64,000 bases of DNA from the NCBI GenBank assembly GCA_021734785.1, contig JAIPIF010000006.1:1-64000 (forward strand), read 5' to 3'. This document shows positions 1 to 64,000 of this stretch, in pieces. The translations under genes and the position numbers were made by a program. Within the stretch, counting starts at the first letter, position 1. Every line of letters begins with the position of its first letter. The notes under the pieces were generated by a model. That model was given only the letters and a program-made list of their open reading frames with translations. It did not search any database and was not told the DNA's origin. The stretch is from Candidatus Altimarinota bacterium (lineage in GTDB: Bacteria > Patescibacteriota > Gracilibacteria > UBA4473).

Positions 1-137
1 CCTTTTCCCTCCTGGACAATCGTGTACTCAATGCCGCCATCCAGGGTCACCTTTTCGACTTCAGAAGAAGAAAGCGACGGCGCCGAACAGCCAGAAATAC
101 CAAGCGCAACAAGGAATGCCGAGAGAAGTTTTTTCAT
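1..137 (-). CDS. Lipoprotein, N-terminal fragment
   Basis: The minus strand from position 137 encodes 45 residues before the window ends. They start MKKLLSAFLVALGISGCSAP, a basic n-region, a hydrophobic stretch and a lipobox (GISGC, Cys17), so the product should be exported, lipidated and anchored on the outside of the membrane. After the Cys comes a Ser-rich linker and a beginning domain (EVEKVTLDGGIEYTIVQEGK) too short to classify; the TIVQEG end is reminiscent of the start of FKBP-type isomerase domains, but that is only a guess. The gene diverges from tRNA-Ser. Confidence 0.7.
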   Translation of the reverse strand, partial: MKKLLSAFLVALGISGCSAPSLSSSEVEKVTLDGGIEYTIVQEGK

Positions 138-233
138 GTTTTGGAAAAAAGAATGTGCCCAAATGGTACTCGGGAAATCAAAAAAGACAATTTCCTTTTT
201 GTCATTCCGCACTTGATGCGGAATCGAGAATTT

Positions 234-261
234 TTGACGGAATTTTTTTTTCGGGTACACT
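234..261 (+). promoter_or_regulatory. Promoter of tRNA-Ser
   Basis: TTGACG at 234-239 and TACACT at 256-261 are 16 bases apart, and the tRNA begins 17 bases after the -10 box. The same TACACT -10 occurs before tRNA-Gly and the YceI gene. Confidence 0.6.
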
Positions 262-277
262 CTGCCCGCTCTGTTGC

Positions 278-367
<90 letters not shown>

Positions 368-369
368 GG

Positions 370-413
370 AGAGGCTGCCGATGCCCCCTTGCGGGGCAGC
401 GGTGGCCTCTTTT
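370..413 (+). terminator. Terminator hairpin after tRNA-Ser
   Basis: AGAGGC at 370 pairs with GCCTCT at 405-410 around an inner CCCC/GGGG hairpin, followed by a short T-run. It begins two bases after the encoded CCA. Confidence 0.5.
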
Positions 414-426
414 GAGGGTGGAGGCG

Positions 427-535
427 AACCCCAGGGTTCGAGGATTTGCACCGACCCTGCGCTTGTCGAAGGGGAGGATGCCAAATCCCTCGATTTCCCG
501 CGAAGCGGGATGAGAGCATCCCTCCCTCTCCGCCA
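427..535 (+). repeat. Degenerate copy of the tRNA-Ser 3' tail, split by palindromes
   Basis: The segment begins with a T-arm-like palindrome (CGAACCCCAGGGTTCG, 427-442) and ends at 518-535 with the same 18 bases that end tRNA-Ser at 350-367, CCA included. The two tRNA parts are separated by ~75 bases containing GGATTTG...CAAATCC and the hairpin CCCGCGAAGCGGG, so the T-loop is interrupted by an insertion. Bases 482-523 recur identically at 9447-9488 behind tRNA-Gln. Confidence 0.75.
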
Positions 536-568
536 TTTTTCCGAGATGCAAAAACGTCTCAAAAAAGT

Positions 569-596
569 TTGACATCTCCCTTCTCATTCTTAAACT
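569..596 (+). promoter_or_regulatory. Promoter of rpoB
   Basis: TTGACA at 569-574 and TAAACT at 591-596 with a 16-base spacer. The start codon is 120 bases downstream; the leader contains a hairpin (ACCGGC-TAAAC-GCCGGT, about 655-671), a possible place for leader control, although no T-run follows directly. Confidence 0.6.
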
Positions 597-716
597 GTCG
601 CGCGAAGTGCGCACCAAAAAGCTTCGCTTTCGGCAATAAAATTTTCGGGAAAAAGACCGGCTAAACGCCGGTGATTTCGTGATTTTTTGCTCCCAATTTC
701 TTCACCCTCTTGAGAA

Positions 717-3700
717 ATGGCAAAAAAAACGATCGATTTTCCAGCAACCCTCCAGCCGACCCTCGAAAAAAGCGGGCGGTATTTTTTTTCTGAGCTCGAG
801 AATAATTTTCCCTTCCCCGATCTGACAGAAGTCCAGACCCGTTCGTACGGGTGGTTTTTGGACAAGGGATTGCGAGAACTCGTCGATGAGATCAATCCCA
901 TCGAAGACCCGACCGGAAAGAAGTTGCGTCTGGAAATTCTGAATTATGAAGTCGAAGATCCAAAACACGACATCAACACCTGTCGCAAAAAAGGTCTCAG
1001 CTATGAATCCATCATTCGTGCGCATGTGGCACTGACCAATCTGGAGTCAGGGGAAATCAAAGAGCAGGATGTATACTTCGGCCAGATCCCACGGATCACC
1101 GAGGGAGGCACCTTCATTATCAATGGGGTGGAACGAATTATTGTGAGCCAAATTGTACGAAGCCCCGGGATTTTCTTTTTGGAAAATTCTAGTGTCCCCG
1201 GCACCTACCAGGCAAAAATGATTCCCAAGCGCGGAGCCTGGCTGGAGGTCGAAGCAGACAAGCGCGGCCTCATCTGGTGTAAAGTCGACCGCAAACGCAA
1301 AATCCCTATCACGATGTTTTTGCGGGCCTTTGGGTACGAGACCGATGACAAAATTCTGAAACTGTTTGAAAAAGAAACCAAAGATTTGGAGGAAAATCCT
1401 GTGCTCAAAACCCTCGACAAAGACGATACCAGCACAGAAAAAGAAGCCTGGCAGGGCGTGTACCGCCGCATCCGACCGGGCGATCTGGCCACGCCAGAAA
1501 ATGCACGAGCGTTTTTGGATGACCTCTTTCACAATTTTCGAAAGTATGACCTGGGGGCCATTGCTCGGTTTAAAATTAATGAGAAATTTGAGAAAAAATT
1601 GCCAAACACCCGAGAGGGACGCGTGTTTCACATTGAAGATTTCATCGACATGGTGCGCGGATTGATTGCAAACAATGCCGGAAAAGGAGAAGGCCAGGAC
1701 GATATCGACCATTTGGCAAATCGCCGAATCCGCGCGGTGGGAGAGCTCATTCAGAATAAGTTTCGTGTGGGGCTGCTGCGAACCGAACGCATTATTCGTG
1801 ATCGCATGTCGATCGTGGATTTGGAACAGGTCACCCCGACACAAATCGTGAACTGCCGTCCGATCACTGCTGCGATGCATGAGTTTTTCGCGAGCTCACA
1901 GCTTTCGCAATTTATGGATCAGACCAATCCCCTCGCGGCGCTCGAGCACAAACGACGCATCTCCGCGATGGGACCGGGCGGTCTCAGCCGTGAGCGTGCC
2001 GGATTTGATGTGCGCGATGTGCATCCCAGCCATTACGGTCGTATTTGTCCTGTAACGACACCCGAAGGACCCAATATCGGTCTGGTGCTGCACTTGGCAT
2101 CGTATGCACGAGTCAATGAAATGGGGTTTATCGAAACCCCGTACCGCACCGTCGCGCATACCGTCAAAAATGATGGAAAAGCAGCTGCCGGGCGCATTGC
2201 GGATAAAGAAATAAAAGACGGCAAAAAAATCGTAGCCCAAAAGGACGAACCGATCACAGCTACTGCTGCCAAGGCACTCGCAAAAATAAAAACGCTGAAA
2301 GAAGTCCCCGTCCGGGCCTACCTCACCGATGAAATTCAATATTACTCGGCCAATGAAGAAATGAAGATGTGCGTCGCCCAAGCAAACACCCTGCTGAATG
2401 ACAAAGGCGAATTTGCTAAAAAACAGGTCTCGGCCAGAAAAAATTTCCAGCCAGGGACGTTTCACGAAAGTGTCATCACGCACATCGACGTCTCTCCTCA
2501 GCAGATCGTCTCTATCTCAACTTCCCTGGTTTCCTTTCTTGAGCACGATGACAACACCCGTGCTCTGATGGGATCCAACATGCAGCGCCAAGCGGTACCC
2601 CTGATCAAACCGGAAGCCCCGATCATCGGAACCGGTATTGAAGATATTGCCGTGGGAGACCAAGTGATCCGCGCACCCGAAGCGGGAGAAATCCAGTTTT
2701 CTGATGCCAAAAAGGTCGTGCTGGTCGGAAAATCCGGAAAAAAACATGAATACGATGTGGAAACCTTTTTCCGTACCAATCAGTCCAGCTGTATCCTTCA
2801 GCGCCCTACGGTCGAATCAGGAGACCGGGTCAAAAAAGGCGATGTTTTGGTCGATGGTGCCAGTGTCAAGGACGGCGAATTGGCGCTCGGGCAAAATCTG
2901 CTGGTGGCATACATGCCCTGGCATGGATTTAATTACGAGGATGCCGTGATCGTCTCTGACCGAATCGTACGAGAAGGGTTGTACAACTCAATTCATATTG
3001 AAAACTACGAGCTCGATGTCCGCGACACAAAACTCGGGCCCGAAGAGCTCACTTCTGACATCCCCAATGTCGCCCAAGCCAAGCTCAAAGATCTCGATGA
3101 AAATGGAATTGTCCGCATCGGAGCCACCGTCTTGTCCGGAGATATTTTGGCCGGAAAAGTGACACTCAAAGGAGAAACCGAACTCACCGCCGAAGATCGA
3201 CTCCTGCGGGCGATTTTTGGAGAAAAAGCACACGACGTGAAAGATTCTTCGCTCCGACTCCCTCGTGGATCAGGAGGAAAGGTGATCGGTGTGGAAATTC
3301 TCGACCGATCAAACGGCGACGAACTTCCCACAGGCGTCCTCAAGCGTGTCGTGGTGTATGTGGCACAGATGCGTCATCTGGAAGCCGGCGACAAAATGGC
3401 CGGCCGCCACGGAAACAAGGGCGTGATTTCCCGCATCGTGCCCGCAGAAGACATGCCCTACACCAAAGAAGGTCGTCCCGTCGATATCATTCTCAACCCT
3501 CTGGGTGTCTCGAGTCGTATGAATATCGGACAGGTCCTGGAAACGCATCTGGGCGCGGCAGCTGAAAAAATGGGTATTCGCATCGCGACCCCTATTTTGA
3601 ATGGAATCAGCAACGAGCAAATCGAAGAATTTTTGAAACAAACCGGCCTCCCAGTGAGTGGAAAAGAACAGCTGTATGATGGGAAAACCGGCGACCCCTT

Positions 3701-4292
3701 TGACCACGAAACGGTCGTCGGGATCAACTACATGCTCAAGCTCATTCACATGGTCGAGGACAAGATCCACGCTCGAAGTGTGGGCCCCTACTCGCTGGTG
3801 ACCCAACAGCCGTTTGGAGGAAAAGCCCAGAACGGAGGACAGCGATTTGGAGAAATGGAAGTTTGGGCACTGGAAGCGCATGGAGCAGCCTACACTTTGC
3901 AGGAGATGCTCACGATCAAATCCGATGACGTCAAAGGTCGCGGAAAAGCCTACGAAGCGATTGTCAAAAATGAGCCGATTGAAGTAATGAGCCTCCCCGA
4001 GTCATTTAACGTGTTGGTCAAAGAGTTGCAGTCTCTCGGTCTCAAGGTCGAACTCCATACGCCCGATGACCAGATTATCGACAATCCACTCAAGATGGGC
4101 GAAGAGTCTGAAGAAAAGGATGCCCCCGAAACCAATCTGATCGAAGAAGCCGGCGGCACCACGGATGATTCAGACAAAAAAGGACTGGCTGTCAAAGAAG
4201 ACGAACAGGAAGACGAAGAAGATGATGAAGAAAAATCGCCCGGTGAAACCCCCACCGATGAAGAAGCAACCGAGCCAAAAGAGCTCGACTAA
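717..4292 (+). CDS. rpoB: DNA-directed RNA polymerase subunit beta
   Basis: 1191 residues, full length. Catalytic-core subunit of RNA polymerase. The rifampicin pocket is at residues 393-416 (SSQLSQFMDQTNPL...HKRRIS); D401, H411 and S416 correspond to E. coli D516, H526 and S531, all of the drug-sensitive type. Other landmarks are TTPEGPNIGL, AGRHGNKGVISRIVP and the closing ESFNVLVKELQSLGL. The last ~70 residues form a very acidic tail (DEQEDEEDDEEK and similar), unusual for the family. A GAG ribosome-binding remnant precedes ATG 717. rpoC, normally directly downstream, is absent: tRNA-Gly follows at once; neither is rplL upstream. Confidence 0.99.
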   Translation: MAKKTIDFPATLQPTLEKSGRYFFSELENNFPFPDLTEVQTRSYGWFLDKGLRELVDEINPIEDPTGKKLRLEILNYEVEDPKHDINTCRKKGLSYESIIRAHVALTNLESGEIKEQDVYFGQIPRITEGGTFIINGVERIIVSQIVRSPGIFFLENSSVPGTYQAKMIPKRGAWLEVEADKRGLIWCKVDRKRKIPITMFLRAFGYETDDKILKLFEKETKDLEENPVLKTLDKDDTSTEKEAWQGVYRRIRPGDLATPENARAFLDDLFHNFRKYDLGAIARFKINEKFEKKLPNTREGRVFHIEDFIDMVRGLIANNAGKGEGQDDIDHLANRRIRAVGELIQNKFRVGLLRTERIIRDRMSIVDLEQVTPTQIVNCRPITAAMHEFFASSQLSQFMDQTNPLAALEHKRRISAMGPGGLSRERAGFDVRDVHPSHYGRICPVTTPEGPNIGLVLHLASYARVNEMGFIETPYRTVAHTVKNDGKAAAGRIADKEIKDGKKIVAQKDEPITATAAKALAKIKTLKEVPVRAYLTDEIQYYSANEEMKMCVAQANTLLNDKGEFAKKQVSARKNFQPGTFHESVITHIDVSPQQIVSISTSLVSFLEHDDNTRALMGSNMQRQAVPLIKPEAPIIGTGIEDIAVGDQVIRAPEAGEIQFSDAKKVVLVGKSGKKHEYDVETFFRTNQSSCILQRPTVESGDRVKKGDVLVDGASVKDGELALGQNLLVAYMPWHGFNYEDAVIVSDRIVREGLYNSIHIENYELDVRDTKLGPEELTSDIPNVAQAKLKDLDENGIVRIGATVLSGDILAGKVTLKGETELTAEDRLLRAIFGEKAHDVKDSSLRLPRGSGGKVIGVEILDRSNGDELPTGVLKRVVVYVAQMRHLEAGDKMAGRHGNKGVISRIVPAEDMPYTKEGRPVDIILNPLGVSSRMNIGQVLETHLGAAAEKMGIRIATPILNGISNEQIEEFLKQTGLPVSGKEQLYDGKTGDPFDHETVVGINYMLKLIHMVEDKIHARSVGPYSLVTQQPFGGKAQNGGQRFGEMEVWALEAHGAAYTLQEMLTIKSDDVKGRGKAYEAIVKNEPIEVMSLPESFNVLVKELQSLGLKVELHTPDDQIIDNPLKMGEESEEKDAPETNLIEEAGGTTDDSDKKGLAVKEDEQEDEEDDEEKSPGETPTDEEATEPKELD

Positions 4293-4298
4293 AATAAC

Positions 4299-4327
4299 TT
4301 GAAACTTTGCGGGCGGGAGGCTACACT
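4299..4327 (+). promoter_or_regulatory. Promoter of tRNA-Gly
   Basis: TTGAAA at 4299-4304, 17-base spacer, TACACT at 4322-4327; it lies directly behind the rpoB stop and 19 bases before the tRNA, so rpoB transcription probably runs into the tRNA. Confidence 0.6.
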
Positions 4328-4346
4328 CTCGCTCGCTTGCTCTTTC

Positions 4347-4418
4347 GCGCGTATCGTATAATGGCTATTACACGGCCTTGCCATGGCTGAGATGCGGGTT
4401 CGATTCCCGCTACGCGCT
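4347..4418 (+). tRNA. tRNA-Gly (GCC)
   Basis: Acceptor GCGCGTA pairs with TACGCGC, discriminator T, anticodon loop TTGCCAT (GCC), T-arm GCGGGTTCGATTCCCGC, encoded CCA at 4419-4421. Reads GGC/GGU. Confidence 0.95.
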
Positions 4419-4425
4419 CCAGAAA

Positions 4426-4462
4426 ACTCCCGAGAGCCCTCGTGGCTGTCGGGAGTTTTTTT
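4426..4462 (+). terminator. Terminator after tRNA-Gly
   Basis: ACTCCCGA at 4426-4433 pairs with TCGGGAGT at 4449-4456, with inner GAGCC/GGCTG pairing, followed by seven T. A textbook intrinsic terminator. Confidence 0.85.
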
Positions 4463-4475
4463 GTGTGACAAAGTC

Positions 4476-4660
4476 ACTGGAATCGAACCCGGTGGGGTTC
4501 GCAATGTTTCCGGCAAACGAGGAGCTCCGCGACGAAGTGAGCCGCCGAAACATCTCCATGAATGAGGGCACGAAGTGCCCGAATGAGTGTTTCCCGCTCC
4601 ACGCTCCAGCACGAAAATCGTCCGGACCCCCTGTGGGTGTGGACGGTTTTTGCATTTGCA
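4476..4660 (+). repeat. tRNA-Gly tail copy 1 with its own terminator
   Basis: A T-arm-like palindrome (CGAACCCGGTGGGGTTCG) starts the copy; after ~95 bases of small palindromes (GGCACGAAGTGCC among them) the acceptor tail follows at 4591-4608 (TTCCCGCTCCACGCTCCA). Behind it is another hairpin plus T-run (about 4617-4652), as behind the real tRNA. So the duplicated unit seems to be T-arm + tail + terminator. Confidence 0.7.
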
Positions 4661-4669
4661 GAATGCAGA

Positions 4670-4789
4670 GCGGGAATTGAACCCAAGGGGTTCGGTTGTG
4701 TTTGTCGAAGAGCGAAGCGATTCGTGACAAACACTTTCGATTCCCTGCCGGAGGCAGGGAGAGAACTTCCCGCTACGCGCTCCAGAAAA
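4670..4789 (+). repeat. tRNA-Gly tail copy 2
   Basis: Begins GCGGGAATTGAACCC-AA-GGGGTTCGG, then a GTGTTTGTC...GACAAACAC stem and a CCTGCCGGAGGCAGG hairpin, and ends with bases 4767-4789, which repeat the tRNA-Gly 3' end and the four to five bases after its CCA exactly (23 bases). No terminator follows here; an AT-rich gene does. Confidence 0.75.
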
Positions 4790-4856
4790 ATCATCTTACT
4801 TTATTAGTAATTGCCATGTAAATAAATTACCATGGAGGTGTTTTTATTTTCTAAAG

Positions 4857-5225
4857 ATGGTAAAAAAAACAAAGCTACCAACAAGCGCTCGTATAATGGC
4901 CCTGCTACAGATTTTGATGGGATCAGTCTTTTTCTTAATCATGCTGTTCATAACTTTGCCATTATTCCTTGATGCTAAAGCATCAACAATGCCTGACGCT
5001 GGACCATTACTTATGATCGCCCCATTTGCCATCTCTATACTTATTCTCATCTGTGGAATCTTAATTTACAAAGGGAGACGAGATGCAGTGATAACAGCTA
5101 TTGTTTTAAATATTCTTTTTCTGCTTTTCAATTATTCGAATATAATTATTCTCTTCGTGTCCGTTTACTCAATCATCGTTGGATTTTTAGTCATAAATAA
5201 GCCCCCTTTTAAAAAACAGATATAA
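4857..5225 (+). CDS. Small membrane protein inside the tRNA-Gly tail array
   Basis: 122 residues, no family recognised. Four hydrophobic segments are visible (about residues 15-38, 50-68, 75-95, 95-113), with a basic start MVKKTKLPTSAR and a basic C-terminus KPPFKKQI, so it is an integral membrane protein. The gene is clearly more AT-rich than its neighbours and lies between tail copies 2 (ends 4789) and 3 (starts 5297) of tRNA-Gly, which suggests arrival as a cassette. A GGAGG is present 18 bases before the ATG, farther than usual. Confidence 0.6.
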   Translation: MVKKTKLPTSARIMALLQILMGSVFFLIMLFITLPLFLDAKASTMPDAGPLLMIAPFAISILILICGILIYKGRRDAVITAIVLNILFLLFNYSNIIILFVSVYSIIVGFLVINKPPFKKQI

Positions 5226-5296
5226 CTTTTCATTTACACTTTTATTTTTAAAAATAGGTGTTCCTCTTTGCTTCCTCACGAAAAGTAGAGAAAAAA

Positions 5297-5327
5297 CTTC
5301 CCGCTCCACGCTTCAAAAACTCCCGAG
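5297..5327 (+). repeat. tRNA-Gly tail copy 3
   Basis: CTTCCCGCTCCACGCTTCA followed by AAAACTCCCGAG: the acceptor tail with two changes plus the first half of the tRNA-Gly terminator. It bounds the AT-rich gene on its right side. The 90 bases from here to the next gene hold only a TCAAAAA/TTTTTGA-type A/T palindrome. Confidence 0.65.
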
Positions 5328-5415
5328 GATTCTTCTGATTTCCGTTTTTTGATAAAAAATCAGATCTTTTTTCCACTCCCCTTTTCTGCCATACTCACAG
5401 AGATAACAAAAAAAC

Positions 5416-5889
5416 ATGAAACGAATTGTATTCCTCCAGTGGTTCCTGCTCCTTTTCTTTTTTTTAGTGCTCGGTGTCTTTCTTTCTTCTGGCGAAACCC
5501 CTCCGACCGAAGTATTTCTTATTTTCCCCATTCTGATTCTCCTTCTTCAGTTCGCAAAAAAACGAACAAAACTGGACATGAAAAGTGCAAAAATTGTTTC
5601 GTGTAACGTGCTCTACGTTCCCGTTTTTGGAAATCCCCTTCTTGGATTTCCCCTGATTGTTGAGCAGGATGGGCAACGAAAGAAAACCCGGCGCCTCTCT
5701 CCTGGCGATTCCTTTTGGCTTCTCTCTCGCTCGCCTGAAATAAGAAAAAACATCCTGAAAAATAGCTTTCGTTGGATCTGGAAAATGCACAAAATAAAGA
5801 AGCTTTCTCTTTCTTTTTACTTCTTTCCTGAAGAGAACACCCTCCTTTTTCAGCGAAAAATAAATCCATTTTTGCTAAAAAAATCATGA
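5416..5889 (+). CDS. Membrane-anchored hypothetical protein
   Basis: 157 residues, family not recognised. Two N-terminal hydrophobic helices (about residues 5-24 and 31-48), then a basic ~105-residue soluble part with many Lys, Phe and Ser. The stop overlaps the ATG of the CorA-like gene by four bases (ATGA), so the two genes are translationally coupled and the protein may assist or modulate the transporter; that role is inferred from position only. Confidence 0.55.
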   Translation: MKRIVFLQWFLLLFFFLVLGVFLSSGETPPTEVFLIFPILILLLQFAKKRTKLDMKSAKIVSCNVLYVPVFGNPLLGFPLIVEQDGQRKKTRRLSPGDSFWLLSRSPEIRKNILKNSFRWIWKMHKIKKLSLSFYFFPEENTLLFQRKINPFLLKKS

Positions 5890-6923
5890 AAAAATCCACC
5901 ATTGGTCTTGCGCCGGGGACGCTCATCTACGACGGCCCACAACAAAAAACTCATTTTTGTCTCTGGACTTTTCGCGAAAACTCGATCGAAAAAAAAGAAG
6001 GCGAAACCCTCCAAACGGTGCTCAAAAAACGGGATCCAAGCGCGATCTCTTGGCTCCAAATCACTGGCCTGGGAGATCTAAAAAAAATTCAGGCAGTGGG
6101 AGAAACGTTTGCAATCAACCGGCTGATGCTCGAAGACGTACTGAACCAAAATCAGCGACCAAAAGTAGAGTTTTCTGACACCGGTGATTTTTTGGTCGTC
6201 AAACGACTGGTTCTTTCGCGCAATGAAATGCATGTCCAGCAGTTGAGCTTTTTTTGGAGTCAAAATCTCATCATTTCTTTTCAGGACTCACAAGAACCCC
6301 ATTTTGAAAAACTCGTCGAACGGTTTGAAAAAAAACGAAGCCGACTGTTTCGGCTCGGAACACCATACCTGGGTTATGCTCTGCTCGACTTCTTGGTGGA
6401 TGAGTATTTTTGGATGGAGGAATTGTTGGAAAAAGATCTCGAAGAAATCGCCCGCGAGATGGCCCCAGGAAATTCTCATGAGTCGCAAACCCTTCTTCAT
6501 GAAATTCGGGTAGAGCTGCTGGCATTCCGCCGATCGGTCTTGCCGTTGGTGGAAATGATTGATCAGCTGATGAAGCACCACCGATACACGGAAGGAAAAC
6601 AGTCACTCAAGCCCTACCTGATGGACCTCCAGGACCACGTGCTGCAGGTGACTGAATTTATTCGCACCTACAGCGACACCCTCGAGAGTCTGTCCAACCT
6701 GGCTTTTTCGCTGACGGCAGAAAAAACAAACTCCGTGATGAAAGTACTCACCGCGCTAACAATAACCTTTTTGCCCCTCACTTTTTTGGCCGGAATCTAC
6801 GGCATGAATTTCAAATACATGCCCGAGCTCGATCTCGCCTGGGCATATCCGGCAGTGTTAGTGGCAATGCTGGTGATCGCCGTGACCATTCTGCTCATTT
6901 TCCGCTGGAAACGGTGGATCTGA
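5886..6923 (+). CDS. corA: CorA-family magnesium/cobalt transporter
   Basis: 345 residues, the usual CorA length. A long cytosolic N-terminal domain is followed by two C-terminal membrane helices; the signature GMN selectivity motif is at residues 306-308 (IYGMNFKYMPEL), and the protein ends in the basic RWKRWI. CorA forms pentameric channels for Mg2+ and other divalent ions. It overlaps the upstream membrane gene by four bases. The spacer to the convergent gene at 7011 (87 bases) is T-rich without a clear hairpin. Confidence 0.9.
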   Translation: MKKSTIGLAPGTLIYDGPQQKTHFCLWTFRENSIEKKEGETLQTVLKKRDPSAISWLQITGLGDLKKIQAVGETFAINRLMLEDVLNQNQRPKVEFSDTGDFLVVKRLVLSRNEMHVQQLSFFWSQNLIISFQDSQEPHFEKLVERFEKKRSRLFRLGTPYLGYALLDFLVDEYFWMEELLEKDLEEIAREMAPGNSHESQTLLHEIRVELLAFRRSVLPLVEMIDQLMKHHRYTEGKQSLKPYLMDLQDHVLQVTEFIRTYSDTLESLSNLAFSLTAEKTNSVMKVLTALTITFLPLTFLAGIYGMNFKYMPELDLAWAYPAVLVAMLVIAVTILLIFRWKRWI

Positions 6924-7010
6924 CCGTTTCCTGTCTTCCCTTTTGCCGTCCGTCATCCCGCATAAAAAATAAAAAGTTGCTCTTTGTTTTTTGTTTTTTT
7001 CCCTTTGTTC

Positions 7011-8639
7011 TCATCGCCCCAATGCCTGCAGGTGAATCCGGTCGAGATCGACGGGAAGTTCCTCTCGCCACCACGGCGTCAGACGAATAAATCGAACCGT
7101 CTCGATTTCGGGAACATTGACCAGCACTGAGCGAGCATCGACCAGAGAAAGTCCAGCAAGCTTTTCTTTTAGTGCTCGTCGCCAGCGCCGCTCCTCGGGG
7201 TGAGGAGATTGCAGGTCCAATGTTTTGACGCCAATCATTTTGACAGACAGTTTGAGCCATCCTTCTTCTGCCAGTTGTTCTGAATCCAATACCTGGTATT
7301 CCACCAGTCGATCATCGATCTCCACCAACCGCTGGCGATCATCGAGGGTTTGCTTGAGTCTTTCGAGTAAAATTTCCGCCACCACCTCTTGATCAAACAC
7401 AATTCCATACAATTCCAACATTCCCGACACGGACACCGTCTGCGTCTCGGTGCCAATGAGTTCCTCCGGGAAATGAAATTCCGACAGAGCCGATTTGAGC
7501 AGGTGAGGATCATCGAGCAAAATATAGTGCTTTTTTTCACGACGAGATCGAGACTGGATTTCTTTTTTCAGTTGATCAATCGCTCGAGTACGAAAGGTTT
7601 CGAGTAAAAATGTATGGGCGAATGTTTTGTCTTTTTCTTCGAGAAAATAATGCGTCACGGTCGAACCACCCGTAAACGCCCCTTTGTTTGCGCGGGCGTA
7701 ATACAGCTCTCGCAGTTCATCACGAAGCGCGGGAAAAAAGAGATTTGTCCCGGCGGTGATATTCCCCCGCTCACCAATGGGCACCTCATTTTCGTCAAAG
7801 TCATCTGCCACCACAGAAACCACCAGTTCGCCTGGTCCCTCCTCCGTGCGGGGAGGAATCTCCACTTCTTCGGCAAAACGGAAAATTACCCCATCCGCGT
7901 CGGAGAGACGAGACGGCACCAGCCGTTTTGGGTACTGTGTTTCGTTGAAAAGAGTCACCGGCCCCTGGGCCGAGGTCAGATCGTATTCGCGTCCGCTGGA
8001 AGGAAAGGTCTCTGTCGCTGTCACACTGGTTTCGACAAAAATCCCCGGCACCTGTGGCAGTTCGGATTCTTCTTCGGGGACCGTCGCCTCAGGGAAGACG
8101 ATGAGAACATTTTGAATCACGGGCTCGGCAGAGATGCGAGGCTTGACATCGATCACTGCCCGCGGCTGGATCCACCACCACACCCCTGCTCCGACACCGA
8201 GCAACAGCAAGAGCACAAAAAAGAACACTCCCCGCCAGCGCACCCAAAAGGGCGTCTTGTGAATTTCGTGTGAGGCAAATCCCTCAGGATGCTCCAACGA
8301 TTCTTCGGTGTCTTTCTCTTCTGTGCTTGAAGGCGGAGCAAGGACCTCGGAGACTGTCTTTTCTGGCGCATCCGCAAACGAGTCGGGACACGTTTTGTAC
8401 GTGGAAATTTTTTGGGCAGACAAAAGCCGTGTGAGAAAGGTTTCCTTCGTCACAAAATGGATTTCTTTTTTGAATTTTTTCGCCACGGTTTTCATTTTTC
8501 GCACGACCGCTTCGTCACGAATCGCCGGGACCCGAGCGGGCAAAACAAAACACACCTGCGCAGCCTCCCCCTGCTGCAAAACGTTCAAAATTTCAGCGAG
8601 ACCGTCGTCCTTCTCGAGACGCACACGGAGCAATTTCAT
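7011..8639 (-). CDS. Membrane protein with baseplate-J-like domain
   Basis: 542 residues from ATG 8639 (MKLLRVRLEKDDGLAEIL). A ~100-residue soluble start is followed by an acidic linker, one membrane helix (VFFFVLLLLLGVGAGVWWW), then an external region whose central part (VTLFNETQYPKRLVPSRL, DADGVIFRFAEEVEIPP, NITAGTNLFFPAL, ANKGAFTGGST) resembles the baseplate J/gp47 family. Single-pass proteins of this kind are common in Patescibacteria genomes and unlinked to phage genes; function is unknown, perhaps a surface assembly. No phage genes lie nearby. A longer start at 8789 would add 50 poorly conserved, repeat-derived residues and is less likely. Confidence 0.6.
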   Translation of the reverse strand: MKLLRVRLEKDDGLAEILNVLQQGEAAQVCFVLPARVPAIRDEAVVRKMKTVAKKFKKEIHFVTKETFLTRLLSAQKISTYKTCPDSFADAPEKTVSEVLAPPSSTEEKDTEESLEHPEGFASHEIHKTPFWVRWRGVFFFVLLLLLGVGAGVWWWIQPRAVIDVKPRISAEPVIQNVLIVFPEATVPEEESELPQVPGIFVETSVTATETFPSSGREYDLTSAQGPVTLFNETQYPKRLVPSRLSDADGVIFRFAEEVEIPPRTEEGPGELVVSVVADDFDENEVPIGERGNITAGTNLFFPALRDELRELYYARANKGAFTGGSTVTHYFLEEKDKTFAHTFLLETFRTRAIDQLKKEIQSRSRREKKHYILLDDPHLLKSALSEFHFPEELIGTETQTVSVSGMLELYGIVFDQEVVAEILLERLKQTLDDRQRLVEIDDRLVEYQVLDSEQLAEEGWLKLSVKMIGVKTLDLQSPHPEERRWRRALKEKLAGLSLVDARSVLVNVPEIETVRFIRLTPWWREELPVDLDRIHLQALGR

Positions 8640-8787
8640 CAGCCCGCAATGTACCGCATTTCCCGCGGAAAGAAAACTTGATTTCAGCCCGAAAAAATTT
8701 AAAATTCCCACGCTTTTTGGAGCACCGTTGCCCCCAACCCGGGGCCCTCGCGAAATCGAAGATTTCGTGGGGAGAGGAGGAGCCACC

Positions 8788-8845
8788 AAGCCAGCAAAGT
8801 CCTCCGCGACAGCGGAGAACGAAGCGCGCGCAGGTGAGCGACGAC
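8788..8845 (+). repeat. Dispersed intergenic repeat, copy A
   Basis: Contains AAGCCAGC-AAGT-CTCCGC...GCGGAGAAC...GCGCAGG. About 80% identical by eye to 22807-22875. Both copies abut a tRNA or a tRNA-like sequence. The CTCCGC/GCGGAG arms make a hairpin. Confidence 0.65.
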
Positions 8846-8930
8846 GATGGGGCGTGGCCCACCGCTGAGCGGGGTTTCACTTCGTTCAACAAGTGGTAAG
8901 GCATCCCGCCTTGGCGGGACATTCGGGGGT
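8846..8930 (+). pseudogene. tRNA-Gln-derived pseudo-tRNA with swapped anticodon arm
   Basis: Bases ATGGGGCGTGGCC (8847-8859) match the tRNA-Gln 5' end; after a ~30-base palindromic insertion the match resumes with CAAGTGGTAAGGCA, but the anticodon arm CCAGG-TTTTGGT-CCTGG is replaced by TCCCGC-CTTG-GCGGGA, then CATTCGGGGGT matches again up to the T-loop, where it stops. So it is a broken duplicate of the tRNA gene at 9266. Confidence 0.65.
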
Positions 8931-9209
8931 GAGTATAATAAAAATATCAATTATAGTGTCTACATCCTCAAGAGCAAAAAAGACGATCGATACTACATCG
9001 GTCAGACAAACAATCTCAAAGAGCGACTTCGTCGACACGACACCGGACAAGTTCTTTCAACAAAACATCGACGACCATTCATTCTCCTTCATGCAGAAGT
9101 CTTCGAGAAAAGATCTGAAGCAATGAAACGAGAAAAATATCTCAAATCACTCAAAGGAGGAAGTGAATGGAAGAGGCTTGAAAAACAATGGAGCACGATC
9201 AAACGGTAA
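8847..9209 (+). CDS. GIY-YIG nuclease-domain protein
   Basis: The C-terminal ~88 residues are a complete small GIY-YIG domain: NYSVYILKSKKDDRYYIGQT, then KERLRRH and the closing EAMKREKYLKSL typical of the UhbP/UPF0213-like group; catalytic Tyr, Arg and Glu candidates are visible. The only in-frame ATG (8847) lies in the pseudo-tRNA upstream, before the promoter -10 box, so the true start is uncertain: a message starting near 8946 would open with ATC. Either a leaderless non-AUG start is used or the gene has lost its start. The gene is flanked by 32-base direct repeats (8895-8926, 9205-9236) and sits directly before tRNA-Gln, as expected for a homing-type element. Confidence 0.7.
   Translation: MGRGPPLSGVSLRSTSGKASRLGGTFGGEYNKNINYSVYILKSKKDDRYYIGQTNNLKERLRRHDTGQVLSTKHRRPFILLHAEVFEKRSEAMKREKYLKSLKGGSEWKRLEKQWSTIKR
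8911..8939 (+). promoter_or_regulatory. Promoter inside the pseudo-tRNA, driving the GIY-YIG gene
   Basis: TTGGCG at 8911-8916 (in the swapped hairpin), 17-base spacer, perfect TATAAT at 8934-8939. The expected transcription start is near 8946, at the beginning of the conserved GIY-YIG protein region. Confidence 0.6.
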
Positions 9210-9236
9210 GGCATCCCGCCTTGGCGGGACATTCGG
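9205..9236 (+). repeat. Second copy of the 32-base tRNA-Gln-derived repeat
   Basis: Identical to 8895-8926: GGTAAGGCA, hairpin TCCCGCCTTGGCGGGA, CATTCGG. It covers the end of the GIY-YIG gene (stop at 9207-9209). Distance between copies is 310 bases. Confidence 0.85.
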
Positions 9237-9249
9237 AAGACGATACAAT
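9221..9249 (+). promoter_or_regulatory. Promoter of tRNA-Gln, made from the repeat
   Basis: TTGGCG at 9221-9226 in the repeat hairpin, 17-base spacer, TACAAT at 9244-9249, 16 bases before the tRNA. Same geometry as at 8911-8939. Confidence 0.6.
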
Positions 9250-9265
9250 GCACATACAAAAACAA

Positions 9266-9337
9266 TGGGGCGTGGCCAAGTGGTAAGGCACCAGGTTTTG
9301 GTCCTGGCATTCGGGGGTTCGAATCCCTCCGCCCCAA
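9266..9337 (+). tRNA. tRNA-Gln (TTG)
   Basis: Acceptor TGGGGCG pairs with CGCCCCA, discriminator A, anticodon arm CCAGG-TTTTGGT-CCTGG (anticodon TTG), T-arm GGGGGTTCGAATCCCTC, encoded CCA at 9338-9340. Reads CAA/CAG. Confidence 0.95.
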
Positions 9338-9349
9338 CCAAAAAATTTC

Positions 9350-9381
9350 GGGAGGCCCTTGTGGTCTCACGAGGTTTTTTC
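9350..9381 (+). terminator. Terminator after tRNA-Gln
   Basis: CGGGAGGCC pairs with GGTCTCACG (one mismatch) around CTTGT, followed by GAGG and six T. Confidence 0.6.
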
Positions 9382-9391
9382 TTTGTGTGGG

Positions 9392-9501
9392 ATGAGAACC
9401 CCCGGGGGTTCGTGGATTTGTACTGAGAAGCGCAGCGACGAAGAGACAAATCCCTCGATTTCCCGCGAAGCGGGATGAGAGCATCCCTTCCGCCTCCGCC
9501 A
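9392..9501 (+). repeat. Degenerate tRNA-Gln tail copy with shared 42-base module
   Basis: Starts with the palindrome GAACCCCCGGGGGTTC (T-arm-like), continues with GGATTTGT...ACAAATCC and the CCCGCGAAGCGGG hairpin, and ends ATCCCTTCCGCCTCCGCCA at 9483-9501, an acceptor-like tail with CCA. Bases 9447-9488 are identical to 482-523 behind tRNA-Ser. The ~200 bases after it hold small palindromes (GACGAGCGAAGCGAGGACG) and no gene. Confidence 0.65.
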
Positions 9502-9704
9502 AAAACTTCGGCGAGATAGGCCGCTCCAGCCAGCACTGCACATGCGGCAAACGACGAGCGAAGCGAGGACGTGAACCGGATGAATGTGTTGTCCTAAATT
9601 TATTTCAGGACCCAGTTTAAAATAGGAAATCCTTTTTTCCTGGATTCCAAATCAAGTTTGGAATGACGAAATCAGAGGGAAAACAATTCTCCCCTGAAAA
9701 TAAT

Positions 9705-9732
9705 TTGCCTCCTTCTTTTTTCTGGGTACACT
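9705..9732 (+). promoter_or_regulatory. Promoter of the YceI gene
   Basis: TTGCCT at 9705-9710, 16-base spacer, TACACT at 9727-9732, 21 bases before the ATG. Confidence 0.5.
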
Positions 9733-9753
9733 CAGATCACTTTTTGAAAAATC

Positions 9754-10386
9754 ATGACGAAATCTCTGCTCGGTCTCACAATTGTTTCTGTGTTTGGTTT
9801 TGTACTCATGGGATGTCAGCCCAATTCTGTGCAAAAAGAGACACAGGCCTCTCTCGCCTCGGCTTCTGTGTCAAAGAGTTCTATCTTTTTGGACGGAAAC
9901 TACACGCTGCTGCCCAAAAACAGCCGACTTTTTTGGGAAGGAAAAAAACTGGTCGGCGGCGGCCATGAGGGATTTGTCCCGCTGAAATCGGGAACACTGC
10001 AACAAAAAGATGGAAGCGTCTCTGGAAGGTTTGTCCTCGACATGGCCGCCCTCCAGGCCACCGACACCGACAGCCAAAAACTCCACGACCATCTTCGAGC
10101 AGAAGATTTTTTTGATACAGAAACCTATCCCGAAGCCACGTTTGTTGTTCAGCAACTTCAAAAAGAATCGTCCAAATGGATGATTCGCGGGACCCTTCAG
10201 CTCAAGTCCTTTTCCCACGAGCTCGTCTTCCCGGTAAAAATGACCCCAAAGGGAACCGTCTTTCTTTTTTCGGGAGAAACTATCCTCGATCGCCGAGACT
10301 GGGAAATTGGAAACCCCCTCCTGCAGAATGAAATTCCGATTGGAATCGATATCGTGATGGAGCGAAACGTGGAAGAAGAAATCTAA
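9754..10386 (+). CDS. YceI-family lipoprotein
   Basis: 210 residues. Signal peptide with lipobox VLMGC (Cys21), so a membrane-anchored exported protein. The rest fits the YceI lipocalin-like fold: GRFVLDMAALQATDTDSQ, LHDHLRAEDFFDTETYPEAT, then GTLQLKSFSHELVFPVKM and a final DRRDWEIGNP. YceI proteins bind polyisoprenoid or similar lipids; here the ligand is unknown. The gene ends head-to-head with the VKOR gene, overlapping by four bases. Confidence 0.85.
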   Translation: MTKSLLGLTIVSVFGFVLMGCQPNSVQKETQASLASASVSKSSIFLDGNYTLLPKNSRLFWEGKKLVGGGHEGFVPLKSGTLQQKDGSVSGRFVLDMAALQATDTDSQKLHDHLRAEDFFDTETYPEATFVVQQLQKESSKWMIRGTLQLKSFSHELVFPVKMTPKGTVFLFSGETILDRRDWEIGNPLLQNEIPIGIDIVMERNVEEEI

Positions 10387-10745
10387 AGTGCCTGCACCAC
10401 CAGCAACACATTGATCAGATAAATCGCCGTGCAGACGATACAAAAGTCACGAAGACGAACATACAACAGATATGCCAGGACGAGAGAAAGGAAAAGGACT
10501 CCCCAGGCGATTGGGGTAAAAATGGTCTCTGGCAAAAACGGAATACTCCCGTACCACACCAGCCCAAACACCGGATTGGGAATGCCCAAGATTTTGCCGT
10601 ACCGACTGCCAAAAACCCGCGTACAGGAGGCGTTTCGTCCCAGATCACACCAGGCACGAAACCGCTTTTTTTGTTGAGAACGAATGTGAATCCAAAGGGC
10701 AGATGCCGAGAGTGCAAATCCGAGAATGGAGAGAAAAAGCTGCAT
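10383..10745 (-). CDS. VKOR-family protein
   Basis: 120 residues from ATG 10745, four membrane helices. The family signature is complete: Cys33 and Cys41 in the loop, S47 (SRYG), GIPNPVFGLVWY, and the redox pair C102-I-V-C105 (DFCIVCTAIY). Bacterial VKOR homologues reoxidise DsbA-like thiol oxidases with quinone and so drive disulfide formation in exported proteins, fitting the many Cys-rich secreted proteins in this window. No fused or adjacent thioredoxin domain is seen. A longer frame reaches 10910 but lacks VKOR similarity upstream. Confidence 0.85.
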   Translation of the reverse strand: MQLFLSILGFALSASALWIHIRSQQKKRFRAWCDLGRNASCTRVFGSRYGKILGIPNPVFGLVWYGSIPFLPETIFTPIAWGVLFLSLVLAYLLYVRLRDFCIVCTAIYLINVLLVVQAL

Positions 10746-10924
10746 TGCTCTGACCGTACAAAAAGAAGCAGAAAAAAACAATTTTTGAGGAAAAGCAGAG
10801 AAAAAAACCCTTGATTTCTTCTTTTCATCCCGTAGGGTCAAAGTGTCTTCCCGCTGAAAATCGCTCTGGACCTTCGTCGAAGAGACCTTTTCGATTTCCC
10901 GGGAAATCACATCACCCCCTTCTC

Positions 10925-11383
10925 ATGAAAATCCCTGAACCAATCCCCGGCTTCGACGCTCCGACCTACCTTCTTTTTGCGGATAAACTTTCCGCGCGTC
11001 TCTTTTGCGGCAAAAACCGGACGTTTGAGCTTTTGGAAAAATTCCATTCAAAAGAACTCCCGCTCCGAGATACCGAAAAAAATCAAAAGATCGACACTGC
11101 CACCGGCGTGCACGACGCCGTGGAGGACGAACATCTCAAGGAACGGGCTCGTGACCGATTTTTCGATTTTCTGGGGGAAAAACTGTTTGATGCTTGGAAA
11201 GAAGAAAAATTTAAAGAGCTGTTTGTCGCGGTCCCCGAAACAGAGAAAAATCTGTTTCTCCAAAAACTCCATCCCGAACTCCATGCCAGTCTCCTTTGTG
11301 TGATTCCCAAAACGCTCACCCGTGTCAGCGAAGCAGAACTCCTGGACATTGTCCACAAAGAATGTGAGGCCCTTCAGGACTGA
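10925..11383 (+). CDS. Host-attachment/baeRF-like protein
   Basis: 152 residues from ATG 10925. The pattern LLFADKLSARLFCGK, a central ATGVHDAVEDEHLKERARDRFFDFLGEKL, FKELFVAVPETEKNLFLQKL and LCVIPKTLTRVSEAELLDIV matches the family called 'protein required for attachment to host cells', a bacterial relative of the eRF1 middle domain. The central conserved region may interact with ribosomes or nucleic acid; the biological role is not known. The end overlaps the convergent App1-like gene by ten bases. Confidence 0.5.
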   Translation: MKIPEPIPGFDAPTYLLFADKLSARLFCGKNRTFELLEKFHSKELPLRDTEKNQKIDTATGVHDAVEDEHLKERARDRFFDFLGEKLFDAWKEEKFKELFVAVPETEKNLFLQKLHPELHASLLCVIPKTLTRVSEAELLDIVHKECEALQD

Positions 11384-12435
11384 TCCGGCACCAACCCGTG
11401 TTTTTGGGCATGCTGCATTGCCTCCGCCGTGTCCTCAAAAAAGAGAAGTGTCACACCGCGTTCTGCCATTTGTTGAACCAGTCGACGCATCCGTGTGTGC
11501 TGGGCTCTCTGGCGAACATCACGAATGTAAATAGCACGAATACGGTGGGGAAATTGGGTGGCCAGCTGTGTATAAAAAAAGACGTCTTTTTGGCCACTAT
11601 CGCCGACCAAGACAAATGAAAGATCCGGGAAATCGCGCAGAATTCGCTGGAGCTTTTCTTCTTTGTGGTGATGTCGCCGTCGCATCGTGAAAAAGGTGTG
11701 AATGTGTTTTCGAAAATCCCGAAGGAGCAAAATCCCTTTTGGAAATTGCTGAAATTTAAGAAAATCCACGAGCAAATCGTACACATTCCACTCACTGCTG
11801 GAGACGTAAAAAAATGGATTTTTTCCTTTTTGCTCGAGCACGGTATAAAAATCAGAGGCCCCTGGAAAAGGATTGCGCGTCAGGGCATTTTTAAACAGCA
11901 TCAGATGCATCTTCCGGAGAAAGCGCGTCGCGTGGGAAATGAGCACCGTGTCATCCAGATCAGAGATCACGCCAAAATCTGCGCGGGGATCAGAAATCAG
12001 GACTTCACTTGTGGCGACGAAGTCGGGAAATTCCTTGCCAATTTCTCCCACCAGCCGGAGAGAAATACGGTGCCATCCGGGAGCGGGCTGTGATTTGGGG
12101 GAGAAAGAAAATGCTGCGAAAAACTGGCCATTTCGATCCGTGGGGACGACTTTTTTTTGTGCATCAAAGGAGATCTCCACCCGAGCATCGGGAATCACCC
12201 CGCCCCAGTACCGCCGGAGAACATTGAGGATATTTCCCCAGAGGGAAGTGTCTGCGTGCGGTTTTTTGAGGCCACGCTCCTCCAGCACGTGTCCCGAGAG
12301 CGTAAAACCCTCCGACGTCGCATACGTCCGGTACGGCACGATGACAGGCTGATCCAGGTATCCCCAGCGCCGTTTGAAGTACGTCTTGATCTTACTCAGT
12401 GGCCAGAGCAGAATACTTGTGAGTTTGGGGCTCAT
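11374..12435 (-). CDS. App1-like phosphatidate phosphatase family protein
   Basis: 353 residues. N-terminal ~145 residues form a beta-rich domain (VIVPYRTYATSEGFTLSG, GWHRISLRLVG); the C-terminal half is a HAD-type App1 catalytic domain with SDLDDTVLIS (D159, D161), YVSSSEWNVYDLL, the Lys of HHKEEKLQRIL and FVLVGDSGQKD. Yeast App1 dephosphorylates phosphatidate to diacylglycerol. It is divergent from the lipid kinase gene with a 22-base gap, and the two could act in opposite directions on diacylglycerol/phosphatidate; this is inference from context. Confidence 0.75.
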   Translation of the reverse strand: MSPKLTSILLWPLSKIKTYFKRRWGYLDQPVIVPYRTYATSEGFTLSGHVLEERGLKKPHADTSLWGNILNVLRRYWGGVIPDARVEISFDAQKKVVPTDRNGQFFAAFSFSPKSQPAPGWHRISLRLVGEIGKEFPDFVATSEVLISDPRADFGVISDLDDTVLISHATRFLRKMHLMLFKNALTRNPFPGASDFYTVLEQKGKNPFFYVSSSEWNVYDLLVDFLKFQQFPKGILLLRDFRKHIHTFFTMRRRHHHKEEKLQRILRDFPDLSFVLVGDSGQKDVFFYTQLATQFPHRIRAIYIRDVRQRAQHTRMRRLVQQMAERGVTLLFFEDTAEAMQHAQKHGLVPDQS

Positions 12436-12457
12436 GCGCTACGGTTATAGCCCAAAA

Positions 12458-13351
12458 ATGCAGTTTTCTCCAGTCCTTTTTGTCCTCAATCCAGTTTCTG
12501 GCGGCTCGAGAAAAAGAATTCTCCAACAACAACTCCGCCGCTGGGGGCAAAAAACGTCTCTCCGATATACGACGTGGAAAACCACGGGAAAAAATGATGT
12601 GCAAAAACTTCAGACGGTTTTAAAACAAAAAAAACCCGCAGCCGTTATTGCCATCGGAGGAGACGGAACGGTCAACCTGGTCGCCCAGGCATTGCTCCGA
12701 TCTAAAAAGAAAATTCCCATTGGAATCCTCCCGGCTGGATCGGCCAATGCCCTCGCCGGAGAACTCGGCATTCCGCTGCAGACACAGCCGGCGCTCAGGG
12801 TTTTGGAAGAAAAAAATACGACGCCATTTGATGTGCTGGAAGTCAACGGGGCTCCCTGCCTGCACTTAGCGGACATTGGCGCCAATGCCGAAATTATTCG
12901 ACAGTTTCATGGGCAATCGCTTCGAGGCTGGCTGGGGTATCTCTGGCATTTTTGGAAACAGTACTTCCAGCATCGGGCAAAGAAATTTGAAATCCAGATG
13001 GGGCAAGAAACGCATACCACACGCGCACACATGGTCATCATCGCCAATGGATCCCAGTACGGCACCGGCGCACAGATCAATCCCCACGGAGAATTTCACG
13101 ACGGAAAATTTGAAGTGGTAGAGGTGCGCCCCTTTTCCCGTTGGAAATTTCCACTGTATTTTTTTCAGGCTCTGCGAGGAGGACTGCATCGGCGGTCATT
13201 TTTTTCGGTGCAGTCGGGGGAAAAAGTCGAAATCCAAAACCGCGCCAGTGCGCCGCTCCAGGTCGATGGCGAACCCCAGGGACGGCCGGAAAAAATCAGC
13301 GTGGAGATTCACAAGCGGGTCCTCCAGTTTCTCGTCCCAAAGAAAAAATAA
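12458..13351 (+). CDS. Diacylglycerol kinase-type lipid kinase
   Basis: 297 residues from ATG 12458 (MQFSPVLFVLNPVSGG). ATP-binding GGDGT at residues 67-71, followed by GILPAGSANALAGELG and a C-terminal beta-sandwich with HMVIIANGSQYGTG and LQVDGEPQG, all typical of the YegS/DgkB/LCB5 family. It phosphorylates a lipid hydroxyl, probably diacylglycerol. A start 84 bases earlier would run into the divergent neighbour and is unlikely. Confidence 0.85.
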   Translation: MQFSPVLFVLNPVSGGSRKRILQQQLRRWGQKTSLRYTTWKTTGKNDVQKLQTVLKQKKPAAVIAIGGDGTVNLVAQALLRSKKKIPIGILPAGSANALAGELGIPLQTQPALRVLEEKNTTPFDVLEVNGAPCLHLADIGANAEIIRQFHGQSLRGWLGYLWHFWKQYFQHRAKKFEIQMGQETHTTRAHMVIIANGSQYGTGAQINPHGEFHDGKFEVVEVRPFSRWKFPLYFFQALRGGLHRRSFFSVQSGEKVEIQNRASAPLQVDGEPQGRPEKISVEIHKRVLQFLVPKKK

Positions 13352-13386
13352 AAAGGAAAAAATCTCTTGCGATTGGAAGAAGTTTG

Positions 13387-13415
13387 TTGCGAGGAAAAGA
13401 AGGTTTTTGTAGGAT
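13387..13415 (+). promoter_or_regulatory. Promoter of alr
   Basis: TTGCGA at 13387-13392, 17-base spacer, TAGGAT at 13410-13415, 12 bases before the ATG, leaving almost no leader. Confidence 0.55.
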
Positions 13416-13427
13416 AGCACTAAAATC

Positions 13428-14579
13428 ATGCACCACACTTCGTACATCGAACTCAGTCGCTCGGCGCTGAAAAATAACATTCAGTTTGTCAAAGAGCATC
13501 TGCACAGCAACTGCCGCTTTTCGTCAGTGATTAAGGGGAATGCATACGGACACGGGATCGAGCTCTTTGTCCCTCTGGCAGAACGCTGTGGTGTCCGACA
13601 TTTTTCGGTCTTCAGTGCCGACGAAGCGCTGCGAGCTCTGCGGGCCAGTCAAAAAAAACCCGACATCCTGATCATGGGCATGGTCGAAGGAGACTCGCTG
13701 GAGTGGGCGATCAAAAATGGTATCGAGTTTTTTGTCTCTGATCCAAATCGGTTTCACAAAGCCATCCAGATCGCAAAAAAACTCAAAACAAAAGCCAAAA
13801 TACATGTGGAGGTGGAGACAGGCATGCATCGGACAGGGTTTTCACGCAAAGAATTTGAAATGCTCTTTCCTTTTTTGAAACGGGAAAAAAAGTTTTTTCA
13901 CTTTCGGGGACTCTGTACTCATTTCGCGGGAGCCGAGAGTATTGCCAATTATTATCGGATCAAGAAACAACGCACCCATTTCGCGCAGGCGCAAAAAAAG
14001 CTGCAGGGAGAAGGCCTCAAGCCGAAATATTTTCACGTAGCCTGCTCAGCCGCGGCACTGCGATATCCCGCGACGCAGATGGATCTGGCACGAATTGGAA
14101 TCCTGCAGTACGGATTTTTTCCGAGCAATGAAATCCGCATCGAAATGATGCGCAAGAAAAAACGATACATCAGCCCGCTGACAAAAATTCTCAGCTGGAA
14201 AAGTGAAATCATGGCGGTCAAAGAAGTACGGAAAGGAAACTTTGTCGGATATGGAAACTTTTTTTTGGCAAATGAAGACATGCGCGTGGCAGCAATCCCG
14301 GTCGGCTATGGACAAGGATTTAGCCGCTCGATGAGCAATCGCGGAAATGTCCTCATTCATGGGAGACATGCCTCCGTCATCGGCACAGTCAACATGAACA
14401 TGATGATGGTCGATGTGACGCATCTGGAAAATGTGGAAAAAGGCGACGAGGTCGTGCTGATCGGCCAGCAGGGAAACAATGAGATTTCTGTCGCGTCTTT
14501 TGGGGAAATGAGCGAGCAGATGAACTACGAACTCCTCACGCGTCTGCCGTCGGAAATTCCGCGGAAGATTACGGAGTAA
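13428..14579 (+). CDS. alr: Alanine racemase
   Basis: 383 residues, usual length. PLP-binding Lys36 lies in SVIKGNAYGHG; the C-terminal catalytic Tyr is in FVGYGNFF; HVEVETGMHRTGF and CTHFAGAES are conserved barrel segments, and ARIGILQYGFFPS carries the PLP-phosphate region. Converts L- to D-alanine for peptidoglycan, so the organism probably makes its own cell wall precursor. Own promoter, own terminator; a single-gene unit. Confidence 0.95.
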   Translation: MHHTSYIELSRSALKNNIQFVKEHLHSNCRFSSVIKGNAYGHGIELFVPLAERCGVRHFSVFSADEALRALRASQKKPDILIMGMVEGDSLEWAIKNGIEFFVSDPNRFHKAIQIAKKLKTKAKIHVEVETGMHRTGFSRKEFEMLFPFLKREKKFFHFRGLCTHFAGAESIANYYRIKKQRTHFAQAQKKLQGEGLKPKYFHVACSAAALRYPATQMDLARIGILQYGFFPSNEIRIEMMRKKKRYISPLTKILSWKSEIMAVKEVRKGNFVGYGNFFLANEDMRVAAIPVGYGQGFSRSMSNRGNVLIHGRHASVIGTVNMNMMMVDVTHLENVEKGDEVVLIGQQGNNEISVASFGEMSEQMNYELLTRLPSEIPRKITE

Positions 14580-14587
14580 TTTTTGGG

Positions 14588-14622
14588 GAAAGAAAAAAAG
14601 ACCCGCAGAGAGCCGGTCTTTT
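14588..14622 (+). terminator. Bidirectional terminator between alr and the acidic protein gene
   Basis: AAAAAGACC pairs with GGTCTTTTT across an 11-base loop; A-run on the left, T-run on the right, so it can serve both convergent genes. Confidence 0.75.
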
Positions 14623-14649
14623 TTGTGTGCGAAATAAATTTCCAAACAA

Positions 14650-15132
14650 TTATTCCATTCCCATTTCCCCCTCCATGTTCATCTCCATCTCCCCTTCCAT
14701 TTCTGTTTCACCGGAAGAAAACCATCCTTTGATCGTGGCCCAGATATTCGTAAAGAATTTCGCCACGGCATTTGTTTCGGATTCCATGGAATCGTCCTCC
14801 ATATCTTCGTCAGCATCTTCTTCATTATCCATGTCTTCGTCGGCATCCGCATTTGCTTCTGCTTCGGCCGCCACGTCTTCTTCTGTCATCACCGGAATCT
14901 CAACCGTGTCCATCATGTCTTCCATCATTGTTTCTTCCTCCATCTCCATCTCAAGGGAGGCATCTGTATTTTCTTCTGCCTGGACGTCAACCTCCTCTAG
15001 GGGAACTTGCGCGTCCATCATCACTTCTGCCTCGGCGTCCATTTCTCCCTCGACCTGTGCCGCCACAGAAGAAAGTGGCAGAAGGAATGCGCAAAAAGCA
15101 AGTGCTACAAAGCCGGTCATTGTTTTTTTCAT
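14650..15132 (-). CDS. Secreted, highly acidic Met/Glu/Asp-rich protein
   Basis: 160 residues with a signal peptide (MKKTMTGFVALAFCAFLLP, cleavage near SSVAAQ). The mature part is almost wholly acidic and Met-rich (DADEDMDNEEDADEDMEDD), low-complexity, with one short hydrophobic/aromatic island (VAKFFTNIWATIKGWF) near residue 130 and another Met/Glu run at the end. It shares leader and the island (compare DFFLNLWLEIKSWF) with the cupredoxin gene upstream, so the two are related. A metal-binding or surface-charge role is possible but unproven. Confidence 0.7.
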   Translation of the reverse strand: MKKTMTGFVALAFCAFLLPLSSVAAQVEGEMDAEAEVMMDAQVPLEEVDVQAEENTDASLEMEMEEETMMEDMMDTVEIPVMTEEDVAAEAEANADADEDMDNEEDADEDMEDDSMESETNAVAKFFTNIWATIKGWFSSGETEMEGEMEMNMEGEMGME

Positions 15133-15260
15133 GAAAAGAAAGTTAAAAAATAAAACTCATGAAAGAAAGATCATACAATTAATAGGCAACAAGCCACAAA
15201 AGTCAAGAAAAGAACGATGGAACAAAAGGAAAAGGGCTTTTTTCTTCCGCGTTTTGGCCA

Positions 15261-15290
15261 AAAAAAGCCGCGGAGAATTCCGCGGCTTTT
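15261..15290 (-). terminator. Terminator after the cupredoxin gene
   Basis: AAAAGCCGCGGA-GAA-TTCCGCGGCTTTT is a near-perfect hairpin; on the minus strand a seven-T run follows. It also has a T-run on the plus strand. Confidence 0.85.
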
Positions 15291-15312
15291 AAAAAAGAGA
15301 TGTGGGAAAAAG

Positions 15313-16233
15313 CTATTGAACCGCTGCCTCCCCAGAAGCATTCATTTCAGCCTCCCCACGGACACTCGAATTGGCTTCCTCTTCGTTTTGCATGTCTGTC
15401 TCGGCTTCTGCCTCTGTTTCTGCTTCGAGATTAGCATTGACGTCGACATTGGTATTTTGCTCAAACCAACTTTTGATCTCGAGCCAAAGATTGAGAAAAA
15501 AATCTGATGCTGCTTTCTGCGTTTTCTCCATTTTGTCTTCGACTTCTTCATATTCGCATTCGCCACGGACATCACCATGAGCTTCGTGCTCGGCCCAGGC
15601 ATCTTCTGAAATTTTGATAGTCTCTCGGGCCTCGGCATTGCCGGAGGGAATGTGACAAATCGTAATCATGGCTTCTTCGTTTTCATCCTCATCTTCATCT
15701 TCCTCCTCATCAACAGCGACCTCCGTCTGTGACTCCATGTCTGCTTCATTATTTACATCAATCTGCGCTGTAGGTGTATCGGAAGTCAAAACAACAACGG
15801 TTCCTTCCATGCCGGGATGAATCGTACATTCGTACTCGTACGTCCCAGAGGATTCAAACGTGTGAGTAAACGTCTCGCCTCGTGCGAGCCGAACATCTGC
15901 GCCAAAGCCCGTCACCGTGTGGGCAAATGCATCTGTATTTTCCCACTGAATGGTTTCTCCTGCCGTAATCGTAATCTGCGAAGGATCAAATTGATCGCCA
16001 CTCAGCTCTACCTTCGCATCGATGGTCATGTCAGCAGGCGGTACCGTCTGAAATTGGAGATTTCCACGGACATCTGCCTCCGCATTGCCGGGAACCGTGA
16101 CCGAACCTTCTGTCTGCATTTCTGCTTCTGTGTCAGCATCGAGAGAAGTATCAAGCTGTGCCGTGACAGAAGAAAACGGCAAAAGAAATGCACTGAAAAC
16201 CAGTGCGATGAAACCGGGAATATATTTTCTCAT
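15313..16233 (-). CDS. Secreted cupredoxin with acidic C-terminal region
   Basis: 306 residues. Signal peptide (MRKYIPGFIALVFSAFLLPF), then a plastocyanin-like domain at about residues 73-150 with all type-1 copper ligands: H105 (AFAHTV), C136, H139 and M142 (YECTIHPGMEG). After it comes an acidic linker, a module ITICHIPSGNAEARETIKI...AEHEAHGD found in many secreted proteins of candidate-phylum bacteria, and a C-terminal part related to the neighbouring acidic protein. Electron carrier or copper buffer outside the membrane; two copper-type efflux systems are coded farther on. Confidence 0.8.
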   Translation of the reverse strand: MRKYIPGFIALVFSAFLLPFSSVTAQLDTSLDADTEAEMQTEGSVTVPGNAEADVRGNLQFQTVPPADMTIDAKVELSGDQFDPSQITITAGETIQWENTDAFAHTVTGFGADVRLARGETFTHTFESSGTYEYECTIHPGMEGTVVVLTSDTPTAQIDVNNEADMESQTEVAVDEEEDEDEDENEEAMITICHIPSGNAEARETIKISEDAWAEHEAHGDVRGECEYEEVEDKMEKTQKAASDFFLNLWLEIKSWFEQNTNVDVNANLEAETEAEAETDMQNEEEANSSVRGEAEMNASGEAAVQ

Positions 16234-16257
16234 AAAAGAGGGGTTAAAAAATAGAAA

Positions 16258-16656
16258 TCATGAGAAGCTTAATCCCATGATGGAGAGTCGCCCAGAGCCA
16301 AAGGTCAAAAGAATGGCCGCCAGGGCGAGAAGGATGAGATCATACGAATAGTCCGCAAAGCCTTTTCGCTTCACAATCTTCCAGACCGTTCCTACGATCA
16401 TTTCGATGCCAAAGAGCAGGGCAAAAATGCCGGCAAAAAATCCGAGTAAAATCGCAATCCCTCCAAAGAATTCCAAAAAAGCAATGAGTGTCCCCCAAAA
16501 TAATCCCGGGTGAAATCCCATATTTCGAAAGTCCTGTGCATTGGATGCCAGATCACGGATCTTGGGAAGACCAAAAACAATCAGTGAAATCCCGAGAAGA
16601 ATGCGGATCGCAAAAAGGACCCACCCCGCGTACGGTGCCAGTGGTTCAAAAATCAT
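16258..16656 (-). CDS. DoxX-family membrane protein
   Basis: 132 residues, four membrane helices. The start LAPYAGWVLFAIRILLGISLIVFGLPKIRD and the middle GTLIAFLEFFGGIAILLGFF are typical of DoxX/DoxD-like proteins, which are linked to quinone or thiol redox chemistry. It lies between the cupredoxin and the Mqo gene on the same strand (38 bases from mqo), fitting a membrane redox cluster. Confidence 0.75.
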   Translation of the reverse strand: MIFEPLAPYAGWVLFAIRILLGISLIVFGLPKIRDLASNAQDFRNMGFHPGLFWGTLIAFLEFFGGIAILLGFFAGIFALLFGIEMIVGTVWKIVKRKGFADYSYDLILLALAAILLTFGSGRLSIMGLSFS

Positions 16657-16694
16657 GAGAGAAAGAGTTTGAGAAGGAGAAAAAGCAGAAAAAG

Positions 16695-18008
16695 TTAAAA
16701 AAGAAGTGCTTTTTCGAAATTGTCTACTTTGATCGTAAGAGGCTCAGAGAAAAAATCAAGGGTTTTTTTTGCCTGGTCAAAGGCACAGTCCAACGCACTC
16801 GAAGCGCCCACCGGGGGCGTGATCCGAGCGGTGAGTCCCTCAGAAACAAGGAGAACATCGCCGTGAACTAATGATTTTTTTCGGGTGTCGATGACTTGTG
16901 GACGGACCCCGCCGAGAGAAGGGGCCGGATGTAAATCACGGAGTTGGAGAAGTGGGACCAGTTTGCGAGCGGTTCGGAGAAAGAGGCGTTTTCCCACCCC
17001 GGGGATTTGGTAGAACATGTTTTTGAGCGCAAAAGAAAACAGCGTGGGTGAAAATCCAATGCGCAGGAGGGAGAGAATCCCCGCTCCGTCCCACATCGAG
17101 AGTGAACGGAAATCGTGGAAACTTTTGGGGCGTCGACGCTCGAGAAATGGGATTGGCTGAGCGGTGGGACCAAATTCGGTCTTGCTTTCGTCGGTAAGCA
17201 GCGGATCACCGTGCACTGCCGCAAATGGGAGCTTGGGATTTTGCATCGCGTAAACTTTGCCTCGTAACACCTGAGGCGTCGTGTAAAACGATCCCGCCAC
17301 GGGGAGAATTCCCAGATGTCGCCCGAGGCCGAGTTTTTGGGAAAAAAGGAGACTGTGTGGCCCGGCAGTGAGCGCCACACTGCGAGCAGAAAGCGTGCGA
17401 GAAGCCGTTTTGATCTGAAACGTTTCGTTTTTCTTTTCGACGGTTTCAACCGTTTCTCCAGTCAAAAGAGAAATGTCTTTTTTTGATTTTTGTGCTTCAG
17501 ACACAAAAGACCGTGCTAGCGACTGATAGTCCACCGCATATCCATCCGGCGTCCAGAGGGCCGCCATTTTTTGGCGAGGAGGGCGCCCCTCCACCAGTGC
17601 GGGTTCTTTTTGGCCAATGGCCGCACGATCGAGCCACTGGAGTTTTGGATAGACGGGGGAAAAGGCTTCAAACCGCTTGCGCAGTGCACGAACCTCCGCT
17701 TCTCCCACGGCCAAAACCATTTTATGAAATTTCCGAAAACTGTGCGGACTTTTTTGTTCGAGAAATGCCTGCATTTTTTCCGCCGCCGCTTTCATTTCTT
17801 TCGCTTTGGAAAGCGGATAGTTTGTCTCGATATCACCGAAATGGAGGGTTTGATTATTTTGGGTCGGATGGGAATTTAGAGACGCGAGCGCTGATTCTTT
17901 TTCGATCAGCGTGATCCGTTTCAGATGGGAAAACTGAGCCAACACATACAGCAGCGCACAGCCGCTAATGCCCCCGCCGACGATGACGACGTCTTGAGTG
18001 CGGGACAT
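16695..18008 (-). CDS. mqo: Malate:quinone oxidoreductase-like FAD enzyme
   Basis: 437 residues, shorter than E. coli Mqo. FAD-binding VIVGGGISG at residues 8-16; the following segment LNSHPTQNNQTLHFGDIETNY is characteristic of Mqo and close to the epsilonproteobacterial type. Later motifs are EFGPTAQPIPFLERR and GGVRPQVIDTRKKSLVHGD. It would oxidise malate to oxaloacetate and pass electrons to quinone at the membrane. An L-2-hydroxyglutarate oxidase is the main alternative, since both belong to the same superfamily. It follows the sugar dehydrogenase gene after nine bases, so the two are likely co-transcribed. Confidence 0.65.
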   Translation of the reverse strand: MSRTQDVVIVGGGISGCALLYVLAQFSHLKRITLIEKESALASLNSHPTQNNQTLHFGDIETNYPLSKAKEMKAAAEKMQAFLEQKSPHSFRKFHKMVLAVGEAEVRALRKRFEAFSPVYPKLQWLDRAAIGQKEPALVEGRPPRQKMAALWTPDGYAVDYQSLARSFVSEAQKSKKDISLLTGETVETVEKKNETFQIKTASRTLSARSVALTAGPHSLLFSQKLGLGRHLGILPVAGSFYTTPQVLRGKVYAMQNPKLPFAAVHGDPLLTDESKTEFGPTAQPIPFLERRRPKSFHDFRSLSMWDGAGILSLLRIGFSPTLFSFALKNMFYQIPGVGKRLFLRTARKLVPLLQLRDLHPAPSLGGVRPQVIDTRKKSLVHGDVLLVSEGLTARITPPVGASSALDCAFDQAKKTLDFFSEPLTIKVDNFEKALLF

Positions 18009-18017
18009 GCAAATACA

Positions 18018-19769
18018 TTACTGAGAAAACTGTATCGGAATGCTCACAGAAGCATCATTGGCTGGAAGTCCAGAAGGATTGGCCTTTTGCAAAATAAGTG
18101 TGCCCGTCTCATCTGCGGGCGAGTCAAAGGTGAGCTCGGCGGAGAACGGGACAAATTCCTCGGTCATCCATTCGCCATCGGCCTGCGCATTTGATCGGGC
18201 AATGACTGCGCCGGCAGCATTGCGGAGCTCAACGGAAAACGTCGCTTCAAAAAACCAGGGCCCACGGGCTTCACCTTCGACCGCTAAAGGACTGGAAATG
18301 ACAGCCTCTGGGGCGGGGGTTTGCACGCGCACATTTTCAGAGGTAAACGGGGGCTCCGAGCCGTCTCCATTTTGATCGGAGTCGGAGCCAGAATCGTCTG
18401 AAAGTGTCGTCACGCGATACACGACCCCTCTGGCATCATCGGTAATGTAGAGGATGCCACCGGGCTGAGCCACGAGGTCGACCGGCCGACCATGGACGGT
18501 CCCGTCCTCCCCCAGCCAGCCACGGACAAAGTCGTGAAGTCCGTCTGCGGGTTGGCTCTGATCGGTGAGCGGAAGCTGGATGACTTTGTAGCCAACCGGA
18601 TTGGTCCGGTTCCACGAGCCATGGAGGGCGACCAAAAGGTCGAGGCGGAAATCCTCTGGCCAGCCTTCTTCGGGGACAAAGTCGAGCCCAAGCGGTGCCA
18701 CATGCGCTGGGAGGTTGTACACAGGAGTGACCGTCGTGTCGCAAAAATCCGCATCGCGTTTGTCAAATTCGGTGTCGTACACCTGATCCCCGTAGCAGTA
18801 CGGCCAGCCGTAGTGGGCGCCGGATTGTAAAATATTGATCTCATCAGGAGGAAGCGTGTCTCCCAAGTTATCTCGACCCATTTCCGTCACCCAGAGCGAT
18901 CCATCGACCGGATTGAGTGTGAAAAAGACCGCGTTCCGGAGTCCTTCGGAAAAAAGCTCAAACTCCGAGCCATCGGGATTCATCCGGTACACCGTCGCAC
19001 GGCGCTCGTCCTCCTCGACACAGGTATCACACGAGCTCCCAATGGAAATGTAGAGCTTGCCATCGCTCCCCCACTGAAGGGTACGCGTGAAGTGACGACC
19101 CCCTTCGGGCAAAGAGATAAGCGTCTCGGGAGACGCATCTGTGTAGAGTGAAACCCGTTTGACGGCGTCTGTTTCGGCGAAGTACAGAGTCATTCGATTC
19201 TCTATGCCAAGCGCCAAGCCGTGCGGCTGATTGAGGTCTCGAAAAATATCATCCGTGCGAGCAAGACTGCCATCTTCTCCCGGAGTCAGGAGGGAAATAA
19301 TACCTTCGTCCGTGCGACTGAGCCAGTAATTGCCCATTCCGTCGGGCCCCACCAGATCTCGGGCACCGGAAAGATCCTCTCCCCAGATCTCGATGGCAAA
19401 GCCATCACGAATCTCCAGGGGCAAACCTGTGCGATTTTCGCCGCCGAAGGAAACCGTTTCCTGGTCGTCATTTTGATCGGAGTCATTTCCGTTCTTTGAA
19501 GCGTCATCACCAAGATCACAGACGGGGATGCAGACTGCCGCACAAAAGTCCGCTTCGTCTGAGCAGCCGCTGCCGCAGCTATCAAACACTCCCCCCTGAT
19601 TTTCACAGTGGGTTTTGAGTCGGGCTTCTGTCTTGCCCTGTTGATAGACGATTTTTTCGTCAAATTCGCGCTGAACAATTCCTGCATCTGAGGGCTGGTG
19701 TACGCAGCCGGTGAGAAAAAACAAAGACGCAAAAAGGACAGAGCCGAAAAGGGCAATGTTTCGTTTCAT
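18018..19769 (-). CDS. PQQ-type sugar dehydrogenase-like lipoprotein with Gmad2 domain
   Basis: 583 residues. Lipobox LTGC (Cys22). Residues ~45-80 carry a Cys-rich module (ENQGGVFDSCGSGC...CAAVCIPVCDL). Then a six-bladed soluble glucose/sorbosone dehydrogenase-type propeller (FAIEIWGEDLSGARDLV, NQPHGLALG, SGAHYGWPYCYG, HVAPLGLDFVPEEGWP, ALHGSWNR, GRPVDLVAQPGGILYITDD). The end (RVQTPAPEAVISSPLAVEGE onward) is a Gmad2 immunoglobulin-like domain. Surface-located sugar oxidation is possible, although no PQQ synthesis gene is seen. It heads a run of minus-strand redox genes. Confidence 0.8.
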   Translation of the reverse strand: MKRNIALFGSVLFASLFFLTGCVHQPSDAGIVQREFDEKIVYQQGKTEARLKTHCENQGGVFDSCGSGCSDEADFCAAVCIPVCDLGDDASKNGNDSDQNDDQETVSFGGENRTGLPLEIRDGFAIEIWGEDLSGARDLVGPDGMGNYWLSRTDEGIISLLTPGEDGSLARTDDIFRDLNQPHGLALGIENRMTLYFAETDAVKRVSLYTDASPETLISLPEGGRHFTRTLQWGSDGKLYISIGSSCDTCVEEDERRATVYRMNPDGSEFELFSEGLRNAVFFTLNPVDGSLWVTEMGRDNLGDTLPPDEINILQSGAHYGWPYCYGDQVYDTEFDKRDADFCDTTVTPVYNLPAHVAPLGLDFVPEEGWPEDFRLDLLVALHGSWNRTNPVGYKVIQLPLTDQSQPADGLHDFVRGWLGEDGTVHGRPVDLVAQPGGILYITDDARGVVYRVTTLSDDSGSDSDQNGDGSEPPFTSENVRVQTPAPEAVISSPLAVEGEARGPWFFEATFSVELRNAAGAVIARSNAQADGEWMTEEFVPFSAELTFDSPADETGTLILQKANPSGLPANDASVSIPIQFSQ

Positions 19770-19896
19770 GGGGAAAAAAGGGGATTAAAATATGAAAGCA
19801 CTCTTGACGCTATCGACTCACGAGACAATTGCAAGAGAATTTTTTTTTGCAAAAAATGTCAAGTTCTGGAGGAGCGAACGCTTTCAAAAATGCTGA

Positions 19897-20286
19897 TCAC
19901 AAGTACCCCGGCAGGGAGATGTACACGCCCAGTGCCGTGACGATGATTCCCGACAGTATCAAAATCCAGCGGTTGCTTTTTTTGAAAAAAGGTCGGCGTG
20001 TCGCTGCCACGACTTTTGGAAAGAGGAGAAAACAAAATCCCTTGAAAAGGGTCAGCCAGCTGACGAGAGAAACCACGATGTGCGACGGTGTGTCCCACTG
20101 ATTGAACGTTTGTACCAGGAAAAGACCCAGCAAAAAGAGTACCATCCCAAACAGCGCTGGCAGGGAGACACTGGTGGTGATTTCTTCAATCATGCGCTGA
20201 GCGCGGGGAGGATAAAACATCACTGCCAAGCCCCACACAATGAGAAAGGGACCGAGAATGCCGGAGACGAGCAGAAAGTTTTCCAT
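19897..20286 (-). CDS. Four-helix membrane protein, unknown
   Basis: 129 residues from ATG 20286 (MENFLLVSGILGPFLIVW). Four hydrophobic helices are evident; a conserved-looking loop YPPRAQRMIEE lies between the first two. No family assigned. It stands alone between the sugar dehydrogenase and rnhB on the same strand. The 127 bases to its left are AT-rich and include a possible -35 TTGACA (reverse strand, about 19857-19862) for the dehydrogenase. Confidence 0.6.
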   Translation of the reverse strand: MENFLLVSGILGPFLIVWGLAVMFYPPRAQRMIEEITTSVSLPALFGMVLFLLGLFLVQTFNQWDTPSHIVVSLVSWLTLFKGFCFLLFPKVVAATRRPFFKKSNRWILILSGIIVTALGVYISLPGYL

Positions 20287-20354
20287 GGAAAAAGGGAAAA
20301 AGGATTGTTTTAATTGTAAGTCCGAGGAGAGACAAGAGTCAAATGGTCTCAAAA

Positions 20355-20936
20355 CTACAATTCCACAAACAATCGCCGCTGGACGAGGTACGTGCGGAGC
20401 GGTTCGTAGGTTTTGCGATGCTCGGGGGTATATTTTTCTTGTTCCAAAAGTCGCAGGTGAAATGAGCTCGCGTACCCCTTGTTTCGGACGAAATCAAACG
20501 CCGCAAACTGCCGCCCCAGATCTATCATCAAGTCGTCTCGAACAACCTTGGCCACGATGGAGGCAGCGGAAATCTCCGGGCAGGTCGCATCGCCTCGGAT
20601 GCAGTCTTTTGACTCGATGGGAAAATGAAATCGGTCTTTGCCGTCGACCAATAATGTATCTGGCTTCATGCGCAACTGCTGAATCGCCTCCCACATCGCT
20701 TTTCGTGTGGCCCGTTTGATGCCGATCTCATCAATTTCTTCGGCAGACACAATCCCCACCCCCCAGTCACAGTGCTGTCGGATTTTGTTGCATGCAATTC
20801 GACGACGGGCATCCGAAAGAATTTTTGAGTCGGCCAAAATATCGCGCGGAAAAAGATCTGGCAACACCACAGCTGCCGCCACCACTGGCCCCGCCAGTGC
20901 TCCCCGCCCGGCTTCGTCGACACCTGCCACGATCAT
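20355..20936 (-). CDS. rnhB: Ribonuclease HII
   Basis: 193 residues, family length. Starts MIVAGVDEAGRGALAGPVVAAAV with the catalytic Asp7-Glu8; DTLLVDGKDRF supplies the third acidic residue and AASIVAKVVRDDLM the fourth. It cleaves RNA in RNA-DNA hybrids, including single ribonucleotides left in DNA, which fits a genome with an aerobic ribonucleotide reductase. Confidence 0.95.
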   Translation of the reverse strand: MIVAGVDEAGRGALAGPVVAAAVVLPDLFPRDILADSKILSDARRRIACNKIRQHCDWGVGIVSAEEIDEIGIKRATRKAMWEAIQQLRMKPDTLLVDGKDRFHFPIESKDCIRGDATCPEISAASIVAKVVRDDLMIDLGRQFAAFDFVRNKGYASSFHLRLLEQEKYTPEHRKTYEPLRTYLVQRRLFVEL

Positions 20937-21038
20937 CGAGGAGAAGATACTACAAATTTTTTTGTTTTGGCAAGTTTTGCGAGACCTTTTCAGTTGATTT
21001 TTTTGGGCGAAGAACGAAATTGTGCTACAAACTTTCCG

Positions 21039-21800
21039 ATGATTTGGTGGATTCTCGGCTTCACACTACTCGGATCCGTACTCTCTCTGCTGATTGCGGG
21101 CGGATTTCTTTTTTTGTCGGAGGCAAGGCGAAAAGCCCTCACCCCCAGTCTGGTCGCCTTTGCCACGGGCACCCTGCTGGCGGGGGCCCTCTTGGGACTC
21201 ATCCCCGAAGCGCTCCATCACATGCATGAACACGGAGGAAGTGAAGAGAATGTTTTTCTGATCGTACTGCTGGGGATCATCGGATTTTTTCTGCTGGAAA
21301 AACTCCTCTTTGTCCACCACTGCCATCAGGACGACTGTGTGTCCCATCAAAAAACACCCGCACAAATGATCATCGTGGGCGATGCCCTGCACAATTTTAT
21401 CGACGGAGTGGTCATTGCCGCAAGTTTTTTGATTTCCATTCCCGTGGGAATCGCGGCCACCATTTCGATTGCCGCGCACGAAATCCCACAGGAGCTCGGG
21501 GATTTCGGGATTTTTCTCCACAGCGGGTATTCGAGGAAAAAGGCGTTTTTGTACAACCTTCTCTCCGGACTGACGGCGCTCCTGGGTGCGCTGGTGGGAT
21601 ATTTTGCCCTGGAGACAGCCGAAGGGATCCTGGCGCCTGTCATGGCACTGGCAGCGGCGAGCTTTCTCTACATCGCCCTGGCGGATCTGGGGCCCACGCT
21701 GCACCGGCAGACACGACTCAAAACGGTACTTCAGTCCATCGCGCTGATGATCCTCGGCGTGGTCGTGATCGCGCTCACGCTGCAATCGCACGGCCACTGA
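21039..21800 (+). CDS. ZIP-family metal transporter
   Basis: 253 residues from ATG 21039 (MIWWILGFTLLGSVL); eight membrane helices. The metal-binding signatures are present: GDALHNFIDGVVIA in helix 4 and AAHEIPQELGDFGIFL in helix 5, plus a His-rich loop (FVHHCHQDDCVSHQ) between helices 3 and 4. Imports Zn2+ or related ions. Its end overlaps the convergent gene by 26 bases. Confidence 0.9.
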   Translation: MIWWILGFTLLGSVLSLLIAGGFLFLSEARRKALTPSLVAFATGTLLAGALLGLIPEALHHMHEHGGSEENVFLIVLLGIIGFFLLEKLLFVHHCHQDDCVSHQKTPAQMIIVGDALHNFIDGVVIAASFLISIPVGIAATISIAAHEIPQELGDFGIFLHSGYSRKKAFLYNLLSGLTALLGALVGYFALETAEGILAPVMALAAASFLYIALADLGPTLHRQTRLKTVLQSIALMILGVVVIALTLQSHGH

Positions 21801-22587
21801 GCACCTGGGGGAAGTGATGAAGCAGGTCTTCGGCGGTCAACGTTTTTTGATGTGCGACAAGCGATTCGCCCGTTTTGCCCCACCAGTGCGCGGCCGTCTG
21901 ACAGGCGAGAAAGGGTTCCATTCCTTGGGCAATCAGACCCGTGACAATGCCCGAAAGCGCGTCCCCGGTCCCGCCGGCCGTCATCTCGGGGACGCCGGTT
22001 GGGTTTTTGTGAATGGTTCCTTTTGGATCGGCAATCAAATCGACCGGACCGGTTTTAAAAATCGTCAGGTCAAATTTCTTGGCCATTTTTTGGATATTTT
22101 TTTCCGTCGGAGAGAGGGAAAACAACCGCTCAAACTCCCGATCGTGCGGCAGCACCGTCCAGGGCGCGTCGCGCGAAATTTCGAGGATACCCGAAAACAG
22201 GCCATCGGCGTCCAGTACCACGGGGAGAGAAACGCTTTGTAAAATCTCGAACGCCGCCCGACGGGATTCCTCCCGTGTCCCGAGACCATTGCCAAAAAGC
22301 AGCACATCCGACTCCTCTGCTCGGGCCAAAATCGCCGGCACATCTGCCTCGCGGAGGAAACTACCACTAAACGGTTCGACAATAAAATTGAGACTCGCGC
22401 ATCGCGCGGGAATCGTATGGATCGCCGGGAGGGTGAGAAAAATCAGGTCCACTCCCGACCGTTCGGCTCCGAGCGCGGCCAGAATGGGCGCCCCGTGAAA
22501 TCGCTCTGATCCCCCCACGACCAACACCTTGCCGTGCTGACCTTTGTGCGCCTTTTTCTTTCGCGCGGGAAAGGGAAACTTTTCCAT
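21775..22587 (-). CDS. nnrD: ADP/ATP-dependent NAD(P)H-hydrate dehydratase
   Basis: 270 residues from ATG 22587 (MEKFPFPARKKKAHKGQHGK). Ribokinase-like carbohydrate kinase fold: KVLVVGGSERFHGAP, LLFGNGLG, VVLDADGLF, and the C-terminal NPTGVPEMTAGGTGDALSG with the catalytic Asp. It repairs hydrated NAD(P)H. The epimerase half (NnrE), fused in many bacteria, is missing. Start uncertain: a GTG one codon upstream and a longer frame to 22641 also exist; an AAGGAGGAA lies ~20 bases before 22587. Confidence 0.85.
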   Translation of the reverse strand: MEKFPFPARKKKAHKGQHGKVLVVGGSERFHGAPILAALGAERSGVDLIFLTLPAIHTIPARCASLNFIVEPFSGSFLREADVPAILARAEESDVLLFGNGLGTREESRRAAFEILQSVSLPVVLDADGLFSGILEISRDAPWTVLPHDREFERLFSLSPTEKNIQKMAKKFDLTIFKTGPVDLIADPKGTIHKNPTGVPEMTAGGTGDALSGIVTGLIAQGMEPFLACQTAAHWWGKTGESLVAHQKTLTAEDLLHHFPQVLSGRAIAA

Positions 22588-22685
22588 CACCTGAATCGTA
22601 GAAAATTTCCTCCTTTTCGGCAACTCTGAACAAAAACGCACGCAAAAAAAACCGAGCGAAGCGGATACTGTTTTGAGTGTCCCAA

Positions 22686-22703
22686 ACCCCGCCTTGGCGG
22701 GGT
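22686..22703. repeat. Palindrome with the CCCGCCTTGGCGGG core
   Basis: ACCCCGCC-TT-GGCGGGGT. The same core forms the swapped anticodon arm at 8904-8917 and 9214-9227, linking the flank of tRNA-Glu with the tRNA-Gln repeats. The rest of 22,588-22,806 has short palindromes and no gene. Confidence 0.7.
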
Positions 22704-22806
22704 GCGGAGAGAGGAGTCGCGATGAAGCTCAGTGTGAGTTTTGCCGGAGGCGAAACGAACCACCTCTCATCCCCTCCGAGTGAAGCGGATACTTCGCGAG
22801 GAAAAA

Positions 22807-22875
22807 GGAGCTCCCGTCAAGCCAGCGAAGTACTCCGCAGAAGCGGAGAACAAAGCGTGCGCAGGCGAGGAGCGA
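22807..22875 (+). repeat. Dispersed intergenic repeat, copy B
   Basis: AAGCCAGCGAAGTACTCCGC...GCGGAGAAC...GCGCAGGCGAG; about 80% identical to 8788-8845. It directly adjoins the 3' end of tRNA-Glu. Confidence 0.65.
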
Positions 22876-22880
22876 CGTGG

Positions 22881-22952
22881 TAGCGCCACGGGGAATCGAA
22901 CCCCGGTTACCAGGATGAGAACCTGGCGTCCTAACCACTAGACGATGGCGCC
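22881..22952 (-). tRNA. tRNA-Glu (CTC)
   Basis: Minus strand: acceptor GGCGCCA with TGGCGCT, discriminator A, anticodon arm CCAGG-TTCTCAT-CCTGG (anticodon CTC), T-arm CGGGGTTCGATTCCCCG, CCA encoded at 22878-22880. Reads GAG. Confidence 0.95.
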
Positions 22953-22965
22953 GCAGAGCGCACGG

Positions 22966-22993
22966 ATTGTAAAAAATTTTCTTCTGCTGTCAA
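22966..22993 (-). promoter_or_regulatory. Promoter of tRNA-Glu
   Basis: On the minus strand TTGACA (22988-22993), 16-base spacer, TACAAT (22966-22971), 13 bases before the tRNA. Confidence 0.75.
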
Positions 22994-23041
22994 TCTTCCT
23001 CCTCCTCTAACTGTTTCAAAACCTCTCTTCTTTTTTCTCTC

Positions 23042-25456
23042 TCACCACCCCACCACCGTTTTCCCTTTTTTCAATTGCTTCTCTCCCTCCGGCGTCTGCA
23101 CCTTTTGAATCACTGTTCGTTGTTTCTCGCACAGGATCATCGCTTCTTTTTGAGTGCAGTCAAAGAAAAACGAAAACCACTCCCCCCGGTGCAGGAGACG
23201 AAAGGATGTTTTTTTCCAGTGGGAGGGAAAATGTGGATCGATGTGCAACGTGTCGTTGACGAAATCCACATTGGCAAACCCCAGCGGGATCAAGTCCACC
23301 GATGCCGCCATCACCCCCACGTGAATCCCCTCGGGCGTAGTCCCACCCTGGGTGTCACACAGGTCGGATTGAAGAATTCGTTGGAAGAGCTCCTCCCCTT
23401 CTTTTTTGCGTCCCAGCTGCAGTGCCAGCCGAGCATGCACTGCCAGACTCAGTGTGGAGCCGTGCGAAGTGCGGGGAAAATAGAAGTCATAATTTCGCGC
23501 GAAAAAATCATCCGGGACATCAAATCCCAAATCCTGTAAAAGCGTACGGATCTCGGCCTCCGTGAAGAGATAAAACAGCATCAGTACATCTGCCTGTTTG
23601 GAGACTTTGTAGGCGTCGGGAGATTTGCCCTCGGCTTTGAGAATCCGATCCATCCGACCGATGGAGCCGTACTTTTTGCGGTACGCGTCCCAGTCGATTT
23701 CCTCTAAATCAAAGTACCCGGCAAACTGCTCCAGCACACCATCTTTCATTTCTACGTGCATGGATTTTGTGATCTTCTCCCAGCGCAAAAGCTCGTCAGA
23801 GGAAAGATTGCGGCGACGAAGAAAGTCCTTCTTTTTTTGCGGGGAAAAGGTGTCAATAATTTGGAGCCCCTCGCGCAAGAGCCACACGATGAAGAGGTTG
23901 GAGTACGCATTGTCGGGCAGTCCCGGCTCGTCGGAGTCCGGGAGTGCTTCGTGAAACTCGTCTGGCCCCATCAGTCCCCGCGTGTGGGCACGGCCGGATT
24001 TGTCGAAGTGGACCAAACTCGCGGCAAACGGCAGAATCGAGAAAAAAAGTTCCTCGCCTTCCGCGCGCCAAAAATCATCATCCCCCGTCCGCTGCCAGTG
24101 GCGCAGAGTGTTGAAAGCAATGGCAAACGACACGTGCCGCTGGTGGGCACTCAGATCGGGACCCCAGGTTTTGGAGATCGGATTGAGATGAAGCTGTTGA
24201 GAGGTTTCCTCCCCCGTGGACGCGCTCTGCCAGGGAAACATCGCGCCCTCAAATCCCGCTTCTGATGCCAGCTTTCGCGCGGCCGGCAGCCGGTGAAATC
24301 GGTAGTGCAGGAGTGAGCGCGCAATCGCCGGATCGTGCCGGTCAAAAAAATGCATCGCATACACTTCGTCCCAAAAAATATGCCCACGGTACGCCTCGCC
24401 GGTGAGTCCCCGAGCCGGCAAGCCCACATCCTGATCGATCGTGTTTGGCGACGCTGTCTGCAGGAGGTGAAAGAGGTGAAACCGCAGTGCAAACTGCACG
24501 AAGTCGTCCCCCTCCACCGTACAGTCAAACTGCTCCCACAGGGATTTCCAGGCAAATGTGTGTGTGTCGTGGAGGAGGGAAAATCGCGGCAGAGCGGCCA
24601 ATTTTTCAAGGATAATTTTGTGAAGAATCTCCCGCGGATGACGCGTCTGAAGTACGATCATTTTTTCGATCGTGTATGAGCTCTCCTGTGTGACGGGCAA
24701 AACAAAAACGCGTGCTCCCCGAGCCGTCTCTGCCCTGTCTTTCGGAGAAATCGAGAGAGGCGTGTCGTCTTGGAAAAATTGCATCCGCGTCCCGATCCCG
24801 AGCGCAACCCGTGACTGAGAGGTTTCGGCGGAGAAAAAATCTGTTTGGGCATCAACCGCCTCATACTGTGGAGCAATCCAGTGCTGGGATCCCAACGATC
24901 GGTAGCGCTCGACGCCGTCATTTTTGACTGTCCCATCGATGCCGGTATGAATCTCCAGTGGCGCAGAAAAATTGACCGGAGAAGCGGTCACCCGCACCGC
25001 TGCCACCGACGCATCCCCCATGTGCACCAGCCGCTCGAGAGCGAGGGAAAGTGTTTGGCCTTTTTTGTTTTGAAGCTGAAGACGCTGAAAAACAATCCCC
25101 TCCTGGAGCGACAGTTTTTGGTGAAACGCCTCCACTGTGCCGTCGGGTGGGTGAAACCAGCCCCCCTCTTCGGTACGAAACCGGAGCTGAAGTGCGTCTG
25201 GGCAGTTGACGAAATCCTCGTTCCAGACGGTGTGATCCAAAATCTTCGTGCCTAAAGTATTGTAGAGCCCCGCCTGGTACGTCCCGGGGCCAAACGGTGT
25301 GTCCCGCTGAGAAGCAAAAAGCTGCGCTGTCCGCACCCCCAGCATTCCATTTCCAAGCCCGCAGAGGACCTCACGCAGGGGCTCCTCCGGCGGGGAAAAC
25401 GTGTCATACCAGAGATTCCAGAGATCAAATCGAAAATCGGGTTCTCCTTGTTTCAT
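23042..25456 (-). CDS. Glycoside hydrolase family 65 (trehalose/maltose phosphorylase type)
   Basis: 804 residues, full GH65 length: N-terminal beta-sandwich, then the helical barrel with QDVGLPARGLTGEAYRGHIFWDE, PWQSASTGEE and the catalytic acid in MGPDEFHE (about residue 497). Family members phosphorolyse alpha-linked disaccharides such as trehalose or maltose to beta-glucose-1-phosphate. The ATG lies three bases after the TGA of the upstream gene, in the same frame (TGA TCC ATG), and no ribosome-binding site precedes it. With that gene it equals the three-domain mycobacterial OtsB1; in that protein the GH65 part is thought to be non-phosphorylase, so activity must be tested. Confidence 0.9.
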   Translation of the reverse strand: MKQGEPDFRFDLWNLWYDTFSPPEEPLREVLCGLGNGMLGVRTAQLFASQRDTPFGPGTYQAGLYNTLGTKILDHTVWNEDFVNCPDALQLRFRTEEGGWFHPPDGTVEAFHQKLSLQEGIVFQRLQLQNKKGQTLSLALERLVHMGDASVAAVRVTASPVNFSAPLEIHTGIDGTVKNDGVERYRSLGSQHWIAPQYEAVDAQTDFFSAETSQSRVALGIGTRMQFFQDDTPLSISPKDRAETARGARVFVLPVTQESSYTIEKMIVLQTRHPREILHKIILEKLAALPRFSLLHDTHTFAWKSLWEQFDCTVEGDDFVQFALRFHLFHLLQTASPNTIDQDVGLPARGLTGEAYRGHIFWDEVYAMHFFDRHDPAIARSLLHYRFHRLPAARKLASEAGFEGAMFPWQSASTGEETSQQLHLNPISKTWGPDLSAHQRHVSFAIAFNTLRHWQRTGDDDFWRAEGEELFFSILPFAASLVHFDKSGRAHTRGLMGPDEFHEALPDSDEPGLPDNAYSNLFIVWLLREGLQIIDTFSPQKKKDFLRRRNLSSDELLRWEKITKSMHVEMKDGVLEQFAGYFDLEEIDWDAYRKKYGSIGRMDRILKAEGKSPDAYKVSKQADVLMLFYLFTEAEIRTLLQDLGFDVPDDFFARNYDFYFPRTSHGSTLSLAVHARLALQLGRKKEGEELFQRILQSDLCDTQGGTTPEGIHVGVMAASVDLIPLGFANVDFVNDTLHIDPHFPSHWKKTSFRLLHRGEWFSFFFDCTQKEAMILCEKQRTVIQKVQTPEGEKQLKKGKTVVGW

Positions 25457-25459
25457 GGA

Positions 25460-27076
25460 TCAAAGCTGTGTCAGAAATTGCAAAAACTTCTGTCCTTCTT
25501 CCACGGAACGCAGTCGAAAGGTCGCAAACGATTCCCGCGCCTCGTCTTCAGAAATCACCACCCCCACTCCGCGACCACGCACCGTGCGAAAGGCAAATTC
25601 GTCCGTCACATCATCGCCCAGATAGCAGACCAGATGTTTTTTCCAGTCGAGTTTTTCGGCCTCCATCAGCGAGCGGATGGCTTCGCCTTTGTGCCAGGAG
25701 ATATCGGGCAAGAGTTCAAAGACTTTTTTTCCGGCCATGATCTGAAATTCTGGATGGGCTGTCTGTTGTTCCACGACCAATTTTTTGAGCTCCGCCTCCA
25801 GCGCCGGATCTGAAACCAAACGGAAGTGCACCGCCACGCTAAATTTCTTGTCCTCCACCAGTGCCCCGGGGATGGAGTCCGCCACAGCATGGAGCGCCTT
25901 TTTTATTTTTTTCAGCGAAGCATGAAAGGAGTCCAACCGCGGATTGGTGTACGAAAATTTTGGCCCCTGGATTTCAAATCCGTGATTGCCAGCGTAAAAA
26001 AGAGAATCCAGCTGGACAAACTTCCGGACTTCGTCGATCGGCCGCCCACTCACGATGGCGAGGAAATATTTTTGGGAGAGCTGTTTCAAAAGTTTCCGCG
26101 TCTCCGGAGGAAGGACCGCATCCTGTGGCCGAGAGACAATCGGCGAGAGGGTCCCATCATAGTCAAAAAACAGTGCCGGCTTGCGTTTGCTGTGCGTGAA
26201 CCATTTCTGCGGATCAGGGGCCGTCTCGGGAAGAAACATTTTTTGATCGGCTTTGGCCTCGGGCAACGGTTTGGGCTCAAAAAAGTCTCGTGGGACAGGG
26301 CGAAATCGCGCCGCCATTTCGGAGAGAGAGATTTCGGACAGATCGGAGACGACGATGTCGGCCCCTTCGGCGAGTAGTTTTTTGTGATTGTCCTGCCGGG
26401 CCACCCCGATCACCTGCCCAAACGCGCCGTTGCGCCCGGCGGCCACGCCCGAGGTAGCGTCTTCGATGATGACACTGTCTTCGGGTGAGATCCCCAGCTC
26501 CCGTGCACAGGCCAAAAAAGAATCGGGTTCGGGTTTGCCCCGCCAGGATTCTTCGCGGATCTCGACTCCCGTGACGATGGCATCAAAAAGATCCGTCAGC
26601 CCCTCTTTTTCCAGGAGAAAGTGTCCGTTTTTGGAGGAAGTGACGAGACCGACTTTGAGCCACTGTTTTTTTGCTTCACGAAGCAGGGCGACCGAACTCG
26701 GAAATGCCACACTACCCGCCCGCGACAGCACCCGGCGAAATGCCTCATTTTTGTTGTTGCCCAAACCACACACGGTGGTCAGGTTAGCCGGCTTGGCCGC
26801 ATCGCCGTACGGCAGATCGATGCCCCGAGATTCGAGAAACACCTTGACCCCTTTGTACCGGGGCTTGCCGTCGACGTACAACAGGTAGTCTTTTTGGGTA
26901 AAGGGCACAAACGGCTTTCCCTGGGTTTTGAGAAACGTATCGAAGGTTTCTTTCCATGCCTCAAAGTGCGTCTCTGCCGTCTGGGTGATCACCCCATCCA
27001 GATCAAAAATCACCGCCCGGAAGGGCCACTGGGGTGGCGTTTTGGGCGAGAGAAATTCCTGCCGTTTTGATTTCAT
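25460..27076 (-). CDS. otsB: Fusion of a beta-phosphoglucomutase-like HAD domain and trehalose-6-phosphatase
   Basis: 538 residues from ATG 27076 (MKSKRQEFLSPK). Residues ~20-250 are a HAD phosphatase/mutase domain (FDLDGVITQT, KPEPDSFLACARELG, VIIEDATSGVAAG) of the beta-phosphoglucomutase type. Residues ~300-538 are OtsB-like: FFDYDGTLSP, IVSGRPIDEV, CYLGDDVTDEFAF. OtsB releases trehalose from trehalose-6-phosphate; the first domain could convert beta-glucose-1-phosphate to glucose-6-phosphate. Domain order and total length with the GH65 gene (538+804) match M. tuberculosis OtsB1 (Rv2006, 1327 residues). Confidence 0.85.
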   Translation of the reverse strand: MKSKRQEFLSPKTPPQWPFRAVIFDLDGVITQTAETHFEAWKETFDTFLKTQGKPFVPFTQKDYLLYVDGKPRYKGVKVFLESRGIDLPYGDAAKPANLTTVCGLGNNKNEAFRRVLSRAGSVAFPSSVALLREAKKQWLKVGLVTSSKNGHFLLEKEGLTDLFDAIVTGVEIREESWRGKPEPDSFLACARELGISPEDSVIIEDATSGVAAGRNGAFGQVIGVARQDNHKKLLAEGADIVVSDLSEISLSEMAARFRPVPRDFFEPKPLPEAKADQKMFLPETAPDPQKWFTHSKRKPALFFDYDGTLSPIVSRPQDAVLPPETRKLLKQLSQKYFLAIVSGRPIDEVRKFVQLDSLFYAGNHGFEIQGPKFSYTNPRLDSFHASLKKIKKALHAVADSIPGALVEDKKFSVAVHFRLVSDPALEAELKKLVVEQQTAHPEFQIMAGKKVFELLPDISWHKGEAIRSLMEAEKLDWKKHLVCYLGDDVTDEFAFRTVRGRGVGVVISEDEARESFATFRLRSVEEGQKFLQFLTQL

Positions 27077-27202
27077 ACGCGCAAATCCTAGCGAAAAACC
27101 CACTTCGAAACAACGTTTTTTGTCGGAGAAAGCCCGATTGTTGTTGCAAACTTGTCCAAATTTCGTATCAAGAAAAGGTCCCTCTCTTTTGGAACATTTC
27201 TC

Positions 27203-28126
27203 ATGAAAAAAGTCATCTGGATCCTGATCGCGCTGGCGGTGATCACCACGATCATCACGTTTGTGCTCGAGCGAGAAAAGCAACCGCAAGAAATCGTCCG
27301 CCCGGACTGTTTTCTCGTGGATGAAAGCTATGAAAACACCGAGTTTCACATCGAGTACTGTCACACCGAATCCGAGGCGGTCAATCAGGAAATGGACGCC
27401 CTGCTCTCCCACCTGCGGGACAAAACCGAAGCCGCCGGGATCGAGCTCCTAGAAGTGGAAACACAGGCCAAGGCGGGTCTGTATGTCACGCAAGAAATGT
27501 TTGAATCCGTCGAGGATGTGCACAGCACGATGCTGACAATCTCCACGTACTGGGGCGGCGCCCACCCAAACACCGCACTGGAAACCTGGACGTACCGCGC
27601 CGACACGGGGGAAATTTTGAAATTTCATTCGCTCTTTCAGCCTGAACACAATCCACTCGAAACCATTTTTCCGATCGTGAAGACCCAGCTGATGGAAAAA
27701 ACTCCTGGCATCACAGAGGAGTGGGTGACGGAGGGAACGGGAAAAACAGAATTTGAAAAGTATGAAGATTTCGTCCTGGACGGCGACACGCTTGTGGTAA
27801 ACTTCGAGCCGTACCAGGTCGCCCCGTACGCCGCCGGCCCGCAGCAGGTACGGATTCCACTCAAAACTCTGGAAGCACTTCTCCAGCCGCCCTTTTTGAA
27901 TATGGAAAACCTGCCGGAGCAAAGAATGAAGCCGATGCTCCAGCACAAAGAAAGCTGTGAAGCCGCCGGCGGAAACTGGCTCTCGGCGTACCGCGAGTGT
28001 GAGGGCATCGGACAAAGCTGGTGCGAGCAGGAAATGGGCCGCTGGAACGAATGCGCCTCCGCGTGTCGGCACGACCCGGATGCAGAGATGTGCATCATGG
28101 TGTGTGTGCCGGTGTGTGGGTTTTGA
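27203..28126 (+). CDS. Secreted DUF3298-type protein with Cys-rich tail
   Basis: 307 residues from ATG 27203. One N-terminal hydrophobic helix (MKKVIWILIALAVITTIITF) anchors or exports it. The body has the DUF3298/DUF4163 layout (FHIEYCHTESEAVNQEM, STYWGGAHPNTALETW, NFEPYQVAPYAAGPQQVRIPL), found also in RsiV-type anti-sigma factors that bind lysozyme. The last ~55 residues are a Cys-rich module (ESCEAAGGNWL...CASAC...CIMVCVPVCGF) similar to that in the sugar dehydrogenase at 18018. It is divergent from the otsB gene; a TTGCAA/TATCAA pair at about 27137-27164 may be its promoter. Confidence 0.7.
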   Translation: MKKVIWILIALAVITTIITFVLEREKQPQEIVRPDCFLVDESYENTEFHIEYCHTESEAVNQEMDALLSHLRDKTEAAGIELLEVETQAKAGLYVTQEMFESVEDVHSTMLTISTYWGGAHPNTALETWTYRADTGEILKFHSLFQPEHNPLETIFPIVKTQLMEKTPGITEEWVTEGTGKTEFEKYEDFVLDGDTLVVNFEPYQVAPYAAGPQQVRIPLKTLEALLQPPFLNMENLPEQRMKPMLQHKESCEAAGGNWLSAYRECEGIGQSWCEQEMGRWNECASACRHDPDAEMCIMVCVPVCGF

Positions 28127-28160
28127 GAATATTACTCAAGAAAAGTCAAATATATTTCTC

Positions 28161-28189
28161 TTGCACTCAGGCAACCTGAGTGCTAAATT
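28161..28189 (+). promoter_or_regulatory. CIRCE element overlapping a promoter
   Basis: CTTGCACTC-N9-GAGTGCTAA (28160-28186) matches the CIRCE consensus TTAGCACTC-N9-GAGTGCTAA in 16 of 18 positions with exact spacing; HrcA binds such sites. The same bases form a promoter: TTGCAC 28161-28166, 17 bases, TAAATT 28184-28189. No hrcA, groEL or dnaK follows within the next genes; only three short frames do. Confidence 0.75.
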
Positions 28190-28196
28190 TCCAAGT

Positions 28197-28298
28197 ATGG
28201 ATTTTTTAAAAAGGTTCATTCGACCTCCAAACAAAATCTTCGTAAAAAACAAAACCGACGCCAGACGGGTCGGTTTCGCAGAAACACAAACTTTTTGA
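28197..28298 (+). CDS. Possible 33-residue peptide behind the CIRCE promoter
   Basis: MDFLKRFIRPPNKIFVKNKT..., basic, ending at TGA 28296-28298. The ATG is eight bases after the -10 box, so the message would be leaderless. The last part of the frame overlaps a small hairpin (ACCGAC/GTCGGT, about 28256-28275). No homologue is recognised; it may be only leader RNA. Confidence 0.3.
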   Translation: MDFLKRFIRPPNKIFVKNKTDARRVGFAETQTF

Positions 28299-28375
28299 GG
28301 AGTTTTCTGTTTCTTGCTCCCAAGTTACCTGGGTTTCGAAAGTCTGGCAAGATATTTTTTAACCCATTTTAAAAA

Positions 28376-28504
28376 ATGGCAGATCGAAGACTCGGAAAAG
28401 GTCCGTATGTCACGGATGAAGGAGGTGGAAGACAACCACGCTCTCGAAACAAAGATGGTTCCTGGCGCAAAAGGCGTTCAGATGCCGGAAAAAAACGAAA
28501 ATAA
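28376..28504 (+). CDS. Small basic protein, 42 residues
   Basis: MADRRLGKGPYVTDEGGGRQ, then PRSRNKDGSWRKRRSDAGKK and RK. Very basic and Gly-rich, probably nucleic-acid binding. No clear ribosome-binding site. It lies 25 bases before the next small gene on the same strand, and both are downstream of the CIRCE promoter. Confidence 0.45.
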   Translation: MADRRLGKGPYVTDEGGGRQPRSRNKDGSWRKRRSDAGKKRK

Positions 28505-28529
28505 CTCTATATTTTTTAATTTTCAACAA

Positions 28530-28733
28530 ATGAGATACTACGTTAATGCAAACGCCCAATCCAACGGCGATCATGAAGTCCATACGCAAAGTTGCGAGTG
28601 GCTTCCTAATGTGGAAAATCGAATTTTCCTCGGGGATTTTACTACTTGTGGCCCTGCTGTACGAGCAGCAAGAGAACACTTCACACAGGTAAATGGTTGC
28701 TATTACTGCTCTAGACTTTGTCATACACAGTAA
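28530..28733 (+). CDS. Conserved Cys-rich small hypothetical protein
   Basis: 67 residues: MRYYVNANAQSNGDHEVHTQ, a Cys in SCEWLPN, IFLGDFTTCGPAVRAAREH, and the end NGCYYCSRLCHTQ. The NAQxNGDHEVH opening and the closing CxxC-x3-CH recall a widespread short conserved family of unknown function, perhaps zinc-binding. A strong terminator follows eight bases after the stop. Its possible heat-shock control comes from the CIRCE site 340 bases upstream. Confidence 0.65.
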   Translation: MRYYVNANAQSNGDHEVHTQSCEWLPNVENRIFLGDFTTCGPAVRAAREHFTQVNGCYYCSRLCHTQ

Positions 28734-28740
28734 TTTTTAG

Positions 28741-28765
28741 AAAAGCGGGCTTCGGCCCGCTTTTT
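28741..28765 (+). terminator. Bidirectional terminator before nrdB
   Basis: AAAAGCGGGC-TTCG-GCCCGCTTTTTC: a ten-pair stem with a stable TTCG loop and T-runs on both strands, serving the small gene (plus) and nrdB (minus). Confidence 0.9.
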
Positions 28766-28788
28766 CTTTTTCCTGCAGAAACAAAACC

Positions 28789-29880
28789 CTAAAAATCCCA
28801 CGTCCCCTTGAGCGAACTCGACTGGGTGTAATTGACCACAGTGGACTCGAAAAAGTTGGTCTTTTCGGAATTGTTGTCGGCCATGGCTTCCAGATGTTTG
28901 TACGGATTTTTCTTGACCTCCGGGTACTCGGGGTCGAGTTTCAGGTAACTTAATCGTTCGTTCGCCAGAAACTTGGTGTACTGCTCGGTGGATTCCTTTG
29001 AGATCCCCGAAATTTCATTTCCCAGAATGTGATCAGACCATTTGATTTCTTGCTCCACGGCCGTGCGAAACATTTCGCGCAGTTTGGCTTCGTCCCACAT
29101 GTCGGGGAATTCTTTGCGAATTTCTTTCATGATGTTGGCAAAAAGCACCACGTGCGAGAGCTCGTCCCGCCGGATGTAGTTGATCATGCGCCCAGTGGCG
29201 ATCATCTTTTGGTTGTACACCAGCGTGTCAAAAAACGCGAAGCCGTTATAAAAATACAGCCCCTCGAGGAGATAATTTGCCACCAGTGCCTGGAAAAAGT
29301 TTTCGTCGCTGTCGTCGTCGATGAAGGCCTGGTACAGCTCCCCGATGTACCGGTTTCGCTCGAGGAGGACTTTGTCGTCCCGCCAGAAATAATAAATTTT
29401 GTCGCGCTCTTTGGCATCCACGACGGTTTCAAGGATCGTCGTGTACGACTGGGAGTGGATGGCTTCTTGGAATGACTGAATGGCCAGCAGCAGATTGACC
29501 TCCGACGACGTGATGTAGTCGGCAAAGTTTGGCAGATTCACGGTCTGCAGACTGTCGAGGAAGGTCAGAAAAGAAATGATGCCGCGGTACGCTCGCTGCT
29601 CAGGAGCATCCAACTTTTTGTACATGCTGGCATCGTCCCCGAGCCCCGAAACTTTTTCTGGCACCCAAAAATTGCCCACCATCAGCTGGTACATGTTTTT
29701 GGCCCAGGGATATTTGACGGCGTTGAGATTAAAAAGTCCCGTCATGTTCCCCTTGATAATCGTGCGATTCTCGAGGGAATCGTCGCCCGTGGGATTGAAG
29801 ATTTTATTGCGCTGCATGGTAGAAGCATTGAGTTTTTTGGCTGCTTTTTCGCTGCCGGAGTCCGGTGTCAGTTGTACCAT
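28789..29880 (-). CDS. nrdB: Class Ia ribonucleotide reductase, small subunit
   Basis: 363 residues. Diiron ligands and radical residue are visible: D109 (FLDSLQ), E139 and H142 with radical Tyr146 (FQEAIHSQSYT, compare E. coli ETIHSRSYT), then EGLYFYNGFAF and RDELSHVV for the second ligand set. A Tyr-radical, oxygen-dependent enzyme. It lies 42 bases downstream of nrdA in one transcription unit and ends before a strong terminator. Confidence 0.95.
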   Translation of the reverse strand: MVQLTPDSGSEKAAKKLNASTMQRNKIFNPTGDDSLENRTIIKGNMTGLFNLNAVKYPWAKNMYQLMVGNFWVPEKVSGLGDDASMYKKLDAPEQRAYRGIISFLTFLDSLQTVNLPNFADYITSSEVNLLLAIQSFQEAIHSQSYTTILETVVDAKERDKIYYFWRDDKVLLERNRYIGELYQAFIDDDSDENFFQALVANYLLEGLYFYNGFAFFDTLVYNQKMIATGRMINYIRRDELSHVVLFANIMKEIRKEFPDMWDEAKLREMFRTAVEQEIKWSDHILGNEISGISKESTEQYTKFLANERLSYLKLDPEYPEVKKNPYKHLEAMADNNSEKTNFFESTVVNYTQSSSLKGTWDF

Positions 29881-29922
29881 TTTTGAGAGAGATGAGAAAA
29901 TTATTGTGAGAAAAAAGGAAGA

Positions 29923-32559
29923 TTAGCCGCTGCAACTGTCGCACACCTCGTGCGCATCGCCCGACATCGAGCGCAGGTAGTAGACGGTCTTGATATCGGC
30001 CTTCCACGCACGAAAGTACCAGTCATAGAGTTCCGATGGGGAAGTCCGAGCGGGATTCATCATCCATTCGAAGGACACTGACTGGTCGACCCACTTGTAC
30101 ACGCGCGCGATCAGATCAATGACATCTTTCATGTCGAGATTGGGATATTCTTTGTAGTGCCAGAAATTTTCTTGGGACAGCTTCGGGGCCACGGTCACCG
30201 TGGGAGCAATCACGTTTGTCTCGACGAAGAATTTTTTGTACACCGGCAGCAGTCCGGCCGTGGTGCCGACGACACCCGCCGTGGAGGTGTTTGGCGCGGG
30301 AGCGAGGTGATAGCCAAATCGAAGTCCGTTTTTTTTGATGCGGGTAATCAGATCCTTCCAGTCGCGATCGGTTTTGGCGTTTGTGGCAAACCAACTCGCC
30401 GGACGACCAAAGAGTTTTCCTTTTGACCACTCGCTGTCGGGAAACAGTTCGTACTGTCCCCGCTCTTCCGAAAGCCTGACCGAGGCGTCCAACGTGGCGT
30501 ACGCGTATTTTTCGAAAAGCGCATCCGTGTGCTCACGGGCCGCTTCGGAATCATACGACAGGCCACTGCAGGCCAGGTGCTCTGCCAACCCCATGAACCC
30601 CAGCCCCACGGGTCTATATTTTTTAGCGGTACGCTCGGCCTCGCGGAGCGGGTAAAAGTTGAGGGAAATCACGTTGTCCAGCACGCGCATGGCGATCGGA
30701 AAAACTTTTTTGATCTCGGCATCGGTGTGCACGGCTGCGACATTGATAGAAGCCAGGTTGCAGACCACGGTGTCGCCGGGCTGATACTTGAGATGAACTT
30801 CTTCTGTATTTTTAGAACCCGACTCAAGACTTTCTTCGATGAATTTGGAGGGCGACGTGTTTTGGCAGATCTCGGTACACAGCTGCGTGGAGTAAATGTT
30901 TCCCACATGTTTATTTGGATTGGTCCGGTACACCGTGTCACGGAAAAATACGTACGGCATCCCGGTCTCCACGGCCGTTTTGAGGAAGAGTTTCATCAGA
31001 TCTTTTGCTTTCACCGTTTCCTTCATTTCCAGACGATCATCTTGCTCGCAGGCGGTGTAAAATGTTTCAAAGTCTGTGTCGAAATAGTCCTCCAATCGCT
31101 TGCCCGTGACACGAAAAATTTCATGTGGATCAAACAGCGTCCACTCCCCGTCCTGCTCAACGCGTTTCATGAAAATATCCGGCACCGAGATTGCGGGAAA
31201 CACGTCAAACGCTTTGCGTCGGATGTCTCCCGATTCGGTCTGGAGATGGAGAAAGTCGTGGATATCGCGATGCCAGACGTCCAGCGTTGGGGAAATCGCC
31301 CCCAGACGAGCGCCCAACTGATTGACCGCGCACGCGGTGTCATTGATCACCCGTGTCCAGGGGAGCACGCCCCCAGAAGCCCCTTTTGTCTGGCGGATCG
31401 AGGCCCCCTTGGCACGAATATGTCCTAAATACACTCCAACGCCCCCGCCAAATTTGGAGATCTGCGCCATGTTTTCGATGGAGTGATAAATCCCCCGCAG
31501 ATCGTCATCGACGTTGAGTTTGAAGCAGCTCGAGAGCTGATGAAATTTTGTGCGGGCGTTTAAAAGTGTCGGCGTGGGGAGGGAGAGTTTTTGGGTGCTG
31601 GTGACCTCATAAATCTGCTGAGCGACTTTCAATCGGTCTTTCTTTTTTTCGGGGATCGCGAGGAAGAGCGCCACCGCCAGATACATTTCCTGTGGGAGCT
31701 CGTGCACCACGTTATTCGGATTCAAAAGATACCGCCGGTCAAACGCCAGCATCGTGGAATAGATGTACGTAAAATCACGCTCACGATCCAGCCATTTTCC
31801 AGCAGCGAGCAAATCCTCCTCGGTGTAGGCTTCGTCAAATTTTTCGGAGTACAGATCCCGCTTTCGGTAGTGTTTGAAATGCTGCAGCCAGGCTTCTGGG
31901 CTGTATAAATCGGAGAAATCAAGCTGCCGATTTCGGGTCGCCTCGCCATAAAATTCAAGCGCATACAGCCGCCCCGCCACCGTCTGCCAGTGGATGTTGT
32001 CCACAGAAACCAGATCCACGGCCGCCTTGCGCAGCTGACGCAGAATATTTTGTGTTTTGATCCCGTCACTCAGCGTGATCTTGAAGATGTCAAAGAGGTC
32101 CTCAAACGGACATTCCTTCTCAAGTCCTTTTGCCGCGAGTGCCCAGGTGCGCTGAAGCTTTTCGGTGGAAAATTTTTCTTTTTTGCCATTCCGCTTGGTC
32201 ACCCGGAGTAAGTTTTTTTCGAGTTTTTCCAGTTCGGCAATGCGCTTTTCCGCCCGTTTTTGGGCGTGCTCAGCGCGGTAGAGGATGTACGATCGCGCGA
32301 CGGACAAATTGCCAGACTCGACCAACTCGCGCTCGACTAAATCCTGAATATCCTCGACCGAAGGGACTTTTTCGCGAGAAAAAAACTGGGCCTCCAGTTC
32401 CAATGTCACTTCAGCGGCAAGTTCTCGGGCAAAATTTTCAGGCGAGGCAATCTGGTGCTTTTCGGTCGCCTCAACTGATTTTTGCACAGCCGAGGAAATG
32501 CGAGACGCGTCAAAGGAAACCAGCTGGCCGGTGCGTTTATAGATCTGTGGATTTTTCAT
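29923..32559 (-). CDS. nrdA: Class Ia ribonucleotide reductase, large subunit
   Basis: 878 residues. One or two N-terminal ATP-cone regions (from residue 9, RTGQLVSFDASRISSAV, and from ~112, RVTKRNGKKEKFSTEKLQ) make the enzyme longer than E. coli NrdA and suggest dATP feedback control. Catalytic Cys are in LSSCFKLNVDDD, TQLCTEI (thiyl radical, about residue 557, with the Glu) and VVCNLASINVAA. The C-terminal CDSCSG holds the thioredoxin-reducible pair. Makes deoxyribonucleotides together with nrdB directly downstream. Confidence 0.95.
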   Translation of the reverse strand: MKNPQIYKRTGQLVSFDASRISSAVQKSVEATEKHQIASPENFARELAAEVTLELEAQFFSREKVPSVEDIQDLVERELVESGNLSVARSYILYRAEHAQKRAEKRIAELEKLEKNLLRVTKRNGKKEKFSTEKLQRTWALAAKGLEKECPFEDLFDIFKITLSDGIKTQNILRQLRKAAVDLVSVDNIHWQTVAGRLYALEFYGEATRNRQLDFSDLYSPEAWLQHFKHYRKRDLYSEKFDEAYTEEDLLAAGKWLDRERDFTYIYSTMLAFDRRYLLNPNNVVHELPQEMYLAVALFLAIPEKKKDRLKVAQQIYEVTSTQKLSLPTPTLLNARTKFHQLSSCFKLNVDDDLRGIYHSIENMAQISKFGGGVGVYLGHIRAKGASIRQTKGASGGVLPWTRVINDTACAVNQLGARLGAISPTLDVWHRDIHDFLHLQTESGDIRRKAFDVFPAISVPDIFMKRVEQDGEWTLFDPHEIFRVTGKRLEDYFDTDFETFYTACEQDDRLEMKETVKAKDLMKLFLKTAVETGMPYVFFRDTVYRTNPNKHVGNIYSTQLCTEICQNTSPSKFIEESLESGSKNTEEVHLKYQPGDTVVCNLASINVAAVHTDAEIKKVFPIAMRVLDNVISLNFYPLREAERTAKKYRPVGLGFMGLAEHLACSGLSYDSEAAREHTDALFEKYAYATLDASVRLSEERGQYELFPDSEWSKGKLFGRPASWFATNAKTDRDWKDLITRIKKNGLRFGYHLAPAPNTSTAGVVGTTAGLLPVYKKFFVETNVIAPTVTVAPKLSQENFWHYKEYPNLDMKDVIDLIARVYKWVDQSVSFEWMMNPARTSPSELYDWYFRAWKADIKTVYYLRSMSGDAHEVCDSCSG

Positions 32560-32727
32560 GCGAAAAAAGGGAAAAGAAAATACAAGATATTGTATGGGCT
32601 GCAGACTCTACACACCACATTTTGGGATTTCAACCGATTTAGAGGATTTTCCATTGCCGGCAAAAAGAAAAGATGGTGGAAAATAATTTTCCAGGGAATG
32701 TATTTTTCCTTTTAAGAGAAAAAAGGG

Positions 32728-32755
32728 TTGACAAAATACCCCTGGGGGGTATGCT
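32728..32755 (+). promoter_or_regulatory. Promoter with CsoR-type operator
   Basis: TTGACA 32728-32733, 16-base spacer, TATGCT 32750-32755. The spacer and -10 are covered by the inverted repeat ATACCCC-TGG-GGGGTAT (32736-32752), a G-tract palindrome as bound by CsoR-family repressors. The ATG of the regulator is at +8 from the -10, so the message should be leaderless. Confidence 0.75.
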
Positions 32756-32762
32756 TGGGCTG

Positions 32763-32993
32763 ATGCAGCAAGACTTTCAAAACCGTCTCCGGAGACTGGA
32801 AGGGCAAATCCGCGCCCTGCAAACCCTGACACAAGCGTCCGATTGCAAAAAAACCATTATACAATTTCAAGCCGCGCAAGCGGCCCTTGACAAATGCTTT
32901 GCAAATTACCTACAAAGAAACCTGCAGGAATGCCTCAAACAAAAACAAACCCAAAAGCTCGATGAAATTCTTCATTCGCTTACCCAACAATGA
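32763..32993 (+). CDS. CsoR/CstR-family repressor
   Basis: 76 residues from ATG 32763; a start 12 bases earlier overlaps the -10 box. All-helical CsoR family (DFQNRLRRLEGQIRALQTL). In copper CsoR the ligands are Cys36, His61 and Cys65; here the equivalent positions are Cys28, Asn53 and Cys57, so the His is lost while both Cys keep the 29-residue spacing, as in the persulfide sensor CstR. An extra Cys45 exists. It probably represses its own operon through the palindrome in its promoter. Stop and next start overlap (ATGA). Inducer: reactive sulfur, or copper bound in another way. Confidence 0.8.
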   Translation: MQQDFQNRLRRLEGQIRALQTLTQASDCKKTIIQFQAAQAALDKCFANYLQRNLQECLKQKQTQKLDEILHSLTQQ

Positions 32994-34531
32994 AACGCTT
33001 TTGGCTCCTCTCACTCCTCGTGCCGTGGCTCCTCACGGCTTGTACCCATCCCACACCTCCCCCAGACCAAGCTCCGCCGGAGGAAACCTTTCGACTTCAG
33101 GCTGAATCCTTCACGCCTGTGACAGAAATCACGGGCACACTGCAGGCAAAAAACACCATTGCTCTTCGTTCCAAAATTCCCGGACGCATTGCCAATGTTT
33201 TTGTGGATAGAGGCGATTTTGTAAAAAAAGGAGCCCTGCTGGCTCAATTTTCTGCGGAAAATGAAACTGCCGCTGTCGCACATCAAAATGCGCTCCTTCA
33301 GGAGCAGGCCGTCCAACAGTCGAGCCGACAGCAGGTTCAGGCACAAGAAACGGCCCTCGCCAATACGCTTCTGCAGCGAGATCAGCTCCAAAAGGAGCAG
33401 GATCAGCAGCTCTTGCTTGTCTTTCGTGCTCTAAAAAATCAAACACGCCTCACCCAAACAACCCTCGAAAATGCACTCACCTGGAGTGATCAGCTCCTGG
33501 GAGCATCGGATCAGTTCCGATTTGAAGTGGCACCCGTGCGATCACAGGTGGGAAACCAGAATGCACGCGAAAAACAACAGCTCCAAAATCTCGTCCAAGA
33601 ACTCCTGCGAGAAGAATCCCGTCTCGAGGAGCCAACGGAGTTTTTGTCTCTCAACTCGCTCCTGGCGGTGAGTAAAAAAACAGCTACCCACGGGCAAGAT
33701 GTTCGCCAGCTCCTCCAGCGACTGCGAGACATGATTCAGGCATCCACTGTCACACAAAAATTGTCACTCGAGACACGAGACCGTTTTTTTGAACAAGCGG
33801 CAAATTTCCTGCTGGAAGCGGAACAATCCCTCACCCAGCTCGATCAAAGCCAAAAAATTGCTCAGACACAGGTGGAGGGCCGTCGACTCGCGCTGGTCCA
33901 GGCCCAAAACGCTATCGCCCAAGCCGAATCCCATTTGGAATCGACACAAGCACAGGCAATGGAACAAAGGCAAACCGCCGCAAGCCAAACCGCGCTCACT
34001 GACACTGCACAAAATGAAATGCAAATCCTCGCCCCTTTTTCGGGCGTCATCACGGACCGAATGGCAGAAATCGGACAACTCGTACAGGCGGGCAGTCCTC
34101 TCTTTTCTCTGGCAGACCGGTCGGGGCTGGAGGTAGAAGTGGATTTCCCCGATAAGCAGATCGGAAGGCTGGCGCTGGGAATGCCCGCCGAAATAAAGAT
34201 CGATGGATTCGAAGGGGAGGTTTTTGAAGGAATTCTCACGCGAATCGATCCAGCGGTCGATCCCCAGACGCGAAAAATCGGCGGCGAAATCACGCTCACA
34301 AAACCGGAGAAACGACTCAAGCTCGGGCTCTTTGCTCGGGTGCGACTCGTGGGGAGCCCCGAGCCGGCTTTCTTTGTTCCGGAACAATTTCTCCGTCATA
34401 CAACGACCGGCGCTGAAATCGTCTTGACCTCTAAAACATCCCTGCCGGTTTCCCTGGGAGAGACAAGGGACGGGAAGCGACAGATCAAACATCCGCAGTT
34501 GAAGTCCGGCCTGACCCTTCTTTTGCCATGA
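32990..34531 (+). CDS. RND efflux adaptor lipoprotein (HlyD/MFP family)
   Basis: 513 residues. Lipobox LTAC (Cys18). Split lipoyl halves flank a long coiled coil: the first is ALRSKIPGRIANVFVDRGDF (about 55-80), the second LAPFSGVITDRMAEIGQLV (about 347-366); between them a Gln-rich coil of ~250 residues, longer than in AcrA. A beta-barrel and membrane-proximal part follow. Coupled by ATGA overlaps to the regulator before and the pump after it. No outer-membrane factor gene is nearby. Confidence 0.85.
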   Translation: MKRFWLLSLLVPWLLTACTHPTPPPDQAPPEETFRLQAESFTPVTEITGTLQAKNTIALRSKIPGRIANVFVDRGDFVKKGALLAQFSAENETAAVAHQNALLQEQAVQQSSRQQVQAQETALANTLLQRDQLQKEQDQQLLLVFRALKNQTRLTQTTLENALTWSDQLLGASDQFRFEVAPVRSQVGNQNAREKQQLQNLVQELLREESRLEEPTEFLSLNSLLAVSKKTATHGQDVRQLLQRLRDMIQASTVTQKLSLETRDRFFEQAANFLLEAEQSLTQLDQSQKIAQTQVEGRRLALVQAQNAIAQAESHLESTQAQAMEQRQTAASQTALTDTAQNEMQILAPFSGVITDRMAEIGQLVQAGSPLFSLADRSGLEVEVDFPDKQIGRLALGMPAEIKIDGFEGEVFEGILTRIDPAVDPQTRKIGGEITLTKPEKRLKLGLFARVRLVGSPEPAFFVPEQFLRHTTTGAEIVLTSKTSLPVSLGETRDGKRQIKHPQLKSGLTLLLP

Positions 34532-37500
34532 AAAAAAATCTGGCCGGTCGCATTACCGAATTCTTTTTGACCAATCGACCGCTCACCATTCTTTTGCTGG
34601 TGGCAACGGTTTTGGGAGGGGTATTTGCCTACACGCAAATGCCAAAACAGTACAACCCCACCATCTCTTTGCCGGCATTTCAGATCCGAATCGATTATCC
34701 CGGCGCCAGTGTCGAAGAGGTCGAACAATTTGTGACACGAGAGCTGGAGGAAAAAATTTCCGACATTCCCGGCGTGGACAAAATCTACAGCCAATCGATC
34801 GATGGCGGAACGGCCATCTTGAATGTGCAGTTTGAGGTGGGAGAAGACCTGGAAGATGCCCAGGTACGAGTGCGGAGTAAAATTGCCAACCATCTGGATC
34901 TGCTGACGGGCAAAATGCAGCCCCCGGTCATTAAAAATATTGATCCCGAGGATGTGCCCATCCTTACCATTGGACTCTGGGATCCTGGGCGGTCACAAAA
35001 TGAAGTGCGCGCACGGGTGACCGAACTGGTGCACCAGCTCAAAGTTGGCGAAAATTTTGCCAATCTGGAAGTCCACGGCGGAGAGCGCCCGGCGCTCAAG
35101 GTCCTCCTGGATCCAGCACGCCTCAAACAGCGTGCGGTAACTGTCTCGGATATTCTTTTTCAGATTCGGCAGGGAAATCAGAGCGCAAAGACCGGTCTGC
35201 TACGCACTGGAACACGGACAATTGTTGTCGAAGCAACGGGACAGTTTCACCGGGCTTCCGATCTTGAAAAGCTGATGATCAAGCCGGGCATTCAGCTCCG
35301 AGATGTTGCCGAGATACGAGAGGGATTCCAAGAAAAAACCGCCTTCACGCAGATCCATACAAAAGACAAGACCCCCATCAATGCCGTCTTTCTCTCGGTC
35401 GCCAAACGAAAAGGCTCCAATTCGACGCTTGTCGCTGAAGAAATTCTCCAGAAATTTGAGGGGCTCCTATCTCAGCCCCGATTTGATTCCCTGCAGTACA
35501 CCATTTTTCGCAATGAAGGAGAAACCGCCCAAGACGCTATCGGGGGACTGATGCAAAATCTTTTTCTCGCAGTGGTAATTGTGTCGGGAGTGCTCTTTGT
35601 TTTTCTCGGCTGGAGAAGTGCGACACTCGTCGCTATCGCCATCCCTCTCACACTCGCACTGGTGTTTGTGCTGGGATTCTTGGGAGGACACAACATAAAT
35701 CGCGTGTCCCTTTTTGCACTCATTCTCTCTCTGGGACTTCTCGTAGACAGTGCCACGGTGGTGGCCGAAAATATTCATCGGCATTTAAAAAAACAAGTCC
35801 CTCGAAAGGAGGCCATCGTTCGGGCCGTCAACGAAGTGGGCATCGGCCTTTTTTTATCAACGCTGACGAGCGTCATTGTCTTTTTGCCGACCAGCCAGAT
35901 CTCAGGAATGATGGGCGACTACATGGGTCCCCTCTCCTTTTTTGTCCCGATGGCACTCCTGATGTCACTTTTGGTGGCCTATGTTTTTACCCCCTTTTTG
36001 GCGGATCTGGTGATGCAAAAAACCGCTCGTCCTCCCTCAAAAAACATTGATGTTTTTGGAAGACTCACCCGCTGGTATCGTTCTTTTTTGGAGCGAATGC
36101 TGGGATCCTCAAAAAAGCAAAAGCGATTTTTGTGGACCGTTTTCTTTCTCTTTTTACTCGCTCTTGCGCTCCCGCTCACCCGGCTGGTGCATTTCAAAAT
36201 GCTTCCCACTGCGGATCGAGAACAGTTTTTTGTCTGGGTCGATGCACCCCGAGGGACAGATGTCCCCCAAACACAGTCTGTGAGCGAAAAAATCATTGCT
36301 CTGCTCCTCCAGCATCCTGAAGTCCAGTCCGTCCAGAGTTTTGTCGGAACAGCGCCGGTGGTGGATTTCAATGGCCTGTTTCGCGGTGTCCATCAGCGAG
36401 AAGCCGCCCATCTGGCAACCCTCCGAGTAAATTTGAGCCATCCCAATGATCGATCGACCCCTTCGACAGAAATTATCCACACGCTCCGAAACGAGATCTC
36501 CTCGACGGGAAAGATTCCACCGCGGTGGGACGTTCGTTTTGTAGAGGATCCCCCTGGGCCTCCCGTCCGGGCGACACTGCTGGCAAAAATAAAAGGCCGC
36601 ACCTGGGAAGAGATGAATCTCGCAGCAGCTGCACTGGAAAAGCGATTTGAAGGCACGGAGGGCGTCGTCGACATCCAAACCTCTGTCGAAGAAGCCGGGG
36701 AACGATTACTCCTAAAAATCGACCACGAAAAAGCCGCTCAGTCCGGCATTGATTCTGGACAAATCTTTGCGCTCCTCCAGGCGACCTCTGCGTCTTTTGG
36801 AGTCAGCCAATTTCACAATCCAGCAGCGAAAGAAATCGCCATGATCGAACTCCAGGTTGCTCCCGAAAAAAGAAACGCCCCCGACGATCTCCAACAGCTC
36901 TCCCTGACAAATGCAGCAGGGAATACCGTTCCGCTGCTCTCCGTGGTGGACATCCTTTCTTCGCGAACAGTCCCCGTCCGTCATGCGGATCAGCACGAAC
37001 CCACCGTGTATGTCTCGGGAGAAATGCAAGGACGTAGTGTCGTCTACGCCGTGCTGGACCTCCTGCGATCGCTGAAAAAGAATCCACCCCAAGGGCTTTC
37101 CCTTGCCGGCTGGAATCTCTTTGGGCTCCAGTTTCAAACAGACACCGGCCACCCGCTCACGCTGGAGTGGGACGGAGAATGGAAAATGACACTCGAAAAT
37201 TTTCGTGATTTGGGAATAGCAATGCTGATTGCCTTTTTTGCCATTTACTTTGTACTGGTGGCTCAGTTCCGAAATTTTACGACTCCACGACTGATCATGA
37301 CCACCATCCCGCTGAGCCTCATTGGCATTTTGTTTGGTTTTTTTCTGCTGGACCGGGGAGCTGGGATTTTCTTGACAGCCACTTCCTTGATCGGGTTTAT
37401 CGCGCTGATGGGGCTGGTGGTAAACAATGCCATTCTCTTTTTGGAGTATTTTTCCTTTCAGCGAAAAGAAGGAAAATCACTTCACGATGCACTCGTACGT

Positions 37501-37692
37501 GCTGGAGAAATCCGGCTGCGTCCTATTTTGCTTACCTCACTGACAACAATCCTGGGCAATCTCACCATTGCCGCGGATCCAGTTTGGTCCGGGCTGGCGT
37601 GGGCTATTGTTTTTGGACTGTCTCTCTCCGCCGTGCTGACACTGGGGGTTTTTCCAGTCCTGCTCTGGCAAAACCTGAAAGAAAGCGCTTGA
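34528..37692 (+). CDS. RND-family efflux pump (AcrB/MdtB-like)
   Basis: 1054 residues, two repeats of six membrane helices with large external loops. Opening FFLTNRPLTILLLVATVLGG, porter segment IRIDYPGASVEEVEQFVTRELEEKISDIPGVD, and charged helix-4 motif LILSLGLLVDSATVVAENIHRHLKK with the proton-relay Asp. It belongs to the hydrophobe-exporting (HAE) branch rather than the heavy-metal branch. Last gene of the operon headed by the CsoR-like repressor, so the substrate is probably linked to sulfur or metal stress. Confidence 0.9.
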   Translation: MKKNLAGRITEFFLTNRPLTILLLVATVLGGVFAYTQMPKQYNPTISLPAFQIRIDYPGASVEEVEQFVTRELEEKISDIPGVDKIYSQSIDGGTAILNVQFEVGEDLEDAQVRVRSKIANHLDLLTGKMQPPVIKNIDPEDVPILTIGLWDPGRSQNEVRARVTELVHQLKVGENFANLEVHGGERPALKVLLDPARLKQRAVTVSDILFQIRQGNQSAKTGLLRTGTRTIVVEATGQFHRASDLEKLMIKPGIQLRDVAEIREGFQEKTAFTQIHTKDKTPINAVFLSVAKRKGSNSTLVAEEILQKFEGLLSQPRFDSLQYTIFRNEGETAQDAIGGLMQNLFLAVVIVSGVLFVFLGWRSATLVAIAIPLTLALVFVLGFLGGHNINRVSLFALILSLGLLVDSATVVAENIHRHLKKQVPRKEAIVRAVNEVGIGLFLSTLTSVIVFLPTSQISGMMGDYMGPLSFFVPMALLMSLLVAYVFTPFLADLVMQKTARPPSKNIDVFGRLTRWYRSFLERMLGSSKKQKRFLWTVFFLFLLALALPLTRLVHFKMLPTADREQFFVWVDAPRGTDVPQTQSVSEKIIALLLQHPEVQSVQSFVGTAPVVDFNGLFRGVHQREAAHLATLRVNLSHPNDRSTPSTEIIHTLRNEISSTGKIPPRWDVRFVEDPPGPPVRATLLAKIKGRTWEEMNLAAAALEKRFEGTEGVVDIQTSVEEAGERLLLKIDHEKAAQSGIDSGQIFALLQATSASFGVSQFHNPAAKEIAMIELQVAPEKRNAPDDLQQLSLTNAAGNTVPLLSVVDILSSRTVPVRHADQHEPTVYVSGEMQGRSVVYAVLDLLRSLKKNPPQGLSLAGWNLFGLQFQTDTGHPLTLEWDGEWKMTLENFRDLGIAMLIAFFAIYFVLVAQFRNFTTPRLIMTTIPLSLIGILFGFFLLDRGAGIFLTATSLIGFIALMGLVVNNAILFLEYFSFQRKEGKSLHDALVRAGEIRLRPILLTSLTTILGNLTIAADPVWSGLAWAIVFGLSLSAVLTLGVFPVLLWQNLKESA

Positions 37693-37742
37693 ACAAAAGT
37701 TTTATTCTGAAATGATCTATCGCTTCTCGCAATAGAACTTTA

Positions 37743-37771
37743 TTGACATTTTTTTATAGCTGGAATAAGAT
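37743..37771 (+). promoter_or_regulatory. Strong promoter-like sequence in front of a gene-poor region
   Basis: Perfect TTGACA at 37743-37748, 17-base spacer, TAAGAT at 37766-37771. No convincing plus-strand gene follows for 620 bases. Confidence 0.55.
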
Positions 37772-37776
37772 GTCCT

Positions 37777-38322
37777 GAACACTTCGGGAGCAGGTACATA
37801 TCTCCCTATGAAAATCCCTCCGCTCCCGAGTGTTCCTCCGATCTTTGACACCACCGCCCCAAAAGTAGAAAGCCGCGAGTCTGCGGCTGACGCAAATTCT
37901 CGGCTTTCTGCTTTGCGATGTCGTCCTCGAATGGTAACTCCGTTCACCAGGATGCACCGCTGACAGAGAGACTGGCCTGTGACGACTTTTCCCAAAGACG
38001 ACATTTTGCCGCCTTTCTCAAAAGCTGTCACGGTCGAAACCCGATCCTTTGATTCTTTTCAATTGCCTGTTCTTCTGATCACGTTCTTGAAAAAAAACGG
38101 AATCACTGGGATCCCGTTTCACACACAAAACTGCTCGTATTCTCTGCTCTTTGACATTTTTGTCAACAGAAAATACACCCATGAGCGCCGAATGGATCCG
38201 CGGCCAAAAAGATGTCCCAAGCAAGGCGAAAGTTTTGGGGTCGTTCCCCCCAAGCTCCAGCTCGTGGTCTTCGCTCACCTTCATCCGTGAGACCTGAACA
38301 TCACAGACTGGAGCTTTTTTTT
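37777..38322 (+). ncRNA. Candidate large structured RNA
   Basis: Between the promoter at 37743 and a terminator-like end at 38252-38322 (AAGCTCCAG pairs with CTGGAGCTT, inner CTCAC/GTGAG hairpin, eight T) the plus strand is rich in inverted repeats: GAACACTTCGGGAGC with GCTCCCGAGTGTTC (37777-37836), AGAAAGCCG with CGGCTTTCT (37867-37910), TTGACATTTTTGTCAA (38153-38168). It does not match RNase P, tmRNA or 6S RNA by their conserved segments. Two overlapping minus-strand frames (37717-38031 from GTG and 38018-38284) could instead be short unknown genes. Everything else in 37,693-38,390 is without visible content. Confidence 0.35.
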
Positions 38323-38342
38323 ATCTGATTCTCTAAATTTTG

Positions 38343-38370
38343 TTGCGATTTCTCTCCTCGATCGTATGCT
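38343..38370 (+). promoter_or_regulatory. Promoter of the Kazal-domain protein gene
   Basis: TTGCGA 38343-38348, 16-base spacer, TATGCT 38365-38370, 20 bases before the ATG. Confidence 0.5.
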
Positions 38371-38390
38371 TTGATGTGTAAAAAAAATCC

Positions 38391-39323
38391 ATGGAACACT
38401 TCTTGCTCGGTATCATTTCCTTTTTCGCAACTCTCTTTGGTATGGTACCGACTCCGGCAGCAGAAATTGACAGCTTCACCGACTGCGTGCAGGCGGGGTA
38501 TCCGATAAAAGAATCCTTTCCCCGACAGTGCAGCACGCCATCAGGGGATCTATTTGTGGAAGAAGTCGATCCAGACCAAACACCACCGGCAGACGCCACC
38601 CAGGACACAAAACACCCCAACAGCACCGCTGAAGCCATCGAAATGGCCTCGGAAGCCGTCAAAAACTCGCTCGAGTACCAGTGGGGTGGCTATCATTTGG
38701 AGACAATAAAAGCCGACCCTCTCCGCTGTCCAGGCTGCTGGGAAGTCTTTTTTCAGTTTCGACGGCAGGGAGACAATGCCGAAATTATTGACGTCGTGTA
38801 CGCCGAAGTCCCGATTGTCTCGGGAAAAGTCGGCGAGCTCAAATTTGATCCTCCCGCACAGGATCGCTGGATCAGTCAGCAGGATTGTGAAGGAACCAGG
38901 GGAACTTCTCGTGTTTTGGTGCTCAATGAACCCGCCTGTGAAGCAGAAGAAACCTTTCGCGGACGCATCGCTGGCACGCGCCCGGCAGAGGTCTGCTGTG
39001 GCCCAAAAGAACTATTTCCTACCTCACCACGCCCCCTCGATCCCCCAGAAATCATGTGCACGATGGAGTACGCGCCTGTGTGTGCCGAGATTCAGCCCAA
39101 CTGCTTCACCACTCCCTGCCCCCCGATGAAACAGACGTTTTCCAATCGCTGTCATGCCGAGGCCGCCGAAGCGGAAAATATTCAGCCCGGAAAGTGTGAC
39201 CAAGAGGGACCGATCACCGGAATGGACAAAGGTGGGGAAGAACGGGAACCAAAAGAATCTGGAGCCCTTCAGTCAGGATCGTTGAAAATTCAATTCGGAG
39301 ACTACGAGGAGGAGGAAAATTAA
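38391..39323 (+). CDS. Secreted Cys-rich protein with Kazal-like domain
   Basis: 310 residues, N-terminal signal peptide (MEHFLLGIISFFATLFGMVP). Just after it comes SFTDCVQAGYPIKESFPRQC, a short Cys motif seen in many candidate-phylum secreted proteins. The middle (~80-150) is a small domain ending in WEVFFQFRRQG. Residues ~222-270 (MCTMEYAPVCAE...FSNRCHAEAAEAENIQPGKC) look like a Kazal-type protease-inhibitor domain. The tail is acidic. Its stop overlaps the convergent photolyase by four bases. Role unknown; a Kazal domain on a small symbiont-like cell could target host or neighbour proteases. Confidence 0.65.
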   Translation: MEHFLLGIISFFATLFGMVPTPAAEIDSFTDCVQAGYPIKESFPRQCSTPSGDLFVEEVDPDQTPPADATQDTKHPNSTAEAIEMASEAVKNSLEYQWGGYHLETIKADPLRCPGCWEVFFQFRRQGDNAEIIDVVYAEVPIVSGKVGELKFDPPAQDRWISQQDCEGTRGTSRVLVLNEPACEAEETFRGRIAGTRPAEVCCGPKELFPTSPRPLDPPEIMCTMEYAPVCAEIQPNCFTTPCPPMKQTFSNRCHAEAAEAENIQPGKCDQEGPITGMDKGGEEREPKESGALQSGSLKIQFGDYEEEEN

Positions 39324-40717
39324 GCACTCTGTCGTGCCCGGAGAAATCGCTGTTTGGCCCGGCCTGCCGAGTCCTGCGGATCGACGATGGGCCGAGGATA
39401 TTTGAGTTTGGAAGAAAGTGTCTCTGCCTCGCGACTCCAGTGATGGATTTCTTTGGCTGAAAGAGAACGAAGCTCCGGGAGCCATGTTTTGATAAATTCG
39501 GCTTCGGGATCAAATTTTTCCTGCTGTCGCCAGGGATTAAAAATCCGAAAGTACGGCTGCGCATCGCACCCGGTGGAGGCGACCCACTGCCAGTTGCCAT
39601 TATTGACCGCCGGATCGTAGTCCACCAAGTGCTGCGCAAAAAATTGCTCGCCCCATCGCCAGTCCACACCGAGGTTTTTGACGAGAAAACTCGCCGCCAC
39701 CATCCGGACGCGATTATGCATCCAGCCGGTACGCACCAGCTGTCGCATGCCCGCGTCGACCAGGGGAAATCCCGTCTGGCCCTTTTTCCAGGCTTCAAAC
39801 TTGTCAGGATCGTTGTCCCATTTGAGGGACCGAAAGGGCTCGCGAAACGCCTGGCCAAACACCTGCGGAAAGTGAAACGCCACCTGCGAAAAAAAGTCAC
39901 GCCAAAAAAGCTGTCGCAGCAGCGGATGATGAGGAGAAAATTCTGAGACAATCCGATGGTACACTTCGCGCGGTGAGACCGTGCCAAATTTGAGATGCGC
40001 GGAGAGATGTGTGGTCGCATCCGCGGCCGGGAAATCGCGTTCGGCTTCGTACCGCGAGAAATTGGAAATTTTCCCGAAAATCTCGAGCGCTTTTTTCCGT
40101 CCGCCACGCACAAAAAGATCCGGATTCTGTGTCGAGAGGAGTTTTTTGGAGAGAGCGGAAAAGGGCTGAGCTCCGGCAAGCGGCCCACTCCACCACTTCC
40201 CTGTTTTCGTTTCGAGGGGACGAATGGGTTCTTTTTCTGCTGCGTGAAAGTACGGGGTAAACACCTGAAACGGTTTCCCTTCTTTGGTCCTGATGGATTC
40301 GGGATGATGGAGCAGTGTGTCCGAAAAACGGTGCGAGGCAACATTCTTTTTGGCGGCGAGCGTTTCAATCTTTCGATCGCGTGCCCGCGCAAACGGCGTC
40401 ACGTCTTCATTGAAAAAAATCGCGTCAATATTTTGAGTAGAAAAAAGATCGGTCAGGATTTTTTCTGGATCGCCGTGAAAACAAAAAAGTGTCCCGCCTT
40501 GCTGTTCAATTTCAGAGACAACTTCTTCTAAGCTTTCGAGAAAAAACTGCAGGGCATTGGACGAAAAAAAATCATGCTTCTCACACTGCCGCGGATCAAA
40601 AATCATCACCGGCAGCACCGTTTTTGCCTGAGAAAATGCCGCATTCAGCGCCGTGTTATCGACCAAACGGAGATCGCGATGAAAAAGAAAAACAGCCGTG
40701 GAAACGCGTGGAATCAT
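39320..40717 (-). CDS. phrB: Deoxyribodipyrimidine photolyase (cryptochrome/photolyase family)
   Basis: 465 residues, typical class I CPD photolyase. N-terminal antenna domain (VFLFHRDLRLVDNTALNAAF), C-terminal FAD domain with HLSAHLKFGTVSPREVY, RQLFWRDFF, TGFPLVDAGMRQLVRTGWMH, RVRMVAASFLVKNL, WRWGEQFF and DYDPAVNNGNWQWVASTG, DAQPYFRIFNP. It splits pyrimidine dimers with light, so the cell lives at least partly in lit habitats. Confidence 0.95.
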   Translation of the reverse strand: MIPRVSTAVFLFHRDLRLVDNTALNAAFSQAKTVLPVMIFDPRQCEKHDFFSSNALQFFLESLEEVVSEIEQQGGTLFCFHGDPEKILTDLFSTQNIDAIFFNEDVTPFARARDRKIETLAAKKNVASHRFSDTLLHHPESIRTKEGKPFQVFTPYFHAAEKEPIRPLETKTGKWWSGPLAGAQPFSALSKKLLSTQNPDLFVRGGRKKALEIFGKISNFSRYEAERDFPAADATTHLSAHLKFGTVSPREVYHRIVSEFSPHHPLLRQLFWRDFFSQVAFHFPQVFGQAFREPFRSLKWDNDPDKFEAWKKGQTGFPLVDAGMRQLVRTGWMHNRVRMVAASFLVKNLGVDWRWGEQFFAQHLVDYDPAVNNGNWQWVASTGCDAQPYFRIFNPWRQQEKFDPEAEFIKTWLPELRSLSAKEIHHWSREAETLSSKLKYPRPIVDPQDSAGRAKQRFLRARQSA

Positions 40718-40772
40718 GGGGAGAGATCATACAATTTTTTTGTCGAAGGAAAAGCACTTTGCAAAAAAAGTG

Positions 40773-40801
40773 TTGGACAATTCTTTTCCCTTCCCTAGAC
40801 T
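40773..40801 (+). promoter_or_regulatory. Promoter of the copper-island leader gene
   Basis: TTGGAC 40773-40778, 17-base spacer, TAGACT 40796-40801; ATG nine bases later, almost leaderless. Confidence 0.5.
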
Positions 40802-40810
40802 CGACCCCCG

Positions 40811-41194
40811 ATGACTCATTTTTCTGCTCTGGCGACTCTCACATTCAAACTCACGTTTCTCGTGTGTTTGAGTCTGATGAACCTCGCACCGGTGCAGGCT
40901 GTCGCTCCCAGCCCCTGCCACGAAATGACGCAGCACGAAGCTGTTTCTGAGACAGAGGCTCTCCCCTGTGATGCCTGTCTCGAGTCAGAAAAAGCCTGGG
41001 ATCAGCCCCTGATTTCTGCCGGAAATATTTTGCTATTTTCTCCCGTAACGGAAACAGCTCTTGTTCCTGAATTTCTGCTCACAGAGAGGGCTTTGGCCAC
41101 AGAGAATACCCAAAAAGAACCCGATCCACCGCCGTCACTTCAGGCAACACAGGCCGAACGACTGGCAAAACAGACGATCGTCCTGGTGATTTAG
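40811..41194 (+). CDS. Small secreted protein at the head of the CusA island
   Basis: 127 residues; signal peptide (LTFKLTFLVCLSLMNLAPVQA). The mature part has PCHEMTQHE and LPCDACLE, a Cys/His/Met pattern that can bind metal, one hydrophobic stretch (LISAGNILLFSPVTE) and a Pro-rich tail. The overall layout resembles small DUF2946-like proteins often found beside heavy-metal efflux genes, but I cannot assign a family. Likely first gene of the copper island. Confidence 0.55.
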   Translation: MTHFSALATLTFKLTFLVCLSLMNLAPVQAVAPSPCHEMTQHEAVSETEALPCDACLESEKAWDQPLISAGNILLFSPVTETALVPEFLLTERALATENTQKEPDPPPSLQATQAERLAKQTIVLVI

Positions 41195-41255
41195 AGAGAA
41201 ATACAACTCCATTTTTTGGGGGGGACTTTTGTATTTCTTTTTTTGTATTTCTCTC

Positions 41256-41480
41256 ATGAAAAAATCATTTCTCGTTTTCGGTTCCCTTTTCTTTTTTGCT
41301 CTTGTCCTGACTGGCTGCGGATCCGCACCCACGACCGACGCCGAGCTCGCCCAAAAATACGGGCTCACCCTAGAAGAATTTCAGGAACAAAAAGAAGCCG
41401 CTGCCCGCATGAACATGTCCATTGAAACGCATCTCAAAAACGGGCACGTCGACTCCATGGATATGCCCATGGATCACTAA
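41256..41480 (+). CDS. Small lipoprotein with His/Met-rich end
   Basis: 74 residues from ATG 41256; lipobox LTGC (Cys21). The mature peptide is helical (DAELAQKYGLTLEEFQEQKE) and ends MNMSIETHLKNGHVDSMDMP-MDH, with Met and His suited to Cu(I)/Ag(I). It sits 17 bases before the efflux adaptor and may act like the periplasmic metal carrier CusF, although the fold differs. Confidence 0.65.
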   Translation: MKKSFLVFGSLFFFALVLTGCGSAPTTDAELAQKYGLTLEEFQEQKEAAARMNMSIETHLKNGHVDSMDMPMDH

Positions 41481-41497
41481 TCTTGACCCTTTTTCTT

Positions 41498-43105
41498 ATG
41501 CAAAACTTTTTTCATCGAATACCATTTTCTCGTTGGGAACTGGGCACGTACGGAATTCTTCTTGTTGTCCTGGGCGGGCTCTCCTGGTGGAGACTCTCGC
41601 TGGCTGCGGAAAATACGGACATGCCGCCGCCTCCTGCAAAATCCGCTTCTGCTGACACAGAAGCGCGCTTTGAAACGATCACGCCTCACATTTCTCTGAG
41701 TTTTGGTTCCCAACATTTTGTCGGACGAGTCCTCTCCAATTCTTTTGCGATGATTCATCCTCGACGAGAAGGAGTGATCAAAGATATTTTTGTCGATGTC
41801 GGGGACCGCGTCTCCGCGGGACAAACCGTCGCCACGCTACTTCCCCGCGGCGTCGAAGGCCAAAGCTCTGCGGACATTCTCCGCGCACAGGCAGAAGTCG
41901 AAAGCGCTCGACAGGCACTCCAAAACACACGATCTGTCGCCACAGAGTCCGTCGCCATGGCAGAAGAAAATCAGCGAATTCTAACCGCTTCCCAGGGAGG
42001 AGAGCGCCCCAAACTTCACCAAGAAATCGACCAGGCACAGACCGTGATTGGCCAAGAGTTGGAGCGTCTGCGGAGGATCTTTTTGGGGCCACAGACACAG
42101 CCCCAGCATGTGTCCAATCTGCCGGGATTTTTTGCAAATACTCGAAAAAAACAGCAGGTCTTCAATGACTTTCACGATCTCTGGCGAAAAAAAGAGTTAG
42201 GAATTTCACCAAACGACTTGCCGCAAGTATTTCGAAACCTTCTCTCACTCCTACAAAACGCTGAATCTCTGTATCAGACCGCTCGAAGCCCTGACGCAGA
42301 ATCCGACATGCAGACGATCCAGATGGCACAGTCACGGATTCTTGCCACGCAAGAAAAACTCGACAATGTACGTCTTGCGATTGAGACAACCGAACAAAGT
42401 CTCGTCTTGACGCAGTCCAAATCCGTCGAAGCACTGGAGCAAGCACACAATCGTCTTGAAATCGCGGAAGCGGCATATCAGGCCGTGCTAGCCAGTCAGG
42501 GACATCAAAAAATTTCTGCCCCTTTTTCTGGAACCATTGTTCGGCGACTTGCAGACGTGGGACACCAAGTGATGCCGACAAATCCGGTATTTGAAATGAC
42601 GGGAGCGCAGACGTCACTCGGAAAAAAATCCAAAGAAGAAATCCGATTTGAAGTCGATTCCGAAACACTCTCTTCTTTGGAAATTGGCACGGTTGTTTCG
42701 GTACGGCTGCCGCAAGCAAATGTCCCTTTCTCGGCCATCATCACCCGAAAAAGCAACGCGCTAGACCCCAACACCAACACTGCCGCTGTCCATGCAACCT
42801 GGCAAGACGCCACGGTACAACCCCTTCCACACAATACCCGTGTGTTGGTCCTGGTGCAGAAAGAAACCACTCCCATCCTGTCGGTTCCTTCCACCAGTCT
42901 CAAACGCAAAGGAAATGAGAATTTCCTCTGGGTGGTGGATGAAAAAGGAAATCCTCGGCATCTGGCCGTGACGATCCTCGCAGAGGATGGAGAGCTCAGT
43001 GATGTGCGGTCTCCCCTGCTGACCCTCCATTCCCAAATAATTGCCAATCCCTCTGTGCGGCTCTGGCGGGAAAGCACCCCACTCGATAACCCCGAAATAC
43101 CATGA
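41498..43105 (+). CDS. RND efflux adaptor (MFP), CusB-like position
   Basis: 535 residues from ATG 41498. Single N-terminal membrane helix (YGILLVVLGGLSWWRLSL), no lipobox. Lipoyl halves at GVIKDIFVDVGDRVSAGQTV and KISAPFSGTIVRRLADVGHQ enclose a long coiled coil; the barrel and C-terminal domain follow. Overlaps the CusA-like pump start by four bases. It would join the pump to an exit channel, but no such channel is encoded here. Confidence 0.85.
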   Translation: MQNFFHRIPFSRWELGTYGILLVVLGGLSWWRLSLAAENTDMPPPPAKSASADTEARFETITPHISLSFGSQHFVGRVLSNSFAMIHPRREGVIKDIFVDVGDRVSAGQTVATLLPRGVEGQSSADILRAQAEVESARQALQNTRSVATESVAMAEENQRILTASQGGERPKLHQEIDQAQTVIGQELERLRRIFLGPQTQPQHVSNLPGFFANTRKKQQVFNDFHDLWRKKELGISPNDLPQVFRNLLSLLQNAESLYQTARSPDAESDMQTIQMAQSRILATQEKLDNVRLAIETTEQSLVLTQSKSVEALEQAHNRLEIAEAAYQAVLASQGHQKISAPFSGTIVRRLADVGHQVMPTNPVFEMTGAQTSLGKKSKEEIRFEVDSETLSSLEIGTVVSVRLPQANVPFSAIITRKSNALDPNTNTAAVHATWQDATVQPLPHNTRVLVLVQKETTPILSVPSTSLKRKGNENFLWVVDEKGNPRHLAVTILAEDGELSDVRSPLLTLHSQIIANPSVRLWRESTPLDNPEIP

Positions 43106-46100
43106 TCAAGCAATGGATTTCGGCTGCGATTCAGAACCGATTTTTGACCTTTCTTCTCTGCGGAGCGCTGGTAGGAGGAAGTTTTTTGGCGCTGCGGCAA
43201 ACGCCCGTCGATGCGATTCCCGATCTCTCGGAAAACCAGGTCATCGTGATGACCTCCTGGCCCGGACAGTCGCCGCAAAACATCGAAAATCAAATTACCT
43301 ACCCCATCACCGTCGGAATGCAAGGACTGCCTGATGTCCGGGCGGTCCGCAGCAGTTCGATGCTGGGGGTATCGATGGTGACGGTTATTTTCAAAGACTC
43401 GACCGATCTCTATTTTGCTCGAGATCGAGTCGCTGAACGGCTGGCAATTATTCGAAACCAGCTTCCCCCAGGCGTGATGCCGATGCTCGGGCCAGATGCC
43501 ACAGGAATTGGGCATATTTTTATGTACACCCTCGAATCAGAGGAAAAATCGCTGACAGAGCTCCGATCGATTCAGGATTTTCAAGTACGGTATGCCCTGC
43601 AAGGATTGCCCGGCGTGGCAGAAGTCGCCTCTGTGGGGGGATACCTCCGCACGTACCAGATCGTCCTTGATCCCCTGAAACTCGATCAACATCAGATTTC
43701 TGTTTCGACGGTGGTAGAAAAAATAAAAATGGCCAATAACAATGTCTCCGGGAATGTCCTGGAGTATGGCCAGCGAGAAATCGCCGTGCAGGGACTCGGG
43801 TTTTTTGAATCCCCGCAGGAGATCGAGTATCTGGTGCTGGGCAAACAAGCCGACGGCATGCCGCTGCTGGTTTCTGATCTGGGAACCGTACGCACTGGTG
43901 GCGCTCCTCGACGTGGGATTCTGGCGGATGCCGAAGGGGAAAAGGTCGGCGGCATCGTGGTGATGCGGTACGGACAAAATCCCCTTGCGGTGATTGAGTC
44001 TGTCAAAGCTTCTATTCAAAAACTGCCGCTCCCTGACGACGTAAAAATTGTTCCGTTTTATGATCGTACAGAACTGATCCAAAACTCCATTCGCACGCTC
44101 CGCGATGTCCTGCTCCAAATGCTGGCAATTACGGCGGTGGTGCTCTGGTTTTTCTTGCTCAACGGACGCGCGACATTTCTGACCGTGGGGGCTCTGATTT
44201 TTGGAGTCTTGTTGACCTTTCTCTGGATGTGGGTGTTCAAAATTCCTTCCAACATCATGAGCCTGGGAGGCATCGCGATTGCCATCGGGACGATGGTAGA
44301 TTCGGCGATTGTCGTGACAGAAAATGCCTATCAGCGCCTGCGGAAAACAACCGAACACACCATTGCCGCACGATTTCAGGCGGTAAAAGCCGCCACCCTG
44401 GAAGTCGGCCCACCGCTGGTGTTTGCGATTCTCATTATCTGCTTTTCTTTTCTGCCGATTTTTGCGCTCGAGGGCATGGAAGGAAAGCTCTTTCGTCCAC
44501 TCGCGTTTACCAATATTTTTGCCATGCTGAGCGCGCTGATCGCCGCAATATTTTTTATTCCGGCCTTTTGTGTGCATTTTTTGAAAGGTCCTTTCAAAAG
44601 CGATAAACAGATTCCGCTGGTGCGTTTTTTTCAGCGTCACTATCGTCCACTCTTGCGACAATGTCTGCAAAAACCCAAACGCGTCTTTCTCATTTTGGGC
44701 GGACTCGTCGCACTCACGGCGGTTGGCGCCAGTCAGATCGGCAATGAATTTATGCCACCGCTGGACGAGGGCACGATCATGTACATGCCGATGACTGTCC
44801 CCGATGTTTCGGAACGACAGGCTCGCGATTTATTGATCGAGACGAACAAAATTTTTGCTCAAATGCCGGAAGTCGAAAGCGTCGTCGGCAAAGCCGGTCG
44901 AGCCGACACGGCGACAGACCCGGCGCCTCTGGCGATGATCGAAACCTTCATCACACTCAAACCGAAATCCGAATGGCGACCCGGTATGACCAAGGAAAAA
45001 CTGATCCAGGAGATGAGTCGCAAAGCCCAATTCCCTAACCTCTGGAACGGATTTACCCAGCCCATCATCGGCCGCATCGACATGGTGTCAACGGGGATCC
45101 GATCGGAAGTGGGAATCAAAATTTTCGGAGAGGATTCCGCGCAACTGGAGTCTCTGGCCATCGAGGTGGAACGTCTCATGCTGTCCATTCCCGGTGCTAC
45201 GGGCGTGGTGGCGATTCGAACCTCCGGACTGAAGTATCTTGATATTGAACTGGACGAAGAAGCGCTCGCGCTCCATGGAATCCCAAAACACGAACTCCTG
45301 CACGTGATCGACGTAGGGATTGGCGGAAAAACCATTGGTGAAACGATCCAGGGACGAGAGCAGTACGACATCGCCGTGCGATTTCAACGACCGTTTCGAG
45401 AAGATATTGCCGACATTTCTTCTTTTCCCATTCAGACCGCCGCAGGGACGATGGTTCCTCTGTCCGCCGTGGCAGATGTCACCGTCCACGATGGCCCCGC
45501 GGTCCTCCACAGTGAAGATGGTCGTCTCCGGGGAACAGTGCAGATGGATGTCTCGGGACGCGATCTGGGAGGATTTATTGGCGAGGCCCGACGGCATTTG
45601 AAGACAAATCTGGAACTCCCAGAAGGATACGTACTGGAATTTGATGGACAGTACAAAAATCAGATCCGTGCCAGTCAAAAACTCAGCTGGGTCGTCCCCG
45701 CGGTGATTGCGGTGATTTTTCTTATTCTGTACCTGGCCTACAAAGACCTGGGACTCGTCTCCATCGTGATGCTCGCGATTCCGCTGAGTCTGATCGGGGG
45801 CATTGCTGCCCTGTGGCTGGCCCAGTACAATTTTTCTGTCGCGGTGTGGGTGGGCTTTATTGCGCTCTTTGGCAACGCCGTCGAAACGGGCGTCGTGATT
45901 GTTTTGTATTTGGAAAATGCTCTCAAAGAAAAGCTCAAAACCGCGCACATTCTGACAAAATCACTCGTACACGAAGCCATTTTGGAAGGCGCTACCCGAC
46001 GACTCCGCCCGATACTGATGACGGGATTTACGTCCATTCTCGGGCTCCTGCCGATGCTGATCACCACCGGTACCGGTGCGGAACTCCAAAAACCACTGGC

Positions 46101-46200
46101 TGTCGTGGTCGTCGGCGGGCTAATAACCTCAATAACGGCAACCCTCTTGGTCATTCCGATCCTTTTTGACTGGATCCGGAGCCGGCGAATCTTGTCATAA
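43102..46200 (+). CDS. cusA: CusA/CzcA-family heavy-metal RND pump
   Basis: 1032 residues, heavy-metal branch: TPVDAIPDLSENQVIVMTSW, VRAVRSSSMLGVSMVTVIF, GTMVDSAIVVTENAYQRLRK. The three Met that hold Cu(I)/Ag(I) in E. coli CusA (M573, M623, M672) have equivalents in IMYMPMTVPDVS, PLAMIETFITLKP and GRIDMVSTGIRS, so a monovalent copper/silver pump is more likely than a Zn/Co pump. Encoded with its adaptor and small metal-binding proteins. Confidence 0.9.
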   Translation: MIKQWISAAIQNRFLTFLLCGALVGGSFLALRQTPVDAIPDLSENQVIVMTSWPGQSPQNIENQITYPITVGMQGLPDVRAVRSSSMLGVSMVTVIFKDSTDLYFARDRVAERLAIIRNQLPPGVMPMLGPDATGIGHIFMYTLESEEKSLTELRSIQDFQVRYALQGLPGVAEVASVGGYLRTYQIVLDPLKLDQHQISVSTVVEKIKMANNNVSGNVLEYGQREIAVQGLGFFESPQEIEYLVLGKQADGMPLLVSDLGTVRTGGAPRRGILADAEGEKVGGIVVMRYGQNPLAVIESVKASIQKLPLPDDVKIVPFYDRTELIQNSIRTLRDVLLQMLAITAVVLWFFLLNGRATFLTVGALIFGVLLTFLWMWVFKIPSNIMSLGGIAIAIGTMVDSAIVVTENAYQRLRKTTEHTIAARFQAVKAATLEVGPPLVFAILIICFSFLPIFALEGMEGKLFRPLAFTNIFAMLSALIAAIFFIPAFCVHFLKGPFKSDKQIPLVRFFQRHYRPLLRQCLQKPKRVFLILGGLVALTAVGASQIGNEFMPPLDEGTIMYMPMTVPDVSERQARDLLIETNKIFAQMPEVESVVGKAGRADTATDPAPLAMIETFITLKPKSEWRPGMTKEKLIQEMSRKAQFPNLWNGFTQPIIGRIDMVSTGIRSEVGIKIFGEDSAQLESLAIEVERLMLSIPGATGVVAIRTSGLKYLDIELDEEALALHGIPKHELLHVIDVGIGGKTIGETIQGREQYDIAVRFQRPFREDIADISSFPIQTAAGTMVPLSAVADVTVHDGPAVLHSEDGRLRGTVQMDVSGRDLGGFIGEARRHLKTNLELPEGYVLEFDGQYKNQIRASQKLSWVVPAVIAVIFLILYLAYKDLGLVSIVMLAIPLSLIGGIAALWLAQYNFSVAVWVGFIALFGNAVETGVVIVLYLENALKEKLKTAHILTKSLVHEAILEGATRRLRPILMTGFTSILGLLPMLITTGTGAELQKPLAVVVVGGLITSITATLLVIPILFDWIRSRRILS

Positions 46201-46221
46201 TCTTTCTTTTAAAAACATCTC

Positions 46222-46680
46222 ATGAAAAAATTGTTCTCAATTTCGGCACTCGGTGCTCTCGCAACCATGGTTGCGGGAGCACTGCATCTGGGGGTGGAAG
46301 TCCCCAGTCATGCTTCCCTCCTCCCGCATGTCCTCCTTTTTGGAGTTGGTGGCGGGGTACAGATTTTCTTGGGGTGGCGCTGGTGGCAAGGGGCACCAAA
46401 ACCGTCACTCCTGGCCACAGTCAACGGCGGCTTGGCATTTCTGTGGCTGATCACTCGTTTTTTTCTTCCACCTTTTGTCAGCGCTGCAGAACCCATTTCC
46501 CTGATCGGAGGAATTCTTTTTGGGCTCGAAATCTTTGCGCTCCTGGCACTGGTTCCCCGGAAACGACAGATGGTGACGGGGATCATTGCGGCTCTGGCAT
46601 TGTATGGTTTTGGGATGATCGGACAGCAAGCTTTTCCACAGTTTGTCCAAACAGTATCGCAGGGTCATCACGCTCACTAA
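46222..46680 (+). CDS. Four-helix membrane protein of the copper island
   Basis: 152 residues, helices at about 5-25, 35-52, 65-85 and 92-135. The N-terminus could be a cleavable signal. A C-terminal QGHHAH and an early HLGVEVPSHASLLPH give His-rich ends. Starts 21 bases after cusA, same strand, so probably co-transcribed; function not known. Confidence 0.6.
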   Translation: MKKLFSISALGALATMVAGALHLGVEVPSHASLLPHVLLFGVGGGVQIFLGWRWWQGAPKPSLLATVNGGLAFLWLITRFFLPPFVSAAEPISLIGGILFGLEIFALLALVPRKRQMVTGIIAALALYGFGMIGQQAFPQFVQTVSQGHHAH

Positions 46681-46690
46681 TTTTTTTCTC

Positions 46691-47230
46691 ATGAAAACAG
46701 ACTACCCAAACACCCAGTGCTTTGAAATAAAGCAAAGCACCCTCCGCCTGCTACTCAAGATTCTTTTGCTGGAAATCTGCATCGTGCTCCTGCATTTGCT
46801 GGTACAAAACATCACGCGTCTCCCGGAAGTACATCAGCAATTTATGGAACATAGTTCCTGGGGGATTTTTGAACTTGCTTTTTTTCACCTGCTCAACACG
46901 GCCGGCATTTTTATTCTTTTTGTACGATGGCACACGACACAGTACTTTATTACGCCCAAAGAAATTCTCATCTTTCGGGGCATTTTTTCCAAGAAAACCT
47001 CTCGCTACGATATCCGCGGGATTCAGTCGGCAGAAGTGTCTCAGAGCCTCGTAGGGAGGCTTTTTAATTATGGAACCCTTCAGGTAGAAAACCCCTTGCT
47101 CAAAACAAATGTGACCCTCAAAAATATTGCCAAGCCCCAATTTTACATTTCAGCGCTCGAACGATATCGTCAAAAAGCACTCCAAGAAATGCCACTCACA
47201 AATGTCATTCCCCAGCCAAAAAATGCCTAA
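46691..47230 (+). CDS. Membrane protein with bacterial PH (YdbS-like) domain
   Basis: 179 residues from ATG 46691. Two N-terminal helices (LLKILLLEICIVLLHLLV; LAFFHLLNTAGIFILFV), then YFITPKEILIFRGIFSKKTSRYD...LVGRLFNYGTLQVENP, the classic bPH2/DUF304 domain. Its end overlaps the start of the permease gene by eight bases, showing translational coupling. Such domains bind membranes or scaffold; no specific role known here. Confidence 0.75.
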   Translation: MKTDYPNTQCFEIKQSTLRLLLKILLLEICIVLLHLLVQNITRLPEVHQQFMEHSSWGIFELAFFHLLNTAGIFILFVRWHTTQYFITPKEILIFRGIFSKKTSRYDIRGIQSAEVSQSLVGRLFNYGTLQVENPLLKTNVTLKNIAKPQFYISALERYRQKALQEMPLTNVIPQPKNA

Positions 47231-48314
47231 TCATTCACACCATCACTCGCAAGAGCAAAACGATGCCGAGGCCCCCTGTCCCAGCTGCCAGGTCAAACGA
47301 CGGTTTGACTGGCTGCTGTGGGGCTCGTTGACGATTGTGGCACTGGGATATGGCGCTTCTTTTTTTGGGGAATCCTTGGTGGCCCTTTCTCCTCTGCTAG
47401 AAACCTTTGCCGACGCAACAGCTTCGCTGCTCAATAAAATGTGGTGGGGACTGCTGTTGGGGCTTTTGTTTGTAGGTTTTTTGGCAAAAATTCCGCAGGA
47501 ATTTGTCATGGCCGTCCTCGGAAAACCCGGAACCAAAACGGGAATTTTTCGGGCGGCTACTAGTGGCGTGCTCCTCGATCTCTGTTCCCATGGAATTCTC
47601 GTCGTCGGGATGCAGCTCTACAAACGCGGTGCGAGTCTGGGGCAGGTGATGGCCTTTTTGATTGCCAGTCCCTGGAATTCCCTTTCGCTCACGCTGATTC
47701 TCTGGGCACTGGTGGGATTTCAGTGGATGATCACGTTTCTCCTGCTGTCATTGGTCATGGCAATTCTTTCTGGGTTTTTCTTTGACAGGCTGGTGAAACA
47801 AAAGGTCCTGCCCCCCAATCCGAATGCGCGAGAACTGCCCGAAAATTTTCATTTCTGGGCAGAAGCCCGAGCCGCCTGGCGTCAGTTTTCTTTTTCAAAA
47901 GGTTTTGGCGCTGATCTGCTCCACACTGCCTGGCGCGAATCGCGCATGATTTTGCGGTGGATTTTTTTGGGAATCGTGCTGGCCGGACTCTTGCGAACCT
48001 TTTTGAGCCCCGAGGCCTTTCAGACGGTTTTTGGTCCCACGATGGCGGGACTGGGATTGACCGTACTGGTCGCCACGATTTTGGAGGTCTGCAGTGAAGG
48101 ATCCACCCCGATTGCGGCAGATATCCTGACGCGAGCAAAAGCCCCTGGAAATGCCTTTGGATTTCTGATGGCGGGTGTCTCCACGGACTACACCGAAATT
48201 GCTGCGCTCAAAGAAACCACCAAACGCTGGAAAATCGCACTCTTTTTGCCGCTGGTCACCCTGCCGCAGATCATTTTAATTGCCTGGATTCTCAACCAGG
48301 TATCGCTGACGTGA
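47223..48314 (+). CDS. DUF318/ArsP-like permease
   Basis: 363 residues from ATG 47223. His-rich start (MPNHSHHHSQEQNDAE) with CPSCQVK, a likely metal-binding tail, then eight or more membrane helices in two inverted halves (SGVLLDLCSHGILVVGMQLYKRG, FLIASPWNSLSLTL; EVCSEGSTPIAADILTRA, GVSTDYTEIAALKET). The family includes ArsP, which exports organoarsenicals, but many members lie beside copper or mercury genes. Last gene of the copper island. Confidence 0.75.
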   Translation: MPNHSHHHSQEQNDAEAPCPSCQVKRRFDWLLWGSLTIVALGYGASFFGESLVALSPLLETFADATASLLNKMWWGLLLGLLFVGFLAKIPQEFVMAVLGKPGTKTGIFRAATSGVLLDLCSHGILVVGMQLYKRGASLGQVMAFLIASPWNSLSLTLILWALVGFQWMITFLLLSLVMAILSGFFFDRLVKQKVLPPNPNARELPENFHFWAEARAAWRQFSFSKGFGADLLHTAWRESRMILRWIFLGIVLAGLLRTFLSPEAFQTVFGPTMAGLGLTVLVATILEVCSEGSTPIAADILTRAKAPGNAFGFLMAGVSTDYTEIAALKETTKRWKIALFLPLVTLPQIILIAWILNQVSLT

Positions 48315-48373
48315 TTTTTTTTAAATTCAAAATCCCAACTGAGGATCGGGTGATTCAAACGTCTCTTAAAAAT

Positions 48374-48418
48374 TGGTTGCGGGGGGAGGATTTGAACCTC
48401 CGACCTTCGGGTTATGAG
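48374..48418 (-). pseudogene. 3' half of an initiator tRNA (fMet, CAT)
   Basis: On the minus strand the sequence from CTCATAACCCGAAGG through the T-arm GGAGGTTCAAATCCTCC to CCCCGCAACCA matches bacterial tRNA-fMet from the anticodon loop to CCA. Upstream (48419-48480) there is no matching 5' half; the preceding bases do not pair with CCCGA or with the acceptor strand. It is therefore a broken tRNA: an integration scar, another tail copy, or an assembly joint. The flank 48,419-48,567 holds nothing else recognisable. Confidence 0.75.
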
Positions 48419-48567
48419 GCCGGGAATCCGATCCAAAACCCTGTTAAGTCCGTTCTACCAAAGGGATAAGAGGAATTGCGATTTTTATTTTGCCCAGAAA
48501 TGTGTGACCTTCGGGCACCGGAAATGCTAATGGGAAATTCTGGCGATGTCAAACCTTAATTTTTCGA

Positions 48568-49095
48568 CTAAAGAAACAATTTTAGGATAGCACTTACAAC
48601 CCAAATGATGTGCGTGTTTTCTGTGTAATAGCTGGAAAGATAGTCTGGGTCCTCTACTGTAGCTTTATGATGCCGAACATAAGCATCTTTGATGTCACAA
48701 AATATTGGATGAACCTCAATTTGATAATGATCTAATCGACTTAGGGCTAAGTGTAAAAGATCGGTTTCATCAGTACCACCAGAAATCTCTATTACAAAGT
48801 TTCTTTTTTCTTTAATCGCTCGCTCTGTCATTGCTAAGCCAATTTCATTTACGACTTCCTTAAAATCTTCATATTTTGCTTCTTTGTTTGGCCGGATTTT
48901 CATAAAAATCTCATTTGCATCAATCACAGCATACTCTTTGGGGAGGTTTTCTTTTCTATAAGTTGTTTTCCCTGAACCAGGACCACCAGTGAGAATAGCA
49001 CACCTTGGTTTTTCTTCCTTCGGAATAGATTCTTCCGTTAAAAAGAAATCAATAACGTTGTTGTAATCGTCAATATTTTTGTGTGTCTTATTCAT
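48568..49095 (-). CDS. Zeta-toxin-like P-loop kinase
   Basis: 175 residues. Walker A GGPGSGKTT at about residues 37-45, followed by YAVIDANEIFMKIRP and NFVIEISGGTDETD, the layout of zeta-toxin/UDP-GlcNAc-kinase proteins, with the phosphoryl-acceptor Asp in VIDANE. Zeta toxins poison cell-wall synthesis; here no epsilon-type antitoxin gene is adjacent, so it could be a solitary toxin or a housekeeping kinase. AT-rich, unlike the genes to its left. The next 230 bases hold no gene. Confidence 0.65.
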   Translation of the reverse strand: MNKTHKNIDDYNNVIDFFLTEESIPKEEKPRCAILTGGPGSGKTTYRKENLPKEYAVIDANEIFMKIRPNKEAKYEDFKEVVNEIGLAMTERAIKEKRNFVIEISGGTDETDLLHLALSRLDHYQIEVHPIFCDIKDAYVRHHKATVEDPDYLSSYYTENTHIIWVVSAILKLFL

Positions 49096-49323
49096 GTGAG
49101 TATTGGTAATTCATTTTGATACTACCAGAAAAGAAGACTTCAGAATATTACTTTTCATTAAAGGAGAATAATTTTCCACAGAAATTGTTTTGCCGGTTGT
49201 AAGCCCTCTGCTATATGCAGACCCCTTACTTCCCCTGGACAGGGCCTGACTATCCCTGATTACTTTTCTTAACCCAAATATTTCACTGTTTTTCCGGGGT
49301 TCTTATTTCTTAGCCAACTCACC

Positions 49324-49539
49324 ATGAGACAGGTTGTTCTGAAAAAGCAACTGACAGGTGATGATATCGACATTGGCAAAGGCGCAATTGTACTATTGGA
49401 AAAAGCAACACCACCCATTATCGGATTTCTTCGGCTTCGGTATCTCGATGATCCAGATTGTCTGGAAGGAGACATTGATTTTTTATTTTTATTTGAGGGA
49501 AGCGGATTGAGTGAGAAAGATTATTTGAGAAGGTTTTGA
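49324..49539 (+). CDS. Short hypothetical protein
   Basis: 71 residues: MRQVVLKKQLTGDDIDIGKG, then a hydrophobic middle and an acidic end DIDFLFLFEGSGLSEKDYLR. No family recognised. A good terminator hairpin follows 11 bases after the stop, which supports a real transcript. Confidence 0.4.
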   Translation: MRQVVLKKQLTGDDIDIGKGAIVLLEKATPPIIGFLRLRYLDDPDCLEGDIDFLFLFEGSGLSEKDYLRRF

Positions 49540-49549
49540 TTTAACTGCA

Positions 49550-49582
49550 AAAAGGGGGAGGATTAATCCCCTCCCCCCTTAT
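49550..49582 (+). terminator. Terminator hairpin
   Basis: AAGGGGGAGGAT-TA-ATCCCCTCCCCCCTT, a long G/C stem followed by ATTATTT. Confidence 0.7.
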
Positions 49583-49706
49583 TATTTCTAATACATAATC
49601 GTTTGTTGAGGTTATCAGCTTTCTTCATAAACTCCCGTTGGTTTGGTTTTGACTATTGTATGGGAGTTAATCTACTATTGAAGAGTTCATTTATTATACA
49701 TATCTA

Positions 49707-50273
49707 ATGGTGATAGCTCTTATTGTCCTTATAATTTTTACAGGGCTTTTAATTCCGTATACTACAAGATTACAAGCAACAACATTAAATTTGGGAAAAA
49801 ATGTTGGTGAATTGATTTTAGATGTTGATAAAACAAAAGAGAATATCCAAGCAGAAGCTATAAAGCGAAAAGGTAAAACTAATTTCGTCACTAATCTCAA
49901 ACTTTCCTCTCTCTCAAAAAGAGGAGTACAGGATATTATTACCCCACCACTGCAATCTCATAGAAATGTTTTGCTGCCGTTACTTATCATCACGGTTTTT
50001 ATTCTTAGCTTAAAAATAACAGTGTGGTATTGGGGTCTATTAATTGTTGTTGCAACTCTATTTTTTGGTTCAATTTGTGGAAGGTTTATGCCAAAAGAGA
50101 ACTCATTGTACTTTGTAAATATTATTAAAAAGTACCTGCATCGAAAAATGGTACTAAAAACAAAAAAAGGGAATACTGAACAGGCTCAATTTATTAAAGA
50201 AATTATTCGTGCCATAGATTTTCGTATTCAAATGAAAGACCTAGGTATCTTCAAGAATCATGATTGCTTGTAA
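49707..50273 (+). CDS. Membrane protein, unknown
   Basis: 188 residues. One N-terminal helix (MVIALIVLIIFTGLLIPY), a soluble Lys/Asn-rich segment, then a hydrophobic pair (LPLLIITVFILSLKITVWYWGLLIVVATLFFGSIC) and a basic soluble tail. No family recognised. Codon use is AT-rich. It ends 74 bases before the tRNA-Pro fragment, on the outer side of the integrated element. Confidence 0.5.
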   Translation: MVIALIVLIIFTGLLIPYTTRLQATTLNLGKNVGELILDVDKTKENIQAEAIKRKGKTNFVTNLKLSSLSKRGVQDIITPPLQSHRNVLLPLLIITVFILSLKITVWYWGLLIVVATLFFGSICGRFMPKENSLYFVNIIKKYLHRKMVLKTKKGNTEQAQFIKEIIRAIDFRIQMKDLGIFKNHDCL

Positions 50274-50295
50274 ACAATAAATTGATAATAAAAAA

Positions 50296-50322
50296 AGGGC
50301 TTGCAAATAGCTTGCAAACCCT
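50296..50322 (+). terminator. Inverted repeat built from TTGCAA, probable terminator
   Basis: AAGGGCTTGCAA-ATAGC-TTGCAAACCCTT, preceded by seven A. It ends the membrane-protein gene. It also contains two CTTGCAAA units 11 bases apart, which recur on the other side of the att fragment. Confidence 0.55.
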
Positions 50323-50346
50323 TCTATAGATTCTCTGTATCCTTTG

Positions 50347-50392
50347 TCGGAGTGGGGAGATTTGAACTCCCGACCTCTTGACCCCCAGTCAC
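50347..50392 (-). pseudogene. tRNA-Pro (GGG) 3' fragment, probable attachment site
   Basis: On the minus strand TGACTGGGGGTCAAGAGGTC, T-arm GGGAGTTCAAATCTCCC and CACTCCGA match tRNA-Pro from the anticodon stem (loop CTGGGGG) to the discriminator; CCA is not encoded, as is usual in Bacteroidetes. The 5' half is absent. The integrase gene lies 154 bases away, the classic layout of a tRNA-integrated element: this is the scar end, and the restored tRNA should be at the far end beyond the window. Confidence 0.8.
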
Positions 50393-50495
50393 CAATTTTT
50401 TGAATTTGTTCAAACCCTTCTGATTTTAATCGTCTGTAAATAAGCATTAAAAGCGCTTTATAAGTTCAGATGAATTCAGATTATTTGTATCTTTG

Positions 50496-50530
50496 CTTGC
50501 AAACTGCTTGCAAATTTTCGGATTTGCAAA
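50496..50530 (+). repeat. TTGCAAA repeats in front of the integrase gene
   Basis: CTTGCAAA at 50496 and 50507 (11 bases apart, one helical turn) and TTTGCAAA at 50523. The same 11-base-spaced pair is at 50300/50311. They may be arm-type sites for the integrase or operator sites for its gene, whose ATG is 15 bases on. Confidence 0.5.
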
Positions 50531-50545
50531 CGAATTTTTAAGATT

Positions 50546-51763
50546 ATGAGTACCAATGTAAAAATAATTCTGGATACAAGACACGAAAAATCCGACAAAA
50601 CGTATCCTTTGGTTCTACGGATAATTCATTTCAGAAAGAGTACTTCCATTCATTTGGGATATTCCCTGAAAGAAACTGATTGGGATGAGTCTAAATCAGA
50701 AGTAAAAAAATCCTACACCGGTGTAACCAATGTTTCCCGTCTAAACAAATGGATCCACAAACAGAAAATCCAGGCGATGGATATTATCAATAAGCTTCAG
50801 GATAGTGGTGAAATTGGAAAAATGAGTGTGGTTGATTTGAAAAACCGGATCGTTAACAAACGAAGTGAAGAAACTTTCTTCCGGTTTACTGAAAACCTGA
50901 TCGAAGAACTGAAATCAGCCGGTCGCATTGGATATGCTCAGTCAGTTTATTCCATCTTACATTTGGTAAAGAAGTTCCGAAATGACCGGGATTTCACTTT
51001 TGAGGAACTCAATTATTCATTCCTTTCCCGGTTTGAGAATCATTGCCTGGGCAGAAAGAATACGATCAATACTATTGCTGTGTACATGAAAACTATCAAA
51101 ATGATTTACAATCGGGCGATAAAGGCCGGGGTTGTTGGCCGGGAATACTATCCTTTCGTTAACTATACCATCAGAACTACTAAAACAAGGAAAAGGGCTG
51201 TCCCCAGAAATATTATTGCGCTTATTGAAGGACTGGAACTGAAACCCAGTTCCAGAATCTGGCATGCCAGGAATTATTTTCTTTTTAGCTTTTACACAAT
51301 GGGGATTAACTTTGCTGACATTGCTCATTTAAAAATGAGTAACATCGTTGAAGGAAGGCTTGAATATAAAAGGCAAAAAACAAAAAAGGACTACTCCATC
51401 AAGATTACTCCGCAAATGAAAGAAATTCTGAATCTCTACACGAAAGGAAAACAACCAAATGAATATATTTTCCCTATCATTAACCGGAAAGACTCCCCGG
51501 AACTTGCATTCCGGGACCTTCGTGAAAAACGAAGGATATATAATCAAAAGCTAAAAGATATTGCAGAAAAGCTGGAAATCGAAACGAATCTGACCAGTTA
51601 TGTTGCCCGGCATTCCTGGGCTACAATTGCCAAACACAAAGGAGTTCCAATTGCTGCTATTAGTGAGGGTATGGGGCATGAGGATGTGAAAACCACGGAG
51701 ACTTATTTGGATAGTTTTGATAGAAAAATCATTGATGATTTCAATGCAGAAATAACTCAATAA
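50546..51763 (+). CDS. int: Tyrosine recombinase (Bacteroidetes-type integrase)
   Basis: 405 residues. N-terminal arm-binding domain (~1-90), SAM-like core-binding domain (~95-200), catalytic domain with YVARHSWAT (Arg355), GMGH (His378) and nucleophile Tyr387 (TETYL). Box I reads FYTMGINFADI, with no Arg at the usual place, and box II has Tyr for the first His of HxxR. IntDOT of CTnDOT also lacks the box-I Arg and uses another Arg; Arg in WHARNYF could serve here. It integrates the element at the tRNA-Pro site. TTGCAAA repeats lie just upstream. Confidence 0.9.
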   Translation: MSTNVKIILDTRHEKSDKTYPLVLRIIHFRKSTSIHLGYSLKETDWDESKSEVKKSYTGVTNVSRLNKWIHKQKIQAMDIINKLQDSGEIGKMSVVDLKNRIVNKRSEETFFRFTENLIEELKSAGRIGYAQSVYSILHLVKKFRNDRDFTFEELNYSFLSRFENHCLGRKNTINTIAVYMKTIKMIYNRAIKAGVVGREYYPFVNYTIRTTKTRKRAVPRNIIALIEGLELKPSSRIWHARNYFLFSFYTMGINFADIAHLKMSNIVEGRLEYKRQKTKKDYSIKITPQMKEILNLYTKGKQPNEYIFPIINRKDSPELAFRDLREKRRIYNQKLKDIAEKLEIETNLTSYVARHSWATIAKHKGVPIAAISEGMGHEDVKTTETYLDSFDRKIIDDFNAEITQ

Positions 51764-51850
51764 TAGATAACTTGTTGATTAATCCCCATATTATGTTTTT
51801 CTCTTCACTTCAATCATTGGATTGTCCTAAAAAGTAAAAAAAAACTCAAT

Positions 51851-54436
51851 TTATCTGTATTCGTTCTGATAGTGACGGTAGTGTGGTGCATTAATGTTCT
51901 TTTGAAACTCCTTCGCAATAACTAAATTCAGTGAATTCACATTGTTTACCAACTCACAATTATGTAAATGTCTTTTTGCCTCTTCTATTTTTCCAGAATT
52001 AAAAAAATATAATCCATAAAACAGGTTTGCATTGATAAATAGCTTTTTACTTTTCCATGGAGGGAAATGGAAAATAATGCGATAGTCCTTTTCTATTATT
52101 CTATCAGGAAAAGAATAGTAATCCACCAGTTCCCATAGTCTAAATTCCTGACTAATTGGATTTCTGAGATCATAGACTATAGAGGCTGGTATTAATAATT
52201 TTGAAAATTGTCTTGATTCTTCAATTTCACCTAACTCTGTTGTGATATGGATAAGGAAAATTAATGATGAAAATGGCTCTAAATCTTCTGAAAAAAAATC
52301 TGGATGTTTCGCTAATGCTCTAAAAATAGCCGTTTGCGGAGTTGTATCTGGAATATTCAAATATTTATAAAAGGATTTTTTTGCTTGTCTTGGTTTGTGA
52401 AGCAGCATCTCACAAATACCTTTTAAATAAAACACCCTGTCAGATGTTGAAGTATCTGTATCAATTGTAGAAAATGTTTCATAAGCATTGTTAATGTTTC
52501 CTGATAACAGAAGACACATTCCTTTCATTTTCTTTACACTGTCATCTGCTGGTAATATAAGCTCCAATCTTTCATATGCTTTTATTGCATTAAGTAAATT
52601 GTCTAGTAAATAATCAAGATAGGCAGCCTCTTTATAATATTTAATCTTGTCCATACCTAATGACAGTGCGCGATTAAATTCATTTTGAGCTTCATTATAC
52701 TTACGAACCTTTACAAATAATTTCCCTCGAAGTAAATAATACTCTTTAAAAGTAGAATCAATGAGTATAGCTTCATTAATAGCATTTATTGCCTCATTGA
52801 AATTTCCTTTTTTCATTAATGCTTGAGCCAAATGATAGTAGCAATCATTGCTATTTCTATTTTCAAAAATACATTTGTTGAAATATTTGATGGCAATGTC
52901 AAGGTCATCAGGGTTTTTCATAAAAAAAACTCCTGTCTTTATATAATAATCAAAGCGCGCGTTCTTAACCAAACTTAAAAAAGAAGTATCATCCAATGTA
53001 AGTATTTCAGAAACATCATCAAGACCTAAAATTAGATCGAAAAACATAACACTTTCTTCATAATTTGTAGCATTGACAGTTCTCATTAGTTTATAAAGAG
53101 CATATGGCTTGAGTTTTTTAGTTGAATCGTTTCGAACTACATATCTTAAATCGTCTATTGAGTGTTTGTGCATGACACTATCAGATCTATTGCGATTGTA
53201 CAAGATATTAGCAACACACCCCCTATAAAAAATCCCCATCAAGGATAATACTCCTGAAGAATCCATTCGAACACAATAATTGAAACTTTCAAAAGCCTTA
53301 CTAAAATTTTCTTGTGACATTTGCTCTAAGCCAACTATGAAGTTCGTAAAAAGTATTGGCTGTTGGATAAGTCTGTTAAAATCTTTCGATGATGTCCAAT
53401 CAAAAAATTGTAATGTTTTATCTCCAAAATAATTGTTAACTTTTTGATTAACAAATGTAACTCGCGGATGAAATAAGTTGGATTCAGGTAGATGAACACT
53501 GTAGCCCCAAATAACTAACTGTGCTCCATGATTCTTACCAATTATTCTTGCTTTATCGTGTGTTGCGTCATTAGTACCAGACAATTCTATGTTTTTGTCA
53601 CTTAAAACAACTTTTATATTACTTTTCTGCGGTATGTTTTCTTCAAGAGTTGTTTTTATGTGCTTTTGAAGAATGTTATTATTATCTCCTTCAAATCTCA
53701 ATACAAGTATACCATATGCGTCTTTGGAAAATTCTCTGATATAATTCAAAGAAAATGGCTCTTTGCTATTTTCTTTGCCTCTTTCTTTGTTTAAATTAAT
53801 TAAGTGAAGCGTTAATATCAGAAGAATTATAATTAAGGTTGTTAAAACTACTTTACTAAGCAGCAACCTTTTCAAGAGGAATATTTTTTTTGGGGCACCC
53901 TTACTGTCAGAACCTCCAAAATATGGATCAATTCTTTCGACTAACAGACTTTTTAATTCTTCTTCTTCATAGTAGTTACTCAAATATCTAAAAAGGGTTT
54001 CGGGGTTTTCCGAAATGAAATCTCTAATTCCCCAAAATCCAATATAAATTGCCAAAACATTATATGTACGATAATTCTTGTTTTGAATTACAACTTCTTT
54101 TGGGTTATCAAGATATTTTAGATATTCATTAACCGTATCAAAATTAATTAACTCAATTAACTTTTCTAATTCTTCAGAAATAGTTTTACCATTTTGTATA
54201 TTATAATTCCACAATCCCTTTAGTGCTTTGTTCTTTTCTAATTTCTTGTCGGGGTCAACCTTTTTTAGCAACTTGATTCTTGTTATTACCGTTTTAGTTA
54301 TAACCTCTACCGTCCCTTTATCCTCACCATATAGTCGATAGACTTCTTGATTCGTAACCTTTGATCTATTCAAGTTACTTTGCAGTAACTCAAAAAACGT
54401 AACAACCTGTTTTTTAGTAAGTTTTATGTCACCCAT
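51851..54436 (-). CDS. Large TPR protein with one membrane helix, possible sensor
   Basis: 861 residues, family not recognised as a whole. Residues 1-185 are a soluble helical domain (LTKKQVVTFFELLQSNLNRS), 192-214 a membrane helix, 235-330 an alpha/beta region with YGILVLRFEGD and AQLVIWGYSVHLPES like the FlgO/TolB-type N-terminal domain of some TPR proteins, and 385-850 a run of TPR-like repeats (NSNDCYYHLAQALMKKGNFN, EYYLLRGKLFVKVRKYNEAQ). Layout suggests intracellular output domain plus external or bound TPR sensor. AT-rich. Divergent from the next small gene; it lies in the cargo zone between integrase and mobility genes. Confidence 0.6.
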   Translation of the reverse strand: MGDIKLTKKQVVTFFELLQSNLNRSKVTNQEVYRLYGEDKGTVEVITKTVITRIKLLKKVDPDKKLEKNKALKGLWNYNIQNGKTISEELEKLIELINFDTVNEYLKYLDNPKEVVIQNKNYRTYNVLAIYIGFWGIRDFISENPETLFRYLSNYYEEEELKSLLVERIDPYFGGSDSKGAPKKIFLLKRLLLSKVVLTTLIIILLILTLHLINLNKERGKENSKEPFSLNYIREFSKDAYGILVLRFEGDNNNILQKHIKTTLEENIPQKSNIKVVLSDKNIELSGTNDATHDKARIIGKNHGAQLVIWGYSVHLPESNLFHPRVTFVNQKVNNYFGDKTLQFFDWTSSKDFNRLIQQPILFTNFIVGLEQMSQENFSKAFESFNYCVRMDSSGVLSLMGIFYRGCVANILYNRNRSDSVMHKHSIDDLRYVVRNDSTKKLKPYALYKLMRTVNATNYEESVMFFDLILGLDDVSEILTLDDTSFLSLVKNARFDYYIKTGVFFMKNPDDLDIAIKYFNKCIFENRNSNDCYYHLAQALMKKGNFNEAINAINEAILIDSTFKEYYLLRGKLFVKVRKYNEAQNEFNRALSLGMDKIKYYKEAAYLDYLLDNLLNAIKAYERLELILPADDSVKKMKGMCLLLSGNINNAYETFSTIDTDTSTSDRVFYLKGICEMLLHKPRQAKKSFYKYLNIPDTTPQTAIFRALAKHPDFFSEDLEPFSSLIFLIHITTELGEIEESRQFSKLLIPASIVYDLRNPISQEFRLWELVDYYSFPDRIIEKDYRIIFHFPPWKSKKLFINANLFYGLYFFNSGKIEEAKRHLHNCELVNNVNSLNLVIAKEFQKNINAPHYRHYQNEYR

Positions 54437-54463
54437 TTTAGATTAAACATCGCTTTTTTACGC

Positions 54464-54491
54464 TTGACAAGATACTATTATTCTGTAAAAT
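54464..54491 (+). promoter_or_regulatory. Promoter-like pair before the 149-residue gene
   Basis: TTGACA 54464-54469, 16-base spacer, TAAAAT 54486-54491, 22 bases before the ATG. Bacteroidetes normally use another consensus, so this is only suggestive. Confidence 0.4.
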
Positions 54492-54512
54492 GCGATCGTC
54501 CTTCCTTATAAA

Positions 54513-54962
54513 ATGGCAAGTTTTAAAAATCGTCACAATAGCCTTTCTTCACATCCTGGATCGGAGTACTTGCTCCGAACCAATACTGAAAAGGAAAACT
54601 CAGAACAATATCATACTTTTTCCGGACTACCTCTTCCAGATATAAATGTTATTCAAAGTGTTGGCCTTGCAGAGATTTCAAAAATTGACAATTTGATAAA
54701 AGAAATAATTGAGTATAGAAAGGCGGTTTATGGTTGTTTATCAAACAAAGTCCCGTTTAGAACAAACATTCTAGAGTTTGTTCATAAATCTAAGCCACAA
54801 AATAAATTTACATGTTTAAGCGGAACAATTATAGAGCATCAACAACTCGCTAATGATAGGTTTTCAGACTTTAGTTTGAAAGGAAGGATTAATTCTTTGG
54901 ATAATTATCTGGTTTTTTTTACAAATGAGGCTATGGATGTCATAAAAAAACTTCAAAAATAA
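54513..54962 (+). CDS. Hypothetical soluble protein divergent from the TPR gene
   Basis: 149 residues, no family recognised. Ser/Asn-rich start (MASFKNRHNSLSSHPGSEYL), then a helical body (VGLAEISKIDNLIKEIIEYR) and a hydrophobic end AMDVIKKLQK. Divergent from the large TPR gene with a 76-base gap, which suggests a shared control region and perhaps a functional pair. Confidence 0.5.
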   Translation: MASFKNRHNSLSSHPGSEYLLRTNTEKENSEQYHTFSGLPLPDINVIQSVGLAEISKIDNLIKEIIEYRKAVYGCLSNKVPFRTNILEFVHKSKPQNKFTCLSGTIIEHQQLANDRFSDFSLKGRINSLDNYLVFFTNEAMDVIKKLQK

Positions 54963-55149
54963 ACCTGACAAAACTTATTTAAACCTAAAAGAGCTTATTT
55001 GAATCTATAAGCTTTTTCTTAGCGCTATAAAGTGAAATTAACGCTTATAAACATTCTTTAAACTCTTTCCAAAGGGCTTATCGTCAGTATCTTGCGATTT
55101 GTAAACTTGATCGAAATAAAAATTTTTATTGAACTTAAATCTTATTTCT
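54963..55149. repeat. Iteron-like AT-rich region
   Basis: Several variants of a GCTTAT motif occur in ~110 bases: AACTTATTTAAACCT, GAGCTTATTTGAATCT, its inverse TATAAGC, ACGCTTATAAAC, GGGCTTATCG. This is reminiscent of iterons or multiple operator sites before the next gene. No gene inside. Confidence 0.35.
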
Positions 55150-55965
55150 ATGAACATTTTTAATTCCATAAGAAATGCATTCAGGCCCCGCAAGGGCTCG
55201 GGAACTGTCACCTATGTTCCTGCAAAACGATTGGCTGACATCGAGAAGAAGTACATAAATACTCTAGATGAGATAAATAACAGAAGCGAAGATTTCAAGC
55301 AGACGGTATTCAAATTTCTATCATTACCTGAAGTTCGGCAGGAATTTAAGGAAATGTACCTGGGAAATATTCATGACGCTTATCAAACGCACAGCTATAA
55401 AATATCAGCAATTAATTCGCTTGAACTGCTAATCGAGGATGCAATTTCTTCTGAGAAAAAAATCAGGCTGGATATTGTATCAACTTCAAATCAACTTGAA
55501 GAACTTACGACACTTGATCTAACTGAAAATCAAAGGCGGATTCTTCTGGAATTTGAGGAGCAGTTTAAAGAAACTGCGTTGGCCAAAATCAAATCAGAAT
55601 CAATAGACACTCTTAAGTCTGGATTAAATGCAGAAAAATCCCTTTTGGATGCTGATAAACAACTTCACGAACTCAGAAAGCAGGATTTAATCCAGAAAAG
55701 GGAACTCTCAGACCTGAAAAGTAAAAAGTTTCAAGAAAGTGTGATTCATCAGGTTAAAGAATACTATCAGAAAAAATCTGATGAACATCCTACGCTCACA
55801 AAAAGCTACATGAAGGATTGCCAAAAGGATGTGAGTGCCATTATGAATTTTAGAAATGGGAACGGATTAAATCACCCTGGGGCAAAAAGCATGTTGAGCC
55901 GGATGAAATCCTTTTTAAGTGCAGGAAACAATAATTCGAGTGAACAAGAAACCAAAAATGAATAA
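55150..55965 (+). CDS. Coiled-coil protein of a three-gene cargo module
   Basis: 271 residues from ATG 55150 (a TTG 21 bases upstream is less likely). After a basic start (RNAFRPRKGSGTVTYVPAKR) the protein is almost entirely helical with heptads (residues ~30-230), rich in Leu/Glu/Lys. No family recognised. It precedes the membrane protein by two bases, so the products probably act together; a link between a membrane complex and another partner is a plausible role. Confidence 0.6.
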   Translation: MNIFNSIRNAFRPRKGSGTVTYVPAKRLADIEKKYINTLDEINNRSEDFKQTVFKFLSLPEVRQEFKEMYLGNIHDAYQTHSYKISAINSLELLIEDAISSEKKIRLDIVSTSNQLEELTTLDLTENQRRILLEFEEQFKETALAKIKSESIDTLKSGLNAEKSLLDADKQLHELRKQDLIQKRELSDLKSKKFQESVIHQVKEYYQKKSDEHPTLTKSYMKDCQKDVSAIMNFRNGNGLNHPGAKSMLSRMKSFLSAGNNNSSEQETKNE

Positions 55966-55967
55966 TT

Positions 55968-56993
55968 ATGAAAAGACAGAAAAAAAACACAAAAAATGAA
56001 AATTCTGGATCAGACAGCTTCAATAACAATACCTCATATGAAGGTAGGGTTGTTGATCCTGTTAAGGATGAATTGGATAGGCAAAGGTGGTTTGGTTGGA
56101 TTGGAGACTTTCATCAGCTCTATTCCCAGGATGCTTTGCCGATAAAAAAGGACTATTCTCTTAGTCCTGAAACGGCTGAGGAGAAACAGTTTTCCGAAAA
56201 GAAACTGCTCAAATCAAACCTCCAGGTAAAACACAATCCTTTACAATACACCAATATCGTCAAAGTAAGGATATTACTGTTTGCTGCTATTTTAAGCATG
56301 GCGGCTGAATATCTTGTTTTCAGGAACATTGCGGAAAATGCTCTCGGTATGCCCCGGTTTGAAGCCAGCATTGTTGGGTCATTCGCCATAGTCTTCACCA
56401 AACTTGTCCAGGTTTTTATCAATAAATATGTTAAGACCTGGATTTCAGAAAACAGTTTAAAGGCCCGAAAAGTTTTTACAAAACTCCTTATTGCTCTGGT
56501 TGTTCTCATTTTTGTAAATGCCTTTGTGGCCGGGATAAGCAATATCCACAACGTAAACCAGCAAAAAAAGCTGGAACGGTTGGAATATGTTTCCTCACAA
56601 ATTGAAATGACAGAGGAATCAGGTGGCGACACAGAGGAACTGCAAAACGAGTTTAAAACTCTCCAGGAGGACTACTCAAAAGAAAGCGGTTTCTTTCAGA
56701 TAATTAAATTCCTTGCCATTGCATTTCTCGGAATATTGGCAATCGGATGCGGGTCAGTTCTTTGGTCTGTTGGTGATCTCTACTGGGACACCCTGAAACT
56801 GAAAAAAAAACTTGAGAATCTGAACGAAAAGCTGGCCAGAACCAGGTCCAATTTCCAATACATCCAAACCACTTACGACAGACTCTTAATGCTCCAAAGA
56901 GATATTATCCATCTTCAGGGGCAAAAGCATTTTTTAGAAAGGCTCATGAGTAAAGATCAAGATGAGAGCCTCAAGTTTTCAAATCAAAAGTGA
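55968..56993 (+). CDS. Four-helix membrane protein with coiled coil (DUF4407-like layout)
   Basis: 341 residues. A ~80-residue soluble start is followed by helices at about 88-105, 125-145 and 162-182, a charged loop with a coiled coil, a fourth helix (FLAIAFLGILAIGCGSVLW, ~243-261), and a C-terminal coiled coil. This resembles the DUF4407 arrangement, though I cannot confirm membership. Central member of a trio with the coiled-coil gene before and the lipoprotein gene after. Confidence 0.6.
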   Translation: MKRQKKNTKNENSGSDSFNNNTSYEGRVVDPVKDELDRQRWFGWIGDFHQLYSQDALPIKKDYSLSPETAEEKQFSEKKLLKSNLQVKHNPLQYTNIVKVRILLFAAILSMAAEYLVFRNIAENALGMPRFEASIVGSFAIVFTKLVQVFINKYVKTWISENSLKARKVFTKLLIALVVLIFVNAFVAGISNIHNVNQQKKLERLEYVSSQIEMTEESGGDTEELQNEFKTLQEDYSKESGFFQIIKFLAIAFLGILAIGCGSVLWSVGDLYWDTLKLKKKLENLNEKLARTRSNFQYIQTTYDRLLMLQRDIIHLQGQKHFLERLMSKDQDESLKFSNQK

Positions 56994-57018
56994 ATTCATT
57001 AATCAAATACTTAAACTT

Positions 57019-57840
57019 ATGAAACATTCAAAATTACATTCGTTGCAGGGAAATATCATCAAAGTTTTAATTCTCCTGCTTTTGTTGTTCTTCCTATTCT
57101 CTTGTTCCTTGTTCGAAAAGGACAAAGAGGAAATTACAAACCGGACTACGGTAATATTCGTTGACAAAACCCTTTCTGTGAATAGCGATCCTGAAATTTC
57201 TCAGAAAAACAGGGAAACTTTATTATCCATTGTTGCAGAAAACACCCTGATTGAAGGGGATGAAATTGTCCTTTCGTTCATTTACGAACAGACCTCCAAT
57301 CGGGCGAATCAAATAGTGTTCAAATATCAGCCTCCGCAAAGGGACGATTCGAAAAAAAGCAGTCATGAAGCCAGGTTAGCTGATATTAAATACAAGAAGC
57401 GACAGCGATCCTACGATAAGCATTTCGCTAATTCCATTGTCGAAAAGGCGTTTCTCAATGAACCTGACAGAAACAGTACTGATATTATTGGAAGTCTCAA
57501 AAAGCTCTCTGATCTTTTGAATGAAAGGCCCACAAACTGCGTGGTATCTGCATATTACTTTTCGGATATGATTGAGTTTTCTGATTTCAGGAAGCTACGG
57601 TTCGGAAACGATTTTGGAAAAATCAACTCCTATCAAAGTGCAATTAATCTTGGTAAATCCGATTTTGAAAGGATTCAGTCTCATTATCAGCTTCAACGGG
57701 GCTGCCTGAACAGATTGCACAATGTGACAGTGATATTTCCCTCAAAAGAAATGGATACGAACCTGGCCTATTCCTTAATCCCAGAATACTGGAACATCAT
57801 CTTTAGCGGATTCGGTGTAATGAACATCAATTATTTCTAA
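57019..57840 (+). CDS. Lipoprotein with VWA-like domain
   Basis: 273 residues from ATG 57019 (a longer frame from 56962 overlaps the previous gene). Signal with lipobox LFSC (Cys29). The mature part starts TTVIFVDKTLSVNSD, a MIDAS-like DxTxS as in von Willebrand factor A domains, and continues with alternating strands and helices (CVVSAYYFSDMIEFSD, TVIFPSKEMDTNL). Probable metal-dependent protein-binding lipoprotein, co-transcribed with the membrane protein 25 bases upstream. Confidence 0.6.
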   Translation: MKHSKLHSLQGNIIKVLILLLLLFFLFSCSLFEKDKEEITNRTTVIFVDKTLSVNSDPEISQKNRETLLSIVAENTLIEGDEIVLSFIYEQTSNRANQIVFKYQPPQRDDSKKSSHEARLADIKYKKRQRSYDKHFANSIVEKAFLNEPDRNSTDIIGSLKKLSDLLNERPTNCVVSAYYFSDMIEFSDFRKLRFGNDFGKINSYQSAINLGKSDFERIQSHYQLQRGCLNRLHNVTVIFPSKEMDTNLAYSLIPEYWNIIFSGFGVMNINYF

Positions 57841-57858
57841 CTCTAAATACTCTCAGAA

Positions 57859-58131
57859 ATGAAAAATGATCAATTTATAATTCTTGAACGGGCAGATTTG
57901 GAAGCAGTCTTCGAAGAACTGATTGATAAAATAAGACCAAATCAGCCGGTTAGATTTATTACGGAAGATGAAGCCAGAAAGCTTCTGAACTGTGGAAAAA
58001 CCCAGCTTTATCATCTGCGTACCAATGGCAAAATAGCCTACGTCCAGGATGAAGAACACCCCAAAATGATACTCTATGACAGAAATTCGATAGATCACTA
58101 TTTGCAGAATAACCTTAAAAAACCTTTCTGA
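57859..58131 (+). CDS. Excisionase-like helix-turn-helix protein
   Basis: 90 residues. RFITEDEARKLLNCGKTQLYHLRTNGKIAY...MILYDRNSIDHYL is the MerR-like HTH_17 fold used by excisionases and small regulators in Bacteroidetes elements. Probably directs excision or controls the mobility genes downstream. Stop and next ATG overlap by one base (TGATG). Confidence 0.85.
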   Translation: MKNDQFIILERADLEAVFEELIDKIRPNQPVRFITEDEARKLLNCGKTQLYHLRTNGKIAYVQDEEHPKMILYDRNSIDHYLQNNLKKPF

Positions 58132-58403
58132 TGGAAAAAAATGAAGAAAAAATCGTGAACCTTGCTGCCTACAGATCAGGTTATAATTCTGGATTTGCTT
58201 TCGGGGAACTATCAAAGGCCCAAAGAATAGAAAAAGCTTTCAAAAACATGAAAGAAAAGAATCCCTACGAGTCATTTTGCTTAGCCTTATTCAAGGGATT
58301 CCATGATGCGGAGCGTAAAAAGTCAAAATCTCAGGAACAACGTCTGGATGATCTGAAGAATATCTCAAAGAACAAATCCCAGGACAAGGATTTGGAACGT
58401 TAA
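58131..58403 (+). CDS. Small helical protein of the mobility region
   Basis: 90 residues, charged and helical (MEKNEEKIVNLAAYRSGYNS; AFKNMKEKNPYESFCLALFK), no family recognised. Overlaps the excisionase-like gene by one base, so it is co-translated with it and may share its function. Confidence 0.55.
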   Translation: MEKNEEKIVNLAAYRSGYNSGFAFGELSKAQRIEKAFKNMKEKNPYESFCLALFKGFHDAERKKSKSQEQRLDDLKNISKNKSQDKDLER

Positions 58404-58479
58404 ATTTTGATTTCGTCGAAATGGGGGTGGTGTGCTACGTTCCCGCTCCCATTTTTTTAACCTTTTAATACTTTTTCTC

Positions 58480-58869
58480 ATGAAGCTTATTACAAAAACA
58501 TTGGAAAATCGATTTAAAAAAATCGGTTTCCAGGGAAACGAACTGGGCCCAATAGTGGTGGCGAAGTTCTTTAATCCCTGTGGTTCCGGGACCTGGTATG
58601 CTACAGAATACGACAAAGAAAGAAATATCTGCTTCGGTTACGTCACTGGTTTGGGATTTGATGAATGGGGCAGCTTTAGTATCGAAGAACTTGAATCTGT
58701 TAAATGCCCTCCCCTGAACCTTCCCATTGAACGGGACTTGTATTTCTCTGAGAAACCTATCTCAGAGGCTCGTCCTGAACTAAAGGAATCCATCGAAAGG
58801 CGACGGGAAGCAAGAGAAATCGAGGAACGCAAAAATCAAAACCGAGATCAGTACCGGGAAAGAGAATAA
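58480..58869 (+). CDS. DUF2958 protein
   Basis: 129 residues from ATG 58480. MKLITKTLENRFKKIGFQG, then VVAKFFNPCGSGTWYATEYD, CFGYVTGLGFDEWGSFSIEE and LPIERDLYF: the DUF2958 signature, common on plasmids and integrative elements and of unknown function. A charged helical tail (ERRREAREIEERKNQNRD) follows. Confidence 0.85.
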   Translation: MKLITKTLENRFKKIGFQGNELGPIVVAKFFNPCGSGTWYATEYDKERNICFGYVTGLGFDEWGSFSIEELESVKCPPLNLPIERDLYFSEKPISEARPELKESIERRREAREIEERKNQNRDQYRERE

Positions 58870-58932
58870 TTATTTCGGCGGGAACGCGTCTTCTGTTAAG
58901 GTTCTCCGCCCCCATTTTTAATAACTTTTTAT

Positions 58933-59403
58933 ATGGAATCGCTTGCACAATTTTTAGCTCGGAAAGGTTTACATCAAGACTCTTCCCCCGAAGAGGTCGT
59001 AAAGGCAAAGAATGAATATCGGGATCAGTATATGAGGCAAAAGCAGAAGGAATTCCGGGAAACGCATATCAGGAAGGAAATCTATCTGACTAAGCGGGAG
59101 TTCGGCTACCTGAAAGGTGCTGCAGAAAAGCACCAAATGAAACTGAGCCGGTTTATCAAAAAGATTGCCTTTGCCTACCTCAAACAGTTGTTCATTGTTC
59201 CAGATGACACACACGTGAGGAATTTGGAATTAGAACTCCGGCGAATTGGGAATAATATAAACCAGGTCACAAAACATGTGAATCAAAAGAGTGAAGTGAA
59301 AGAAGAACATGTCCAAGTTCTTTTGGTTCTCTTGAAAAAAATAGACAACAAGGTTTCCAATGCTTTGAGAAATCCTTCCAAAGTACAGGGGGGCGATCAA
59401 TGA
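58933..59403 (+). CDS. mobC: MobC-like relaxosome protein
   Basis: 156 residues. IRKEIYLTKREFGYLKGAAEKHQMKLSRFIKK is a ribbon-helix-helix-like DNA-binding segment and RNLELELRRIGNNINQVTKH is the typical bacterial mobilization (MobC) motif. It helps the relaxase at oriT. The end overlaps the relaxase start by four bases (ATGA). Confidence 0.85.
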   Translation: MESLAQFLARKGLHQDSSPEEVVKAKNEYRDQYMRQKQKEFRETHIRKEIYLTKREFGYLKGAAEKHQMKLSRFIKKIAFAYLKQLFIVPDDTHVRNLELELRRIGNNINQVTKHVNQKSEVKEEHVQVLLVLLKKIDNKVSNALRNPSKVQGGDQ

Positions 59404-60269
59404 TCATCAAATCCTCAAAGCACAGGCGAAGGAAGTTCCGGTATCTGGCGAACTATATCCTTTCCGACAAAGGAAGATCCGATGAAAATGAAACCTTCAC
59501 GATCTACCACAATCTATACAAATCCGATTTGAATGGAGTCGTCCAGCAGTTTGAGGAAAACGATCAGTATCGAAGGAAACGAAAAAACGGTGTGGTTTTG
59601 TTTCACGAAATTCTGAGCTTTTCAAAGGAAAACAAACAGCATCTCCGTTTAGAAACCCTGGAAGACATTGCCCACAAGTTAATCGAATTGCGAGGAAAAG
59701 ATGCCCTGTGCCTGGTAAAGCCGCATATCCACAATGAAAACGTACATATGCACTTCATGTTTTCTGCCAATGAGTTTCATTCGTCGAAAGGCCTTCGTCT
59801 TGGCAACAAAGAGTTCCGGCAAATCAGAATGGATATGGAGCAGTACCAAAACGATCATTACCCGGAACTCTCTCAATCCATTGTGTATTTGAACCGGTGG
59901 CAAAAGAACCGCCTCCTGGAGGTGGATCAGGCAAAGGTTTCCGACAAGGAATACCAGGTCAAAAAGAGAACCGGAAAGCCTTCTCAAAAGGAAGTGGTCA
60001 GCCAAAAACTTCAGGATTGTTATCTGGATTCCACAAGCCGTGATGACTTTTTCCGTCGCATCCTGGAAGCCGGATTTGAACTCTACACCTACCGAAACAA
60101 AGTGAATGGAATCCTTTTCAAGGGAAGGAAGTTCCGGTTTCGGACGCTCAATATCACCGATAACCAAATGGCCCTGCTTGAGAAAAATGCTCCACGCATT
60201 GAAGAACTTAAAAAGATCATGAAGCAAAAGAAAGAGGGAAAGGACAAAGTGCAGGGATTAGACCGATAA
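59400..60269 (+). CDS. mobA: Relaxase (MobA/MOBP-type)
   Basis: 289 residues. Metal-binding His motif HIHNENVHMH at residues 109-118; candidate nicking Tyr in FRYLANYIL (Tyr15 or Tyr19). The C-terminal third is basic and may bind DNA; there is no helicase domain. It nicks oriT and pilots the strand into the recipient. Overlaps mobC by four bases and precedes the coupling-protein gene by 26 bases. Confidence 0.9.
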   Translation: MIIKSSKHRRRKFRYLANYILSDKGRSDENETFTIYHNLYKSDLNGVVQQFEENDQYRRKRKNGVVLFHEILSFSKENKQHLRLETLEDIAHKLIELRGKDALCLVKPHIHNENVHMHFMFSANEFHSSKGLRLGNKEFRQIRMDMEQYQNDHYPELSQSIVYLNRWQKNRLLEVDQAKVSDKEYQVKKRTGKPSQKEVVSQKLQDCYLDSTSRDDFFRRILEAGFELYTYRNKVNGILFKGRKFRFRTLNITDNQMALLEKNAPRIEELKKIMKQKKEGKDKVQGLDR

Positions 60270-60295
60270 TTTTTAAACCTTAAAAATGAAAAACA

Positions 60296-61675
60296 ATGCT
60301 CTACAGACTTATAAAATGGCTTTTCTCATTGTCCGGCAATCGGACCATGTACGGATCATCCCGTTTTTTGACAGGGTTCAAAAAATGGCTCCTGCTAAAC
60401 CGGTGGTTTCACCGGGGATTCGTCATAAATGGCAAAAGCCGGATTTCCCTGAATAAAAGTTATAGTCACATATGCGTTATTGCGCCTACGGGCACCGGCA
60501 AAACTACCAGAGTCGTACTTCCAAACGTTTTAAACCTGGAAGACACAAGTGCAATAATCACTGACCCTTCCGGGGAAATCTACAATCTCAGCAAAGGGTA
60601 TCTCCGGTCCAAAGGATATGCTGTAAAACTCCTGAATCTGAATGATGCTTCCGGTTCTCTCAAGTACAATCCACTCTTTCGCTGCAATACGCATACGGAA
60701 ATCCAGAAGCTGGCGACAATCCTTGTGGATACGGCTTACCAGGAAAGCAAGGGAGAAGCTTTTTGGGATGAATCGGCCAAAGGGATCATTGGCATACTGC
60801 TCCGGGCTGTGAAACAATTCCCAGGACATCGTCAGAACCTGGGGGAACTCTATCGCCTGCTGAACATGTTCGGGCATAAACAGGAGGAAATAAACCGGAT
60901 CATGGCAGAAAAACTGGATGACAGAAGTTTTGAAGAATTCAAAGCTTTTCTGAGCCAGGATGACAAAGTGATGAATTCAATCCTTTCTACGGCTAAAACC
61001 GCTCTGAATAAATTTTCCGATCCAAACCTGGATGAAATTACCTGTGAAGAAACCTTGCTCTTTGAATCAATCCGCGAAAGGAAAACTGCAATTTTCATTG
61101 TGGTCCCGGAACACGAAGTAGAATATTTCAGTTTCATCCTGACCATCCTTTACACCCAGGTTTTCTCCTTTTGTATGGATACGCCACTTCCTGGTCGATC
61201 CTATTTGCCGGTTTTATTTCTTCTTGATGAGTTTGGCAACAGTGGCAAGCTTCCTGGGTTTAGCACAATGATTACAACGCTCAGAAAACGAAAGGCCGGT
61301 GTATTGGTGGTTCTCCAGGACTACGAACAGCTTGTAAATGTGTATGGGAAAGCCAATGCCAGCACCATTTACAACGGAGGCTTCTCTTCCAAGCTCTTCA
61401 TGCCTGGTATGTCGCACCAGCTTTGTGAAGAAGTTTCCCGGATGCTTGGAAAGCGCACTCTTTCCTTCCGGGAGGCTGGATACCGGGATGCAAGATCGGG
61501 TTTCATTCCCTCAAGAGAATCCGAGTTGGGAAGGGAGTTGCTTACGCCTGATGAAATCAGAACGCTCAGGATCAACCGGGCAATATTCATTCATGGCAAT
61601 CAATTTCCGGTGATGCTCAGAACCCTTCCCTGGTACAAAAACAGGAAACTGAAACGTCGAACCAAAATCCGTTAA
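60296..61675 (+). CDS. Type IV coupling protein (VirD4/TraG-like)
   Basis: 459 residues, short for the family because the N-terminal membrane helices are nearly absent. Walker A APTGTGKTT at residues 63-71, ITDPSGEIYNLS, Walker B VLFLLDEFG near 305, and VVLQDYEQL in the sensor region. It links the relaxosome to a secretion channel, probably one supplied by another element. The next small membrane gene may provide the missing anchor. Confidence 0.9.
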   Translation: MLYRLIKWLFSLSGNRTMYGSSRFLTGFKKWLLLNRWFHRGFVINGKSRISLNKSYSHICVIAPTGTGKTTRVVLPNVLNLEDTSAIITDPSGEIYNLSKGYLRSKGYAVKLLNLNDASGSLKYNPLFRCNTHTEIQKLATILVDTAYQESKGEAFWDESAKGIIGILLRAVKQFPGHRQNLGELYRLLNMFGHKQEEINRIMAEKLDDRSFEEFKAFLSQDDKVMNSILSTAKTALNKFSDPNLDEITCEETLLFESIRERKTAIFIVVPEHEVEYFSFILTILYTQVFSFCMDTPLPGRSYLPVLFLLDEFGNSGKLPGFSTMITTLRKRKAGVLVVLQDYEQLVNVYGKANASTIYNGGFSSKLFMPGMSHQLCEEVSRMLGKRTLSFREAGYRDARSGFIPSRESELGRELLTPDEIRTLRINRAIFIHGNQFPVMLRTLPWYKNRKLKRRTKIR

Positions 61676-61678
61676 GTT

Positions 61679-61954
61679 ATGAAAACGATCATTGCTCTCA
61701 TACTGCTTTATTTGTTTTATCGAATGATCTTCCGGTGGCTTTTTGGACAAAGAGGATCTGGAAAAATGTCTGGGTTAATTCAGGAAGTGTTTTCTGGAAT
61801 ACTTTCACTTCTAAAGGGATTGGTGAAAGGAGTCTTCCAACTTCTCAAATGGATCATTCAACAAACCGGATTGCTTCTTTTGTGGATAATTCAAACATCC
61901 TTAAAACTACTCCGGGGGCTTTTCCGCTTCCTGATCTACGATCCAAACCGGTAG
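61679..61954 (+). CDS. Small membrane protein behind the coupling protein gene
   Basis: 91 residues; N-terminal helix (MKTIIALILLYLFYRMIFRW) and a C-terminal run of hydrophobic/amphipathic segments (LLKWIIQQTGLLLLWIIQTS). Starts three bases after the coupling-protein stop. Possible membrane partner for the short coupling protein; no family recognised. Confidence 0.6.
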   Translation: MKTIIALILLYLFYRMIFRWLFGQRGSGKMSGLIQEVFSGILSLLKGLVKGVFQLLKWIIQQTGLLLLWIIQTSLKLLRGLFRFLIYDPNR

Positions 61955-61970
61955 GTTTGCCCAGGGGTTC

Positions 61971-61994
61971 TCAAAGGGGATTTTCCCCCTTTGA
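61971..61994. repeat. Hairpin TCAAAGGGG/CCCCTTTGA
   Basis: Nine-pair stem around an ATTTTC loop, directly after the last mobility gene; no T-run follows, so it may be a processing or oriT element rather than a terminator. Confidence 0.5.
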
Positions 61995-61995
61995 C

Positions 61996-62048
61996 AAGTC
62001 GCATTTGTATCCGGGCTTACGATAGTTTACCGGTACAAATGCGTACTT
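61996..62048. repeat. Long inverted repeat, oriT candidate
   Basis: AAGTCGCATTTGTATCCGG (61996-62014) and CCGGTACAAATGCGTACTT (62030-62048) are inverted repeats of 18 paired bases with one bulge and one mismatch region. It lies at the end of the mobility gene cluster. Confidence 0.6.
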
Positions 62049-62053
62049 GCCCG

Positions 62054-62105
62054 GCAAAATTACGAAGTTTTTTTGCTGGTGCAAAGATTACGCAGTTTTC
62101 TTTGC
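62054..62105. repeat. Imperfect direct repeat of ~24 bases
   Basis: GCAAAATTACGAAGTTTTTTTGC (62054-62076) and GCAAAGATTACGCAGTTTTC-TTTGC (62081-62105). Together with the neighbouring inverted repeats it suggests a binding region. Confidence 0.55.
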
Positions 62106-62308
62106 ATTCCTGAGCAGGGCGAAGGAAAAATCTGATTAATGCGAAGCATTAACAACCCTGTTTTGTTGTAGACAAAATCCCAGGCAGGGAGGAACAATAG
62201 AATCTAGCTTAAATCAAATCCGTAAGCCACCCAAACAGGATTTTGAAAAGATTTCCAAAAGGAAACGGAATAAATAGGAAGTGGAGAAATTGCATAGGTT
62301 GATGTGGG

Positions 62309-62358
62309 ATTTCAAAAAGTTGTTGTCGGAAATTACGGAGACAATATCTTTTTGAAAT
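62309..62358. repeat. Inverted repeat ATTTCAAAAAG/CTTTTTGAAAT
   Basis: Eleven-base perfect arms at 62309-62319 and 62348-62358, with TTGTC/GACAA inside. The rest of 61,955-62,481 (527 bases) has no gene that I can support. Confidence 0.6.
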
Positions 62359-62481
62359 TTGCCTGCAGGGATGGCAAAAATCAACTTGTGCAAATTCGGA
62401 ATGAACGGTTTATGCCGTAGTCTTTTGGAAACCCAGCGGGCTTGTCTTTTGAAAATCGGGTAATTTTGCTTTCGGTTTTGA

Positions 62482-63057
62482 TTATTTCTCAGAATTAAAA
62501 CTTTCTAATGCATTAAGTACTAACTTGGATTTTATAATGGTATCATCAAAGCCTTTAGAATTTACGGTTTCCAAATATTCCTCTGCATACCTTTTCCAGT
62601 TTTCATCTTTTTTACTCCAATCTTTTAAAATAATAGTAACAACCTTTTCAATGAGTGATTTAACTAGTTTTTCGTCAATAGATAAGTGGTCAATAGAAAA
62701 TTTCAGTAAAGATAAGTGCTCCCAGTAATTGATCGCTTGAGAAGCATAAAAAACCAATTCCTTTATTGCTGATATTTTAAATTTTTCAAAATAACCGTTT
62801 ATAAATTCAAGCCATTGTCCTTGAATAAAATCATCCTGAAAGCTGTATTCACAATCCTGGTAGGTATCTAGAATATATTTTACAAAAAGATCAAAATTTT
62901 CCTTTTCATCTAAAGTGTAGAATGTATTAATTTTTTCAAAAAAAATAAATAATTCATAAGTAACCTTGTATCCGTCTGGTTCAGTTTCATTAAACACTCT
63001 ATCTATAGAAATCTCATAGTTTCTTGCTATAAATTCGCTTTTTTCGTTTTGGCTCAT
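62482..63057 (-). CDS. Hypothetical protein next to the restriction gene
   Basis: 191 residues, acidic and helical, no family recognised (MSQNEKSEFIARNYEISIDR; FDLFVKYILDTYQDCEYSFQ). It lies 42 bases downstream of the hsdR end on the same strand and may be part of the same defence unit, or an orphan helper. AT-rich. Confidence 0.55.
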   Translation of the reverse strand: MSQNEKSEFIARNYEISIDRVFNETEPDGYKVTYELFIFFEKINTFYTLDEKENFDLFVKYILDTYQDCEYSFQDDFIQGQWLEFINGYFEKFKISAIKELVFYASQAINYWEHLSLLKFSIDHLSIDEKLVKSLIEKVVTIILKDWSKKDENWKRYAEEYLETVNSKGFDDTIIKSKLVLNALESFNSEK

Positions 63058-63099
63058 ATGTTAATCTTTTAGTTTTCAAAACTTGAAGTGATTGAGTTG

Positions 63100-64000
63100 T
63101 TATTTGATAACCCCGTTTACTTTCCCACTCCACTCATCAGCCAACAACTTCGCCTGTTTCAAAATATTCTCAGTTGCTAATTTTTGCATATCAGGCGGAT
63201 AACCGTACTTCCTCAATGTCCTCTTCACAATGCTTCTCAATTTTGCCTGCACACTTTCTTTGATAGTCCAATCAATGGAAGTGTTGGCCCGGACTTTTTC
63301 GACAAGTACATGGGCCAGTTCTTTAAGAATGTCGTCTCCCATTACATCTCTTGCACTCTCATTGTTTGCCAAAGCATCATAAAAAGCTACTTCATAATCG
63401 GAAAGGCCCAAATCTTTAGCCCTGTCATCATCCTTTTTGATTTCCTTTGCAAGATTTATCAACTCTTCAATGACCTGGGAGGCTGTAAGTAAATTATTCT
63501 GGTATCGCTTAATGGCATTTTCAAGCATTTCAGACAGCTTCCGGCTTTGAATGTAGTTCCGCTTCATCCTTCCTTTGATCTCATCATTGAGAAGTTTTTT
63601 GAGAAGTTCCAGGGCAATGTTCTTTCTTTTCATTCCCCGGATTTCTTCCATAAATTCATCGGAAAGAATGGAAATGTCTGGTTTTTTTATTCCTGCCGCA
63701 TCAAAAATATCAACTACTTCTTCTGCAATTACTGCCCGATCCACAATGTTCCGAATTGCCGATTCAATTTCTTCGTCACTTTTTCCGCTTCCGGTGGGTT
63801 CAAATTTCGTCAGCCGGGCTTTGATCGTCTGGAAAAATCCTACATCATCTTTGATTTCCATGGCCCTGAGGTGCGGAATAGACAAAGCAAAGGCCTTTGA
63901 AAGCAAACTCACTTGTTTCGTGAACCTGTTCTTTCCATCTTCAAGGCTTAATATATGTTCCTGAGCTTCTAATATGATAGTCAATTTTTCCCGTGTATCT
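63100..64000 (-). CDS. hsdR: Type I restriction enzyme R subunit, C-terminal part
   Basis: The frame is open to the window end; about 300 C-terminal residues are visible and the N-terminus is cut off. The sequence (SIPHLRAMEIKDDVGFFQ, IVDRAVIAEEVVDIFDAAGI, ALELLKKLLNDEIKGRMKRN, DYEVAFYDALANNESARDVM, RTLRKYGYPPDMQKLATENI) is the helical C-terminal domain of HsdR, which contacts the methylase core. The helicase and nuclease parts and hsdM/hsdS should lie to the right. Defence cargo of the element. Confidence 0.85.
   Translation of the reverse strand, partial: DTREKLTIILEAQEHILSLEDGKNRFTKQVSLLSKAFALSIPHLRAMEIKDDVGFFQTIKARLTKFEPTGSGKSDEEIESAIRNIVDRAVIAEEVVDIFDAAGIKKPDISILSDEFMEEIRGMKRKNIALELLKKLLNDEIKGRMKRNYIQSRKLSEMLENAIKRYQNNLLTASQVIEELINLAKEIKKDDDRAKDLGLSDYEVAFYDALANNESARDVMGDDILKELAHVLVEKVRANTSIDWTIKESVQAKLRSIVKRTLRKYGYPPDMQKLATENILKQAKLLADEWSGKVNGVIK

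Follow-up and report, generated by a model that had tools for sequence, protein, structure and literature searches.

Broken tRNA-Gln copies around a small GIY-YIG nuclease gene suggest a tRNA-targeting mobile cassette in Candidatus Altimarinota

In a 64,000-nucleotide stretch of a Candidatus Altimarinota genome (the window), a small GIY-YIG nuclease gene lies upstream of an intact tRNA-Gln gene and is accompanied by two partial copies of that tRNA. From sequence comparison, we consider it probable that this locus is a mobile, tRNA-targeting cassette around a free-standing GIY-YIG nuclease gene, which would insert by homing or homology-directed insertion with one intact tRNA being regenerated. 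An initial sequence-only reading had proposed that the nuclease gene entered the 5′ flank of tRNA-Gln in a homing-type event that left a partial tRNA duplicate, a proposal strongly supported here by the tRNA association of homologs, by remnants of the same tRNA, and by syntenic empty sites. The cassette is ordered as native promoter, 5′ part of tRNA-Gln up to a palindrome, short inner tRNA-like piece, GIY-YIG gene, remnant lacking a GIY-YIG gene, and complete tRNA-Gln, with the following features:

8675–8705, plus strand: native tRNA-Gln promoter (AAAACTTGATTT...; TTGATT-16-TAAAAT at 8678–8705), conserved in empty relatives
8847–9209, plus strand: GIY-YIG nuclease open reading frame, with the catalytic domain at 8952–9155 (PF01541 match)
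8848–8930, plus strand: tRNA-Gln 5′ remnant 1, from tRNA position 1 into the T arm (alignment to tRNA-Gln)
8904–8919, plus strand: palindrome TCCCGCCTTGGCGGGA, substituting for the anticodon arm in remnant 1
9189–9236, plus strand: tRNA-Gln 5′ remnant 2, diverged and lacking a GIY-YIG gene, with the palindrome at 9214–9229
9266–9340, plus strand: intact tRNA-Gln (TTG) (Rfam match)

The broken tRNA-Gln copy with a swapped anticodon hairpin that had been described ahead of the nuclease gene was confirmed at 8848–8930. Remnant 1 runs from 8848 (TGGGGCGTGGCC...), overlapped by the ATG at 8847, to 8930 (...CATTCGGGGGT) within the T arm, and comprises the acceptor 5′ strand, a D arm with an extra 30 bp (8860–8889), TCCCGCCTTGGCGGGA, the variable region, and the first part of the T arm. 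Its 32-base core is duplicated with 100% identity at 9205–9236 ahead of the true tRNA, as previously noted. Aligned by eye, 9189–9213 corresponds to tRNA positions 1–25 apart from 7 transitions, so that the second copy is likewise a 5′ remnant; it covers 9189–9236, more than first given, and contains the nuclease stop codon (9207–9209). As a separate observation, the differences from tRNA-Gln at 9189–9213 are exclusively transitions although the stretch also codes for protein. The GIY-YIG gene is the sole recognised gene between a conserved upstream neighbor and tRNA-Gln, a YceI gene lies downstream, and no integrase gene was recognised from the upstream neighbor through the tRNA to YceI. Rfam gave a match to the uninterrupted tRNA alone, and a group I intron or another kind of RNA element was accordingly rejected.

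The reading frame at 8847–9209 matched PF01541 with an E-value of 6.5e-18 and 65.3 bits (curated cut-off 22.6). The conserved residues of the nuclease family are Y4, Y15, G17, R25, H29, and E61; among 15 sequences, Y4, Y15, and E61 are invariant and R25 nearly so, and all four are present in the window copy. Homologous frames encode ∼80–140 amino acids, and only the catalytic domain was recognised, with no separate DNA-binding region beside it. The closest solved sequences (PDB 1ywl, E 4e-7; 1zg2, E 4e-6) are UPF0213/single-domain GIY-YIG proteins, which share the organization of a single catalytic domain of about 90 residues; to our knowledge, UPF0213 proteins have not been described as tRNA-associated mobile elements. 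The sole in-frame ATG of the window frame is at 8847, and an ATC stands at 8946 where relatives start with ATG; with no standard start codon at the expected position, the window copy may be decaying, or it may start inside the remnant. A phage origin was considered and rejected: no relatives were found in viral contigs, and the two phage matches (Listeria phage, tblastn E ≤ 1e-5) were weak.

Homologs were sought in 60 relatives, chosen by similarity to the query with weak matches only partly fetched, and across bacteria and archaea at one genome per species. The arrangement of GIY-YIG genes beside tRNAs with flanking repeats, which the sequence-only reading had suggested seeking in related genomes, recurs there with remnants on the far side. 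For the class as a whole, 113 homologs were counted, of which 56 have a same-strand tRNA within 300 bp and 1 has an opposite-strand one; these counts leave out a second tRNA-adjoining GIY-YIG gene of the same genome as the window (at tRNA-Phe), inclusion of which raises them by one. Within 150 bp, same-strand tRNAs reach a density of 1.38/kb, compared with 0.02–0.04/kb at more than 600 bp. The adjoining tRNAs represent 18 amino-acid isotypes, and insertions of hundreds of base pairs are located exactly at tRNA ends. The nuclease gene sits outside introns and inteins, adjoining the tRNA gene, with no match to an intron family. Outside the class, the arrangement was found in candidate division KSB1, Melioribacter, Bacteroidetes, Omnitrophica, and many Flavobacterium.

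A remnant of the same tRNA was present on the far side of the nuclease in 55 of 82 tRNA-adjacent, same-strand loci, with significance set at a score above 31 (99th percentile of the mismatched-tRNA null, whose maximum was 33) in a search that used each locus's own tRNA and is thus biased toward own-tRNA matches; over the loci, scores were greatly above the mismatched-tRNA null. Remnant polarity follows the arrangement: if the tRNA follows the nuclease gene, the remnant corresponds to the 5′ part, nearly always from position 1 and in the longest cases stopping in the T arm at about position 53–62, and with the tRNA upstream, it is the 3′ part, nearly always reaching the tRNA 3′ end. A palindrome (stem ≥6) occurs in 51 of 55 remnants versus 31 of 102 control segments and 8 of 55 intact tRNAs. 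Outside the palindrome, remnants match the host tRNA at 98.7% (median 25 nt), versus 91.8% over about 12 nt in the stretch from palindrome to nuclease, identifying the palindrome as the border of host tRNA and cassette. Extra remnant copies lacking a GIY-YIG gene, which look like internally deleted forms, are also found at four other loci (L028, L029, L040, and L106). The palindrome CCTGCCTGCCGGCAGGCAGG was observed at tRNA-Leu in three genomes.

Isotype fidelity was apparent among the nearest relatives. The five closest homologs in relatives (L028–L032; 55–64% identity, four families) all lie at tRNA-Gln, and on the nuclease tree, six Gln-clade members from families f1, f6, f7, and f9, all at tRNA-Gln, cluster with a support of 91, while a 57-row clade of mostly non-tRNA homologs is separate; the tree was built on few columns, leaving deep forks unsure. 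Isotype changes on this tree numbered 29 among class members versus at least 37 in 500 shuffles. Of 56 best matches from another genus, 29 have the same isotype, where chance predicts ∼4; for best matches from another family, the figure is 26 of 56. A target switch is seen in Flavobacterium, where nucleases 90–91% identical reside at different tRNA-Met genes in two species (one of them, by our reading of a C1 mismatch, of the initiator type); the two cassettes carry an identical palindrome, and the arm outside the palindrome fits the local tRNA. Separately, five Flavobacterium loci (L070, L071, L072, L087, and L088) hold two to three tandem GIY-YIG genes behind a single tRNA-Met, and at L070, every tandem unit closes with a 3′ tRNA remnant that carries the same palindrome, together with a duplicated terminator.

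Comparison of occupied and empty sites places the insertion between promoter and tRNA. The AAAACTTGATTT motif stands 47 bp (G011) and 44 bp (G012) before tRNA-Gln at empty sites and 590 bp (window) and 630 bp (G018) before it at occupied ones. Neither G011 nor G012 has a nuclease or a significant remnant at tRNA-Gln, and G012 and the occupied G018 belong to one genus. The upstream gene (window ∼7011–8639, minus strand) lies beside tRNA-Gln in five same-family relatives, one of which, G011, also shares the downstream YceI. Sites incompatible with insertion, such as would have spoken against the sequence-only reading, were sought and not encountered, and the syntenic empty sites of G011 and G012 fit insertion. 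Two candidate empty sites were set aside: that of G001, of the same genus as the window, has a 100-N assembly gap upstream of tRNA-Gln, and in G055, considered as the empty counterpart of G037, the tRNA is inverted beside the shared gene and the site is hence not clean.

Part of the added distance between promoter and tRNA in the window (8713–8847) is a separate leader repeat. This non-coding repeat also precedes other tRNAs of the same genome (L200, L208, and L219), ends in ...GCGACGACGA directly before tRNA genes, and contains palindromes such as GCGAAGCGGGTGCTTCGC; at L220 and L227, it is inverted after the tRNA, beginning with CGTCGCT directly behind CCA. The leader repeat has the appearance of a further short element positioned precisely at tRNA ends. 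In addition, 19-base 3′ tRNA fragments (T loop to CCA) occur 106–172 bp downstream of intact tRNAs without GIY-YIG genes at L213 (Trp), L222 (Glu), L223 (Ser), L229 (Gly), and perhaps window 9394–9411; at these loci, a GGGTTCGAT piece precedes a short insert.

The motif pairs TTGGCG-17-TATAAT (8911–8939) and TTGGCG-17-TACAAT (9221–9249) exist as originally reported, and promoter-like sites numbered 5 versus 0.3 in shuffles. The further claim that the repeat is a shared promoter of both units did not hold and was rejected as a general feature, because the conserved native promoter lies upstream of the whole insertion and the TTGGCG-17-TATAAT-type pairing was not seen at the other loci read. TTGGCG is the right arm of the palindrome, and with ATC at 8946, a promoter at 8911–8939 leaves the nuclease without a normal start codon. 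It is possible that 9221–9249 serves as a promoter for the tRNA, which would be local to the window.

Under the cassette reading, the nuclease would cut an uninvaded tRNA gene of the preferred isotype, and homology repair via the two tRNA-derived cassette ends would copy the cassette in. With a full tRNA segment at its end, the cassette would restore one working tRNA, leaving the displaced half behind as the remnant. The palindrome would mark the junction of host tRNA and cassette sequence, and probably either eliminates the remnant's cut site or is itself a binding site of the nuclease; copies lacking a GIY-YIG gene would be internally deleted, non-autonomous forms. The nuclease gene is probably co-transcribed with the tRNA, its frame ending inside the tRNA gene in 13 of 32 loci with a tRNA downstream, and RNase P would free the tRNA from the joint transcript. 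The tRNA association, a remnant polarity fitting insertion, isotype fidelity, empty sites, the tRNA-Met target switch, a conserved active site, and the precedent of phage SegB together make this cassette the probable explanation. Several points weigh against it: vertical descent combined with loss could produce much of the isotype pattern (L029 has the upstream gene in common with the window), the model does not account for self-protection although the cassette's own intact tRNA should be a target of the nuclease, simple homing does not need a palindrome, and the window copy may be decaying.

The palindromes invite a REP/REPIN-like explanation, which we regard as unlikely, in which the palindrome is the mobile end, the GIY-YIG protein is transposase-like and perhaps recognises a DNA hairpin, tRNAs are favored because they fold, and the remnant is a by-product. 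Consistent with this, palindromes are nearly universal in the remnants (51 of 55), palindrome type tracks nuclease similarity across genera (Spearman 0.42; 0 of 1000 permutations), TCCCGCCNNGGCGGGA occurs in 6 of 6 Gln-clade genomes versus 8 of 54 others (Fisher 6e-5), palindromes are enriched upstream of GIY-YIG genes away from tRNAs (17 of 53 versus 5 of 48), and further TCCCGCCTTGGCGGGA copies are dispersed in the window's own genome, many near tRNAs. REPIN/RAYT systems likewise tie palindromic repeats to the gene of a DNA-processing enzyme and have non-autonomous copies. However, RAYTs (TnpA-REP) are HUH/Y1 transposases, no HUH transposase was found, and the window gene encodes a GIY-YIG nuclease with tRNA targets. 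Palindrome dispersal differs between genomes, from scattered to nearly cassette-confined; in G018 and G037, the palindrome is found almost exclusively in the cassette itself, and same-tRNA remnants are unexplained by palindrome mobility alone. In the window's own genome, two GIY-YIG genes away from tRNAs (L001 and L003) have long palindromic repeats on both sides (e.g., GATCCTGAAATAAATTCAGGAT and GGATCCCAAATCAAGTTTGGGATGAC), which suggests that GIY-YIG genes are linked to palindromes outside tRNAs too. A palindrome-class copy (TCCCGCCTCGGCGGGA) was also observed in an apparent insertion within a 23S rRNA gene (L023; G000:C6:109871–109886).

It is quite unlikely that the arrangement is non-mobile, arising from ancient tandem tRNA duplications around a nuclease gene followed by vertical inheritance and decay. 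Although the Flavobacterium tandem arrays resemble local duplication, with sister copies on the tree, and the locus is orthologous in the window and G018, occupied and empty states differ within one genus and family at a syntenic site, near-identical nucleases occupy two different tRNA-Met genes, and the exact placement of inserts at tRNA ends extends over 18 isotypes. A host function in tRNA dosage, with the nuclease amplifying tRNA genes to the benefit of the host like SegB in phage T6, appears very improbable: extra tRNA copies are broken and non-functional, and presence is patchy in one family, notwithstanding the Flavobacterium arrays and the segmental amplification of tRNA genes and segB that SegB, which cuts tRNA genes, is reported to drive (PMC13096335).

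By functional analogy, phage SegB is the nearest counterpart of the cassette nuclease. SegB is a free-standing GIY-YIG homing endonuclease of T-even phages whose gene adjoins tRNA genes of many isotypes, and it is reported to cut inside them. Its reported motif RAWTSGAAC (PMC13096335) is, in reverse complement, the consensus of the tRNA T loop, the region in which the longest 5′ remnants of the present loci stop. In contrast, SegB is phage-borne and larger than the window nuclease, and tRNA remnants, clade-specific palindromes, and isotype preference are not known to have been reported for it. No T-even phage was among the tblastn matches at E ≤ 1e-5, and the element was therefore termed SegB-like rather than a SegB. 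Candidate phyla radiation (CPR) rRNA genes harbor intron-like LAGLIDADG homing elements, and GIY-YIG proteins in that study were judged to be outside spread by homing (PMC11270868); those elements similarly use homing endonucleases to invade essential RNA genes of small-genome bacteria, but are intron-like and of another nuclease family. Tyrosine-recombinase elements at tRNAs also keep one intact tRNA and a fragment at the far end, whereas here there is no integrase, the cassette is ∼0.4 kb, and fragments are 5′ as well as 3′. A literature search (bioRxiv preprints and many subscription papers being outside its coverage) found no published chromosomal cassettes of GIY-YIG genes with tRNA remnants.

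The cassette probably belongs with free-standing homing elements, and a new class is possible if the palindrome is a recognised end. In this more tentative extension, a single-domain GIY-YIG nuclease might recognise a clade-specific palindrome at the outer end, the tRNA-derived sequence serving as homology arm and safe landing site, with one isotype per lineage and non-autonomous copies, thereby defining a new mobile-element class in at least Patescibacteria, Bacteroidota, and some related phyla. Overall, the locus appears to represent a widespread mobile element that inserts into tRNA genes and spares one working copy. If so, it would explain many small chromosomal GIY-YIG genes sitting on tRNA genes as well as the hairpin-bearing broken tRNA copies beside real tRNAs, and annotation is affected in that nuclease frames overlap tRNA genes and remnants. 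It would also mean that tRNA-targeting homing, known from phages, operates in bacterial chromosomes with an isotype-specific, self-restoring design and would provide a family of ∼85-residue nucleases whose DNA specificity is possibly legible from the genome.
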